Source: Adineta ricciae (taxonomy: Eukaryota; Rotifera; Eurotatoria; Adinetida; Adinetidae). From it: a stretch of DNA of 64,000 nucleotides. A program made the position numbers and the translations under genes. Numbering within the stretch: position 1 is the first letter of the stretch; each line of letters begins with the position of its first letter. This document shows, piece by piece, positions 1-64,000 of the stretch. The stretch spans positions 186,001 to 250,000 of the forward strand of contig CAJNOJ010000109.1 of the NCBI GenBank assembly GCA_905250025.1, in the 5' to 3' direction. The notes under the pieces are model-generated. The model ran no database searches and was not told the DNA's origin. It was given only the letters and a program-made list of their open reading frames with translations.

Positions 1-186
1 TGACAAGTAGTAGTAATGATAGAAGAGAAGAACAAAAGACGCACTACGTCTGACTTGAGAATTGGAGAAGAGGAATGTGAAAACTGAAGAGATATACAGT
101 GATATAAGAACGAGAAAGAGAATCTTAATGAAAATCGTACTACTGTTCTAATAATAATAAGAGGAAAAAAAACAAGTTGAGAAAGA

Positions 187-3100
187 TTATAAACGACGAG
201 AGGCTTTATTTTTAGTCTGTTGTAGACGTATCTGTTGTTTATCTGACGAAGTCGCTCCACGAACAAACACTTTCGGTTGTCGCTTTGGTACTTGTTGCTG
301 TTGTTGTTGTTGTTCTTGTTGTGATTGTTGCAGTGAAGTCAGTTCACTACCACCATTTAGTGCTGTCGATGCAGATGGAGGTTGCCGAGAACCATTTTGA
401 GCACTATGTGGTCGTGGGCCATGAGACTAACAAGTCAATAGTGAGTAAATGATAGATTTTAACACATGAAACAACATACTCCGCGTTTCAATGAAAGAGT
501 TCGAGCAGGCTTAAACCGTGGATTGGATGACGGTGTATGTACAGAACAAATTTTTACAAAAACACTCATAAAACCAATAAGACCCAAAACACCTAAGACA
601 AATGCCCACCAGTATTCCTAGAAAAAAACCAACAGGACTTTTTTTCACAAATAGATAGAGGACTAGGGTCGAGAACACACCTGAGTTAATTGAGTAAGTG
701 TTCGAATATTTTCTTCATTTAATAACATATTTTTCAATCGAGTGAGCGGACCTTCAGCATCGACCGCACGACATTTACCAAACACATCACAGTAACCAGC
801 TGTACCAGCACAGGCATGACCTAGACGAAAAAGAAAGAGAGAATAGGAATGATGTTTGTAACAGCTAACTCTACCTGGCCGATGCTTATAACCAAAACCA
901 CTTTTACTGTGATTATTCGGCATACGAAGAGTCAACGTATCAACGCACGAATTCGTTCGAGCTAAAAAAACAATGCGATTGGATTCACTTCTCTTTCTTA
1001 TGAGATCTACTCACTGTCATAGCAACCAATGTGACATAGATATTCTCGATCCACACCTCGCTGTCGCAACGGATCTTCGACATTCGGTATCGTTATTGTG
1101 CATTCAGATTTACCAATTAATGTACAAATAGTTTTATTACATTCCTATATGGAAAGACAATCACGAAACATTGTGTAACAGCGAAGGAATCTTGTAGAGT
1201 CCCTACCCCTCGATCACATAATTGTGTAAATTGATTGCATGGTGTATCATTTGGTTTAAAGAATTGAGTATCATTAAGAGGACATGTCGCTTGAACACCA
1301 CTAAACAAAAAGCGAATGCACTGAAATGAACTCTCTTCTCTTTACGTTAACTTACTCGCATCGAACATCTCCGATACAATCTTGACTGGCTTTATCTTTA
1401 TGACAAATATGGGTAGATGGCTGAAATGTACAGTATTCCGAACAACATGGACCTTTCGATGGACTAAATATACGGCGAAAGAGATCAAGTGAGTAGAAAT
1501 GAATTCTATGAAATGTTTGTACCTGCAACGAGCACCTGGTTTGAGTTTACAACCTAATTTTGCGTCAGGGCCGCCTGCTGGATAGCAACAATCATCTGTA
1601 CATTCGGATATAAATCCGCAATCACATTCTTCATCATCTTCAACGTTTCGATTGCCACAATAGCCGACTTGTGAACATTCTATGTCAAACGAAAACTCAA
1701 GCTCTTATTTTCAAGTCATAATGTACTTTTGTTTCATACCAGTTAAGCAATTAACTTTGCCCAAAAGTTGATTCTTCACTGATATTACAACTGGTCCCAT
1801 CTTTTCCATGCTACAATTGGAAAATTTGTTATTATTTTCTTCCAGACCAGTTGTTGCCCGTCGATACATTATATAATGACCGTTTGTTCCATCACCGCCA
1901 CATTTTTCATCATCATGCTAAACGAAAAATGAAATTGATTTACCAAGAGCATTTATCTTGTTGTCTATACAAACCTCAGCACCTAGATTATGTCCAACTT
2001 CATGAGCAAAGGTTAGTTCTGTCATCAACGATGATGTGCGAGTGTTATGATTGATAACGGTTATCATTCCTGTGTTTAATGTTTTCATCACACGTTGTCC
2101 CTCGTAGATATCTTTAGCTGGTTTCTCACAGATACCACCGCGACTGTCTAGATAGAAAAGGATAGTTGATTTAGTATATGAACGAAAAATTCTATTGTTT
2201 TCCGACATACTTGATGCTACACTTCCCATCCATGCTAAACCGAGGGTACCATCGCCAAAATCTCGTGCAGCAAATATGTATGCCAGACAGTAATCAGCAA
2301 AATTCTCGGCCGAATGCCAAGTTAGTAGAACGTTGGAATCCAAAAATGAACGACAAATATTCGTTTCGCTCAAGCTCAAATTCTTATGTCCACAATCGTC
2401 GGGTGTTAAGATCTAAATAGCAGAAAACATACATTGATTAACGCGGTTCCTAGATCAGCTATTGATGAATAATCTATTGAGCTTTTGGCGAAATGAAATC
2501 CTTGGAATGCTTTTGACTGTAACCTTCCGAAAGGCAGAAAGAGATCAATTATTCCCAAGACGCACAAATCAGTGTTACAAAAAAGATCGTAATCTGATTA
2601 GCTATTATTGTATTACAACAATGAACGAAGTTATATTAAGGTGAGTATGAAAATCTGAATATTTTTTCTAGCGTTGATTATTTAGGATGTTCACAACCGA
2701 CCGATATTTTCTTTATATGTTTAATTAAACAACAAAACAATAATTCTCTCAGAAGATTTCTGACAAAAGAAAGAATTTTTGCTCATTGCATGGAATAATT
2801 GAATTAGTTATGTCAATGAACAATACTTTGATCCATAACTAATCTCTCCAAGGTCTTCATACATTAGTTAACTAATTACATACCCGAATTCGTTTGATTC
2901 GTAATGTAAATCGATATAAAACATCTCCATTCGACTCAAATTTTAATGAACGATAGATCGCATTCGCTGCCGTCACTGTTCGGTAAAGAAATGTTACAAT
3001 TGCATGAATTGTTGGTTCTTTTTCCTATTTATTAAATAAACAATAAAACCAATCATTGTATCTCCAAATGATTCTTACGTTGAGACCTTCATTTTTGTAC

Positions 3101-4047
3101 ACAACATCCCAAAGTGTTGGATCAACACGTATATAAATATAACAACAAGTTCGTTCGCGTTCGATCTTATTTGTCGTCTGTCGTTTAGGTCTTGTATATC
3201 GAGATTTGAAATCTTCATCTTCATCATTATGCTTTTCTAATCGTTGGCTTTCTTCTTTCATCTTCTTTCGTTTTTCATCCTGATCAAGTCCGCAAAACGA
3301 CGATGATTTCTCTTCTTCATCGTCGTCAATTACGAACCGTTTCGATCGAAACGGGTTATTACTATTGTATTTGGTCATATCCACATCCAATGCATTGTAT
3401 ATAATCGATGGTCCAGCATGAATCAGTTTCTCTCCATATTTTCGAGTTGGTTCGATATGCCACGTTTCATTCGAAGTTTTTATAGTTCCATCAAACCACG
3501 TCGAATAGAATCCACCACTTACATACGATTGATCGGGATTATCTGGATAAATTCAGATGCACGAATGAGAACTTTTATGAGGAAAGTTATCATTTACCTA
3601 AGACATAACCATCGTAGAGAATAGAAGAATCTATAGGAATATAAGTTGATGAATCCAGATGAAGATCAGCGTCAGTTGCAAAAAATTCGTTGGTATTTTT
3701 CAAAATCAGTGTAATATTTCTAAATGAACGAAAGCCGATAACTAACTAGTATATTTCAAATAGCGGATGCTTACTTATGATCAAGTTCTAATGTGAGAAT
3801 ACGATCGGGATTACTTTCAATAACTGAACGCTTTCGCCGATGATGCGTCGTTGTGGTTTCATCATGAATTGCACGAACAAAATGATAACGATTAATACCA
3901 TGGGTAGAAAGATAATCAGCATTCGCTATAGACAATCAGAACATTTATCAAAGAAACATATTCGAAGAAAAAAAAATTACCAAACAAATAATATTGATAT
4001 GGCCAATAGATCGGCAAGAAAAACAGAAGAATGAGCGACCACGTCAT
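187..4047 (-). CDS. ADAM10: ADAM10/Kuzbanian-type membrane metalloprotease
   Basis: Ectodomain sheddase (Notch-pathway type) of the plasma membrane. About a dozen exons were joined by eye. The start at 4047 opens a hydrophobic signal peptide (MTWSLILLFFLPIYW) cut by an in-phase intron. The prodomain contains GTIKTSNETWHIEP. A furin site RPKR lies near 3190. The catalytic domain has FADYCLAYIF, DDGxLGLAW-like and GGICEK blocks, and the zinc motif HEVGHNLGAEHD is completed across an intron near 1920-1975. The Met-turn region reads YIMYRRAT. A cysteine-rich disintegrin domain follows (ECDCGFISEC, 1550-1660), then a transmembrane helix (EYWWAFVLGVLGLIGF, about 560-615) and a tail with a glutamine run ending KNKASRRL. 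GGICEK and TFAHEVGHN are closer to ADAM10 than ADAM17, and no EGF module was seen. The gene is divergent to its right-hand neighbour. Individual exon borders are approximate. Confidence 0.93.
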
Positions 4048-4819
4048 TCATTCAGCCGTTATTCTTTGAATATCTACAATGTAGTAATCACATTTCCTAG
4101 AGAATTCTCTCACGACCTTGAAACGAAGTAGAATGTTCATTTGACTAGAAGACTCGACTTGAGAAATGTTCGTGATATATCACTTTAGAGATTCAATGAA
4201 TTGAGCTATTTTTAGCACAGCGTCTCGAGCCTAGATAATATCTGGTAGTGATAAGCCGCAAGCAGATATGCTACGTGTTGGTCTCGATCTCAAGGCACGA
4301 ACGGTTAGTACAGCTGATGAGAAAAGAATAGAAAAAGAAACAACGAGGAAGCAAAAAATCTGATTTATCAACAACCAATAAGAAAATTCGTCATCAGAAG
4401 AAAAACAGCGATTCTTTCTATGAATATTTACATATTTTATTTTCTTCCTAAAGAGTTTTTTTGAAAAATGAAAAACTTTAATTATTCATCGCGTTTTACA
4501 TCTCGAACGACATCTATATGAACGGACATACGACAGAAAGTTGACTCTATATATGTCCATAGATTCTCCGTATTTTTTTTCCATGATTATTTCTTATTCT
4601 TCATATTTTTATTTCCAGTCCAAACTGATACGAATCTCCTGATGACGACAGCCATATTGATAATACATCACTATTAGACGAAATCATCAACGAATCCAAA
4701 GAATCTTTTGACCTTGTCTCATCGTCATGCTATTTACTTCGCCAGTCATTATGTTGTTTTGTTTTCTATGTGCAGTGACATGATTATCGAAATTTGAAGC
4801 ATTCCAATCTGTGTTTTAG
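4048..4819. other. Divergent intergenic region
   Basis: This is about 770 bp between the start of the ADAM10 gene (-) and the next gene (+), so it probably holds both promoters. It is AT-rich with no convincing coding frame. The right end reads tgtgttttag immediately before the ATG, so a 5'UTR intron or spliced-leader acceptor probably ends at the start codon. No TATA box or other defined element was identified. Confidence 0.5.
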
Positions 4820-6388
4820 ATGTCATCAGTATCTTTTCTTGAGCAATTGACCAGCAGTGTGTCATTATCAATGATGACCATTGTATCAGTCATTACTTTG
4901 GCTGTGATTCTAATTGCTACTGTTGCCTTTCGACTTTTGTTTTCATCGCCGAAAAAGTCGAAAACAAGTTCATCATCGAAACAAAATGTGAATAAAGCTA
5001 AGAAATCCAAAGAGACAAATGCAAAACAACAGTCAACTGATGCACCAGCCGCAAACAAGAAAAAAGCTAAGAAGAGTGCAGCACCTACTAAACCTGTCGT
5101 CTCATCAACATCACCAAGTTCACAATCAGAAGAAAGTGAAGAAGAAAAAGTCGAAGTTGCACAAACTGTCAAGAAGGTTTGTAACTAATCAGTCTGCGTA
5201 TCAGAGAAAATACTAATTTGATTTATTCAGTCGAACAAAGCTTCTACAGGTAAAAAGGTGCCTTCGTCGGATACGAATAACAAAACAGGTAACGCGGATA
5301 ATGATATTAAAGCACCATCAAAACAGCAAGTATCTGCACGTAACGACAAAGTAAACGAAACACAAAATACTGAGGCGAAGAAGAAACAAACAAAAGTCGC
5401 TGAAACTCCAGCAGCTCCGAAACAACAAGCTGCAGAAAAAAGTATAGGAGAGAAGAAGGATGAGAATTGATTATATATTACGCAATTTATCTTCGTTATT
5501 TAGATAAAATCAACAAGGCCAATGCAGATGTTGCAAATAAGAAACAACCTGCAGTTGTTAACGCTGAACCAAAACAGAATTTACCTGTTACTAATGATGG
5601 CAGCTCTGATCAAGAGGATGATGGTCAATGGGTGACACAAGGCGGAGGCAAACAAGTTGCTAATCGTAATAAGGGCAAAGGTAAAAACGACACAGCAACT
5701 GTTGCAAAGAACAACCAGCAACAATCGGCATCGACAACCTCTGCCAATCGTAAAAGTGGACTTGAGAAACAAAAGCCAACAGCGTCTGTACCGTCTGTAG
5801 CTAAAAGTGATTCGGATGTTGAAACAACAACACCGACACCTTCAACTAATCAAGTACCTAAACCACCAGTACTTCAAGAGCCAATTGAAATCTATCAATT
5901 GTTACCAACGGGTGAAGATCGTTATACGGCTAGCGATAATTGGTGGAAACAAGCACTAAACAAGCAACAAGCATTCTCTGTTACTGATATTGGTGATTGG
6001 CCAGAGCGCGACCAAGAGGAACAATACATTGTCAATGTTCAACGTATTGTACCAGTCAAACCGGCAAACAGCAATGTTAAAACAGCTCTAACAGAAAAAG
6101 ATATCAATGTCAATGGCAATGATCATGTTCATAGCTACAAAAATGCTCAAGACGATCAGGTAGACTTCATTCCACAACAAAGAAAGAAAAATGAATGAAT
6201 TGATGTTTTTAGAAATTAAATTTCAATGAGGAAATGAATTCGCCCTCGATTGTGACAGGTAATGTTGCTCTTGACAAAGCTGTTTTCCAATGAAACATCG
6301 ACAAATGAATATTTTTCTCGTAGGTGAATCTACTAATACCTCATCTCAGTCAAAAAAGAAGACCACCAATGTCCGTCGTATTTCTTAA
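4820..6388 (+). CDS. Lysine-rich single-pass membrane protein, possibly metadherin/LYRIC-like
   Basis: Five exons (4820-5176, 5231-5441, 5504-6159, 6213-6258, 6324-6388) join in frame to about 444 aa. One membrane helix lies at about residues 15-38 (MMTIVSVITLAVILIATVAF). A long low-complexity cytosolic region rich in Lys, Ser, Gln and Asn follows. Tryptophan-containing islands stand out: DDGQWVTQGGGKQ, ASDNWWKQAL and VTDIGDWPERDQEE. The C-terminus is basic (KKKTTNVRRIS). A short N-terminus, single helix, lysine-rich body, isolated Trp motifs and basic tail are the layout of metadherin (AEG-1/LYRIC), an ER/nuclear scaffold. A p180-like ER protein is the alternative. The similarity is architectural and weak, so no symbol is given. 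The start is supported by the AG directly before the ATG. Confidence 0.8.
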
Positions 6389-7330
6389 GTAAATCAGAAA
6401 TCGAATCATCTCTTGATGTTTGTTTTTTTTTGTTTTTATGATATTTCGGATTATTTCTTTGATTCTCTTTTTCTATGTACTTCTTTGTTTTATGCAACTA
6501 TCGAAGTTTTTCTCGTTCTATCGGCTGACAGATTGAGGATGATTTTTGCACGCTTTTTAAGTATGTGTGTGTGTTTGGTTGTTTTTTATTCTTTTTCTTT
6601 GTTTTGATTTGAATGTTTATTGGGTAAAGGGGCGTTTTGTGGGTGATTGAATGCGTGCAATCTTTATTATATACACATGTTAAGTTTGTTCTTAGTTAGA
6701 ACATTCATATTTCAACAGTAATCTTCTTTCTTGTTTTGACTTTATTCATCTGAGTGAAAAACTAAAAAAAGCAACAACATTGGAAAGAAATTTCATTTTT
6801 TTTGCCTGATAATTATTTGACCCTTCCGATTTATTTTATGTCGCTGGTTTCTTTTCTTTTTCTTCTCCATCACCATTGTTGTGTTTGTTGCTTTTTCTCT
6901 TCTATCTTTTCTTGTTATTATTGCGACTGAAGTAGAAAGAAAAAACAGAAAATAGAAAGGTAACATTTGTCTTCGTTTTGAAAAGAAATAATAATGCGTG
7001 GGTCCAAAGTCATGCCGAGACAATCGATGAATCAAAATATAAACATGTGATTTATAGGACTAGACGTTTACTAATTTACATGAACTGAAAATAGGAATAT
7101 ACTTTCCACTGAATAACCTTTATAGTGAAAGTATAACCAACCGAGCGAATCAGATGAACTATCAATAATGCGTTTTTCGTTTCTGTTTATGTAATTATGA
7201 TGGCGAACGATGAAAAATTCTTCTACGAATAACTCGAAAAAACACTTGTGCATATGCAATGTATATTTCGTAATTGTCGCTGTTGAACTCGTTAATTCAA
7301 ACTCTATATTTCAGTACAGCATGTTGAGTA
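6389..7330. other. Non-coding, T-rich convergent 3' region
   Basis: This lies between the stop of the membrane-protein gene and the stop of the F-box gene. It has long T runs and short chance frames only, and probably holds both 3' UTRs. No repeat or RNA gene was recognised. Confidence 0.5.
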
Positions 7331-9088
7331 TTATTGGAATAGACGTTCAGCATGATTCAGCCAAATATGCAAAGAATAATAAGATTGCCAATAGGTGAAA
7401 TCTCTCTTTCTATTCTTCAGTTCTTCAATGAATTCTGTCCAAGGTAATGCTTGGTCAGATGAAGCAAGTAAGGTTAAACTCCATAAATGTTCATGATGAT
7501 CAAGAATCATTTTCATACTATCAATATCTCTTATCGTTATTTCGAGATATTTTATGTGATGTGGAATAATATTGTAGAGCTCTTTGATGAGCATCGAACC
7601 ATCCGAAGAAGATGAATAAGGATGAATGGCTAATGTACTAAGATTAGCTGACAATGCCATCAATGTACTGATACTATCGATGGTACCGTCGATCAAAGCT
7701 GGATTAAGATCAGGATTAAAAGTGAAATTTTCCATACGCGAGAGATCGACGATATTCGATAAATGCTGAACATAATTTATTGACCAATCTTGATCTACAT
7801 CGATAGTTAATTTCGTAACATTACGAAAAACGTAATCACTTGACAGATCGTCCTACGATTAAAAACATTCAAGTTCATATAAAGATTAGTAAACACATAC
7901 ATTTTCTGTAGCTGTACTAGTTATCAATTTTGTCAAGGTCATGTTCAAATTTCGCACATCATTTGTCATGATACTGCCGTCGTGAATTAAATTCGAATTC
8001 GTTGAATAAGAAATTTTTTGCATTTCAGATTCATATGTGAAGTCGGGATTACACAATGGAATTGTATAAAGCATAACTTGATTGAGATAATCTATATAAT
8101 CGCAGGTAATGAACCATTGTTTTTCTTGTAGCCAAAATGATGTTCGAAATCGAGAGACTAATGATTGAACATCTCGCGATGTGTAAGAAATATAGTACAT
8201 ATTCGTAAAGTAGAATTGAAATTGTACTAAATGAGTTAAATTCGATCGAATGAACTTTTCCCAAAACGATCCATCTGCAACAGCCTCAAACGCATCGGGC
8301 AATCCGAGGATTTTCAAATAAGTCAAACAAGGTGTGAGAATTAGAATCGATACCAATCCGTTGATCGACATTCGACTGTCAGTCAACGTCAATGATGTTA
8401 ATAGCTCGTAAAACGTCGGTACAATAGTCGCTTCAACTTCGTGCATTGAACAATGATTAAATGTCAATCGTTGCAATTCAGGAGTTTGTCCAAGTATAGT
8501 ACAATATTGTCTGTGTGTTATGTACATTAATGTGAGATGTTTTAGGGTATATTGGCGTGGCCATACCATTTTCGTAATAGCGTAGGATGCAGTTTTTAAT
8601 TCAAGCCTATGAAGATTCAATTGGGCCAAGGTGATTGAAAGAAGATCTAAGGTTTCCACAGAAGGACAATGACATTCCCGCCAAATGATACGTAATGATG
8701 TTAGCGTTGATGTTAGACTCGAGCGTAGAACTGTGTATAGATCTTTGTCGTCAATATCAATGAAATGCAAAGAAAATAATCGAGTAAATTGATTAATATT
8801 AAATAACGATAGAAATAGTTTGATTTGACCAGGTGTTCTGTTGTCATCAGACAGCGTTAAAGAAAGAATAGTTTCCGGTTGAATAATCCGACAAATACGA
8901 TGAAAGTATAATTTAGAAATCGAACAAAAATCTATTCGATATTGGCTGTAAGCCTTGACTACGGCTTGAAAATATGTACATACATCATACAGTGACAGGA
9001 ATATTGTCGATGTATCGACATAATCGAGTATATGGTGAAGAATTTCTACTGGTAAGTTCAGTAAAGATAAATTGTACGTTGTGGTCAT
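7331..9088 (-). CDS. F-box protein with leucine-rich C-terminal region
   Basis: Two exons (9088-7901 and 7852-7331) join at GAAAAT|GTATGTG...CGTAG|GACGATCTG to about 569 aa. The N-terminus has a typical F-box (residues about 9-45: NLPVEILHHILDYVDTSTIF), the docking site for Skp1 in SCF ubiquitin ligases. The rest is a long run of leucine-rich segments (LTLSDDNRTPGQIKLFLSLF, LTLMYITHRQY, LTSLTLTDSRMS), presumably the substrate-binding part. It ends with FTYWQSYYSLHIWLNH. Large F-box/LRR-like families are common in bdelloids. Substrates cannot be told from sequence. The frame is open throughout, so the gene appears intact. It marks the left edge of the accessory island. Confidence 0.85.
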
Positions 9089-10107
9089 TAAAATATAATG
9101 TTTCTATCTTTATTAGAGGAATATGAAATGGCAGAGATAGTAAATAGGCGTATGACTCATTATTGTGTTCGTAATTCTATCATGTGCTTGCTGCTAAAAT
9201 GTCTTTCCCCATCGTAAACACAAATGCTTGACGGAGGAAAAGGAAGAACAAGCATATGTATTTTCCAGCTATATGTATCACAAACAGTGTCATTTGTTTT
9301 GTTTTCGAAAATCATATTGTTGACTTTTTTCAATAGCCAATGAAAACTGTGTAAAAGCGTGCTTGCTGAAGTTAATTCATCGCTTAGTAAACAGTGATGA
9401 TGCTTTAACCAAAACAATCGAAGAGATGAAGACGAAAATATATGCAAATTAGAAATAAAAATAGTTGAAATTGAAGGAAATTCATTCACTGAATTCAAGT
9501 GTCTTTCATCAGCATAAAAATGACTCTTAATTTCTTTGGATGTCTCTATTAGTTTTTCTGCGTCGAAAAATGTTTTCTTATTAATTGACAGAAGATTGAT
9601 TAAAGATCAATGAAATATTTTTCTTCGCTGGAGAAATATTATCCTAATGAAAAAAAGACGTTTGTTTTCATCAAAAACTGACTTTTAAATAGTAAGTGTA
9701 TAAGTACACAACTGGAGCGGATTTATTAAACACGTGTCTAACTGGTATGAATGGCAATAGAACCAAAAAGAAGATATTATCGGTATCAGCGAGAGTTCCC
9801 TATCATGAACACCGAGTGTTATGAGCAAAAATGGTATCATTGAGATACTCCTCATGATTTGCCGTGTATAATGAGAACGATCGGTATGGTATGAATATTA
9901 AGATGGCCAGGTTTTTGCTAATAAAATATGCATCAGTGTGACATACACTAATAAAAAAGATCCGTGATTTATTTCGTTATTTTCTACGAGAGGACATTCA
10001 AAATATGAGTTTTCTAACCTTGGCTAAAGAAAATTAAAGAACCAAAATCGTTGATACCGATACAGTTGATTCATGTTCTTGAATAGATTGTGAATAAAAA
10101 TAAATGA
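9089..10107. other. Intergenic, with one unrecognised 112-codon minus-strand frame
   Basis: The only notable open frame is 9160-9498 (-), 112 codons. It begins MNSVNEFPSISTIF and has no recognisable domain. It could be a remnant of a lineage-specific gene or chance, because no flanking exons join convincingly. The rest (9500-10107) is AT-rich and non-coding. Confidence 0.35.
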
Positions 10108-12030
10108 TTATTTTGCGTTCAGTTGATAAATGCCATAAAATAACTGCTGGGGGTTCGGTTGATTCGTATTCGAACTGTAAGAAACTATCGCTCGAAGATT
10201 GAAGCCAAATTTTTTCAATTTTGCCCCCCATTCTTCACGTGTGCGATAATGAATAGAGCTTGTGTATTTAATAACTTCAGCTTTTTGTTCATTCCAATCA
10301 GCTGAAATCGTACTATATTCGCCAATGCGAGCGAATATGACGAGAGCCTGAACGAAATTCAGATATTTGGCCGTAAGAGAATACTCCTGTTTACAATCGT
10401 GTTCGCGTAGGATAAGATAACCGTTGGGTCGTAGAACACGAACTAATTCAGTTAACATCGAGTCGATTTTAGGAATACGATGGAGTATAACCAAACAAGT
10501 TATCAAATCAACACGATTGTCAACTAAACAAACAAACAAACAAATAATTAGATAAGTATCGTTGATGAAGAATTATTTAGCATCATAGTGTTATTAAATT
10601 TTCGATCAGTCGTGGGCAAAATGTGTATCTTAGTCGAAGTTCATATTTTAAAAAATGTAATTACCGAGATCAATTGTTGATTCTTTAAGATCGACATGAA
10701 TGTATGTGATTTTATCAGTGCACTGATTGTGCTGATTTCCCCCGAAAATATCTTCTTTGCCCAAGTGAAGATAATCACCAATCTCAGCTGCATTGAAACC
10801 ATTGCGACACTCTAAGTCAAGATACGCCTTGATACCATATCGACTGAGAATTTCGTCTACATTCAACGGTTCTAGCACTCGTAAATCTCCTAACACTGAT
10901 GGATTAGCAGTGGTATATTCAAAAAAAGCTTTAATCTCCATAAACCGACGATCAGGGGAGGTTTGCGTATGCCATATTTTTAATGATTCTTGTGCGCCTG
11001 AAAAAGACATACTAACATGAACCTATTGCCGTATCCCATTGTATTAACCTGGTTGTTTGTTGAATTCTTGGATGACCATTTGTAACTGATCAAGTTCCTT
11101 GTATTTACCACTCTCGATTTTCAAGCGATTGAGATTGTACCGTTGGTTATACATTCTTGCAATGGAGGAAAGCAGACAACGACGATAAAATTCATTGGCC
11201 CATAAAGAATCCTTGACCTGTCGTGAATCCATCCATTGAATGAATGCATCATTACTAAGTCCGGAGAAACGTTCTATGCAAAATTTGTGTCATTTTCCCC
11301 AGATCATAGGTATCGATGGAATGAATATGAATTAGAAAATCATTGCCTTCAATAATAACCTTACCTTCTTCAAAACAAACCTTTGACTTTTCTGGCTGAG
11401 AAGATTTTCGATTGACTTATAATTCACCAGCTACAGTTGAAATTTCTTCCTTCTGTACATATAACATCGATTACTTCATTTACTTACTGGCTTCTTTCTT
11501 TCCTGTGCGTTTGATCGCATCTTCATCTTTGGTTTCGTTACGTACTCTCAGGAAATATGCTGGGCGCAGTTGTACTAAAACAGATTAACTGTGTCATTCG
11601 ACAAGTAACAAGAGAAAACGCATTTTTCCGAAAAATACTTACGAGTGGGCGGATTTGATATATCGTTATTTGTCTGAACTGATCGTTCAATTCGTGATTC
11701 CTTTTTATATGAATTACATTGTTGTAATTCTTAAATTTGGATATTATAATGAATTATTTCTTTTAAGTAGAATACCTACAGACCTATTACTTTATCTTCC
11801 AACTCTTGAATTTGCTTTTCGAATTTTTCAATCTTCTTGTTACACTCCTGTATGTGAATATTCTGTTTTTGGCATAAGTCCTCTAGCGTCTTCAAGCGTT
11901 GGCTAAGTTGCTGATTTCCATCAATGGACGCTCGATCAGAACATAGTGATGTCGGGTGGAAATTGGAAGATTCCATTTTAGAAACAACAGTTAAGTCATT
12001 CATACGTCTGAGATTTCGACTACTAGCCAT
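10108..12030 (-). CDS. SAM-dependent methyltransferase-like protein, paralogue A (motif I altered)
   Basis: About six exons: 12030-11788 (coiled coil, ending QIQELEDK), short exons near 11670, 11550 and 11400, then 11279-11045, 11000-10668 and 10528-10108. The C-terminal half is a class I methyltransferase fold: motif I region YLDLECRNGF, a post-I acidic region, VDLITCLVILHRIPK (motif IV/V) and LRPNGYLILREHDC (motif VI). It closes with HYRTREEWGAKLKKFGF and NPQQLFYGIYQ. The N-terminal part shares an [E]RFSxxxxxxxxxWM...SLW block with the next gene, which shows tandem duplication. Motif I lacks the glycines expected in DxGxGxG, so SAM binding may be lost. The IIREHDC/NPxxxFYxxYQ layout recalls methyltransferases of giant DNA viruses, from memory. 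The substrate is unknown. Confidence 0.75.
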
Positions 12031-12177
12031 TTAGTTTTCTAGAATAAATTAATCAAATAAGCATTTCTGGAAAATTGTCGCGAATCGCAGAATTTATTAA
12101 GATTTCGCAATAAAAGTATCCGCTTTTCTGAAAATCAGGTAAGGAAGTCCGCAATAGTCATGATATTCTTCTTTGTC

Positions 12178-13380
12178 TCATTTGTGAACATCGAATACAC
12201 GTTTTTCCAACTGGTAAACAGCATAAAATAAGCGTTGAGGATTGCTCGATCCATCTTTACCATATGACAGTGTCGCACGATGGCGAAAACCAACATTTTC
12301 AAGTACTGCTTGCCATTCTTCACCTGTTCGATAACGAATGCTTTTGGCATATTGAATAATATACCATTTTTGCTCCTCCCAATCAGCTGCCTTGTTTAGT
12401 TGATTTCTTTCCACATCATTTTTCGCTGAATTTGCAAATTCTCCCACTCCAGCAATCATCATGATAGCATGAACAAAATTCAGATACTTAGTTTCAGGTA
12501 AATAATCGGTTTTACAATCGTGCTCTCGAATGATCAGATAACCTCCGAGACGGAGAATTCGAGCTAATTCACTGGATGTTTGTTCAATCTTAGAGACATG
12601 GTGAAATGTAACGAATGAAGTAATAAGATCAATACAGTTGTCTTCTAAATTTCATAGAATAGAACTACCTGAGAAATAAGACGAGAGAAAAATGCTGAAT
12701 ACGAACGAAGCTGAATATTTGCTTGATTTTCATTCAGTTTGATAAATTTAATATCTGAATGGTCACATTCGTAAACATCAGCACCGAAAATGGAATCGTT
12801 AGATAAACCTAGATAACGTCCAACGGCAGCTGTTATACTACCGTCACCACAACCAAAATCAAAATAGGATCTAATAGATTCCTTATCTATAATCTGATTT
12901 ATATTTGATGGTTCTACGATAAATTTACTGTTGGACCATAAAGATTTACTGCTGAATTCAAATATACATTTCAGATCATCAACTCGTTGATGGATTCGAG
13001 ACTTATCTTCCCATTTACTGATGGACACGCTAGTTGCTATAAATAATTGTAACGTTAATAGATCTGAGTTAGCTTTTACATTCTATACCGTGTCGTTCTT
13101 TTGTTTTTTCAATTAATTCGTGTAAAAAGTCTAATTCGTCGAGCTTTGTCATTTCTTTGCTTAGCCGATTGTACAGTTCTGTCACGTAGTGTCTTTGTTC
13201 ATAAATTCTACCTAGGTATTTCAAAAGAGCTATCCGATATTGAACATTGTGCCATAACGAATGTTCAGGACACCGTGAGCACATCCATTCACTAAATCTA
13301 TCTATTCGTCGAGCACTGTTGGGTGCTTGTGAACGAACAGGTTGTGTTGAATTTCGAGATTTGTTACTAAGCGCACCATT
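12178..13380 (-). CDS. SAM-dependent methyltransferase, paralogue B (5' end unresolved)
   Basis: Paralogue of the gene immediately downstream. The exon at about 13380-13077 carries RRIDRFSEWMCSRCPEHSLW, matching the paralogue's block. The next exon (13033 to about 12716) has an intact motif I, YFDFGCGDGSITAAVGRYLG, followed by SIFGADVYECDHSD. The last exon (from 12646) has CIDLITSFVTFHHVSK, LRLGGYLIIREHDC, RYRTGEEWQAVLENVGFRHR and SSNPQRLFYAVYQ, and stops at 12178. The SAM-binding glycines and acidic residue are present, so this copy could be active. Substrate and methyl acceptor are unknown. Exons 5' of 13380 are uncertain; candidates extend to 14481. Both copies share strand and exon plan, which fits tandem duplication. 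Confidence 0.75.
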
Positions 13381-13609
13381 CTATGAAGAAAACGGCCTCT
13401 TTTTTCCTTCCCTATCATCAAGAAAATATCTACTAGTGCGTTCCTGAAAAGGTGGTTTCCAGCTACAACAGATCCTCGTCCGTTTTCTTCGCCATTCTTG
13501 AGAACTTGCTGATGCCTTAGATTTTGACCTTTGGTTTTGTCTAAAAATTCAAATGTGCACAAGCATTGTTCAACGTCATTTGAATGGTTCTTATCAGAAA
13601 TATACTAAC

Positions 13610-14481
13610 TTTCTATTGTCGAACATTTACTTCTTCTGTTCGACTGATGTTCCATAAATTTCTTTGTTCGCTGAGTTCCTTGAGTGTCATCTACAATTCA
13701 GTACAGTCTAAACTATGAGTACGGAAAAAGTATGTATGTATTGAAATAAGACGAATACACTTTAACCATTGTGTATTTCAACATCTTAGAAAGTTTCCTC
13801 CAAGGTGTTTATGAGCTAATATATACGTACAATGTTGATTTGAACTTTGTGCAGTTGATAGAGGATCTTCTATAATCTAGAAAACGAACAGTTTCTCAGA
13901 AAAGACAAACAACGCGATGAGACTTTACATAGTCATCAAGTCCATGTGTCAATACAGTCTTGGTTGTGGATGGCTAATATTATAAAGAAATGAAGATGCA
14001 AATCGTCTGAAGATATTTAGTAGAGTTCGATATACTTCTAATGATATACCACCAAGAGACTGAGCCAACGTTTCGAGTTCGTAATCATCCATAGCATGAT
14101 TGTCAATAGGAGAAATCAATTTCGTTGTCTGATCGTTATGGGAATGAAAATTGGACAAATCTTGAATAACACTCTCAGAGGATATCGCATGTTCAGTCTG
14201 TCTACAGAATATTTTGTGTTAGGAATCAATATGTGGGATTAAAATCATGAAGTACTGTTGAATATCACTGTTCTCGGAAGGATCAATGGAAGATATGATT
14301 GGGTTCGTCTGTAGGAAGAAAGAAGATGAAACTGAAAGTGTCTTTGTTGATATTACCTTTGACAGATCTGTCGACCACTGCAACACAGGAGGAAACACAA
14401 GAAAATAGGCAGTTTTACTTAATTAATACACTTACAGTGCATAGTGCAGATGTTGACTCATTTGGAATATCAATCTTGTTC
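13610..14481 (-). CDS. Candidate small multi-exon gene, or 5' exons of methyltransferase B
   Basis: Splice-compatible pieces: ATG at 14481 (MNKIDIPNESTSALCT|), then TNPIISSIDPSENSDIQ, then an exon from about 14205 with DDYELETLAQSLGGISLEVY that stays open to 13949. Further pieces are IIEDPLSTAQSSNQH (13878-13833) and YDTQGTQRTKKFMEHQ (13690-13610). The first three join in phase. Whether they end as a protein of about 130 aa or continue into the methyltransferase gene cannot be decided by eye. No domain was recognised. The sequence is acidic and polar, so disorder is likely. There is no independent support beyond splice signals and open frames. Confidence 0.35.
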
Positions 14482-15546
14482 ATGTCTAAATCATAGTAAA
14501 TACTTACATATGTGTGATGTATTCAAATAAAAAAATTTATCAAATAAATTATTAAAATGGTCTATTTTTTCCCAAGATAATTTAATTCTGCAGTCCTTCT
14601 ACATACCTTTGTAACTTACGAAAAGACGAGACAAAGCATGTAAAAGATGTAATAGATAAAACACTATCATCTATTAAGACTTTTTTCTTATCATCAACAA
14701 CACGAGATCATAGGAATGCCGTAAACAAGCGAAACTCATGAAAAACCGCGTTCAGACTTTGATAAAACATGTCGATTCAACACTTCTCAGTCACGAAAAC
14801 ATCGTTTTAACGAATCTCGAACGTGTTTGTACGCACGAGTATTACAATCTGCTCAAGTTTTCTTTATATTAATGTGTTATTTCGTAAAATGTACCGAGCT
14901 TTTATTCATGAAAATGTACGCTATCCCCAAATTTGTTTTCTTTAAAATCTCCATGTTTTTATGCATTTCTGTCTGGTGCTGTTTGTCTACCTGAGAGTAT
15001 TACTAATGGAAAATTTTGAATTGAAATTGTAAAAAAGATTAACAAAGGAGAGAAGTGAATCATTCGAACAGAAATCGAAAGTAACTCGATGTCTCTTTAT
15101 GTTGATGTTGAAACAAAAGTTTTCACTGATCAGATGACTGTGTAAACAATATGAGTTCGAAACCTCTTGCCAAACCATCATATTACGATATACAATTTCA
15201 TCAGTTTTTTCTTTTGTAACGTTCAAGAATTTTTTGTGTATTTGTTCAAATGAAGATTCAGAAGATCATGAAAATTGCTGACAGTTGTATATGCTCTCAT
15301 AAATCTTCAACATCTTTCTGAGAGAATGAGAATGAGGTTATATGTCACTATTCAAATACAACTACATCGTATAATAAACAATTTTTGAACAAAGGTATTG
15401 ATTTTCCATAAACGTTCGAACCGTTTTCGATACGGTTCTGTTCGATTACATGTACCATCATCTTCAGCAAAACCATTCTTGATTATGCGTCGAGTGTTTC
15501 CCACCGTATATGTATATAGAAGATCCGTATCGTCTCGATAAAACAT
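14482..15546. other. Intergenic, AT-rich
   Basis: Only short, compositionally biased frames occur on both strands (for example 14987-15226 -). They show no domain and no splice partners. Nothing is supported here. Confidence 0.5.
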
Positions 15547-17501
15547 TTGAGATTTTTCATACTTCGAGCCAAATATAGTTTAGCTTTGAAGATGAAAACA
15601 TTGAGTGAGAAAAAGCAGTTTCAAGAAGCGATTGATTTTTTCAACAAACATGATGATCGAAAAGATGGTCGAAACATTTCGGATGCAGCTATTAATCAGG
15701 CATTGAAATCCGTCACTAATATCAAAGATTTAACACGCGGTTTCGATATTGATCGACGATACTCGTCCCGAATTGAGAAAGAAGCTTTCACGTGAGCTTC
15801 GATTATTCATTTCCACAGTAAATAATAACAAATTCTAATAAAGTCTCTGCATGTATGTGACACTTAGTGAAATCCAGAAATGTTTGATAAGACAAAAGAA
15901 AAGACAACTGACATCTACGGGCCAATGATGAAAGATAAAATCATCATTTAGATAGTCGAAATGAAATTTATTTGAGTATGCACATAGGTTTTATAAAACA
16001 TAATATGTTAAATGAAGTAGTCAATATTTTCTTTAAGATTCTCCCATCCAGATGAAGCAAACACTGTTTTATTATTCAATACTTGTGCTCGAATAGCAAT
16101 AAAAGACTCATTAGCATTAGTTTAAAAAGTTTTCTCAAATCTCCCGAAGCATCATCATAATAGTTTGAATATAATGATAAATGCTTTCAATGTCTACATA
16201 AAATGTGATGATTTACCCAATGCTGAACAAATTTTCTTTCCAAAATCAATAGGATCTACAAAGAGAACAATGGCATCGAAATCAACTCAGTTATTTATCT
16301 TCTATTAATCAATGCATGTAGTCAAATTGGAATACTTTCGGTATCGGAACCAATCTACGATGAGATTCCCGTTGAGCATCTTAATAATGATCTTTTCATT
16401 CGAAATGCATTAATTGACATGTGGGTGGGAGAATATTTCATGCATAGTGAGATAAAATGTATTGTTTGCATTTTGAAATAGGACCAATCAGTATGTTTAA
16501 CAAAAGCTGAAGAGATTTTTTAATCGTTAAATCAACCAGATCCAGTTGGATATGCATCAATGAGTAAATAAAGAGAATACTTCGAATTAATTTGACTTTA
16601 TTTGTAAACTAGTTAATGCGTATGGTTTAAATGGCAAGCGTCGCCATGAGGTCGAAATTATTATTTGAAGGAACATACGTTAGTGTTTTGAATGCATGTT
16701 CACATTTCGGACTTGTGAGCGAAGCTTGTGAAATCTTTTTCAAAATTGAGGATAAAACGGAGGTGTATACAACCATAGGCAGCTGAAATCATGTATTCTT
16801 TTATATTTGTATCGGATGAGTTTCATTTGAATTTAGGTTGATTGTTTCGGTTGTTCCTTTCGTTTTCAAGAAGCTGAAGATTTGATAAACGATTATGAAT
16901 CTCGTCATTCTCCGTTGCCTTTATTATCTGCAACCGGAAATGACAAAAATCTTTCAACGTATTCAACAGTATTTTCCTGATTAACAGAATAGAATAGTAT
17001 CGGCGACAGTTTTGTTGAGCAATATTTATGCATCAATTGGTGATGTGGAAAAGTCAGCCGATATTAAAACCAATTTGAGTCTTGCTGGTTTGAACAAGAA
17101 AAGCGGTGTGGCCTGGACACAAACCAACGGACAAATTCATGTAAGCGATCTTATGCAAAAAAGGAATTTCTCTTTTTAGGACTGTAGACATTTCGTGCAC
17201 ATGATCGATCGCATCCACGTTTATCGGAAATTCCGGAAGAAATTGAGAAAATATCGAAAGAGAGCGTGGACATCAACCTGATGCATGTTTGTTGTAAATC
17301 CAAATACTAAACGAATTCAAATAGTCAAAAACCTTCGTGTGCGTGGAGAATGCCGTAAGTAATTATCTCAAATATCTTTCAGTATTCTTATCTTGTCTTT
17401 CGATAGATCAATCAACCAAATTGATAGCTGCTGTTCATGATGCGAACAGAATTCATCATTTTTATACGAACGGTGAATGTTCTTGCAATGATCATTTGTA
17501 A
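15547..17501 (+). pseudogene. Decayed DYW-type pentatricopeptide-repeat (PPR) gene
   Basis: An intact-looking N-terminus (15547-15795: TLSEKKQFQEAIDFFNKHDD, AINQALKSVTNIKDLTRGFD) runs into a stop. Recognisable PPR pieces then continue in shifting frames. They include DKTKEKTTDIYGPMMK (about 15900), GFIKHNMLNEVVNIFFKI (about 16000), LFIRNALIDMW (about 16400), YVSVLNACSHFGLVSEACEIF (about 16680) and a typical E-domain GDVEKSADIKTN...SGVAWTQTNGQIH (about 17050-17140). The end is a DYW-like tail: KNLRVRGECR (about 17330) and HDANRIHHFYTNGECSCNDHL (17440-17501). DYW proteins are RNA-editing cytidine deaminases of plant organelles, also reported from bdelloid rotifers. Here the HxE deaminase region is missing and the CxDCH-type motif is changed. 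With several stops and frameshifts this is almost certainly a dead gene. Confidence 0.8.
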
Positions 17502-18148
17502 AGAATAAACATCGAAATGATATTTTGCATAGCTTTTCTTTTTCACAACATACATTCGTTGACTTTTGATGAGCAGAGAACTTAATTCACAGAATCGATC
17601 GGAAATACTCGATCGACATTCTAATTTCCACACATCGAACTATTTCGCATAGCAAAATATGTTCGATTGTTGTGATATCAATGTCGTCTATGGTTTAGTA
17701 CAAAACCGAACTTTCAATTTGCATTTGATTCAATCAAAATATCTTTTTAATATTCGCATTGTCTTAAAAACGAATCATTTATTCCAAGGTGTTGACGTTC
17801 GTGTAATGATCAAAATAAAATCCATGTGGTTCGTCAGCTATAAATGTATTTCATAAGTACACTTTTATCAACCTAACGCCCTCTACATGTATTTACTGCG
17901 ATCGGTTCGAAATAACAAACCATTCCTGTCTTAATTATAAATAAATCACGAAATAGGAAAAATAAAGGAAGAGAAGTCAAATACTTTATCAATATTAAAC
18001 TATTCATCCATGATTTTTTCGTACGAAAGCCTGGAAAATAGATCGATGAACAAAAAACTTTGACAATAAGTACAAAGTCATAAATCATTCGAAAACACAA
18101 CCTTGTTCTTTTAAGTAATTTCAACTGAAAATCGAATATTTCTAGACC
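17502..18148. other. Intergenic region upstream of the helicase gene
   Basis: No gene is supported. Frames on both strands are short and lack domains. Its right end carries tttctagACC just before the helicase ATG, which suggests a splice acceptor in the leader. Confidence 0.5.
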
Positions 18149-20541
18149 ATGCAGATCTCGTCGCAAAAACCAACAGATAATTCGACGAGTAGATTCTGGA
18201 AACCAGGTAGTGCTCGTCCACCTCGACAACAATCCTCGTCGATTGTTGATCGACAAGATTCCACCTCGGAGAATGTCGATCTCTACCAACATTCCTCAAT
18301 GTCAATTTCTCAACACCGTCGAAACCTTCCAATTGCGAATTATCGTACACATATCTTGTATTTACTGGAAAAATATCGAACAATCATTATCATTGGGCAA
18401 ACTGGTAACATCGTTGAACTTGTCTTTAACGAAATTTTATAAAAATTCATTTAGGTAGTGGCAAATCAACTCAAATTCCTCAATATCTTCTCGAAGGTGG
18501 TTGGACTCGAAATGGGAAATTAATCTGTATGACTGAACCTCGTCGGATTGCAACTGTGCAATTAGCTCAACGTATTGCCGATGAAAAGGATGTTATCTTA
18601 GGGAAAGAAGTTGGTTATCGTATTCGTTTTGAAGATGTTTTTACAAGTGGATTAACACAAGTTATTGTTGTGACGGAAGGTCTTCTTTTACGTGAGATCA
18701 TGTATGATCCACTGTTAACACGATATAATGTTGTGATTATCGACGAAGCACATGAGAGATCGATTCAGACTGATCTTTTGTTAGGTTTGTTGAAGAAAAT
18801 CCAACGACGCCGGCGTGATTTACGATTGATCGTCACATCTGCAACGATTGATAGCGAACGATTACGTGCGTTTTTCGAACATCAAACAACTCCGATTGTC
18901 CGAGGCGAAAATCAATCGACAGAAGAAGAAGAAGAAAAGCTTGAAGAATGCTTTATTATGAGTGTTGAAGGTCGTTCGTATCCAGTGGAAATCTTTCATA
19001 CATCCGAATCTGTACCTGATTATCGCAAAGCGTGTGCAGAAGCTTGTATTGAAATACATGAAAAAGAGAAATACAACGAACAGGGTGATGTTCTTTGCTT
19101 TGTATCTGGACAAGAAGATATCGGACATATAACTCGTGAATTAAACGAATATGCAAGACGGTTGAGTGATGAACAACAACATTTGAAACGCAAAGATGAA
19201 CGGAAGAAGTTGATTATCTTACCGTTATACGCGAGTTTGAAATTTATTGATCAAATGAAAGTTTTCGAGAAAACGCCACCTAACACGCGGAAGATTATTG
19301 TGGCGACAAACATCGCAGAAACGAGTATTACAATTCCAGGTAAGACAGTCAAAAATCAAATTTTCTCCAAATGAAGAAGTTTTTGTTTAGGAATTGTGTA
19401 TGTTATCGATTGTGGTTATGTTCGATTGAAATTATTCAATCCGGAGTTCGGCTTTGAAGTTCTAACAACATTACCGGTAACACGTTCATCGGCGTTACAA
19501 CGTGCTGGTCGAGCTGGTCGTGTTCGTTCGGGAAAAGCTTATCGTCTCTATCCTGCATCCGAATACGAAAAAATGAAAGAATTTCAACTCCCCGAAATGC
19601 AACGATGTGACTTAGCACTCGCTGTTCTTCAAATCAAAGCATTAGGCATTCATAACGTCGTTCGATTTGACTTTCCATCGCCACCACCTTCGAAAAATCT
19701 TCTCCAAGCGATCGAATGTCTCTACGCATTACGCGCTATTGACGAACAATCGCGTTTAACGGCAGATTTAGGAATGAAAATGGCGGAATTACCATTGCAT
19801 CCGACACATGCGCGTGCTTTATTGATTTCGGCTGAATATGGTTGTACACAAGAAATGTTGAAAATTATCGCATCGCTTCAAGTGAAACACGTATTCATCA
19901 ATCCTCCGAACGAAAAAATGCGTGCAGCTAAATTACACGCGAAATTCGCTTGTCAAGAAGGCGATCTGATTACAGTGTTAAATGTTATCAAAGCATTTGA
20001 ACAACAAATGGCACCGCAACAATTCTGTGATAAGTAAGTCCTATTCTAAGTATGTCAAACATATCCTCTCATTCTCTTTGCTTTCAGACATATGCTAAAT
20101 CTCAAATCGCTAAAACGTATTCTTGAAATCAAAGATTCTTTAGAAAAATCTCTTCGCCGTTTAATATCAAAACCAAGCACAATTTCTTCTTCAACGGGTG
20201 ACGACGTGATACCAGTACTTAAATGTCTAACCGACGCATTTTTCATGAATGCTGCACGCTTAGCAATGGATGGTTATACCTACCGAACATTTCGTGGTTC
20301 ATCTCAGGAACTCTATATGCATCCATCATGTATTTTATCTCCAATTTTATCAGCACAAGAAACTACGCAAAGTCAATTGCCTAAAATAATCTTGTTTAAT
20401 GAATTAATTCAATCATCGAAGATGTTCATGTCGGATATCACTGTTATTGAACAAAATTGGTTGTATGAAATCGCGGGACATTACTATGAGCAGTTATCGA
20501 CACGACAATGGATGTTGAAAGAATCGTATGAATTTGAATAA
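18149..20541 (+). CDS. DHX35: DEAH-box RNA helicase DHX35
   Basis: Four exons (18149-18404, 18455-19339, 19391-20033, 20088-20541) join in frame to about 745 aa; the human protein is about 700 aa. DHX35 is a nuclear ATP-dependent RNA helicase associated with spliceosomes. All motifs are visible: Walker A GQTGSGKST (split by intron 1), Ia TEPRRIA, II IIDEAHERS, III TSATID, FVSGQEDI, IATNIAETSIT-type motif V (VATNIAETSITIPG) and VI QRAGRAGRVRSGK. The ratchet/winged-helix and OB-fold regions follow (PEMQRCDLALAVLQIKALG, LAMDGYTYRTFRGSSQELYMHPS). The N-terminus FWKPGSARPP and HRRNLPIANYRTHILYLLE match DHX35 rather than DHX8, 15 or 38. A short acidic insert (EEEEEKLEE) follows motif III. The gene appears intact. 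Its stop is only 87 bp from the next gene's start. Confidence 0.95.
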
Positions 20542-20628
20542 AGGAATCAACAATGTTTTTGTTGTTGGAGTCTAGTCAATAGATCGAAACGATATTAATC
20601 GGTGTTTTTTTTTGTTTATATATTTCAG

Positions 20629-23423
20629 ATGGAAAATAATGTGCTAAAGATAAAATTGATTTCGTTTAAAAATACGACGAAATCAAGTTCAAGTCATGTT
20701 CTTTGTTATGTGAAAAAGCTGACAAACTTACCATCGAGTGACGGTAATGTTTGATTTAGAATGAAGTTTTTTTCCTTGAAAGACTGAGATTCATTTTGTT
20801 TAGATTCTTCGGTAATTCTTGCACAAACCGACTCATCTACAGCACTTGTTCGTTCGATTGGTGACACATTTGATTGGACAAATTCGGATGGAAATTATTG
20901 TCAGTTAATATTCTTAACATCGAAATCGAAATCGAAAGTTATTGCTGATGTCATTTTATGGTACGATCATTTATTAAAACTTCTCGACGATCGTCGATAT
21001 AAAGAATCTGAAACAGATTTACTCTGCAGCGTAAGTGATAGGTATTCAAATAACGAAGAAAAATCCATTGGAGAGAATTGATTTAGACAACAATTCGAAA
21101 AGATTATCAGTTTGAATTTAGTGTTCGATTACTTGATGATCAGATGCCTGTCTTGTCCGAAAGTAAGTTTACTTATTCTTTTGCTTCTAATTTGATATTA
21201 TTCAACGGAATAACTTTCAACATATTTCCTGAATAGCGCCATCGACAATATCGAAAGTGACATTGAATAGTAAACTTTCTGGCCGACAGACTGTTCGTGG
21301 ACACATAATGAAAATCCAACAGTTCAATCATCCAGTCCATTGTGCTATTTGTCATGGTTTTATTTGGTACGTTCACGATGATATTTAAATTTATTTTTCC
21401 AACCAAAATTTTTCGTTCATAGGGGTTTACACCATCAAGGCTTCGAATGTTCACAATGCTCTCTCGTCACACACCGGAAGTGTCATCAACAAATACCATT
21501 CTGGTGTCGTAAATCTCTTTTTCCAGTAAGTCAATCATTTCGCTAAAGCATCATCATTAGTACATCGAAAAATCTACAAGGAACCTGCTACATCCAACGA
21601 AGGCTTTCGATTAAAATTTGATGTTTCTCATAAATTTAAACAACATGAGGCGCCGTTTGTTCGAGCGTTAGTCACTCGAAACCATGGGCATTGTAACCAT
21701 TGCGGCTCACCAATCTTTCGAAATGCTCTCAAGTGTACACGTACGATTCGCAAATCAAAAAATTGCATAATGCGTTGCCATGCTCTAACTCTAATAACGC
21801 CTGCCTATACTAAACAGATCTCGCTGTAGCTCATACCTTCTTTCCTCAATTCAATCTATACACTTTTTCATTTATTTTAGAATGTCATTTTATTATTCAT
21901 GAACATTGCAAATCAAATGTTCCTCTCATGTGTACACTCGCATATGATTCCATAGCTGAAGCCATACCTAACACTACCCCACCATCACATATAGGTGTGC
22001 GCTTTCATCCACCTAAAGCAACTATTAACCTACGTGAGCAATCGCGATCGTCCTCGTTCGATTTTTCATGGCTTGAATCATTATCGGAGTTGAATGTGAC
22101 GACAAATAAAGCTGTACCTTTACCGAAATTCAGTGATTTCGCATATGTTGGCCGTGTTGGCGATGGTGCATTTGCACAAGTTTATTGTGTTCAACATATT
22201 GCGTCAAAACAGCATATGGCCATCAAAGTTGCTGACGGATCAAATGAGCAAGCACGACAACAATTAGAAGTAGAACGACAAATTTTATTTCGATATAGTC
22301 AAGGAAATCCCTATATGATCAGAGCACACTGTACATTTCACCAAGGAGTTAGTTTAATTTACTCTGAGTTAGTTTTACCGAAATGGGCATTTAATTTGAT
22401 TTTTTAGACGAAACTGTTTCTTGTTATGGAACTTGTGCAAGGTGGATCGTTATATCATAAGATTCAAACTACACGTATGAATGAAGATGACATACGATTT
22501 TATCTAGCAGAACTCATCTGTGTTATACAATACTTACATTCTAAGAACATCGTCTACCGGTTTGTTTATTCATGTGATCAAAACAACAAATCCGTCGGAT
22601 CGTTTTTCTAGAGATTTGAAACTCGAGCATGCAGTTGTCTGTTCCGAAGGTCACATACGTCTCGTTGATTACGGACTTGGCCGATTACTGAAATCTCACA
22701 ATGAAGCTTGCCATACGTTCTGTGGTACATACAGTTACATGGCTCCCGAAGTACAATCTTTCCGTTCGAACTTCATAATTTTATTCATTCGTGTTAGGTT
22801 CGCTGTTTGGAAACCAGTTCATCGGAAGAAGGTTATAGTTATCCGGTTGATTTCTGGGCACTTGGTATTATGTTTGTGCAAATGTTATTTGGCGAACAAA
22901 TAGATTTTGCTTCTCAAATGTTTTCGAATGGTGATCAAAGTACCGAACAAAAAAATCTAGCTGAGTTATTGGAATTACCTCGTCATACCAGTCCGGAAGC
23001 GTGTTCGTGTATTCACGGTTTACTTGAAAATGATCCAAAGAAACGATTAGGTTCACCAGATTCACCACATGGTCCTATTCGTGATCATCCCTTTTTCAAA
23101 ATGGGTTATCGGATCGATTGGCAAGAAATTGAAGACGGAGTATTCAAACCATTAACAAAAAATCAATATGTAAGTGTAAGAGTCAACAATACACATTTCT
23201 ATTTGTTTTATTCTTATCTTTCGTGTAGATTGCACCTGTTTTATCTGACGTATCGATTCATCGACCACTTTCTACTCTCCTACTGGATAGAGGAAGTCAT
23301 GGACAAGCTGATTGGTTAGAAGCTGGACGATCTACATGTACATTAGCAGAAGATGAACAATTAAAATCATTTGATTTCATTAATCAATCTACATGGCTGG
23401 AATTGACTCAAGCAGATGCTTGA
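20629..23423 (+). CDS. Divergent protein kinase C-like protein (possible pseudokinase)
   Basis: Multi-exon gene whose ATG directly follows tatttcag. Layout: N-terminal C2-like region (20629-21165); C1A finger (about 21300-21525) with the complete H-x12-C-x2-C-x13-C-x2-C-x4-H-x2-C-x7-C pattern; degenerate second C1 (about 21640-21935); then an AGC kinase domain. The kinase keeps MAIKV (Lys), RDLKL (Asp), TFCGTYSYMAPE (PDK1-site Thr) and DFWALG. However, the Gly loop reads GDGAFAQVY, the catalytic-loop Asn is His (RDLKLEH), and DFG is DYG. The C-tail hydrophobic motif reads LKSFDFIN, with Asp at the usual Ser/Thr. Family: novel/epsilon-eta-like PKC, normally a diacylglycerol-activated membrane kinase. 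In C1B the first His is absent and only 10 residues separate the second and third Cys. Confidence 0.85.
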
Positions 23424-23814
23424 AATCAGAATACATCAGTTTGTACATGACCGGAAAATGTATTTTCTTAACAGAGTCGCCTTTTTTTTTCTTCTTTTCC
23501 AACCAGTTTATTATTTATCGAACGCGTTTGATATTATTGTTAACACTCCAGTAAATTTTCGTTCTTTTTCGAAATATTAACCCAACCGTCGACCAAATAT
23601 GTGTGATTGAGGATTAAGATGAATAATCAGTCAAGGTTATTTACTCCTCGACGTGAATAAACGCAAACGATTTTGTTCTTCTGTTTGATCATGTGAAAAA
23701 CAAATTTTTGTATTCTATTGTATTCACTAAGCTTCAAAAATACGGCCTATTTTTATATATACACAGCTTTCAGATTCTCTCTTTCATTTCGAACTTTTTG
23801 TCGTGTAATATCAA
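23424..23814. other. Short intergenic region
   Basis: AT-rich DNA between the kinase stop and the RidA start. It probably holds the kinase 3' UTR and the RidA promoter. No element was recognised. Confidence 0.45.
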
Positions 23815-24494
23815 ATGTCATCGTCTCAAATTGTTCGTCGCATTATTAAATCAGCAGCGGCTGGAAATCCATCAGGACCCTATAGGTACGGGTAGATCGA
23901 TGTACAGTCGAATGCTAAGGAAAAAAGAACCTTTTTTCTTCTAGCCAAGGTGTTCAAGTTGGTCAAACCTTGTACCTCAGTGGATGTCTTGGACTTGATC
24001 CTAAAACAGGTCAATTTGTTGGTGAAGGAGTACAAGAACAGGCCCGACAGGTAGGTTTACTCGTCGAGATTGATCTTTTCTGAACTGTATCTGTCGATAG
24101 TCATTGAAAAATCTCGGTGAAGTACTCAAAGCAGCAGGCGCTACATATAAAAATGGTTCGTTAGCAATCACATGAGTGTGTCACACAGGAATCGAATGCG
24201 TTTATTTTAGTGGTCAAAACTAATGTCTTTCTTCAAGATATGAACGATTTTGCTGCAATGAATGAAGTTTATGCCGAAAGTAAATATTTCATTAATGTCG
24301 TTTCGAACTTGGATTTTTTTCTCGTTTCCAGTTTTCACTGAACGTCATCCAGCCCGATCAACCGTTCAAGTTGCTGGTCTTCCCAAAGTAATTCCTCACA
24401 TTTCTATCACATCTACCTTCACTTCTTTCTCTTTTAGAATGCAAAAGTTGAGATCGAAGCTGTCGCTATTCTAGGCGATATTCAAGATGAATAA
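23815..24494 (+). CDS. RIDA: RidA/YjgF-YER057c family enamine/imine deaminase
   Basis: Small gene with five short introns. Exons read [19 protein letters not shown], then [79 protein letters not shown] and [18 protein letters not shown], in total about 135 aa, the usual length. RidA hydrolyses reactive 2-aminoacrylate and related enamines/imines made by PLP enzymes. Diagnostic features are NPSGPYSQGV at the N-terminus, LYLSGCLG, and the active-site Arg in PARSTVQV. It is intact and follows the kinase gene on the same strand. Confidence 0.95.
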
Positions 24495-24568
24495 ATCTTC
24501 TGATTGGTTTCTTTCATTCTCAACAACTTTGATTTTGATTGTATGTGCACACTATCATTGATTCATTC

Positions 24569-24943
24569 GTTTTTCTTCACCGTTTTTTTTCTCTTCATTC
24601 TTGTCCATCGAATATGATCATATTAGTAACAGGAATAAAAATTGTGCTAACAACAACATACCAGAGAATTAATTGCTTGTTCATTTTATCAGATACACGT
24701 TGAGAAATGTAAAAGAAAAAAANNNNNNNNNNNNNNNNNNNNNNNNNNNNNNNNNNNNNNNNNNNNNNNNNNNNNNNNNNNNNNNNNNNGTTTTTCTTCA
24801 CCGTTTTTTTTCTCTTCATTCTTGTCCATCGAATATGATCATATTAGTAACAGGAATAAAAATTGTGCTAACAACAACATACCAGAGAATTAATTGCTTG
24901 TTCATTTTATCAGATACACGTTGAGAAATGTAAAAGAAAAAAA
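24569..24943. repeat. 154-bp direct duplication flanking an N gap (probable assembly artefact)
   Basis: Positions 24569-24722 and 24790-24943 look identical by eye, with 67 Ns between them. The repeat begins gtttttcttcaccg and ends in an A-rich run. Exact copies either side of a gap usually mean a contig overlap that the assembler did not merge. Confidence 0.85.
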
Positions 24944-25062
24944 ATCTGATTAGACTGTCGTTTCTCCTGGGAGATTATTTTTGATCGTAATCGAACGTCG
25001 AATATGGTTTGCACGCAAATATGTCACAAAACCAATCGATCGAGCTAAGTGCTTTTCTTCGC

Positions 25063-25090
25063 CCTCTCTCTCTCTCTCTCTCTTTCTCTC
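25063..25090. repeat. CT microsatellite
   Basis: Nearly uninterrupted CT dinucleotide run with one TTT interruption, in the region upstream of the homeobox gene. Confidence 0.8.
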
Positions 25091-26060
25091 GATAATGCAA
25101 GGGCGGAACTTGATCTGCTGTCAAATAGCAAGAAGACCTGCAGGCAATACAGACGAGTGAGTGATTGAAAGAAATCGACTGGAGCAATTTATCCAAACAT
25201 GAACAATACTACCTGATAGTTTACAAGATGATGGAAGCCTAAAACGGGCGGGAAGCAACCCCCAACCGATTACGCGTCTATTGTGATAAGCAACAGGAGA
25301 GGAGAAGAGATGATTCAATTAGAAAGAAGGAAAATCGAACAAGCTCAGCAATATCCATATGCACATATATACATATATAGATGAATAAACGAGGAAAGGA
25401 GGAACGAACTATTGAAGCATAATCAATTGTATAGTGCACCACCCCTACACTTGTCTAAATACAAGAAAAAGATGTGCTCAATTAATTGTTGATGACGAGA
25501 GAGGGAGAGAGAGGATGGAAACGGAAAAGTATGAGCGAAGACATTCAGGTGATCGAATTTCATCGAGCAATGTAATTAACAGATGAAATCCATGTTTTCT
25601 AAACATCATTAGAGGGAATTAAAACAGCAAAGAAACAAACGGTTGAATAGAAAAAGAAATTTTCAAGAAGTCTGGTGTCAATTTTATAATGTTTTCAGCA
25701 AAATTCTTGGACAAAAAAGAAAGTCATCTTAATCATGCACGAGTAACATTTTGTAAATGCTCATTATTATCTTTCATCTCAACTATAGATACAACCAACC
25801 AGTCATACCAGTCAGCATTTCTTTGATTGACATTAGATCGGCAAAGATAAAAGTATGATCTACCCAACTGTTTCTTCATTGTCTATTGTTCCTCATTAAA
25901 TGAAGAGAGAGAGAGAGAAAAAAAGGAGGAAAAAAAAACGTTCCTGTTCTTTTTTTCTTGTCATTCGCATTATGATTGGCCCATTGACGAAAATATCAGG
26001 CTTGTTGAGCCAATTCCTTCGCTTCTCTTTTGCTCGTGTTCTAGGCATATTCTGATTGGC

Positions 26061-26082
26061 TTAGTTAGTTAGTTAGTTAGTT
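26061..26082. repeat. AGTT tetranucleotide repeat
   Basis: Five tandem copies of TTAG/AGTT in the region upstream of the homeobox gene. It is a simple repeat, and no function is implied. Confidence 0.8.
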
Positions 26083-26300
26083 GCTGATAGAAGAGAAAAA
26101 AAGAATGAAAGCAGCAGAGGAAAAAGAGGGAAAAGATTCGAACTGCCATTCTGTTTCTTGTCCAATTATCAACAAATTAGTTTCTCTTTCTCTCGTTTGC
26201 TTTTCTCTTTTTCTCTCTTTTTTTTGTTCATATATGTTAACAACCTAATCATCAGTTGATTGACTTCTTTTACTTTTTCTCTTTTCCATCAGATCGTGTC

Positions 26301-28545
26301 ATGAATTTAACTCATCATCAACAACAAATGCATCATCATCATCACCATCCATCTTATTCACAGCCGATATCTTCGACAAGTCGAACAACAGCATTCGCAA
26401 TTCAAGAAATTCTCGGCCTTACATCAACAGATCTCGCAGCAGCACGCGCTTATGCCGACCATCAAGCCTATACCGCGTACTTGTCTCGATCAAGTCTGTT
26501 TTCGTCTCCGTATCATCCTCAACATCATCCAGCGGGATCGTTTATTAACCCTGATGTGACGCATCCACATACGAATTTTCTTCAACAATTCTCGCCAACC
26601 AATTCGCATAATACAAATACAACGCTCGATTCTTTACAAGATAATTTAGGTAAAAAGCAAAACTTTTCTGATAAGAAGCGTCTTCATTGAACGTTTGAAG
26701 ACGATAAAAAGTCGACAAGCGTTATGTGCGATGTTGCCTTCTTATTTAAACAACACTTAACGGATAAGATTTTTCGTCTTTTTCAATCATATCAAACAAA
26801 AATATGATTATCAACAAGAAAAAAAAGAACACTTTAAAGATAAATCTAATCGTCTGTGATCTTTTCGTTTAGACCGAGATATTCTTCTTGGAAACACAAC
26901 AACGGGAAACGAAACTTGTGGCAGTAATGATAAATTGAATTTGAACGGAACAAACAATAGTAATAGTAGTGGATCAGGAAAGAAGAAAAAATGCAAGAGA
27001 AGACACCGGTAAATTCGTTTTTCTCGATGTGATAAGTTCTTAATTATTGAAATATTTTCTTGTTATCCAGAACTATATTTACAAGTCATCAAGTTGAAGA
27101 ACTAGAAAAGGCATTTAAAGATGCTCATTATCCGGATGTCTTTGCACGCGAATTATTGGCTGTTAAGACTGATCTACCAGAAGATCGAATTCAGGTTTGT
27201 TAATCACTATCGACTAGTTCGTCGTCTTTACTTTATCCAAGAAAATCTAATTGATCGAGAGGCGGAGAAATATTTTCATGTATTGTCAATATGAATGAGT
27301 TAATTAATTCTCTCGGTTCTCATCATCATTAACGCACGGCGTGCGTGTATGTCTCCTATTTCTAAGCTTTACACGCACTAGTCTTGTACATGTTTCTCTG
27401 TCTCTCCCTTTTCTTTTTCCTTGGCCTCTATTTATTATTCTACATCGACAGCATAAATAGTCGCTCAGCGTGATATCTCGTTCCCATGTTCTAATGAGCA
27501 TTTTCGCATCGATTGGTGGAAAAATTCTAATAGCACGTGTGCTCGATTGGATCATCTCGTTTTTTTTTTCTTGACATCCTCAGCTATTTATTGCAGAATG
27601 GGTGTCAATGCGAAAGAGAAGGAGATTTACTCTGTCAACTAATTGCTCATTTTGTTCATATTTGTGACATCACTCTTTTCTCTCTCTCTCTTTCTGTATG
27701 CCTGTCTGACAGAAAACGAACGTGTGAGCAACTCATCATCTGTTCATTGATGAGCTTTTTCTCATGTCGAAATTTATTCACAATGTGNTTTCTTGACATC
27801 CTCAGCTATTTATTGCAGAATGGGTGTCAATGCGAAAGAGAAGGAGATTTACTCTGTCAACTAATTGCTCATTTTGTTCATATTTGTGACATCACTCTTT
27901 TCTCTCTCTGTCTCTCTGTATGCCTGTCTGACAGAAAACGAACGTGTGAGCAACTCATCATCTGTTCATTGATGAGCTTTTTCTCATGTCTGAATTCATT
28001 CACAATGTGATAATTGTCATTTTTCTATTTAGGTTTGGTTCCAAAATCGCCGCGCAAAAGTAAGATGAACCCTCGAAAATAAACATTCCTATCTTTTCTC
28101 TTCTCCTTAGTGGCGTAAAACAGAAAAAACATGGGGAAAAGCAACTGTCATGGCCGAATATGGTCTTTACGGCGCAATGGTTCGACATTCACTTCCATTA
28201 CCTGACACTATCGTCAAATCAGCTAAAGATGGTATCGACTCATCCTGTGCACCATGGCTACTCGGTATGCACAGGAAATCGTTAGAAGCAGCCGAACAAT
28301 TGAAGAAAATGGTCAAAGATGACGGAGAAGAAGGTGAAGATACCATTGAACATGATGAAGACGATGATGACGACGATGATGACGATTGTAGTAGTACACA
28401 TTCGAGAGAATCATCTCGTTTAATATCAGGTTCAACTCAAGTGGATATGACAGAAACAATGAGAAGTGAAAGCATTGCTGCGCTTCGTGCTAAAGCTCAA
28501 GAGCATAGTGCGCGAACAACAGCACCGAATAATTGTCAACAATAA
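26301..28545 (+). CDS. VSX: Visual system homeobox (Vsx/Chx10) transcription factor
   Basis: Five coding exons, with introns near 26649-26872, 27009-27070, 27195-28032 and 28061-28110. Paired-like homeodomain factor of photoreceptor, interneuron and retina programmes in animals. The N-terminus is His-rich, then has an octapeptide/eh1-like repressor motif [13 protein letters not shown] basic linker ([10 protein letters not shown]) leads into the homeodomain [16 protein letters not shown]...[15 protein letters not shown]. The CVC domain follows directly ([36 protein letters not shown]). Homeodomain plus CVC identifies Vsx1/Vsx2. The C-terminus has an acidic run (ten Asp within [11 protein letters not shown]). 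ATG 26301 was chosen because ccatcag, 9 bp upstream, looks like an acceptor; an upstream in-frame extension is less likely. Confidence 0.95.
27567..28009. repeat. 221-bp tandem duplication separated by one N, inside a Vsx intron
   Basis: Copies 27567-27787 and 27789-28009 align end to end with a single N at 27788. They differ at a few places, for example ctctctctttctgtatg versus ctctgtctctctgtatg, and catgtcgaaatttatt versus catgtctgaattcatt. This is probably two alleles of one segment placed in tandem by the assembler. Confidence 0.8.
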
Positions 28546-29111
28546 TATTTAGGACAGATTTTCTTGCTCTATCTCTCTCTCTCTTTCTCTTTTTCGTTTC
28601 TTTTCTTTTTGTACAGTGCATGTTTATTTGAAGAGATAAGACAATAAAAATAAATAAATCTACATTGCAGTTTCCAAATCATGGACTCAAAGTTCCGAAA
28701 AGATATCTAAAGACTATGCAAAAAATAGTCGAAAATATTTTTGTTAATAGAATTAATTGTCGCATTATTTTTTCTGTTCTATAACATGTCTCGTATTCTA
28801 GGTTATGACGTGACATGTAAGAGATTGAACAACAATGATTAACTTCGATCGGTCATATATAAATAACTCGTCGGTACTTAGTACTTACTAATGAATATAA
28901 GTTAAAATAAGTTAAGGTTATGAGAACATTTCTTTGACGAGGTTCTGAGCACACTCAGGGGAAGAAATCATGTGAGATATTTTTATCTTGTGTCATTAGC
29001 AGAGTAAGTACAATGGTGACGATTGTAATGGCGAAGGTCAGAGATTGTTATATAACAATGGAGATTTTATTTATGTGAAATAAGATCGATTTGAAAGAAA
29101 AGAAAAGTGTT
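28546..29111. other. Convergent 3' intergenic region
   Basis: Lies between the Vsx stop (+) and the CDK7 stop (-). It includes a CT-rich run and AATAAA-like sequence (acaataaaaataaataaatc, about 28640-28660) suitable as the Vsx polyadenylation signal. No gene was seen. Confidence 0.5.
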
Positions 29112-30572
<1,461 letters not shown>

Positions 30573-30699
30573 TGTTAATATTCTAGAAAATAGAAACTCT
30601 ATGAGGAAACAGCAAACGAGCGCGTAAAGATGGACGACAAAAGAGCCCCGATGGAATAAATACAGAAAAATATACAAAGAGTAAAAGAAGAACTCGAAA

Positions 30700-31928
30700 T
30701 CAAGATTTAAGATTTGGTAGAATTCGACGAATGGTGTCACTGATGTCCTAAAATAGAGGCAATAGACAAGAGATCAACGATGATTCTCGACAATTCCATA
30801 CTCCTGGCCGACATGAGTCTTCAATCCAACGAAGCATTGTCGAAGTGAATTGAGCGAAATTCGTCACTTGGCCAGTTTGCATAGCTTGATCGAAACTGAC
30901 AAATAAACCATCGGCGATATTTTGAAACTATACAGATCCAATGAAAACTTTTCTTGAGCTTATTTAAATACACGTACCACTCGAAACTTATGTTCATCAT
31001 CGATGGTCGCATTCGCATTTTTACTTGAATTTAAATTCATTTCGAGAATATCTTCATAAGTTCTACAAGAGATCAACGAAATGATGGTTTGTTGGGCAAA
31101 TAGAACAAACTTTTGAACGGCCCGTAAACAGTACGTGTCTGTTCTACTTGCTTCTAATTGTGCACTAATCTCCTGTGTTTCCTTTTTCAATTCCATAAGA
31201 TAGTCCGTAGCTAAATTATCGTTTAAAATCGTCGTCATTTTCAGTGGAAATTCGACGAAACTTACATCGTTTTAATATTGCTGCTTTGCTTACTTTCTGT
31301 GAACTGATAGGATCGAGTAAATGACTGTTGGGGACGAGGCTTTGTAGAGCATCGTAACCTTTCTAATAAAATAATCAAAGTAGATTATCTCATTATTCGA
31401 TTAAAATCTTTTACACGAATCGCGTTTCGACGTTTCTGTTCAGCAGCGGTATGTGCAGCTCGTCTTCGACTGTCATCACGTTTCGTATCGCCCGTTTTTA
31501 TCATATTACCATTGACATTTGTGATATCACCTTCTTCATCTTCATCATCGTCGTCGTCATCTACATGGACACACCAATATTTCGGTTAAAAAAATTGTTT
31601 GAAATGAGTGTCATCAACAGACCAGTGTGATCAGCAGAAGACGGAAGAGAATAGGAAACTTGATGAACGTATTGACGCTTCTTCAGTGGCGAAATTTGCC
31701 AATCAGAATTGGAGCGGTCACGCTTTAATGAAGGATTGTTGTTTACTCCATCGTAGCATTGTACCACTAAGTCGACACGAATAGTAAAATGAAATACGAG
31801 AAGATTCAAAGATTACCTTCACCATATTGTGCGTTGATTTGCGAATTGATAGGTGCTTTTAGATGTGATTTTATTGCTTGATTTACATCTTGTCCATTCC
31901 AATACGGCGCTATTCCTGATGTATTCAT
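30700..31928 (-). CDS. MLX: MLX-like bHLH-leucine-zipper transcription factor
   Basis: Exons from the ATG at 31928: MNTSGIAPYWNGQDV, then VVQCYDGVNNNPSLKRDRS, an acidic stretch (DDDDDEDEEGD), and the basic region RRRAAHTAAEQKRRNAIRKG with the conserved H/E/R DNA-contact residues. Helix 2/zipper follows: DALQSLVPNSHLLD, SSQKVSKAAILKR, DYLMELKKETQEISAQLE. The C-terminal dimerisation/cytoplasmic-localisation domain reads FRVFQNIADGLFVSFDQA, MLRWIEDSCRP and DISDTIRRILPNLKS, as in MLX rather than MAX. MLX heterodimerises with Mondo/ChREBP and MXD proteins to regulate metabolic genes through E-boxes. No partner gene lies in this window. The start could be further upstream if a leader exon codes. 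Confidence 0.92.
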
Positions 31929-32744
31929 ATTATCTACTGACGAAGATAAATATACATAAAAACATGTCGAAGAGACTTTATAGGAAGTCAAATAAGAAGT
32001 AAGTGCTCTTAACCTCTGAGTCTCACGATGATGTCAACAACAACAGAAAAAAAGGATTCATAAATTAATTGAAATTAAAATTGTTAAGTAAAGAGTATTA
32101 GTTACACTGTTTGTGATTGAATATGGGAGGTACCTGACTTACTCGCGTTAGGTACATGACTTCGCTTTGACATTCATTCGGAAGAAAAGATTGACTATTC
32201 GTTATCTGTATTTGATTTCTTATCTACAAAAATTTCTTAACGGAATGTAAATATTTTCTCTTCTGGCTAATGAACTGGCTTGTAGGAGAATCGATTTTCA
32301 CTTGTTTTTCGCGTATGACCTGATTCTTTGCACAGGTGAGTCAATTTCTTCCGATATCGTCGATTCTTTATCATACGAAATCTAAAAAGGATGGAAAACT
32401 ACAGCTTCGATAGATATTTCGTCGAATTTTACCAATCAATAAAACGTTAAAATCAACATTCAAATAAAATGATAGAGAAAAAAAGGAACGAACGAATATA
32501 TCTAAGGGTTCATTGATTCGATGTGTTGATATGACTATCGTCGATAGATGACCCTACTAAGCAGTCAGCGCGCGACAATATCGGATGGGAATTGTCTTTG
32601 AAAATGTTTTGGATTCACGTGAAAACAGTAAAATCTTACTTTGTGTTATGTGTAAATGTATTTATTTTTTTATCTACGATAGATTTTTATCTTAAATTTG
32701 GCTTCATGATGAAAGTATGAACAAGAAAAAAGAAGAAAAACTGT
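31929..32744. other. Intergenic region between MLX and RFC2
   Basis: Upstream of MLX and downstream of RFC2, both on the minus strand. AT-rich, with no coding frame of note. A tcgtcag acceptor-like site lies just upstream of the MLX ATG. Confidence 0.5.
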
Positions 32745-34079
32745 CTAATGAGCATTTGTCTTCGCTTTTTGACACAATCGAGCAAGTAATGATGACAATT
32801 GTAATTGAGATTGTACACCTTGACTAACCCGCATATACGTCAAACCAATTTCCTACAAAATCCAAAGATAAATCTGGTTAAATCCAATTCTTTAGTCATA
32901 CTCGAATAAATTCTAATTGCATAAATTCACTCATTTCATATGTTTTTGTAACACGCATGATAACAGAAAGGATATCTTCAGCTGTGTAACCTAATCTCCA
33001 CAGATGATTCATGGCTTTGTATGCTTCATCCAATTCGCATTTGAGACATTTTCCGATCATATCACGAATGAGTATCGGATGTGGTTCATCACAAACTTTG
33101 AAAACATTTTCACTATTTACATGTCCAAAGCCGAATACAGTTGATTGAAGATTATTGATAGCCTATGGATTCGTTCTTATCAGTGATAAATCGAAGAAAT
33201 AACCGGATACTTACTTGTCGCATATCGCCTTGAGCAGTGAAAATGATCGCTTCGAGACCTTCTGATGTGTATGAAACTTGTTCAGCTTTGGCGATTTCAA
33301 TCAAACGCTTTAATAATTGTTCATCGTTTAATTTCGAATATCTCAACATAGCACATCGAGATTGAATTGGTTCTAAAATATAATCATAAATTCACATAAA
33401 AGCTAAACGATGTAAAACAAACCGATAATCTTATCTGAAGCATTACAGGCTAATGCAAATCGAGTGGTTTTCGAATACAATTCCATGGTGCGACGTAATG
33501 CCTGTTGAGCACCTTCTGTCATACTAATTATTAATAATATCAATAAAACACATGATAAGGATGAAGACATCTCTTGTGTTTACCTGTCAGCTTCATCGAG
33601 AATGATAATCTTGTGTCGTCCTTTTGGTAACGATACTTTGGATTGAGCAAACATTTTGATTTTTGTACGTACAACATCAATACCACGATCATTCGATGCA
33701 TTCATTTCGAGTACAGCTTCACGAAATGATTCGCCTAACATTTGCCTCGCGAGACAAAGAACACTGGTTGTCTATGTAAAAGAAGCTTTTCTTCTAGTAA
33801 AACTATGAACTATTAACAAACTTTTCCACAACCGGGTGGACCGGAGATAATAATATTAGGCAAATTGCCTTGTCGAGCAAAATGAGCAAGACGTGACACA
33901 GCTTCTTCGTTGCCAACAATATCATCGAGTTTCGTCGGTCGGTATTTTTCAAGCCACGGCGTATGTTTTGTTACTGTTGTTGTTTTTGATGTCGCATCAG
34001 ATTCTTTCGAGTGTGTTGGTGGATGATTTTCTTTAGTTGTTGAAGAATTAACATCAATCATATCGACATCTTCTGACAT
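32745..34079 (-). CDS. RFC2: Replication factor C subunit 2 (clamp-loader AAA+ ATPase)
   Basis: Six or seven exons. After a polar N-terminal stretch come [19 protein letters not shown], Walker [14 protein letters not shown] box [17 protein letters not shown], Walker [24 protein letters not shown], sensor 1 [11 protein letters not shown] and the arginine-finger motif [34 protein letters not shown] and LEFIREIGLTYM follow, and it ends [14 protein letters not shown]. These blocks are closest to RFC2 (yeast Rfc4). RFC loads PCNA onto primer-template junctions in the nucleus. All ATPase motifs are intact. Walker A has Cys where most have Thr (GPPGCGKT), a tolerated position. Confidence 0.96.
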
Positions 34080-36313
34080 GTTTGGGCGATTCGTATCGTT
34101 CGCCTGTGTAATTCAAATCGAAATGAAAATAATTCAATGAAAGAATAAGACGAAGAAAGAAAGAAAGAAAGAACCGTTTGTTATCGACAGATGACTTCAC
34201 TAATCAGTTAGCAGAGGTATAGAAACATTTATTGTCACTATTAGACAGCGTCACATATCGACTTATATCAGCGAATGAAACAAGATGATTAACACACGAA
34301 TGTCCGAAACTGTTGAATGATCATCGCTAATCGATATCTCGATTTATCAAGGCATTCTTCACATGAAAATATGTAGATATGAATTGCAATATTTCAATAT
34401 ACTTTACTCCAATATAGATACGAATGATTCGATGTAGACATGAACATCAATGGAATCTTGCTCGTATAATTAGAACAGCTATGATGTATGGTGATATATA
34501 TTGTTAGTTCTTTCGATGTTCATGTTGATTGTGGAAGATATGGTATGTGAACATTGTTGTTGAATTATATTTTTGTATATTTATCTGAGATATTTAATTC
34601 GATATCGTCTTTCTAATCATCTTATATTGAAATCATCCGTCAGTGATCTAACAGATATGATGGTTGTTTCTTTGTTTAACTGCGGATAATCTTTCATCGA
34701 ATTGGAATCATCAATGATGCTTTCGGGAATGTTTATCTCAAGATTATTCGATAATCTTTCAAAATTCATTGTAAGTCGATATTCACATTCTCAAAAACAT
34801 ACCAATTATCGCGAAGCAAACAGCCAACTTCGATCTTCTTTCCAAATACTAATATTCACGACGCCTACTAAAGATACATAAAACAATATATTAAATTTCT
34901 GTTACCTATCAACATATTCATCTCTACAATATCTTGCCCTACGTTTCGACAACAAAACCCATTGAACAACTACAAGCTTTTGTTGATTATTGCATAACAA
35001 ACTATCAGTTCGTATTGTATTCTTGCGCGAATGTTCAATAATGTACATAAAAGACATTTACAATACTTCACATGTCTCTAGTTAAATACGACATTCATTG
35101 GTAATAGTACTTCACAATTCTTTCATACAATTCTATTTATCTAATTGAATACGTACATGTGTCAACGGAGAGAAGAAAAAAAAAACACAGGATTTTTTTT
35201 TCTCTCATAAAAATGATATTGTTTGTACATACAGATGACCTTCGTATTTCAGTAAAACTGAAACTCTATGAAAACAAGCGAAGTCTGATGAATTCAGCTA
35301 GTGAGCAATGTATGTAGTTGTCTTAATACATTCTGTAGCATTTGACTTTACTTTCCTAAACTTCATTCGAGGTGGTGTTTAACAAGAGAAAAAAAGGCAT
35401 TTTCTCTTGTCACTCTCTTCTTGTTTTACTTCCCGATCCCATTCATCATTTAGTATCAATTCCCTTCGAATGTAAAGAAAGCAAAAGAAAAAAAAAGACC
35501 GAACGAATAATGTTCTTCGAATGTTTGATTCGGTTATTCGCGAAGAAGAAAAAAAAATCGACAACTTCTTATTCTCTATGTCATATTCGTCCTTCATCTT
35601 TCGTTCTACTAAACATTTATCAACTAGCCCCGTTTTAATTAACCTGACAAACTGTACAAAATTGCGGTGCTCCGTCATATATCGTCTCACCTTTGTGTCA
35701 TAGGAGAGAAGAAAAAAAAACGAAAGTCATCCGATACGCTTTATTTTCATATGTAATCTCTCATGTTCTAACGATGGTAACAATTGAGAAGGAACATAAG
35801 AATCGGCATACTTCACATTTATCGCCATCGCAATAAGTTTTATTGAACAAGATTTCAAACGATGAAAGTTAACTTCTCCATTCCAACGTACGACAACAAA
35901 CAATCAAATCGAAATCAAAGGTAGAGAACAAAAAGTACAAATTTGTATTTGATTTTCATTCGAATTCGTTGACGATAAAGCAATCTTCATGTCTAAGATT
36001 TCTTGTGATACACCAGTACATTTTTTATCCTTTTTCTACTATTATTTTTTTGTTAAATTCATCCTATCAAATGGAAATACATATGTACGCTAATTTTCCT
36101 CTTACCTTGAACAGAAGAGACACGACGAACATTGATAGAGATGTCGTAAAAGGACTTTTACACGCTATTGCGTCGACCGACAACAGTCACAATATTCCCA
36201 GTGCGTGACAGAACAACGAGTATATTCTATTTATCTATTCAAGGTACTGTCTAACAATTAACTGCTATTAACAAACAAGTCTGACAACACGAGAAAGTGA
36301 CAAACCAGCAGCA
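34080..36313. other. Long AT-rich intergenic region
   Basis: Divergent region between RFC2 (-) and the PTB-adaptor gene (+). It contains a GAAA microsatellite at about 34153-34174. Short frames around 35379-35703 overlap on both strands and look like chance. No domain, tRNA or mobile element was recognised. Confidence 0.5.
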
Positions 36314-37636
36314 ATGGCTCGAAGAGATGAACACCAATATGAAATTCATTATGCAACACTTGTACAAACGAATCTTCCGGATATTAATGGTAATGATGTG
36401 AAAATCTCTCCTGCTGATCGGAGACGAAGTATCGAGCTCGAACGAGCCAAAGCGGTAGGAACAAATTTGATATGAGACTTTGTTTTTCATTGAAAATTCT
36501 CCTTGTAGCTTTATGTCGACTTCGAAAATGCATTTCAAGATAATAAATTAAATTACGATTATTTTGGTTGTCAATCTTCTCTGGAAAATTCTCATGATCC
36601 AGCGAATTTTTATCTTCAATCTGTTGAAACAATATCTGAAATCAAGAATACGAATATTTCACCCTATATTCGTCGGCATACTTCACGTGAGAATAGTCGT
36701 CCGTCAACACCGTTGGATACCTTACCTTATCAACTCCAATTGTATCAAAATCCTCAACAACTTCCGCCTCCGATTTTACCTCCAACTTCTAATCATCATC
36801 ATCGTCATCATACACCAACTACAAACAGTACAACGAATCTTCACGACGATTTCAATGATTTAAATCTTCTCCAACAGAGTCCTGTTAATGATTTACCAGC
36901 TCCTTTCACTCCCGATGCAATTCAGATCAAAATCAAGCAACACGAACTTATCCAAGCATCTCTTCTCTCATCTCAATTTAAACTCATCCTACCACAATAC
37001 TTTCTTGTCAAATATTTGGGTCGAAAACCATGCACGCAACTGTGGGGCTCGAAAGCCGTACGAACTCCAATCGATGACATGGTGCAAAGCGCTCGACAAA
37101 TGTCATCTATGAATGAAATGCCCACACTCGAAGCGTGTATCAACACGCGTGGACTAACGTTAGCTCATCGTCATGCATCAACACATTCGAAACATCCTTC
37201 ACGTGCTTTCAGTCCTGAACGTCACCAGCATGGCCTCATCCCGTTAGAACATATCTCTTATGTTATGCATGACGTGAAATATTCGAAGATTTCCGCGTGT
37301 ATCGTCCTACGGCAATCGAAAAGCTTGCCACCATCATCATCCGATCAAGTGATTGTGAATGAAACTGTCACAGAATGTTATGCGTTTCTATTTCAATCGA
37401 AGGATCATGCACATCGATTCGCTCTTTCACTTGCCGAAGCATTCAATGCTCAAAAACATTCATCGAAAACTCCGAAAACTAATCACGATGATAAAAGAGC
37501 GGAACGTTCGCCGCAGCGCCGATCAAAACATCGAACTACTACAACGACTACTCACCATCAGCATCATCATCATCATCATAACGAGAAAACCCGAAGTCGA
37601 TATGATGATACTTATTTACGAGATTCTGAAGTGTGA
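36314..37636 (+). CDS. PTB/PID-domain adaptor-like protein
   Basis: Two exons (36314-36454 and 36509-37636) join in frame to about 422 aa. The first half is polar, with Pro/His-rich stretches (PPPILPPTSNHHHRHH). A phosphotyrosine-binding fold spans roughly residues 220-370. It reads YFLVKYLGRKPCTQLWG, TPIDDMVQSARQ, ACINTRGLTL, then after a loop GLIPLEHISYVMHDVKYSKI and the terminal helix SKDHAHRFALSLAEAFNAQ. PTB proteins bind NPxY tails of receptors and act in endocytosis or signalling (Numb, Dab, ARH, PID1 families). I cannot assign this one to a named subfamily. The C-terminus is basic with a His run (HHQHHHHHHN), probably disordered. Upstream non-coding exons are possible. Confidence 0.8.
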
Positions 37637-39575
37637 TGAGATTTTGTACGATAGGTTTTTCTTTTAGTCTTTCATTTACCAGTGATATGAAGACAAATCA
37701 TATGGGTCATAAAAAGAGATATTCACAACGAAATATATACTTATATATTCCACTTAGATAAAATCCATCGAAGAAAATATTTTGTTTTTCTTTCGTTTTT
37801 TTTTCAATAGCCTTCGTTAAAGAATCGAATTTCTCTTGATATGAAAGACCTTCGTATAATAAATGTAATGATTACCTCAAGTTACAGATGGAGAAAGAAA
37901 GGGTAATGATTACGACTATTATATTCGCTGCGAATAGAAGTTTTTTTTCTCATACTTTCGAGTGTGTTAGTATTATGTTTTTTTTTTCTTCTTTGACAAA
38001 TATTGAGATGATTTCAATAGGGGGATATTTATTTAGTCGTTTCTCTCTATGACACCATATGTGATAAACTGACACATCGATTCTCCTTCAAATTCGATGC
38101 ATATGTGTTACTCGGGAAAGTCATGTGGAGACACATGAAACAGAACGTGAAATATTTATTTGCTTTGATCATGATCGTGCGTTCTGAAACTCGACAGGGT
38201 CTTAGGTCGAAACAGGAACAGTGCAAACGGTATCAATGGGTACATTTAAAACCTCGTGCATACCAAGTATATAAAGATTTGAGATCAAAATAGTCTAATG
38301 CGCGGAATCATCGATCATCCGTATTCATTATCATACGAAATGTTTGTTCGTCGTTTTCATTGTTTATCAATAACCACAAAAATTATTGATTGTTGTTAAC
38401 ATAATCAAGTTCATGTAGTTTTCTTCTCTGATTGAATAGAGAAAAACAACGTTGTGTGGATTACGGTTTCGTTTGATTGTATTAAATAATCCTATGTCGA
38501 GAAATTGAATCAACAATAATGGAGAAAATCTCCAGAAAAATCCAGTGAACCGTGACGTGACATAAAAATCATATTATTTAAATTTTTTTCTTTTCGTATT
38601 CGATCTTTCTCAAATAGAAGAGTCGTCTAGTTTTGGGAGCGCATGGATAAAGATAGAAATTGCCGTTGGGCTTCATATTAATAATCTTCGTCGAAGATGC
38701 GAAACAAAAAAAAAAGAGGGAGAGAGAGAGAACGGGAGGAAAAGACAATTGTTCAAGACACAAAGCAAAGAACAAGTCACATCTTACGATCAATTGTTCG
38801 AAAGTACGTACTCCACTTTTCCGTCGATGTCGCTGTAATCATAACTACAACTCATTCTCACATATTCAGATAGTTAAAGCAGAAGAAGAACGAGAGAAGA
38901 GGAAAAGACGAATAAAAATTGAGCTTGCGAAAGATAAAAACACAGTATAATTCTTCTTATATGTAAGACCATTAGTAAAGAAGGAAAGAAAACGAGGCTT
39001 GATGATCCGATCGTAAGTTTACATCGCTTCGTGAACGATCGAGATGGAACGCTCGTGCTCGCACAAGCAAGTAGAAAGACTAATAGAATATTTCTCCAGT
39101 TCTTCTTTTTTCTTTATCAGAGTAAGTATAGATGCATCTTCTTCTCTCTCTTTTTCTATGTATGGTGTATTAGCTCAAGGACTATGATGATGATAGAGAA
39201 ACAAGGGACTTCAAACGCGAACCGGGACTAGTCAGTGTGTTGTGTATGCTCAGCAGTCATAAATAATAAATCGAACAAAGAGAACAAGATAGGAGAGAGA
39301 GATGGAGAAAGTGATTATTGCGTGCCAACTTTTTTCCATACCAAGTTTCTATCAGAAAAATTAAACAACAATCGTTATCTTTCCTTGACAAAATACTTCA
39401 ATCTTGCATGGACTTGGATATGATCATCTTTGTTTATGTTTTAGATCAGCTTGTCTCTCACGATGGGATCGTGTTACATTTGACAACGTTCAACGATTGA
39501 CTTTGTTGGATTAGAATATCTATTAGTTAATCAATTTCGAAATGCCGTTCGCACTTGCGCATTGACAGCGCATGG
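37637..39575. other. Intergenic region, low complexity
   Basis: No supported gene. AT-rich with poly-T and AG-rich runs (about 38700-38745). Small frames on either strand lack domains. It probably holds the PTB gene 3' UTR on the left and the TARP-like promoter on the right. Confidence 0.5.
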
Positions 39576-40906
39576 ATGGGTAATTTTCATCATAAGACAC
39601 TCATGGTCTCTGCTTCGGTCAGTGCCTATACTGCACCTACACTTATGGCCATTTGTCTTCTTACGGACTATTGGATATACGGAAGACAAACACGATTAGC
39701 ATCGGCACCCATAACCAAAGCAGGTGATGTACGAATTTTGAATTTTACTTATCATCGGATTGGATTATGGCGCGAATGTTCCAGAGAGACAACAAGTAAA
39801 TCAAGTGTCAATCTTTCTGATCGATTATTATTTGAATAAAACATTTCTTTTCTTAGATGTTTCGTACACATGTGAAGTTGTAAGATATTCGAAAGCTGAG
39901 GCAAAGTTAGAAAAAGGTTTCAAAGCTGTTTCGTGTAAGTTCAAGTTTTATTAGTCGAAATTTCCTAAATGAATAGTTGAACTCTATTCTTAGATCGATC
40001 AGCACCAATCATGGCTTGTTTTACAGCTGCATCTAGTCTTTTATTGATTGCTATAGTTTTATTTTCACGTGGTCTTTGCAAACGGCGACGAAAAGCAGTT
40101 TTCTTTATCTCAGGACTCTTGTTTTCTATCTCAGGTAACGTCGAGTTTTTTGTCTTGAGTAAACTTCACCGATATTCTGATTTCTATTTCTCTTAGGTTT
40201 GCTCACAATGGTTGGTGTAACCTTATACGTTTCAGTCACAACGGAGGAAGAAGCTAAAATCGATCAAGATGTTCCGGTGATGCAATGTTTCTATGGATAT
40301 TCGTTTATTTGTGCTGTTTTATCGTTTGTTCTTCAAGAATTAACTGGCGTGTTAACTGTTTATTGGTTTATCTATCGTTTTCGTGCCCTTGTACGTAAAC
40401 AAGAGAAACTGCGTGAGCGTACTCGTCAACTCATGGGTAATTGTCTTTCCATGACAACTGCTTTACCATTAAATCTAGTTTCAATGGAAGCCAACCATAA
40501 TAAGAAATCGATAGCACATCGTCCGAACCAAAATCATTATCCTTCGCAGGTGGACGCAGTCAATTCTTATGGGCACAAACACCATGGAAGACGTCTTCCA
40601 TTTGATCGAGGTCCGCCGGTATTACCTCCGCAAAACGAGAATAATTCCTATCGTTCATTACCATCACGATCACCAACATTAATCTATGGAGATTATTGTC
40701 GAGTTTTAATCCGTGCGGAAGATATGGATCTGTTAGCGAAAATGGTTAAATCGAAATCTCAAGCACAATTATCGAGACCGACGACGCCAGCAGCAACAAT
40801 CACCAATGTCAAAGTATTACCAGCACCGACAACGCAGCGGCACATTGACGATCAGCCGACGAGGCGAAGCACTCGTAAAAGCTTCAAGAGGACTACATCT
40901 GTTTAA
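39576..40906 (+). CDS. TARP/CACNG-like tetraspan membrane protein
   Basis: Four exons (39576-39795, 39857-39934, 39994-40134, 40197-40906) join in phase to about 382 aa. TM1 spans ASVSAYTAPTLMAICLLTDYW. The first extracellular loop has the claudin-superfamily GLW...C...C signature (GLWRECSRE, then YTCEVV). TM2 begins ACFTAASSLLLIAIVLF, TM3 LLTMVGVTLYVSV, TM4 FICAVLSFVLQELTGVL. TDYW, GLWRxC and the TM4 context match stargazin/CACNG gamma subunits, which regulate AMPA receptors or calcium channels. The long cytosolic tail (about 170 aa) ends KRTTSV, a class I PDZ ligand like the TTPV end of neuronal TARPs. ATG 39576 was chosen because the ATG 4 bp upstream stops after three codons. Confidence 0.88.
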
Positions 40907-42921
40907 ATATTTTACACTTTTTGTCTCTGTCTCTCTCTCTTTCTTTCTTCGATGTCTTTGATCAGTTCAGATAGATAAATTCTCTTTTTTTCTCCTTTTT
41001 CTTCATCTGTTTACTATTAATTAAACGCGAGAACGTATTACTAATGCAAAGAATTCTCTCTTTCTCCTCTTTTTCTATTTGTTATCTTCATTTCGTGACT
41101 GATATTTCCATACTACTAACAAAGAAACAAAATATACTATGAACATGTGAGAGAGAGAGAGTTTTTATCAACTTGTTCATATGAGCTCTTAGTTCGTTCT
41201 CGTTTTTTCGTTCTTTTCCTTTTTGTATGTTTGATGATCATCATCAGATCTATTCAATGATTATCTTATGCCATTTCAAGGTCTTTTACATTATTAGTTC
41301 TTGATTGATTAGAATATAAGTGATAGAAAAACAATTGATCACTTCCGAAGTAATCATGTATGACAGAATATTTGAAGAATCTTTCTCTGAAGAATATATT
41401 TTGTAATCCATGTGAAATAACAGCAAGTCTTATCAAAATTCAATTCGATCATTGATCTATTTAACTATCGGTCTTAATCTTTACAGTGTTATTATCCTAC
41501 TCTATAAATTTGTTGATCATGTAGTGAGCAGGAATAGTTCACTAGTGTCAATAGACCGCTTTGCTTCCTTATCTTAGACATTATTTGCTCAGGTAAATAC
41601 AAGGAACTGATTTTTGTGCATAAAGTTCCTCTGACAGATTCTAAGTTACTCACGTATGAACACAAAGAGAGGAAACAACTGAACAGTTGCGTTTATATGA
41701 AATGCAAATATAGAATGTAAAAAGATACAGTTAAATGAATTCATCAGTCGATCCCAAATAGACGCGTGGTTGACAGACTATACTTGTTGGTTATTTTTAT
41801 TCAAAAAAACCTACTGGTATTGTATGCAATATAACAAGTATCTGATCAAAGGAAAAGAACGAATCAAAAGCAAAATGAAATACAACTTGATCGATTTACC
41901 TTAATATTGAAATGTGCTGCTGTTGGTACACATTTCTTGGAATGCATTCATTACATTGAAACCAACAATTGTTTATTATTTTATGTGTAACTTTTTCATC
42001 AAGTATCACTCATTTGAGAGGTCCATAAATCCTTGCAGAAAAAAGCCTTTTCCTCTAACCCAGAGAACAATTTCTTAATTTCCCAATCTCCTTTGTTTCC
42101 AATCGTCATGTTCCTACGTCTTTAAAGAGTAAAATTTGATCATTTCCATCCTGTCGTTGTTTTCTGGCCTGTATCTTCTGACTTTTCATAAACAAATTTA
42201 TAATGTTAGTTCCGAACAACTTCATCGAAATAATTAGTTCAACATCATCCTACGAGAATATTTCGCTAAAGGTCGTTCTATTCCTTGAAGAGAACAAAAC
42301 CTCTTCCAACCCAATTTACATAGTCTTCAAGAGATAGTTAATTGCTGATCACTCCATCTGCCGAAAATCGACGATCTTTCTTTCGACGACAATAATTCGT
42401 ATCCTTTGAGAAAAAAAACGGAGCGATTAAGCCTTTATAAATTCAAATGTTACCAAATGAAACAAACGTGCTGTCGTAAAAATTTCTCTTAACCGTGTGT
42501 TTATGACTTCAACTTTTCTCTATTTTTCTCATATACGTATAAACTTGAGTAAACACTTCAGAAAAGCAGTCTGTTATTGTTCTATAGTAATCACTCGAAC
42601 AAGTTCGCAATCTATTGCACTCGTGTTTTTTTATATTCGTTTGCGCTTATTTTTAACCGAGTTACTGTCTTTCTATCACAGGAAATCTCCTTTGGCAGAA
42701 GTCGATTTTCTAGTATATTGAAACATTAGTGTGTCCTTTTAGATCGTTCGTTCTGTTCTTTGAGGAAAGATGTTGTTCTGTAAAATAATCATTACGAAAA
42801 GAAGTTGGAGGCGATAGACGAGATGTGAACAAGAAAAATTTCAGACCGAAAGAACTTTACTGTGGCTTCTGTGTATGTTTTTCTATGTTTTTTAGACAAT
42901 TTATTTGCTGTGCGTACAAGA
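40907..42921. other. Intergenic/upstream region of the LIM gene
   Basis: About 2 kb of AT-rich DNA with CT- and AG-rich runs near 40930 and 41150. Nothing coding is supported. A splice acceptor (tgttttttag, about 42896) precedes the first LIM-gene ATG, so a leader exon or spliced-leader site is likely. Confidence 0.5.
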
Positions 42922-45900
42922 ATGGCGTATGCTGGAACAAGTTCAACATATCAAACGATCAATTCTGATCAGACGAAGCGAAGTTTGCAATCGGAAGAAC
43001 ATCTTTATGAACAACCGTATTATGCAAACGAACGATCAGTTTCCAGACAAAACATCATTGGAGATTATCGACGATCAAACGAGGTTTGTAACATTTTGTT
43101 ATCAGTAAAAGTATCTGTCTTGTACGAAAGCCATTGAAAAGTTCAGATCGAAACTAATCTTCCAATTATTTCTTTTTCCAATCAAACCACATTTTATTGA
43201 CATAACGAAGCTATTTTATGACTTTAACCAGTAAAAAATGTCTCTTTCTCAATTCACTCGAAACTACAGTCGTATAAATTACGAAAGAAGAAATAGGACA
43301 AAACTAATGTATCATATACGACAGAGATTTCGATCTGATCTCAATCGCAAAATGTAGTGTCTGTGCATGTTTTTTGATATCTTGTCTTAACATTTGACAC
43401 TCAGACAACATCATCGCGTAAATAAGTTATTCATAATTCAAACATGTCGATCGGCTACTGATCATCATGAAGATATTCGATATCATCTCTGATTAACATT
43501 GTATTGTTCATTTCTTTGTTTGAAATATCTTCTCAGTAATAACAATGTTACTTTCTGCGAAACAGTTACAGTCCGAAGTAAAGACACAGACGAAGATTTG
43601 TTATCATTATGTTATTTCTTGTCTTTTTATGTTTTTATGTCTCTAAATACCTGAGAAAAAGGACGTGTTGTAATCATTATCATCGTATCATTGCAATGAG
43701 GAGAAGAAATGTTAAGTGACCCCGAGTGACTAAATATCTAAATTTATGTGTAAACGTCAGTATGTGGTAAATCGAAAACAGAAAAGAAAGAACATTGGTG
43801 AACACATTGAAGAGAATTTTCATCTTATCAAATAAGACATGGGTGTATGAGAACGAAAAAGAAAACGGAGATGTAATATCGTGGCAAAGATTTGGCGTGT
43901 CTCTTTTTCTTGCATTCATTGCGCTCCTACTCGCTTCTTTTCTCTTCTTTTTCTCTCAGTTAGCCTCAAGATGCTTGTATGTCCTATTTGTATGCGAGCC
44001 AAGCATAGTTGTTCTCTTTGTCTCTACCTTATCATATTTTGTCGACACGTCGCCTGCTCAGTTTCTCTCTCGTTCTATTCTTACAGTTACTAGTAGCTCC
44101 TCTCGTACGCTTACTCGTCCGATAGCACTTTGAAAAAAAAGGACAAAAGCAAAGGAAAGAAGATAAACTCAAATAGACAGAAAAAAGAACGAGACATCGC
44201 TCTACATTCTCTTCGTTCTCTCATACATTCTAACGAAGAAGTAAAGATAGAGTCAACGTGTGTATGCGTATATGTCACTGTGAGTTAGCGATTCATACAA
44301 TGCGATTGTTATCCTGATCATTACTCTTATCATCAGAATAATTAGTTTTCATATACTATTGTATTGACTTCAAAAGCACGTTCAGCGAAAATCATGGAAG
44401 ACGAACAAGATCAAGTGAGTATTTTCTCTTCTAATAAAAACAAAGTCTCGTTTCTACAAAGAACAACAACTACTAATCAACGAATCTCTCCTGCAACATT
44501 TCCCAACAGTCTGTGTATATCTTACAATAGGACCTACATGACATATTTCTTCCAGATGACAGCTAAATAAAGATATTTATCGATGATAGACATGGAGAAT
44601 AGATAGTCATTTGCAGACAAGGCTTGATTCCGATCAACAAAACGACGTAACTCATCTATCTTGATTAACGCTTCGTTTCTCCTTAAGGTTCCTTATAATA
44701 ACATCGAAGGCGAATATCTTCGCACATCAAATTCGAATACAAAACTGAGCAATGGGCATTCACCGAACCAATACTCGTCGTTTGGTGCCAATCCGGAACA
44801 ATTTACTTGTCATCATTGTAGCCGAAATTTAGCCGGTTCACGATATATCCTCAAAGATGAACATCCTTATTGTATTAACTGTTATGAAGAGCAATTCGCC
44901 AACACATGCGAAGAATGTCGACGAAAAATTGGAACGGAATCCAAAGTGAGTTAAGGCCGAAATAGCAAAAGATTAATTTGATTTTCTTTCCATTTAGGAT
45001 CTTTCGTACAAAGATCGACATTGGCATGAAAAATGTTTCTTCTGTTCGATGTGTAAGACACCTCTCGTGGATAAACCGTTTGGTTGTAAAAACGAGCAAC
45101 TCTACTGTGGCGAATGTTACAATCAACAGTTTGCATCAAGATGCAACAAGTGTAATCAAATATTCAAACCAGGTGAGAGAAAAACAACACTTGTTTTAAA
45201 TTCAACGCAAAGTGAATTTTCGTAGGAACAAAGAAATTGGAATATCATGGTGAACAATATCACGAACATTGTTTCACATGTTATGCCTGTTCTCAACCAA
45301 TTGGAGTTAAAAGTTTCATCCCGAAAGATCAAAAAAGCTATTGCGTTCCATGCTACGAAGATCATTTTGCAACGAAATGCACACGTTGTCTTAAGGTAAT
45401 ATCTTGATACACAAGATAATACTTCTTTTGTATTTACTCTTGATAAAACCTGTGGTTTTCTTCCCACAACATAGGTGATCGCTCAAGGTGGTGTAACGTA
45501 TAAAAATCAACCATGGTATGTTACTTAATCTCGTCGTTATCTTACCTTGAGATCTTTTCCTTCAGGCATCGCGAATGTTTTACATGTACAAATTGTAAAC
45601 AATCCTTAGCTGGCCAACGATTTACATCTCGAGACGAACAACCTTATTGTTCTGAATGTTTTGCTCGTCTTTTTGCCAAGAAATGCTATGCATGCAGCAA
45701 ACCAATTACAGGTAGGACGACGACAACAAACTCGACATTCCCAAGCGCATTGTTTTCATTGACTAGGGGTGGGCGGTACGCGTTATATATCATTCGAAGA
45801 TCGTCATTGGCATAATGATTGTTTTGTATGTCAACATTGCCGAAGTTCGTTAGTTGGACGAGGCTTTCTCACCGAAGAATCCAATATTCTTTGTCCGGAC

Positions 45901-45993
45901 TGCGGTAAACGTGATCAATATTATCCAACGGAAAACACAGGTTATAATAGTGGACATCGAAGTATTGTGAATGATTACCAGAAAAGCAATTAG
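42922..45993 (+). CDS. FHL: Four-and-a-half LIM domain protein (FHL/Limpet type)
   Basis: The first coding exon (42922-43083: MAYAGTSSTYQTINSDQTKR...) is followed by a 1.6-kb intron, then six exons from 44689. A half LIM finger (FTCHHCSRNLAG...YCINC) precedes four full LIM domains. They start at TCEECRRKIGTESK, SRCNKCNQIFKPG, TKCTRCLKVIAQGG and KKCYACSKPITG. Each has the Cys/His zinc pattern (WHEKCF, YHEHCF, WHRECF, WHNDCF). The half-plus-four arrangement defines FHL proteins, scaffolds at muscle sarcomeres, adhesions and in transcription; arthropod Limpet is the invertebrate counterpart. All zinc ligands I checked are present. A second ATG exon in the long intron splices in the same phase. 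Confidence 0.93.
44394..44414 (+). other. Candidate alternative first coding exon of the LIM gene
   Basis: Seven codons, MEDEQDQ, end at a good donor (CAA|GTGAGT) in phase 0, the same phase as the upstream first exon (AACGAG|GTTTGT). Either can join the exon at 44689 (VPYNNIEGEYL). ttcag lies 10 bp before this ATG. This suggests a short isoform lacking the upstream 54 residues. Confidence 0.5.
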
Positions 45994-46567
45994 AACAAAG
46001 AAATTCGTTTCCCCTCTTTCTCTCATCTTTTTTTAAAATTCAATATGCATCTTGTGATGAAAAACAAACAAATATGAACGAAGATTATCTTTTCGAATGA
46101 CAATTAAACTATTCAGTTCAATTTGCTTCTTGTTCTCTTTTCCTCTCTTCATTTGTTCCGCTGAAGCAAAACGAAAAAGATGTTTTCAATTATCATTCGC
46201 TTCCATTTTGTCTTTTTCTGCTGTTTTCAATTTCTTTTCCCCTTTCGTGCTGTTTCTTTCTCTCTCTCATTTTTCTTTTCTGATAATGAATAGACAGAAC
46301 AAATTTCAATCCGAATATGTTTTTATCTTGTGTAACATACTTTCCCCCCGCACAATTATCGCACATGCCATATTGACTTCAACAATCATTTATCATCTGT
46401 CAAATTGTTTTAGAGAAGGAGATATTCCATTTACTTCGTTGACTTGGCCCGTAAAGAAAGAAAAGAGAAAATTTTTTTCTGCTGAATCAGCAAATAAAAT
46501 GAATCATAAAAAATAACAAGAGAAATGTTCCTGGATTGAAGAATACATTGAGTTTCGACTGAACTGA
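45994..46567. other. Convergent 3' intergenic region
   Basis: Lies between the LIM gene stop (+) and the PSMD4 stop (-). T-rich and probably 3' UTR of both. A 139-codon plus-strand frame at 46097-46516 is low-complexity Phe/Ser and not credible. Confidence 0.5.
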
Positions 46568-48138
46568 TTATTTGCCATCTTTGGGCTTTGATTTGTCTTT
46601 GTCATTATCAGAATCTTTTTGTTGCTGTTGAACTTGTTCAAGTGCGGCGCGCACAGCTTCGCTGTCGACATCAACACCTGGCAAATCTCGAAGAACATCA
46701 CGTAGAAATTGCGGATCGTTAAGAGAAGCTGCGAAAGTATCTGTGGATTGTTTGTCTTCATTCGTCTAGTGAAAAAGAAAAACTGATGAGAATGCTCGAG
46801 CCATCCATCAAATTTACCTTAGATGTATTCGAATGAGCAGAAGCTTCCTCTTTCATCTCAACATCATCTGTTGCTAAAAATCACGAAAACATGCAATTTC
46901 TCAGAAGATGAAAAAAGATCTTTGATCACATACAAGCACTTTCTGCTTGAGACATTGACATTTGGATAGCCAATGCGATCTGCTCGTCTTCTGTCAGACG
47001 AGTAACGTCCATTTCGTTGTTATTTGCTTCTGAAATGAATTTCATAATTTGATGATTGAAAATTGTCGGGTTAACACTACCTGGAACTGCCGCATTTGCT
47101 TGATTTGTTTCGTTAGTCGGACCGCGACTTACTTCAGCTTCTTGCGTACGTCGTTGTTCTTCCATAGAAATTCGAAGCGCCTACAAAAACGATTTCGTCT
47201 CGAACTAAATTTCGATCATTTCAAATACAAACCATCGCTAGTTCAGGATCATCTTCGGGATTAATTCCGAAGGCGAAAGCGCTTGCAGAATATCCGTTCG
47301 GTAGTCCTGATCCATCTTCACTCTGAATAATTGGTGTATTAATCAACGTATCTGGTAAATTCGCTCCGGACGGTACGCATATCAGATGCGAACTAAATCC
47401 AACAATGTAAACTATTGTATTCTTTTACTATCTTCCCTTTACTTTGTGTTCTCTTTGCCATTTATGACTGTGATAAATTCTTCGAACTTTTCTCGAGAAG
47501 ACTAAAACAATAACAGATGGAAAATCTCGATGTTTAAGTTCACCGTTTACCTCTTCGCCGAAGATCACGATATCGATTGAAACTTTTTCTTTTCTCAATC
47601 GTTTGGCTAATTTAGTAAATTCATTTGCGTCAACATCGAGTGGACTACCAACAAATGCCACAATACGGGGTCGGTGATTTTTACCCTGACGGTGTTTTAA
47701 TGCTAACTAAATGAGATCTTACGTATATGAAGAACGTTTTCCTTTGGATAACTTACATTTGCTACTTTAATTCCTTTACAAAAGTCAAGTTTTCCTTCGA
47801 TTGGTAATAAATGTAATTTCGAAAACACTTTTCCAACATCACTCGTCAATTGTGTGACAACTCGTCCGCTAGAATTCCGAGAAAAATAATCATGATTTAT
47901 CCTTTTTCCTAATCTTACTCAGATAGTGTAAGTAATCCGACATTATTCTCCGGATTTGATCTTGTTTTTGCATGGAATATCAGTGAAACGGCATCTTGCT
48001 GAGCTTGCATTCTCGTCGGGATGAAATCGCCATCGCGCATAAAATCACTATTGTCAACACTAAAATTCTTTTGAATTAGAACCAATTACGTGCTTTCAAA
48101 AACTCATCCTACCAGATAATTGTACTTTCAAGCGGCAT
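46568..48138 (-). CDS. PSMD4: 26S proteasome ubiquitin receptor PSMD4/Rpn10
   Basis: The ATG at 48138 opens [20 protein letters not shown] of the VWA domain. Then [68 protein letters not shown] and SHLICVPSG follow across short introns. Two ubiquitin-interacting motifs come next: [15 protein letters not shown] (about 47180-47260) and [18 protein letters not shown] (about 46930-47000). The C-terminus has [22 protein letters not shown] and a Lys/Asp-rich tail. Rpn10 sits in the 19S regulatory particle and captures polyubiquitinated substrates. Length and domain order are as in animal PSMD4. A tttcag about 20 bp upstream of the ATG resembles a leader splice acceptor. Confidence 0.96.
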
Positions 48139-48497
48139 AGTTCAAAATGACGTCGATCTGAAATAAAAACGAAGTATTGAGTATGTTATCCTATTCGTTT
48201 TTTCTCCGATCATCACTTATTGTTCAACAGTATATTTGTTTTTACACTAAAGACAAGAATATGAGAGAAATTTATAAAAAAAAAACGAAGGAAAGTTGTA
48301 GAGAGATAGCGAAAGAGACACTGTTCTGTACATGAGCAACGCACCGGGCGTTGTAGAGAGAGAAATAGACAGAAGAAGAAATATGTACGGGCCAGCCAAC
48401 GAGTACATATACATGGAATGAAAATGTTTACAGACACTGATCAAATAGCACCAGATCTATATTCGAGAATCAACGCAAAACACACGTGTACACCCGA
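48139..48497. other. Short intergenic region
   Basis: Upstream of PSMD4 and downstream of cytohesin, both on the minus strand. Two overlapping minus-strand frames (48213-48444) are low complexity and not credible. No other signal was seen. Confidence 0.45.
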
Positions 48498-50405
48498 CTA
48501 TGAAAGTCTTTGTTTTGGTAATTGATTTTGACTTGCAATACGTAATGCACGGATCCAATCTTTCCGATCGTCTTCCGATAATGCCGACATGCGATACACT
48601 GTATGATGACCTAGAAAATTGACAAGTTCAAGTATTCACTCTGTTAAAAGACTCGGAAAACAAACCATCAATCCATTTGCCGATTTCGCCGGGGGCTGGT
48701 TTACTTGCTTTAACCTTATCGCCTGTTAATGGGAAGAGTTCGAAACAAAATTGTTTTGTCCGATCATCGTCGATTTCACGAATACCAACATCGACGAGTG
48801 GAATCACTCCGCGAGGACTATCAACTTCCTGAAAACAAATATCTCATCAAACATGTTCGTCTTCACGCTTTCGAACTCCATACTAAGTTTGATTCGAAAT
48901 AGAATAGACAACCATCCGTGATGACAAACCATCGTCGTTTCCAGTTTTTCACACGACCACCTAAAAATAATTTCATTCGATAACCATCCAGACACATGTT
49001 CTCGAAAATCGAACTAGCTGTTCTGTTCACTAATGTCACAATAACGAACAAAGATATTCATCAAAGTCATTCGTGTCGACACGAATTAGATTATCAAAAC
49101 GATCTCTGTCAGTAGAGAATTGAACACGCGAATAGTAGTCTCTTTACCTTGTTTCCACAACCATCCTTCTTTTAATACTGTTGAATCACTACCAAAAACA
49201 GGCATAGTAGAGTTGACGTCTTCATCGGGAAATTTCAGTTCATTATTTTTTATATTATCATAAATATTCTAAAAAATCGATCGAAATATTTCAATTCGAA
49301 CTCTCCGGTGCACTTACTTTGACTATAGTTTGATCAGGCATTTGATTTCGTGCAACAGTTTCATTCAGACTATTGACAAACTTCTCATAAGTCAATGGTC
49401 CACCGCCCAAACGAGCACTTTTATTATGTAATGACGTATTTAACATAATAATTGCGAATGAGACGATATAGCATACTTCTAAAATAGACAAACCAACTGA
49501 TTGGCAACACGAAATTCACTTCAAATTGATTTGTTTACCAGCAGATGCATAAATATGTGGATTACATTCATAATAACGTTGAGCGAACGCTTCCATAATT
49601 CGATCAATTTTCTGGGCTTCACCCGGAAGAATGAATGTGAATAAATATCGTCTACACAACGAATTCGAATTTTCGTTTCCTCATCCAACGCACACAAAAG
49701 CAACAAACCTCAATGCATCAACAATATCCATCGAAAAGAAATCGTGCATATGTGCGAAATGTTTCAGAACTTCAATATGAAAATCATCTCTAAAAAAAGG
49801 GCAAAAAATTCAATCGAAAACCTTCTACAACATTTGTTTTACTTCTCTCCGAGATAATCTCCAATCGCACGTTTGCTTAGCCCAGTTTCGTTAAACAGAA
49901 AAGCAGCTGTATGTTCTGATGTGTTTTGTAATAGACCATTTTCGATTAACCAACGAATACCCTACGCGATAATAAACGTAAGATAACCCTTGATCGAGTT
50001 CGGGTTGATTTTACTTCTTTTGGATTATCATTGAAATGCTTTTTCCCCGCCGACCACTGTTTCACATTGGAATGACGACGACTAAAACGAAGAGCGATAT
50101 TATGCTTGAATGATTAAGATTGATTTTCTTCCTACTCATCATTACTATGTGATTGGATCATAGACATTTCGATTTCACATTGAGCAATTTTCTCTCGAAT
50201 TTCCTGAAGACAAAAGTACAAAATAAAGCCAGACGATTTCGATAAAATTTACTTGAATTTCCTTTTTCAATTGTTCTTTACGTCGCCGAATAACATCCAT
50301 AGGAATATGAGAGTCAACAACGGTTCCGTTGCCTTCAAAAGAAATGCATTTGAAAATTTATTTTCTTTATTTTTCTCTTGACTCACCGAAACCGTTGAGT
50401 GTCAT
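48498..50405 (-). CDS. CYTH: Cytohesin-type ARF guanine-nucleotide exchange factor
   Basis: About ten exons. An N-terminal coiled coil ([26 protein letters not shown]) leads into the Sec7 domain: [53 protein letters not shown]. The catalytic-Glu loop reads [20 protein letters not shown], followed by [20 protein letters not shown] domain follows: [46 protein letters not shown] and [13 protein letters not shown]. The protein ends QLPKQRLS. Coiled coil, Sec7 and PH in this order define cytohesin/Steppke, which activates ARF1/ARF6 at phosphoinositide-rich membranes. The catalytic Glu in PGEAQ and the basic lipid-binding patch KNWKRRWF are intact. No C-terminal polybasic tract is obvious. Confidence 0.95.
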
Positions 50406-51544
50406 CTTTCGATTTTGATTTACTCAATTAGGACACAAAAATCTAAAACGAATTTGTTACTTATGATCCTTATCAAATGAAAACTCGAGATAAGTCGAAT
50501 AACACATATCCAATTCGTCATGTGCACTTCATTGCTTCTTTCTCCGTCGTTCCAGCGAACTTCTCCGATAAGAAAAGTATGTCTAAACAATCATGTACAA
50601 GTATGTCAAGTCAAGAAAATCTCCGGGCATATTTGATGAGTCATAGAATAGTCTCAGAAAGATTGCTGCTCTTCCAATTCCAAGGGTAACTTGCTGTTTA
50701 AGAAACAGATCATCTGTTGTGCGTAAGAGAATCTAATATGAAAATGGAAGAATCAAATTTCGAGATAAAGAATAACTTGTTTAACGGTTCGATCATGACG
50801 CGAGAAAATGCAACAAACAAATAACAAATATGGGGTAAAACGTAGCGAAGATGAGTGCTTCTTTCATTCTACGTCTCGTGAAAAAAGAAGCATTTTCATT
50901 GGACAGACGTTATTGCATTAATTATTTTTTCGTCAACAGATGTCGCTATATACATAGCCGTTCTCAACACTGATATATTCGGTTACTTTCAGATCTAACT
51001 TAGATAGGCAACTCGATGTGGTCAATGATTTTTCTTTTATTTTATTCCCACCGGCTGAGATTTTCCACATGATAATGTTCTATGAATAAAAATAAAACTA
51101 GGCTAGATCATTTCAATCTGCCATTCATACAAACGAACAAAAGCATATTGACATCGAAATGTTGAAAACAAATAAACGAACAAAACGGCATGAGCAGATG
51201 AGTAGAGAGAAATAAAACGAAAAGCAGAAATGTGTGAATGTATTACATATAATATCAACAGACAATAAGCAGACAGCGAGGAAAAAAAACAATAAAAATC
51301 TACTGATCTTCAACGTGAAAAAAGAAAGGAAAAAGACACCGAAATGAAGAAAATAGTAGAATTTTATGAATATACGAAGTCATTGAATAGAACAGCGAAT
51401 TCACTTGGCTTTTCGACTTTTGCTTGCTCGCTTCTTTTGGATTCGAAATTAGACTGGTTATTGACAGGATACTTAGATTTGTAAGAGAAATATTTACTTG
51501 ATGAAGAAATGAATAAAATAGAGTATAAAGAACAGAAGTCTATT
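50406..51544. other. Intergenic region between cytohesin and nuclear-receptor genes
   Basis: AT-rich with short frames only. It should hold the cytohesin promoter and nuclear-receptor 3' UTR. No recognised element. Confidence 0.5.
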
Positions 51545-54500
51545 TTATAGCAAGTCATCACTGTCCATGTTCGGATTATCTTCATGTGATTTCGTTTCTC
51601 TCGATGGATTCGAGTGTTGCTGTTGTTGTTGTTGTTGATGATGACGAGTGAGAGATGTTTCCTGTTCGATTTGTCGTAGAAGATTCATGACGAGATCACG
51701 TTTTTGTGGATGAGCATGAATTGCATCTAATAGATGTTGTTCGTTTTCTTCCGTCGCTGTTTTTGTTAACGATTGATAATGAGAACTTGTTGCAGACTGA
51801 ATCGGGGGTGTTAGATTTTGATTATTTGCTAAAAAAAGCGATTAAAGAAATCAAATTGCACAGATATGATTGGAATATACCTATTGATAGATGACTAAAC
51901 TCTTGTTCATTTTGCTGTTGTTGAGAAGGAACTGGAGAAATTTGTGCATATTGTTGCCGATGGGTTTCATATGTTGATGGATCATAATAATGCTCAGGTG
52001 GTGGTGATAATGTTGAATTATAAGTCATGGCATTCGCTAAATGAAAATCGAACGTAAATCAATGAATAGATGAAGTTGAATGTTTACCTGCTGAAGAAAA
52101 GTCATATGACGAAAGATCGTTGGATGGTGATGAATTCGCTTGATACAGTTGTTGCAGTTGTTGAATGTATTGTGGACTTGCAAGAAATGATTGTTTTTGT
52201 TCTGACATTTGTCGAAACTGATCTTGTAGATTAGCAGCAGGTCCACTGAAAATAATCAAGTAAGGAGACTTGCAACAAGGAAAGCAAAATTCAACTAACC
52301 CGCTTGCTAAAAGCATTGTGTCATCATGATGAACAGGTACAACAGCTGGTACTTGATGATCGAATCGTTTTATATGTGAATAGGTAGTTGTTGAATATTT
52401 ATCCATATGTTTCTGTTCGTTAGAACTTTTTCTCTGATTATTATTATTATTATTGGGATTGTTTTGTTCGTAATATGTTCGGTCGTTTTGTGTCGTCGTC
52501 GTCGTTGTTGACGATTGGGTCGGCGTGGAAATTTTCCGTCTTTTCCGCCAGATGTTACGCAGATCTGTCTCGCCCAAATCATCATTATCAAAATCCATAT
52601 GTTCATCAAACGAACGATTCTTTTTCTTGTTCAAATCTTCATCATCCGAACCAGTGTTACTCTCCGTCTCATTTGATGGAGTTTTATCAAAATCTAACAT
52701 TTCAGAATCCAATGGCGATGACGTCATCGAAAAAGAATCTATAGATTAAATAAATGAAAATGAAAACGTGGAGAGAGAAGTTGATCGTACCCATTTTTTC
52801 CGAAACTGTTCTGTTGTATATTTCCGGTTTAATAGTTATCTCTTGGACAAGTGGATTGACATTAGTTGTCGCAATGAATTTCTGAATGATTTCTCCATGT
52901 GCTGAACTTAACGTTCGCAGACTCGTCGTTTGAAGTAAAAGTCTTGGATAGATTCGATCAGTCTGCTCAGTTCCATATCGCCAATTCATGTATTTCCGCA
53001 AAATTGATGCGTATTTTTCTTGTAACTGCTTTACTAAGTCCAGATTTTGAATATTCAAACGATCCGGCGAGAACAAGATAATCGGAACTAATAGTGTTGA
53101 TGTAACTTCATCGATGTGTAGGTTACACATTGATATGAGAAAACTTCGTGTGCGACTGAAAATCTCGTCACCCCATAATCGAATTAATAACGGATCAAGA
53201 GGTAAAATTTGTTCGTCCATCAGCGCACGTTGGTCGCGCGATAAATAGTTCGTAAATGTGTATGTCTTGGGATTAAATAATGTTGTTGATGAGCAAACCA
53301 TGATTTCAATAGCCGAACCTTTCAATAGACAAACTTTGTCGTCTTCGGAAAATAAGTCGAAGTCTTTGAGCATTCGTGCGAATAGTACAAGACGTTGAAT
53401 AGGAACGATGAGAAAATTCGCTGGTTCACTCGAAGGTTTCTCGCTTGTACTTGTTTGAGCTGTCGAAGTTTCATTGGATGATTTAGTAAATAAAGCGGAT
53501 GTATGCGGAAAATTCAGTGGATACGTCCTATGAAAAGAGAAACGTTTCATTTGAATTGGTTTAGAAATATATTCACTTACGCTCGCGATTGATAAAGAGC
53601 ATGTGCAATATCTTCAATGAGCAGTTTTTCTTCCTTTGTTAAATATTTATAAATATCTGGATCTTCATCATTTGTCCGATTTTCTCGGAAACGTTTTCGT
53701 CGAGCGCCATATTTCTCCTCTCGCTCTTGATCCGATAGAACCCTTGAGGAAAAGATTTCATCAAATATGTCCAAAGAACATTTTTTCAGTGTCTTTTACC
53801 ATTTTGGCTTCATTCCAATAGCCGTGCATTTTGTATATCGACAAAATTGACAAACTTTTCGTGTAACGATATTGACTACGCATTTCTCTGTAAACAAAAA
53901 ATTTCAATTAAATTTCATGGCATTCTCTGTCAGACGATATTCATCACATTTTCTCATCTACTCATGTTTCTATTTAAAAAGGCTTGAAGAAAGAGTTTGT
54001 TCTACCGAATGTCAGGCGTACTTAATCAACCGACCGACAAGGAGCTAGAGTATATTCAACAAATGTCGATGGCAAAAGAGAATTTTTAAACTATAATTAG
54101 GTATTTATAACAAAATTCATCTCCTAATTGGATAGTCGTTTTCCCTTGTAATGAACTTTGTGTAAAATATCATCTTTTTTTGTGTGACTATTATTAATAA
54201 AATCTTAGTATTTGTATTTAAAAAATCGCTGAATTCGGGAGTGATAGGAAGCGAATGACATACCATCGTTTGAACATTTGTAGTTTTGAAAACGATTACA
54301 TTGAACGGATCGACGAAAGAACGCTTTACAACTTTCGCAACTATTACCACCAAAATGAATTCCTTGAAAACAAGCACATGTGAAATTTGATCTGTTTGCA
54401 AGCAAAACGTTTTTACTTACCGGTACTCGTATCACCACATACACTGCATAATCGGCTAGGGACGCCAATTGTCGATTCATCGGTTGTATGTTGATGCATT

Positions 54501-54790
54501 TGATGTAATATTGGCAAAGATGGACGTTGTCTTATATAAGATGCAGAATCGGTAGATAATTGATTTTTTACGACTCGGTCATTATCAGATGAGTGACGTT
54601 TTAATGTTGAATAATCACTAAAAGAACAGATATTAGCTTGAACACTACAAGACAAATCTGGTTGGAAATTCAATGGAAAAAAAGATTTGTATTTTGACTT
54701 TCGTTGTTCGCACCTTGATCTCATGAAACCAAGAGATAGCGATGATTGATAAGGATGATTGTAGATAGGTAATGGTAATGGCACAGACAT
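51545..54790 (-). CDS. Nuclear hormone receptor, HR96/NR1J-like, with long C-terminal extension
   Basis: Polar N-terminal A/B region (MSVPLPLPIYNHPYQSS...). The DNA-binding domain starts at RLCSVCGDTSTG. It continues IHFGGNSCESCKAFFRRSVQ (P-box CESCKA), YKCSNDGEKC and VTRKVCQFCRYTKCTAIGM, all eight zinc Cys present over three introns. P-box ESCKA is typical of the HR96/NR1J (and NR1I) group. The hinge has VLSDQEREEKYGARRKR. The ligand-binding domain includes VLFARMLKDFDLFSEDDKVCLLKGSA (written here in part), FILISMCNLHIDEV-like helices and LRTLSSAHGEIIQKF, ending near NPLVQEI. About 330 further residues follow, rich in Gln, Asn and Ser with a basic patch (WRKRRKIS), ending NMDSDDLL. NR1J receptors sense xenobiotics or lipids in the nucleus. 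The frame stays open to 55042, so the start could be further upstream. Confidence 0.88.
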
Positions 54791-57589
54791 TATCTTTCGT
54801 CCGTCGAAAAGAAAAGAAGATTTACAGTTGTCTTCAAAATCTTCACTTGAAGTTCTCCCGACTCGCTTCGGAAAAGAAAAGCGTGAAAAGAATATCTTCT
54901 CAGACAGTAAAGCGAAAGAAAGAAGAGAAGATAATAAAAATAGGATGTCTAATGTATCTTCATCAGGAAAAAAAACTAGACTGGAGAGGACGAGCCAATG
55001 TGACGAAGTTCTGAGTACATTGAGCCCCATGGGGGAAAACATTTTTTTACAAATAATCTATGATTTTCTCGATCTAATTGTTTAAATATTCAAACTAAAT
55101 CAAGATTTGCTTGATTAATTACGCATCTAACAACAGAAGATTTTCATTGACATTCCATTCTGTACTTAGATATGTAACAGAATATATCTGTATTCGCTTA
55201 GAATGCAAGGCTAAGCAAATAAGGATAGGAAAGAAAGACGTCGGTATCGAAGGCAAATTTGTTTCGTTGAAAGGGCAAAAGAACACGAAGGGAAATAATG
55301 CCATCTATTGACAATTAGAAATGTTGCTGTTCGACTTCTCTTATCATAAACAACATATCGATACATCGGGTCAGACACTATTTCACGGAAGAAACAAACT
55401 AATCGATTGCATCTCGATTTCTTAAAAAAACACAGTTAAAATAAATATTTCTATTTCGAAGAATCGTTCGCTTATTTTCTCAGCAAGTGACTTTACCTAT
55501 AGATATAATCATGAGAAAAAAGGTACACTTTTTCGATTCATAGGTAACATAAAGTGTCCATCTATATTTCATGACAACCGATTATCTTAACAATATTCAA
55601 TCTAATTATAATGATATATGTCGTTACTTTTATCTACCATTACCCGTCAAGGTTATTCTCGTTCTAGTTTTCCCTTTCCGAACGAGGGTGCGTTGAGAAC
55701 TGGAATGTGTATTACGGCTTATTATTGGCAAAAGACGAATGACTGGTAGTGCGATGACCTGTTAGGTACTCAAAGAAAAAATATCATGGCCTGGAAGAAA
55801 TTTCCGTTAAAGAACCATATCAGTCTATGTCATATCGAGTAGAAAAGAAAAAAAAACACGACGTATGTCACTCACTCTGATTTTCTCGAGCGGAACTCGG
55901 CGTTGTTTACTCGACAATATTTTCTAAAGGAAATCAACGTGTTAAAGAACGAATTTTCTTCTATCGAACACGTTTTTCATCTTTTTTTTTGATTCAATCG
56001 GTCGTGATGTACCTTTAGCCGAAGATCCGTTAAATTCGCATTGGTAATAGTACTGTTTGAAAGAAGAAAAATTCCGTGTTCGACGTGCTTATATTGTTAT
56101 AAATAGAGTTTTCTCCTAAGCTGTAATAATAATGTTGAAGTTGATTGTCATATGCAATTATCGGTGAGACATTTTTGAGAAGACGGCCGATTAGGAAAAA
56201 AAGTATACGTGGTTAATTATCGGTATTATTTGAAGTTGCTCCTTCTCAACTCAGTGAAGTAAAACTCACTCTGATCTTGTCGTTCAATAAATTCGACGTC
56301 ATGAGAAAGACGATGAATCATGCTTCGAGAGTAATCTTATTTTTGTCAGGGAAATGTTGCCTATTTTCTTCCACGATTGTTTCTTTGACGTGATCACATG
56401 ACATAATCATAGGTACGATCATTCTTTTGTCTTATTCAGGACAGCTATTCGTGAAAGGCCTACGCTGTTTCTCTTCTATACTATGATTATTTTCGCATTT
56501 TTTTAAATGTCTGGTAATAAAAAATAATGAGAAAAATGGTCGTTATGGTAAAAAGAACAAAAGAAGAGAAAAAGATCCGCCTTTATGACGTTACAATACT
56601 GCGAAGTAATGTAATTAATCCACTTTTTCTCACCGAAGAAAACGACTCGTTCGAAATGAAACGAAACTTTTTACTTACGAAAACTTGTTTGTTCCTTAAT
56701 CAACGGACACAATTTGTAGGTGATAATATCCAAAAAGAATCTGTGCTTGTTTTGATGATATTATCTGAATTATACAACAGAACATTGATGATTAAAAAAA
56801 TATCAATGATAAATGACGATTTAACAGCAAAATGCAAGAACAAAAGGGATAGCTGGGTAACCTTGTCGAATACAATTGTAATATATAATTTTTTTTACAT
56901 ACTAACAAACAAAAACAAAGTGATAGAGAACGCTTATTTTACTCGATGCTCATTGGTTGGAACCCTAGACGAGTGAGACTTCAGAGAAAACAAAATGTTC
57001 TTATTTATTTCATGAATAATGATGATTACTAATGTATGAAATATCAACTTTTACGCACTTTTAGTCTAGCATTCGAGAAGGTTTCCTTACATCTGGAATT
57101 ATCAAATCTGACACTTTGTTTGAAAAAGTTTGTGACAGCTAGCGACATGTTTAGCCTTATATTAACAAAACGAAACAGAGTTCCTGCACATGATTAAACT
57201 TCGCCAACGGGAGATATCGGATCCGACATAAAAATGGTCGAAGGAACATTGTCTTCTGATTCAGTACTGTGACATGATTACAATGTGTCGATGTTGAGAA
57301 ATAAGAAAGGAAACGAAAAGAACGAATAAATATATTTATTCAAATAGTAGCTGATATTGTTTTTTTTATGTCAGCACATCTACTTATCTAAATACTACGA
57401 ATATCTTAACTGCTATTGCACATAAAACGTAGTTAACTAGAACATGTTTGGAAATCAGCAGAAATCTTTATTTACAAAAGAAAACCTAAGTTATCTGTTA
57501 ACACAAGTTGACAAATCTTACTCAATGAACAAAGAAAAAATGTAAGCAAAAAAGGAAGAGAAAAGGTAAACCAAGAATAGAAGAAAACA
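54791..57589. other. Long AT-rich intergenic region
   Basis: Upstream of the nuclear receptor and downstream of laminin. It contains a 149-codon plus-strand frame (56527-56976) with no recognisable domain and no splice partners, and many AT-rich runs. No repeats or RNA genes were recognised. Confidence 0.5.
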
Positions 57590-60500
57590 CTATCGTTCGA
57601 CTCGATAACAATCGATGTAATGTGTTGCTCGCTGTTTAATTAAATCACGAGTATTACGTGCCGTGTCTCGTAGTTGTTCGAAACGTTGAATATTTGGCAT
57701 TGTTTGACGACTGGTATCAAACGTTTTCAATGCATCTAAATAAAACATAGCCAAGTCGAGAGATTCTCCAAACAAAAGAACTTACCATTGAGTTTCGAAC
57801 TATATTGAGTAATTTTCTGTTGTAAAGTTTTCACATTTGTGTTCAATGTACGTACACGAACAGCAGTAGAACGTGTTTCAGCTGGTAGATCCTGCTTATC
57901 ACGTGTGTAATTAACGAAATGAGCGTTGAGCTTGATCAAATCCTGAAACGAAAGTTTTCGATCGAATCAGCTACTTTACAAATAACGAACTTCGTTTAGA
58001 TCATCGAGATATTTAGGTAGGAAATCATTGATATTTCGTTCGGTTTCAATGGCGATGACTTCAATGGAATTTCGAATACTGGAATTGAGTGTTTGCTCTG
58101 CCGCTTGTAATTGCAATAGACGTTCACGTGTTGCATTCAGATTTTGCTCTGATTTATCGAGTAAATCTGATGTCTACAGAAGAACTTGATGAGGCAAGCA
58201 ATTTGAACGGGTTTTTCCTACTTGTATAACAGCAGTTTTCAATTCGTCAACACGACGGCTGGTTTCGCTTGCCAAACGTTTCAGTTCATTGGTTTCGTTA
58301 TCAAGTTTATCGACGAGATTATCCAATAATTCAATGCCACTTTGTTGCTCATTGTACGATCTATTGCGAAAAGAATTAAGTCAAGTAGGATCTCTGATTT
58401 GATGTCCGAGATAAACAAAATACTATAAATAACACGCTGCCCTTGTCATGATGTTAATAATCGAGATAAGCGAAAAGTACGCTGTCAATCAAGGCGAAGT
58501 GTTTACAAATGGATACTCAAGGGGAGGAACAGCAACCCGCCTTCGCTTAGATTCGTAGGCACGTGGACTATTCTCGTGCACGTGAAAAAAAGACGCCTTC
58601 TCATACCTGACATAAGTTGTTAAATCGTTTTCGATCGTTTGCGCGCGATTCAATTTTAGTGTTGCATCACGAATCTTTTCCGATTCATCGCCCGTTTGAC
58701 TACTCTTCTGCGCTTGTTCGACTAATGAGCGAATATCTCGAATAACTTCTTCCAAATAATTTGACTTTAACGAAATTCTCTTCGACAAGATTCGATCGAT
58801 CAATTCTCGAATATCCGCTGGTTTACGATCGTGTAAAACATCGGTTAAATTCGTGATCTGTTGTTGAATTAAATCAATATTTGTACTCGTTTCGTTCAAC
58901 GTCAGATTAAATGATGCAAATTTTTGTTGTTCGAGAAGAATTTGGTTCAATACTTGACTTATATCTTTTTCAATATCATATTGTTGTGCGTATATCGCAG
59001 TAGTTTCATTTTGTTTTCTAATCAATTCGTCTCGGGTGGAATCGATGGTAGTTATTAGTTGATTCAATTGTCCATGAATGCTTGCCGAACATTGAGATGT
59101 CGAGTTTGCACATGTAGATTGACATCCTTCACCACCACAGATTGAACATTGATCATTTTGAATACCGCGTGAACCGCAGAGAAGTTCGCTGACATTTCCC
59201 TAAATTGAAATGCAGATGATTAATATCGAAATGAAATTTTGTCGATGACTTTTACCTTATTCACGTATTTGTCATTGAATTCTTCGAAAGTTTCAGTGAA
59301 ATTTTTGATTTGCTCTTTGGTTTGCTGTGTTTTCAATCGATGTTCTTCGTTGTTTGCCATCACACTTGCATTTAATCGTTCCAATCGTATTTGCTGTTGA
59401 GTGCTGTAATCTTTCAGTTGTAACAGTTGATTTTTGATTTCGGTCAGTTCTTGTTCAACTGTTTGAGCACTGATACCGGCTGAACGTAAGTCTGCGTGTT
59501 TGGCACGATTGAATTGTTTCTTATAGAAATCGATTAGTTTGTATGTTTCATTGATAACATTCGTCGTGTGAGAAAGATCTTCCTCGAAACGGAAACGTTT
59601 CGTTTGATTGAGAAAATCCGGTTGAAATTCGTCGGTCAGTAAAGTTGTCAAACGATTGATTCGATCAGTTATTGTTTGATATTTATATCGATATGAATCA
59701 AGTTCAGATGAAGTGTATTTCAGACCGAGAGATATTTGTGCTTGATCAAGTAATGACTCAACTTGTTCGAATAGATAACCGTTCGTAATCGATTCTAGTT
59801 GACGAATTTCGACGGAATTCAAACGATCAATTGAATTTTGAACTTGATTGGTGACGCTGTTGATAACTGTATCCCAATTAGTAAAGCAAGCGCCGCAAGT
59901 TGAACAGTAAGGAACAACACCGTATTTAGCTCGGGCACAACGATCGCACAATTGACCAGTAACACCCGGTTTACATGTACACTGGCCTGTTTGAGAATCA
60001 CATTCGGAACTAACAGCACCATCGTTGGAACATTGACATGGTTGACATGAATTTGGATCGCCATACGTTCCAGGAGGACATTGGTCACAACGAAGTCCAC
60101 CACGGTTAGGTTTACAACGGCATTGACCAGTAAATTTATCACACACGGACGATTCACTACCATCTGGATCACATTTGCAATCTGAGCAATAGCCGCGACC
60201 TAATCCCCAATATCCATCGACGCACTGTGAGCAGCGTCGACCGGTTTTGGTATCTTCAACATGCTCTTTGCAAATACATGAACCTGTCCGGCTGTTACAT
60301 ATTTGATCATGTACACCGCCAATACCACAATCGCATGGAACGCATTTATCCGGCCCAAGTGCATCACCATAAAAGCCTGCACGACATATTTCACAAGTTG
60401 GACCGCCTGTATTGTGTAAACATTTCAAACATAAACCCGTTCGACGATCACACGAATCAGGATCATCAACATTAATATTATTGTTGCAAGAACATGGTTG

Positions 60501-63500
60501 ACATTGACCACCGGGTTCTGTTGGCGAACCATAATAAGCAATAGCACATTGAGAACATCGAGGTCCTGTATATCCTGCTCGACAACGACACATAACCTGT
60601 TGTGTATATGGGTCATGTACACAGGAATCACCAAATTGTTGAGTCGAACCAGGCCCTCCTAATCGTTTGAAAAAAAATAGAACATTTCATCTCTCTTCGT
60701 CTTTCCCTCAACTATGTTGCTAGTTCTCTACCTGGACACATGCATGGTTTACAAACTTGAGAAGAACCTAATCGAGCATCACCATAGTATCCATCCGCAC
60801 ATTTTTCGCAATGATCGCCACCAGTCGAATCTCGACAATTGATGCAAACACCGGTGTCTGGTTCACATATATCACTATGTCCATTACATTCACATCGTTG
60901 GCACGATGGAAAATTCCAGAAACCTGGCGAACACGTGCTACAGTCACGTCCCGATATATTCGGTCTGCAATAACAAGCACCGGTCACCACATTACACAGA
61001 TTATTTAATGCACCCATATTGTGACAATTGCATTTTGTACAGCCCTCCGGTGAGAAGTGATACGAACCAGGGACACACAGATGACATTTCGTGCCCATCA
61101 CATACGGCTTACATGGACATTGACCGCCGATAGGATCACATTGTGTATTGATAGAACCAGTTGGATCACAATCACAAGCTTTTAAGTAAGAAAGAAATGA
61201 GGAAATTTTATCAGATAAGATGAAGAAGTGTTCAACTTACGTAATGTTCGTCCGATAGTCAATGCACTTAAACCACAGACAATTTTTTGACATACTTCAG
61301 GTAATTCAGCTGGCTTAGCCACAGTTAATGCCAGTGGTTTACACTGCTGAGTTTCATAGTCGTTCAGGAGAAGCGGATGTTTCGCAAACATGTCAATTTT
61401 ATCAATTATTGGAACGAAAACGATCTAAACAAAGATCTTTCAGTCATCTTGCCTTCACATACGAAAATCATTTCTTTACTGAATCAATACTGATGACTGG
61501 ATCCCGTGGATTCTCTCCATGGCCATATTTAATCAGCTGTAATTGTACTTTATAATGCTCATTTTCATTCAAACACAATGGCTTCGACAATTCATTAAAT
61601 GTCTTATCTAAATCAAACCATTCCCTTCAGAATCTACCAAATCTTTCTTAGACCACATACTCGTTGGTAATTTAAAGTTTTCATCTTGTTCGTATGTTTG
61701 ATTACCACATATAGTAATATTCGGCTGAGTTCGATTTTGTGATATGACAACAATCCGTGCATTTTCCCATGTGTTCGGCTAGAAAAAAATCAGATTATCG
61801 ATCGGTTTCCTCATAATCAATACAATGGAGATGAATTCTTACAGCAGGCATATATCGAACGATTAAGTTGTAAAGACCCGTACGCGCCATGTGATAGACA
61901 TCGAATTCCAATGAGCCACCTTCGTATATTCTGACAATACTTGTACCTGTCCACGAACGTTGTTCATTTGGATTGTCGTATGTGAATATAACAGATTTCT
62001 ACATAAACAACGATTATTTCCTTCAGAATGAGAATGAAAATGGCATACTTTTTCTTCTACTCGTGCCAATTCTGCTTCGTAGGTAAAGAACTGTAAGCCG
62101 GCACAATAGGTACCTGCAGTCGGTGTATCACATTGTCGTCCAATCATGCCTTCTCGACATGGGCATTGTCCTGTGACGATATCACATTGTAAAGAATACG
62201 AGCCACCTGGGAAACACGAACATGGTCGACAACCATCAGGAGAATTTTCATTTAATCCATAGTAGTTCTCCTATAAGACATTCGGAAGATTCAATTTCGA
62301 AAATCAAATTGTTCTACTCTTACTTGACACTGATCACAACGTTGTCCAACTACATGCGGTTTACATTGACACATACCAGTTGTTGTATCACATTGTTTAT
62401 CAATAATACCGTACGGATGACAATCACAAGCTATGAAGAGAAGTTAAACGACCTGCTATCGACAGAAAACCAAATATACCTTGACATCCTTCTGGATTGT
62501 TATAATCAAGATTGTAATATCCTGCTTTACATTTATCACATCGTTGTCCTTCGACGAATTCTTTACAAATACATTGTCCGGCATGAAGGTTCAATTGTGA
62601 ATCATCGTATTGCACACAGCTACCCTTGTTTCTTGTTCCATATGCATCACAATTACATGCTAAAGAATAGATTTACTCTCCGCTTGTTGTTTTTCGTTTT
62701 CGCACTTACGTTTGCAAACATGAGGATCAGTTATTGGAAGAGAATTATCCTTATAAAAGAGATCCTTGCAAAATTCACACCGTGGCCCACTTGTATTATG
62801 TTCGCAATCTTCGCAAACACCACCTGATGTATAGTTCGTTTGGGCATATCGTACTGCATCGAAACGACATCGTTTTGCGTGCCCATGACATTCACATAAA
62901 CGACAAGGATTGGGTTCACCAATACGAGCTGGACGCCACGGCCGATCATTATATAAATCAGCACAACGTTCGCAATTTAAACCTTCCGTATAATGTGTAC
63001 AGTTACATCGACCGTAAACCTGAAAGTCAAATATGTAATAAGATAGAAAATCGAACGAGATGAAAATACTTTGCCAATAGTCGTAATATTTCCTTTCAGT
63101 TCCTCTTCGGTTGGTATGCAACGTTTGGCATGGCCATAGCATGAACATGAACCACGAATCACCATCTCGTAGAGTGCATAGTAATATTTTGGTGTTGTCT
63201 CTTGTCGATTATCTAAATAATTATCACCTAGGGTATGGAGTTTTGTAAAATTAATACGCAAATTTGTGATTTTAATTAATTCTTGAATGCTTGGTGAATA
63301 AGGATCACGATTGCCAAGTGTACTTGGCGAAAGAACACGAAGAACGACCTATGAAGTAAAGAAAATTTGATTAGATTAAGTTTTAGTCATAAATCTTGTT
63401 CAACTGACTTCGCCACCCGTAGATGGTGTATCATCGGAATATCGACTTTCACAATAGGGTTGGTCAAGTGATGGTAATGTTGGAACAAAAGGAAATTGAT

Positions 63501-64000
63501 TCGAACATGATGCCGCAAAATATGCGTAAACTCGCCAAGTTTTGCCGAAATCTGCACTTTTTTCGATAATCATACCTTTTGGTCGAAACGTTCGAAATCT
63601 CATGATCAAATGTGTAAAAACAAATTCCGCTTCGAGATTTAATTGAATTGTGACGTTTTCACGATCGTTTTCTGCTTGCCACCAAGCTTGAGTATGTTTA
63701 TTCAGATCACCTGGTGTTCGCGCAACAATTTGATCAATTGTATGGGATTTATTCACAGCTTTAACATCACAGACATCACAGCTAACATTTTTTAAATTTC
63801 CGATAAAACAGTAACGTTCAGGACGACGCAGACCGCATGTTGAACTGGCATAAAGATTCGCTGAACGACCTATTAGCAAATCACCCGTTGCTGGATAGCA
63901 ACCACCATGATCACAATCGGGCGTTGATGAACTTCCTCCATAAGTTAATGGACGTGAGGATGTTGTAGATGGACGACGACGTCGAATTGAATTTCCATTT
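57590..64000 (-). CDS. LAMB: Laminin beta chain (5' partial, continues past the window)
   Basis: Secreted basement-membrane chain that trimerises with alpha and gamma. Reading from the right edge, the laminin N-terminal (LN) domain contains [30 protein letters not shown] and [20 protein letters not shown] block of EGF-like LE modules follows (63160-62150, e.g. [15 protein letters not shown]). Next is the LF domain with [15 protein letters not shown] and FFTYEAELA (62150-61240). A second LE block runs 61170-59880. Coiled-coil region II precedes the beta-knob at 59210-59060 ([20 protein letters not shown]), then the final coiled coil ends [10 protein letters not shown]. The knob and the LF domain between LE blocks identify a beta rather than gamma chain. 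A Cys sits five residues from the end, positioned for the disulfide to gamma. The signal peptide and first exon lie beyond 64000. Confidence 0.95.

Follow-up and report, generated by a model that had tools for sequence, protein, structure and literature searches.

Does the genome of a bdelloid rotifer hold the remains of a plant-type RNA-editing gene, and if so, is that gene truly dead and what kind of family did it belong to? The locus in question lies in a 64,000-nucleotide stretch of Adineta ricciae DNA (the window; G000:C109:186001-250000, from an assembly of 130.46 Mb in 1033 contigs), in which a sequence-only reading had described positions 15547 to 17501 as a dead PPR-DYW gene. When the region was compared with its relatives in the assembly, positions 15485-17501 of the forward strand were found to be a decayed DYW-type PPR gene. 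It is almost certainly a unitary-looking pseudogene that can no longer be translated into a DYW-type PPR protein.

The assignment was made by spliced, frameshift-aware alignment with the nearest kin protein (C201, residues 11-647), in which 282 of 536 aligned codons were identical and the score was 1117, as against 54-78 in three shuffles and 67 on the reverse strand. With a slightly shorter reference the copy scored 1088, compared with a maximum of 117 (median 76) among 40 stretches taken elsewhere in the window. Raw single frames were also compared with Pfam; three of six fragments matched weakly and three had no match. PPR (22.3 bits, 16631-16783) and DYW_deaminase (22.1 bits, 17325-17498) fell just below the gathering score, and E_motif (25.4 bits, 16985-17176) just missed its cut-off of 27.3. 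When the frames were joined into a read-through product, with X at the breaks, DYW_deaminase (35.7 bits; cut-off 24) and PPR (32.3 bits; cut-off 25) were recovered; E_motif (21.8 bits) and E+ (21.3 bits) each stayed under the cut-off, and this region aligns to the kin. The window also contains laminin domains (EGF_laminin, 140.9 bits; Laminin_N, 168.8 bits) and the ligand domain of a nuclear receptor (45.5 bits). Since laminin and nuclear-receptor domains share the window with the pseudogene, the host genome is that of an animal, and the earlier claim of a plant-type PPR-E-DYW remnant in an animal genome is borne out. Its limits needed one correction: the end at 17501 is right (the former stop codon is 17499-17501), whereas homology extends upstream of 15547 to about 15521 and the putative former ATG, judged from the sequence, is at 15485.

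On the forward strand, the former exon 1 (15485-15817) covers the N-terminal region and the first repeats, with a frameshift near 15530 and a stop at 15793. It is followed by an intron remnant of 50 nt (15818-15867; 81 nt by an alternative alignment) and by the former PPR tract (15868-16424), which the kin alignments show to carry several frameshifts, a stop at 16123, a gap of 23 residues near 16254 and a lost splice donor near 15935. Further intron remnants, placed by kin alignment, are found at 16425-16481 (57 nt), 16564-16612 (49 nt), 16763-16836 (74 nt) and 17141-17187 (47 nt). Between them lie a PPR repeat remnant (16613-16762; frameshift near 16645), to which the raw-frame PPR match belongs, and the remnant of an S repeat and E motif (16837-17140; frameshift near 16942, stop at 16982), where the raw E_motif match falls. 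The E+ motif and the first part of the DYW domain (17188-17354) contain a gap of 28 residues at 17286. A last intron remnant (17355-17406, 52 nt), situated between the CxxC motif and the C-terminus where the kin also have an intron, precedes the DYW C-terminus (17407-17501), which ends in ...NRIHHFYTNGECSCNDHL and yields the raw DYW_deaminase match.

The sequence-only reading had reported stops and frameshifts throughout. This stands for four in-frame stops (15793, 16123, 16521 and 16982) and for nine or ten frameshifts, a count that varies with the aligner and in which one frameshift may be an intron left unspliced by the loss of the donor near 15935. It does not stand for six of the interruptions, which are ordinary introns of 47-74 nt placed where the kin have introns; of the eight kin introns, six are recognisable in the window copy, a seventh has no GT donor (about 15935) and the eighth is absent. 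About 92 residues are missing, spread over ten gaps. The largest of these gaps, that of 28 residues, deletes the HSE box, as the same reading had seen for the HxE core, and CGDC of the kin has in addition become RGEC. The deaminase zinc site has thus been lost twice, and with neither an intact reading frame nor either half of that site left, the copy is unable to bind zinc or deaminate.

Could these lesions be apparent only? The six true introns lend something to the view that the gene is functional and heavily spliced, its stops and shifts being further introns, and a gene finder can indeed be forced to an open model. However, that model (score 29.6) depends on 12 introns, passes over conserved sequence and lacks the HSE box all the same; moreover, the stops and frameshifts lie inside conserved exons and the change to RGEC would persist. 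We regard a working spliced gene as highly improbable, and the death of the copy survives this check. No more credit is due to a live gene spoiled by assembly or sequencing errors. The frameshifts of the C201 and C211 kin, two in each and differently placed in the same domain, could be indel errors of that kind, but nearly half of the aligned residues of the window copy are unlike those of its nearest kin, large parts of it are deleted, the adjoining helicase frames (314 and 220 aa) are open, and the assembly contains no near-identical copy of the window gene.

Contamination with plant or protist DNA would agree with PMC4202320, in which the family is termed plant-type and is patchy outside plants. 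Yet the pseudogene is flanked by genes on a contig that also carries the laminin and nuclear-receptor domains, and its family is spread over 48 contigs with short introns in common, which leaves contamination with next to no probability, the smallest among the alternatives.

Where does the pseudogene belong among its kin? At the DNA level it is most similar to C201 (129.2-131.1 kb) and C211 (149.1-151.3 kb), with 63-79% identity in pieces. Between these two, 0.5% of first, 1.2% of second and 3.1% of third codon positions differ, and each contig has three DYW loci in identical order; from this low divergence and shared order they are probably alleles or close homologues. Both of these loci (L042, C211:149122-151434, and L044, C201:129250-131567) have their two frameshifts in the E+/DYW region, which may mean that both copies are in the course of decay or that there are indel errors in this part of the assembly. 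In a tree of 20 rows with two PDB segments as outgroup, the window copy was placed inside the animal family as sister to C201/C211 with a support of 91/95, which falls short of the 95/80 star. The dead copy is thus placed, probably, as sister to an allele pair that itself has frameshifts.

The end branch of the window copy is 0.58 in length, compared with about 0.25 on the sister side, which fits a later decay. Between the window copy and C201, dN was 0.33 and dS 1.75 (saturated), with a ratio of 0.19. Eight paralogue pairs in the genome gave dN/dS values of 0.12-0.37, indicating purifying selection, and because the ratio of the window copy resembles theirs, most of its divergence arose under constraint, as far as a saturated dS allows. 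The copy would accordingly be an old, dispersed paralogue that kept its function through most of the time since it separated and whose death, read from a saturated dS, was rather recent relative to its age. No second copy of the flank at 17600-21600 was found in the assembly. When the frames flanking the pseudogene were compared with the surroundings of 20 DYW loci, only an F-box-like family was held in common, so there is no sign of a homoeologous block. The F-box-like frame of the window (405 aa, 7889-9103, reverse strand) has relatives beside the DYW loci L036, L037 and L038.

How large is the family, and how much of it is alive? The Pfam DYW_deaminase profile gave at least 127 exon matches in the assembly, grouped into at least 81 further loci on the 48 contigs; these lower bounds include allelic copies and leave the window copy uncounted. 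No DYW_deaminase match was found in any of 14 control genomes, and scans of viral contigs (25 pattern stretches) and genome contigs (36) gave no DYW-domain relative. A neighbouring DYW locus within 16 kb was present for 42 of the 81, with, for example, five loci on C461 and four on C311. Loci about 3-18 kb apart make up clusters at C461:510-18130, C311:89151-111041 and C322:73828-108304.

Twenty loci were modelled, mostly the best-scoring ones, a choice that overstates the proportion of healthy genes. In the last 330 residues, 14 of the 20 models had neither stop nor frameshift against the best reference (C155b being only partly covered), five were broken (C529a, C211a, C201a, C288 and C237b), and C887 showed one frameshift against one reference and none against another. 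Longer cross-alignments revealed at least one frameshift or stop in seven of eight partner loci, a figure that may partly reflect the aligner and uncertain N-terminal models. The HxE box reads HSE in 17 models, HNE in two and HCE in one, and CxxC is kept in 19. The family is thus large and, among the 20 modelled loci, mostly keeps its catalytic core. Birth and death within one family, as the sequence-only reading had proposed, are well supported by the other loci, their clustering and the five broken models. A horizontal origin of the family is a proposal taken from the literature (PMC4202320).

Some members of the family are distinctive. L043 (C155:206327-206992) gave a model of 189 aa almost without PPR, consisting of an N-terminal part and E+/DYW with HCE and CIDC; its product may act as a deaminase on its own, in the manner of plant DYW1, or the gene may have been truncated. 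L045 (C288) and L047 (C237) are close copies, both broken, with HNE and with about two dozen residues missing before HxE. In the case of L001, the DYW domain matched the solved plant domains of OTP86 (7o4e, E-value 1e-34) and DYW1 (7w86, 5e-27), and an AlphaFold model of its DYW exon (8 rows) had a mean pLDDT of 58, too poor for use.

What might such proteins do in a rotifer? RNA binding by PLS-type repeats and deamination of cytidine are established for the plant and moss homologues. From their anatomy the living kin should bind RNA through PLS-type repeats and deaminate cytidine. Within the first 29 residues, six of seven kin had at most one acidic and at least three basic residues, compared with 428 of 4265 internal windows (about 10%); the seven N-termini were chosen for plausible model starts, the other 13 of the 20 models being left out. 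In this selected set, the N-termini point to mitochondria. Before its death the window gene would have encoded a plant-type organellar editing factor whose PPR tract recognised one RNA and whose DYW domain deaminated one cytidine in it, probably in the mitochondrion.

Mitochondrial genes were located at the end of the 478-kb contig C55 (C55:466000-477450; pieces L051-L053), and this block is perhaps a mis-join. Read with translation table 5, one strand encodes cox1, nad6, atp6, nad1, cob, nad4L, nad4, nad5, cox2 and cox3. An Rfam search of these three pieces and of window positions 13000-20000 gave nothing reaching the gathering score, and a tRNA scan of the window (bacterial code) gave none. 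Across the ten genes, with 2993 codons in all, the share of C is 6.6% at first, 11.2% at second and 1.3% at third codon positions; the extreme skew is seen at the last of these, where C occurs in 39 of 2993.

If many C were edited, codons correctable by C-to-U change should be common. At 1757 reference-conserved positions in seven genes (nad6, atp6 and nad4L were left out), mismatches correctable by C>T were not in excess: they affected 8 of 436 C (1.8%), below T>C (80/2432, 3.3%), G>A (37/905, 4.1%) and A>T (78/1498, 5.2%). A small number of positions drew attention nonetheless. With cox1 residues counted from the R of RWLFSTNH, codons CTT 374 and GCT 377, whose candidate positions are C55:467334 and C55:467344, yield HLHYA; the bovine sequence, three from bacteria and one from an archaeon read HFHYV there. 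At 112 universal columns of this gene, two of 11 mismatches are C-to-U-correctable. Both histidines in the HFH motif serve as haem ligands. For cob, codon TCT 273, with its candidate position at C55:471813, yields PEWYS, with PEWYF in four of five references; the column is not fully universal, as Sinorhizobium has Y, and at 139 universal columns of cob one of 49 mismatches is C-to-U-correctable (L356). Two other candidates were set aside. A 'PRSRYD' stretch in nad1, spotted by eye, has an AGA codon and is hence no case of C-to-U change, and cox1 A308 (GCA) is weak as a site, since it falls in a variable column and an A is found in Halobaculum too.

Mitochondrial editing at a few sites (cox1 L374 and A377; cob S273) is possible and unproven. 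A fuller proposal, which we hold tentatively and think rather less probable than its negation, is that the animal may edit its own mitochondrial transcripts by plant-type C-to-U change, with dozens of DYW-PPR factors for few sites. These would include cox1 L374 and A377, changed to F and V so that AHFHYV is restored, and cob S273, changed to F so that PEWYF is restored. The window gene would then be a dead factor, lost perhaps once T had become fixed at its site, in a mitochondrial DNA that is extremely poor in C. The PPR-code positions differ among paralogues (T, S or N with D, N, S, T and others), and when two repeats were read in 18 rows, no modelled protein convincingly fitted a candidate site.

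Taken singly, the locus is an ordinary pseudogene, a genuine one, of an already known family. Its setting is unusual: at least 81 further DYW-PPR loci of plant type, many of which have an intact deaminase core and are under purifying selection, in an animal, coexisting with a mitochondrial DNA almost free of C at silent sites. Either this animal edits organellar RNA in the plant fashion at the few sites named, or the family has another target. For specialists, the interest lies in a large living family together with three codons able to reveal mitochondrial RNA editing in an animal.

When compared with plant editing factors, the intact kin align with OTP86 (At3g63370) and DYW1 through the DYW domain, including HSE, CxxC and the C-terminal CxC. 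In contrast to the plant proteins, they have no strict PG box and mostly end in DYF, DHF, DFF or similar residues in place of DYW, and the window copy, unlike OTP86 and DYW1, is without a catalytic box. Among animals, the consulted passages of PMC4202320 name bdelloid rotifers alone as having DYW-PPR proteins, and the proteins reported there from Adineta ricciae and Philodina roseola likewise carry an E/E+/DYW C-terminus and are encoded in the nuclear genome of an animal. Compared by description, the window copy differs from them in being dead. The same passages remark on lineage-specific expansion for the DYW-PPR family generally; they describe neither the scale of 81 further loci, nor broken members, nor a mitochondrial test. 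The heteroloboseans are also a non-plant lineage with several such genes, and for Acrasis kona PMC4202320 gives 12 DYW-PPR ORFs and confirmation of two of six predicted sites. Editing has been demonstrated in Acrasis kona, against candidate sites in the present animal, whose DYW loci are several times more numerous than the ORFs given there.
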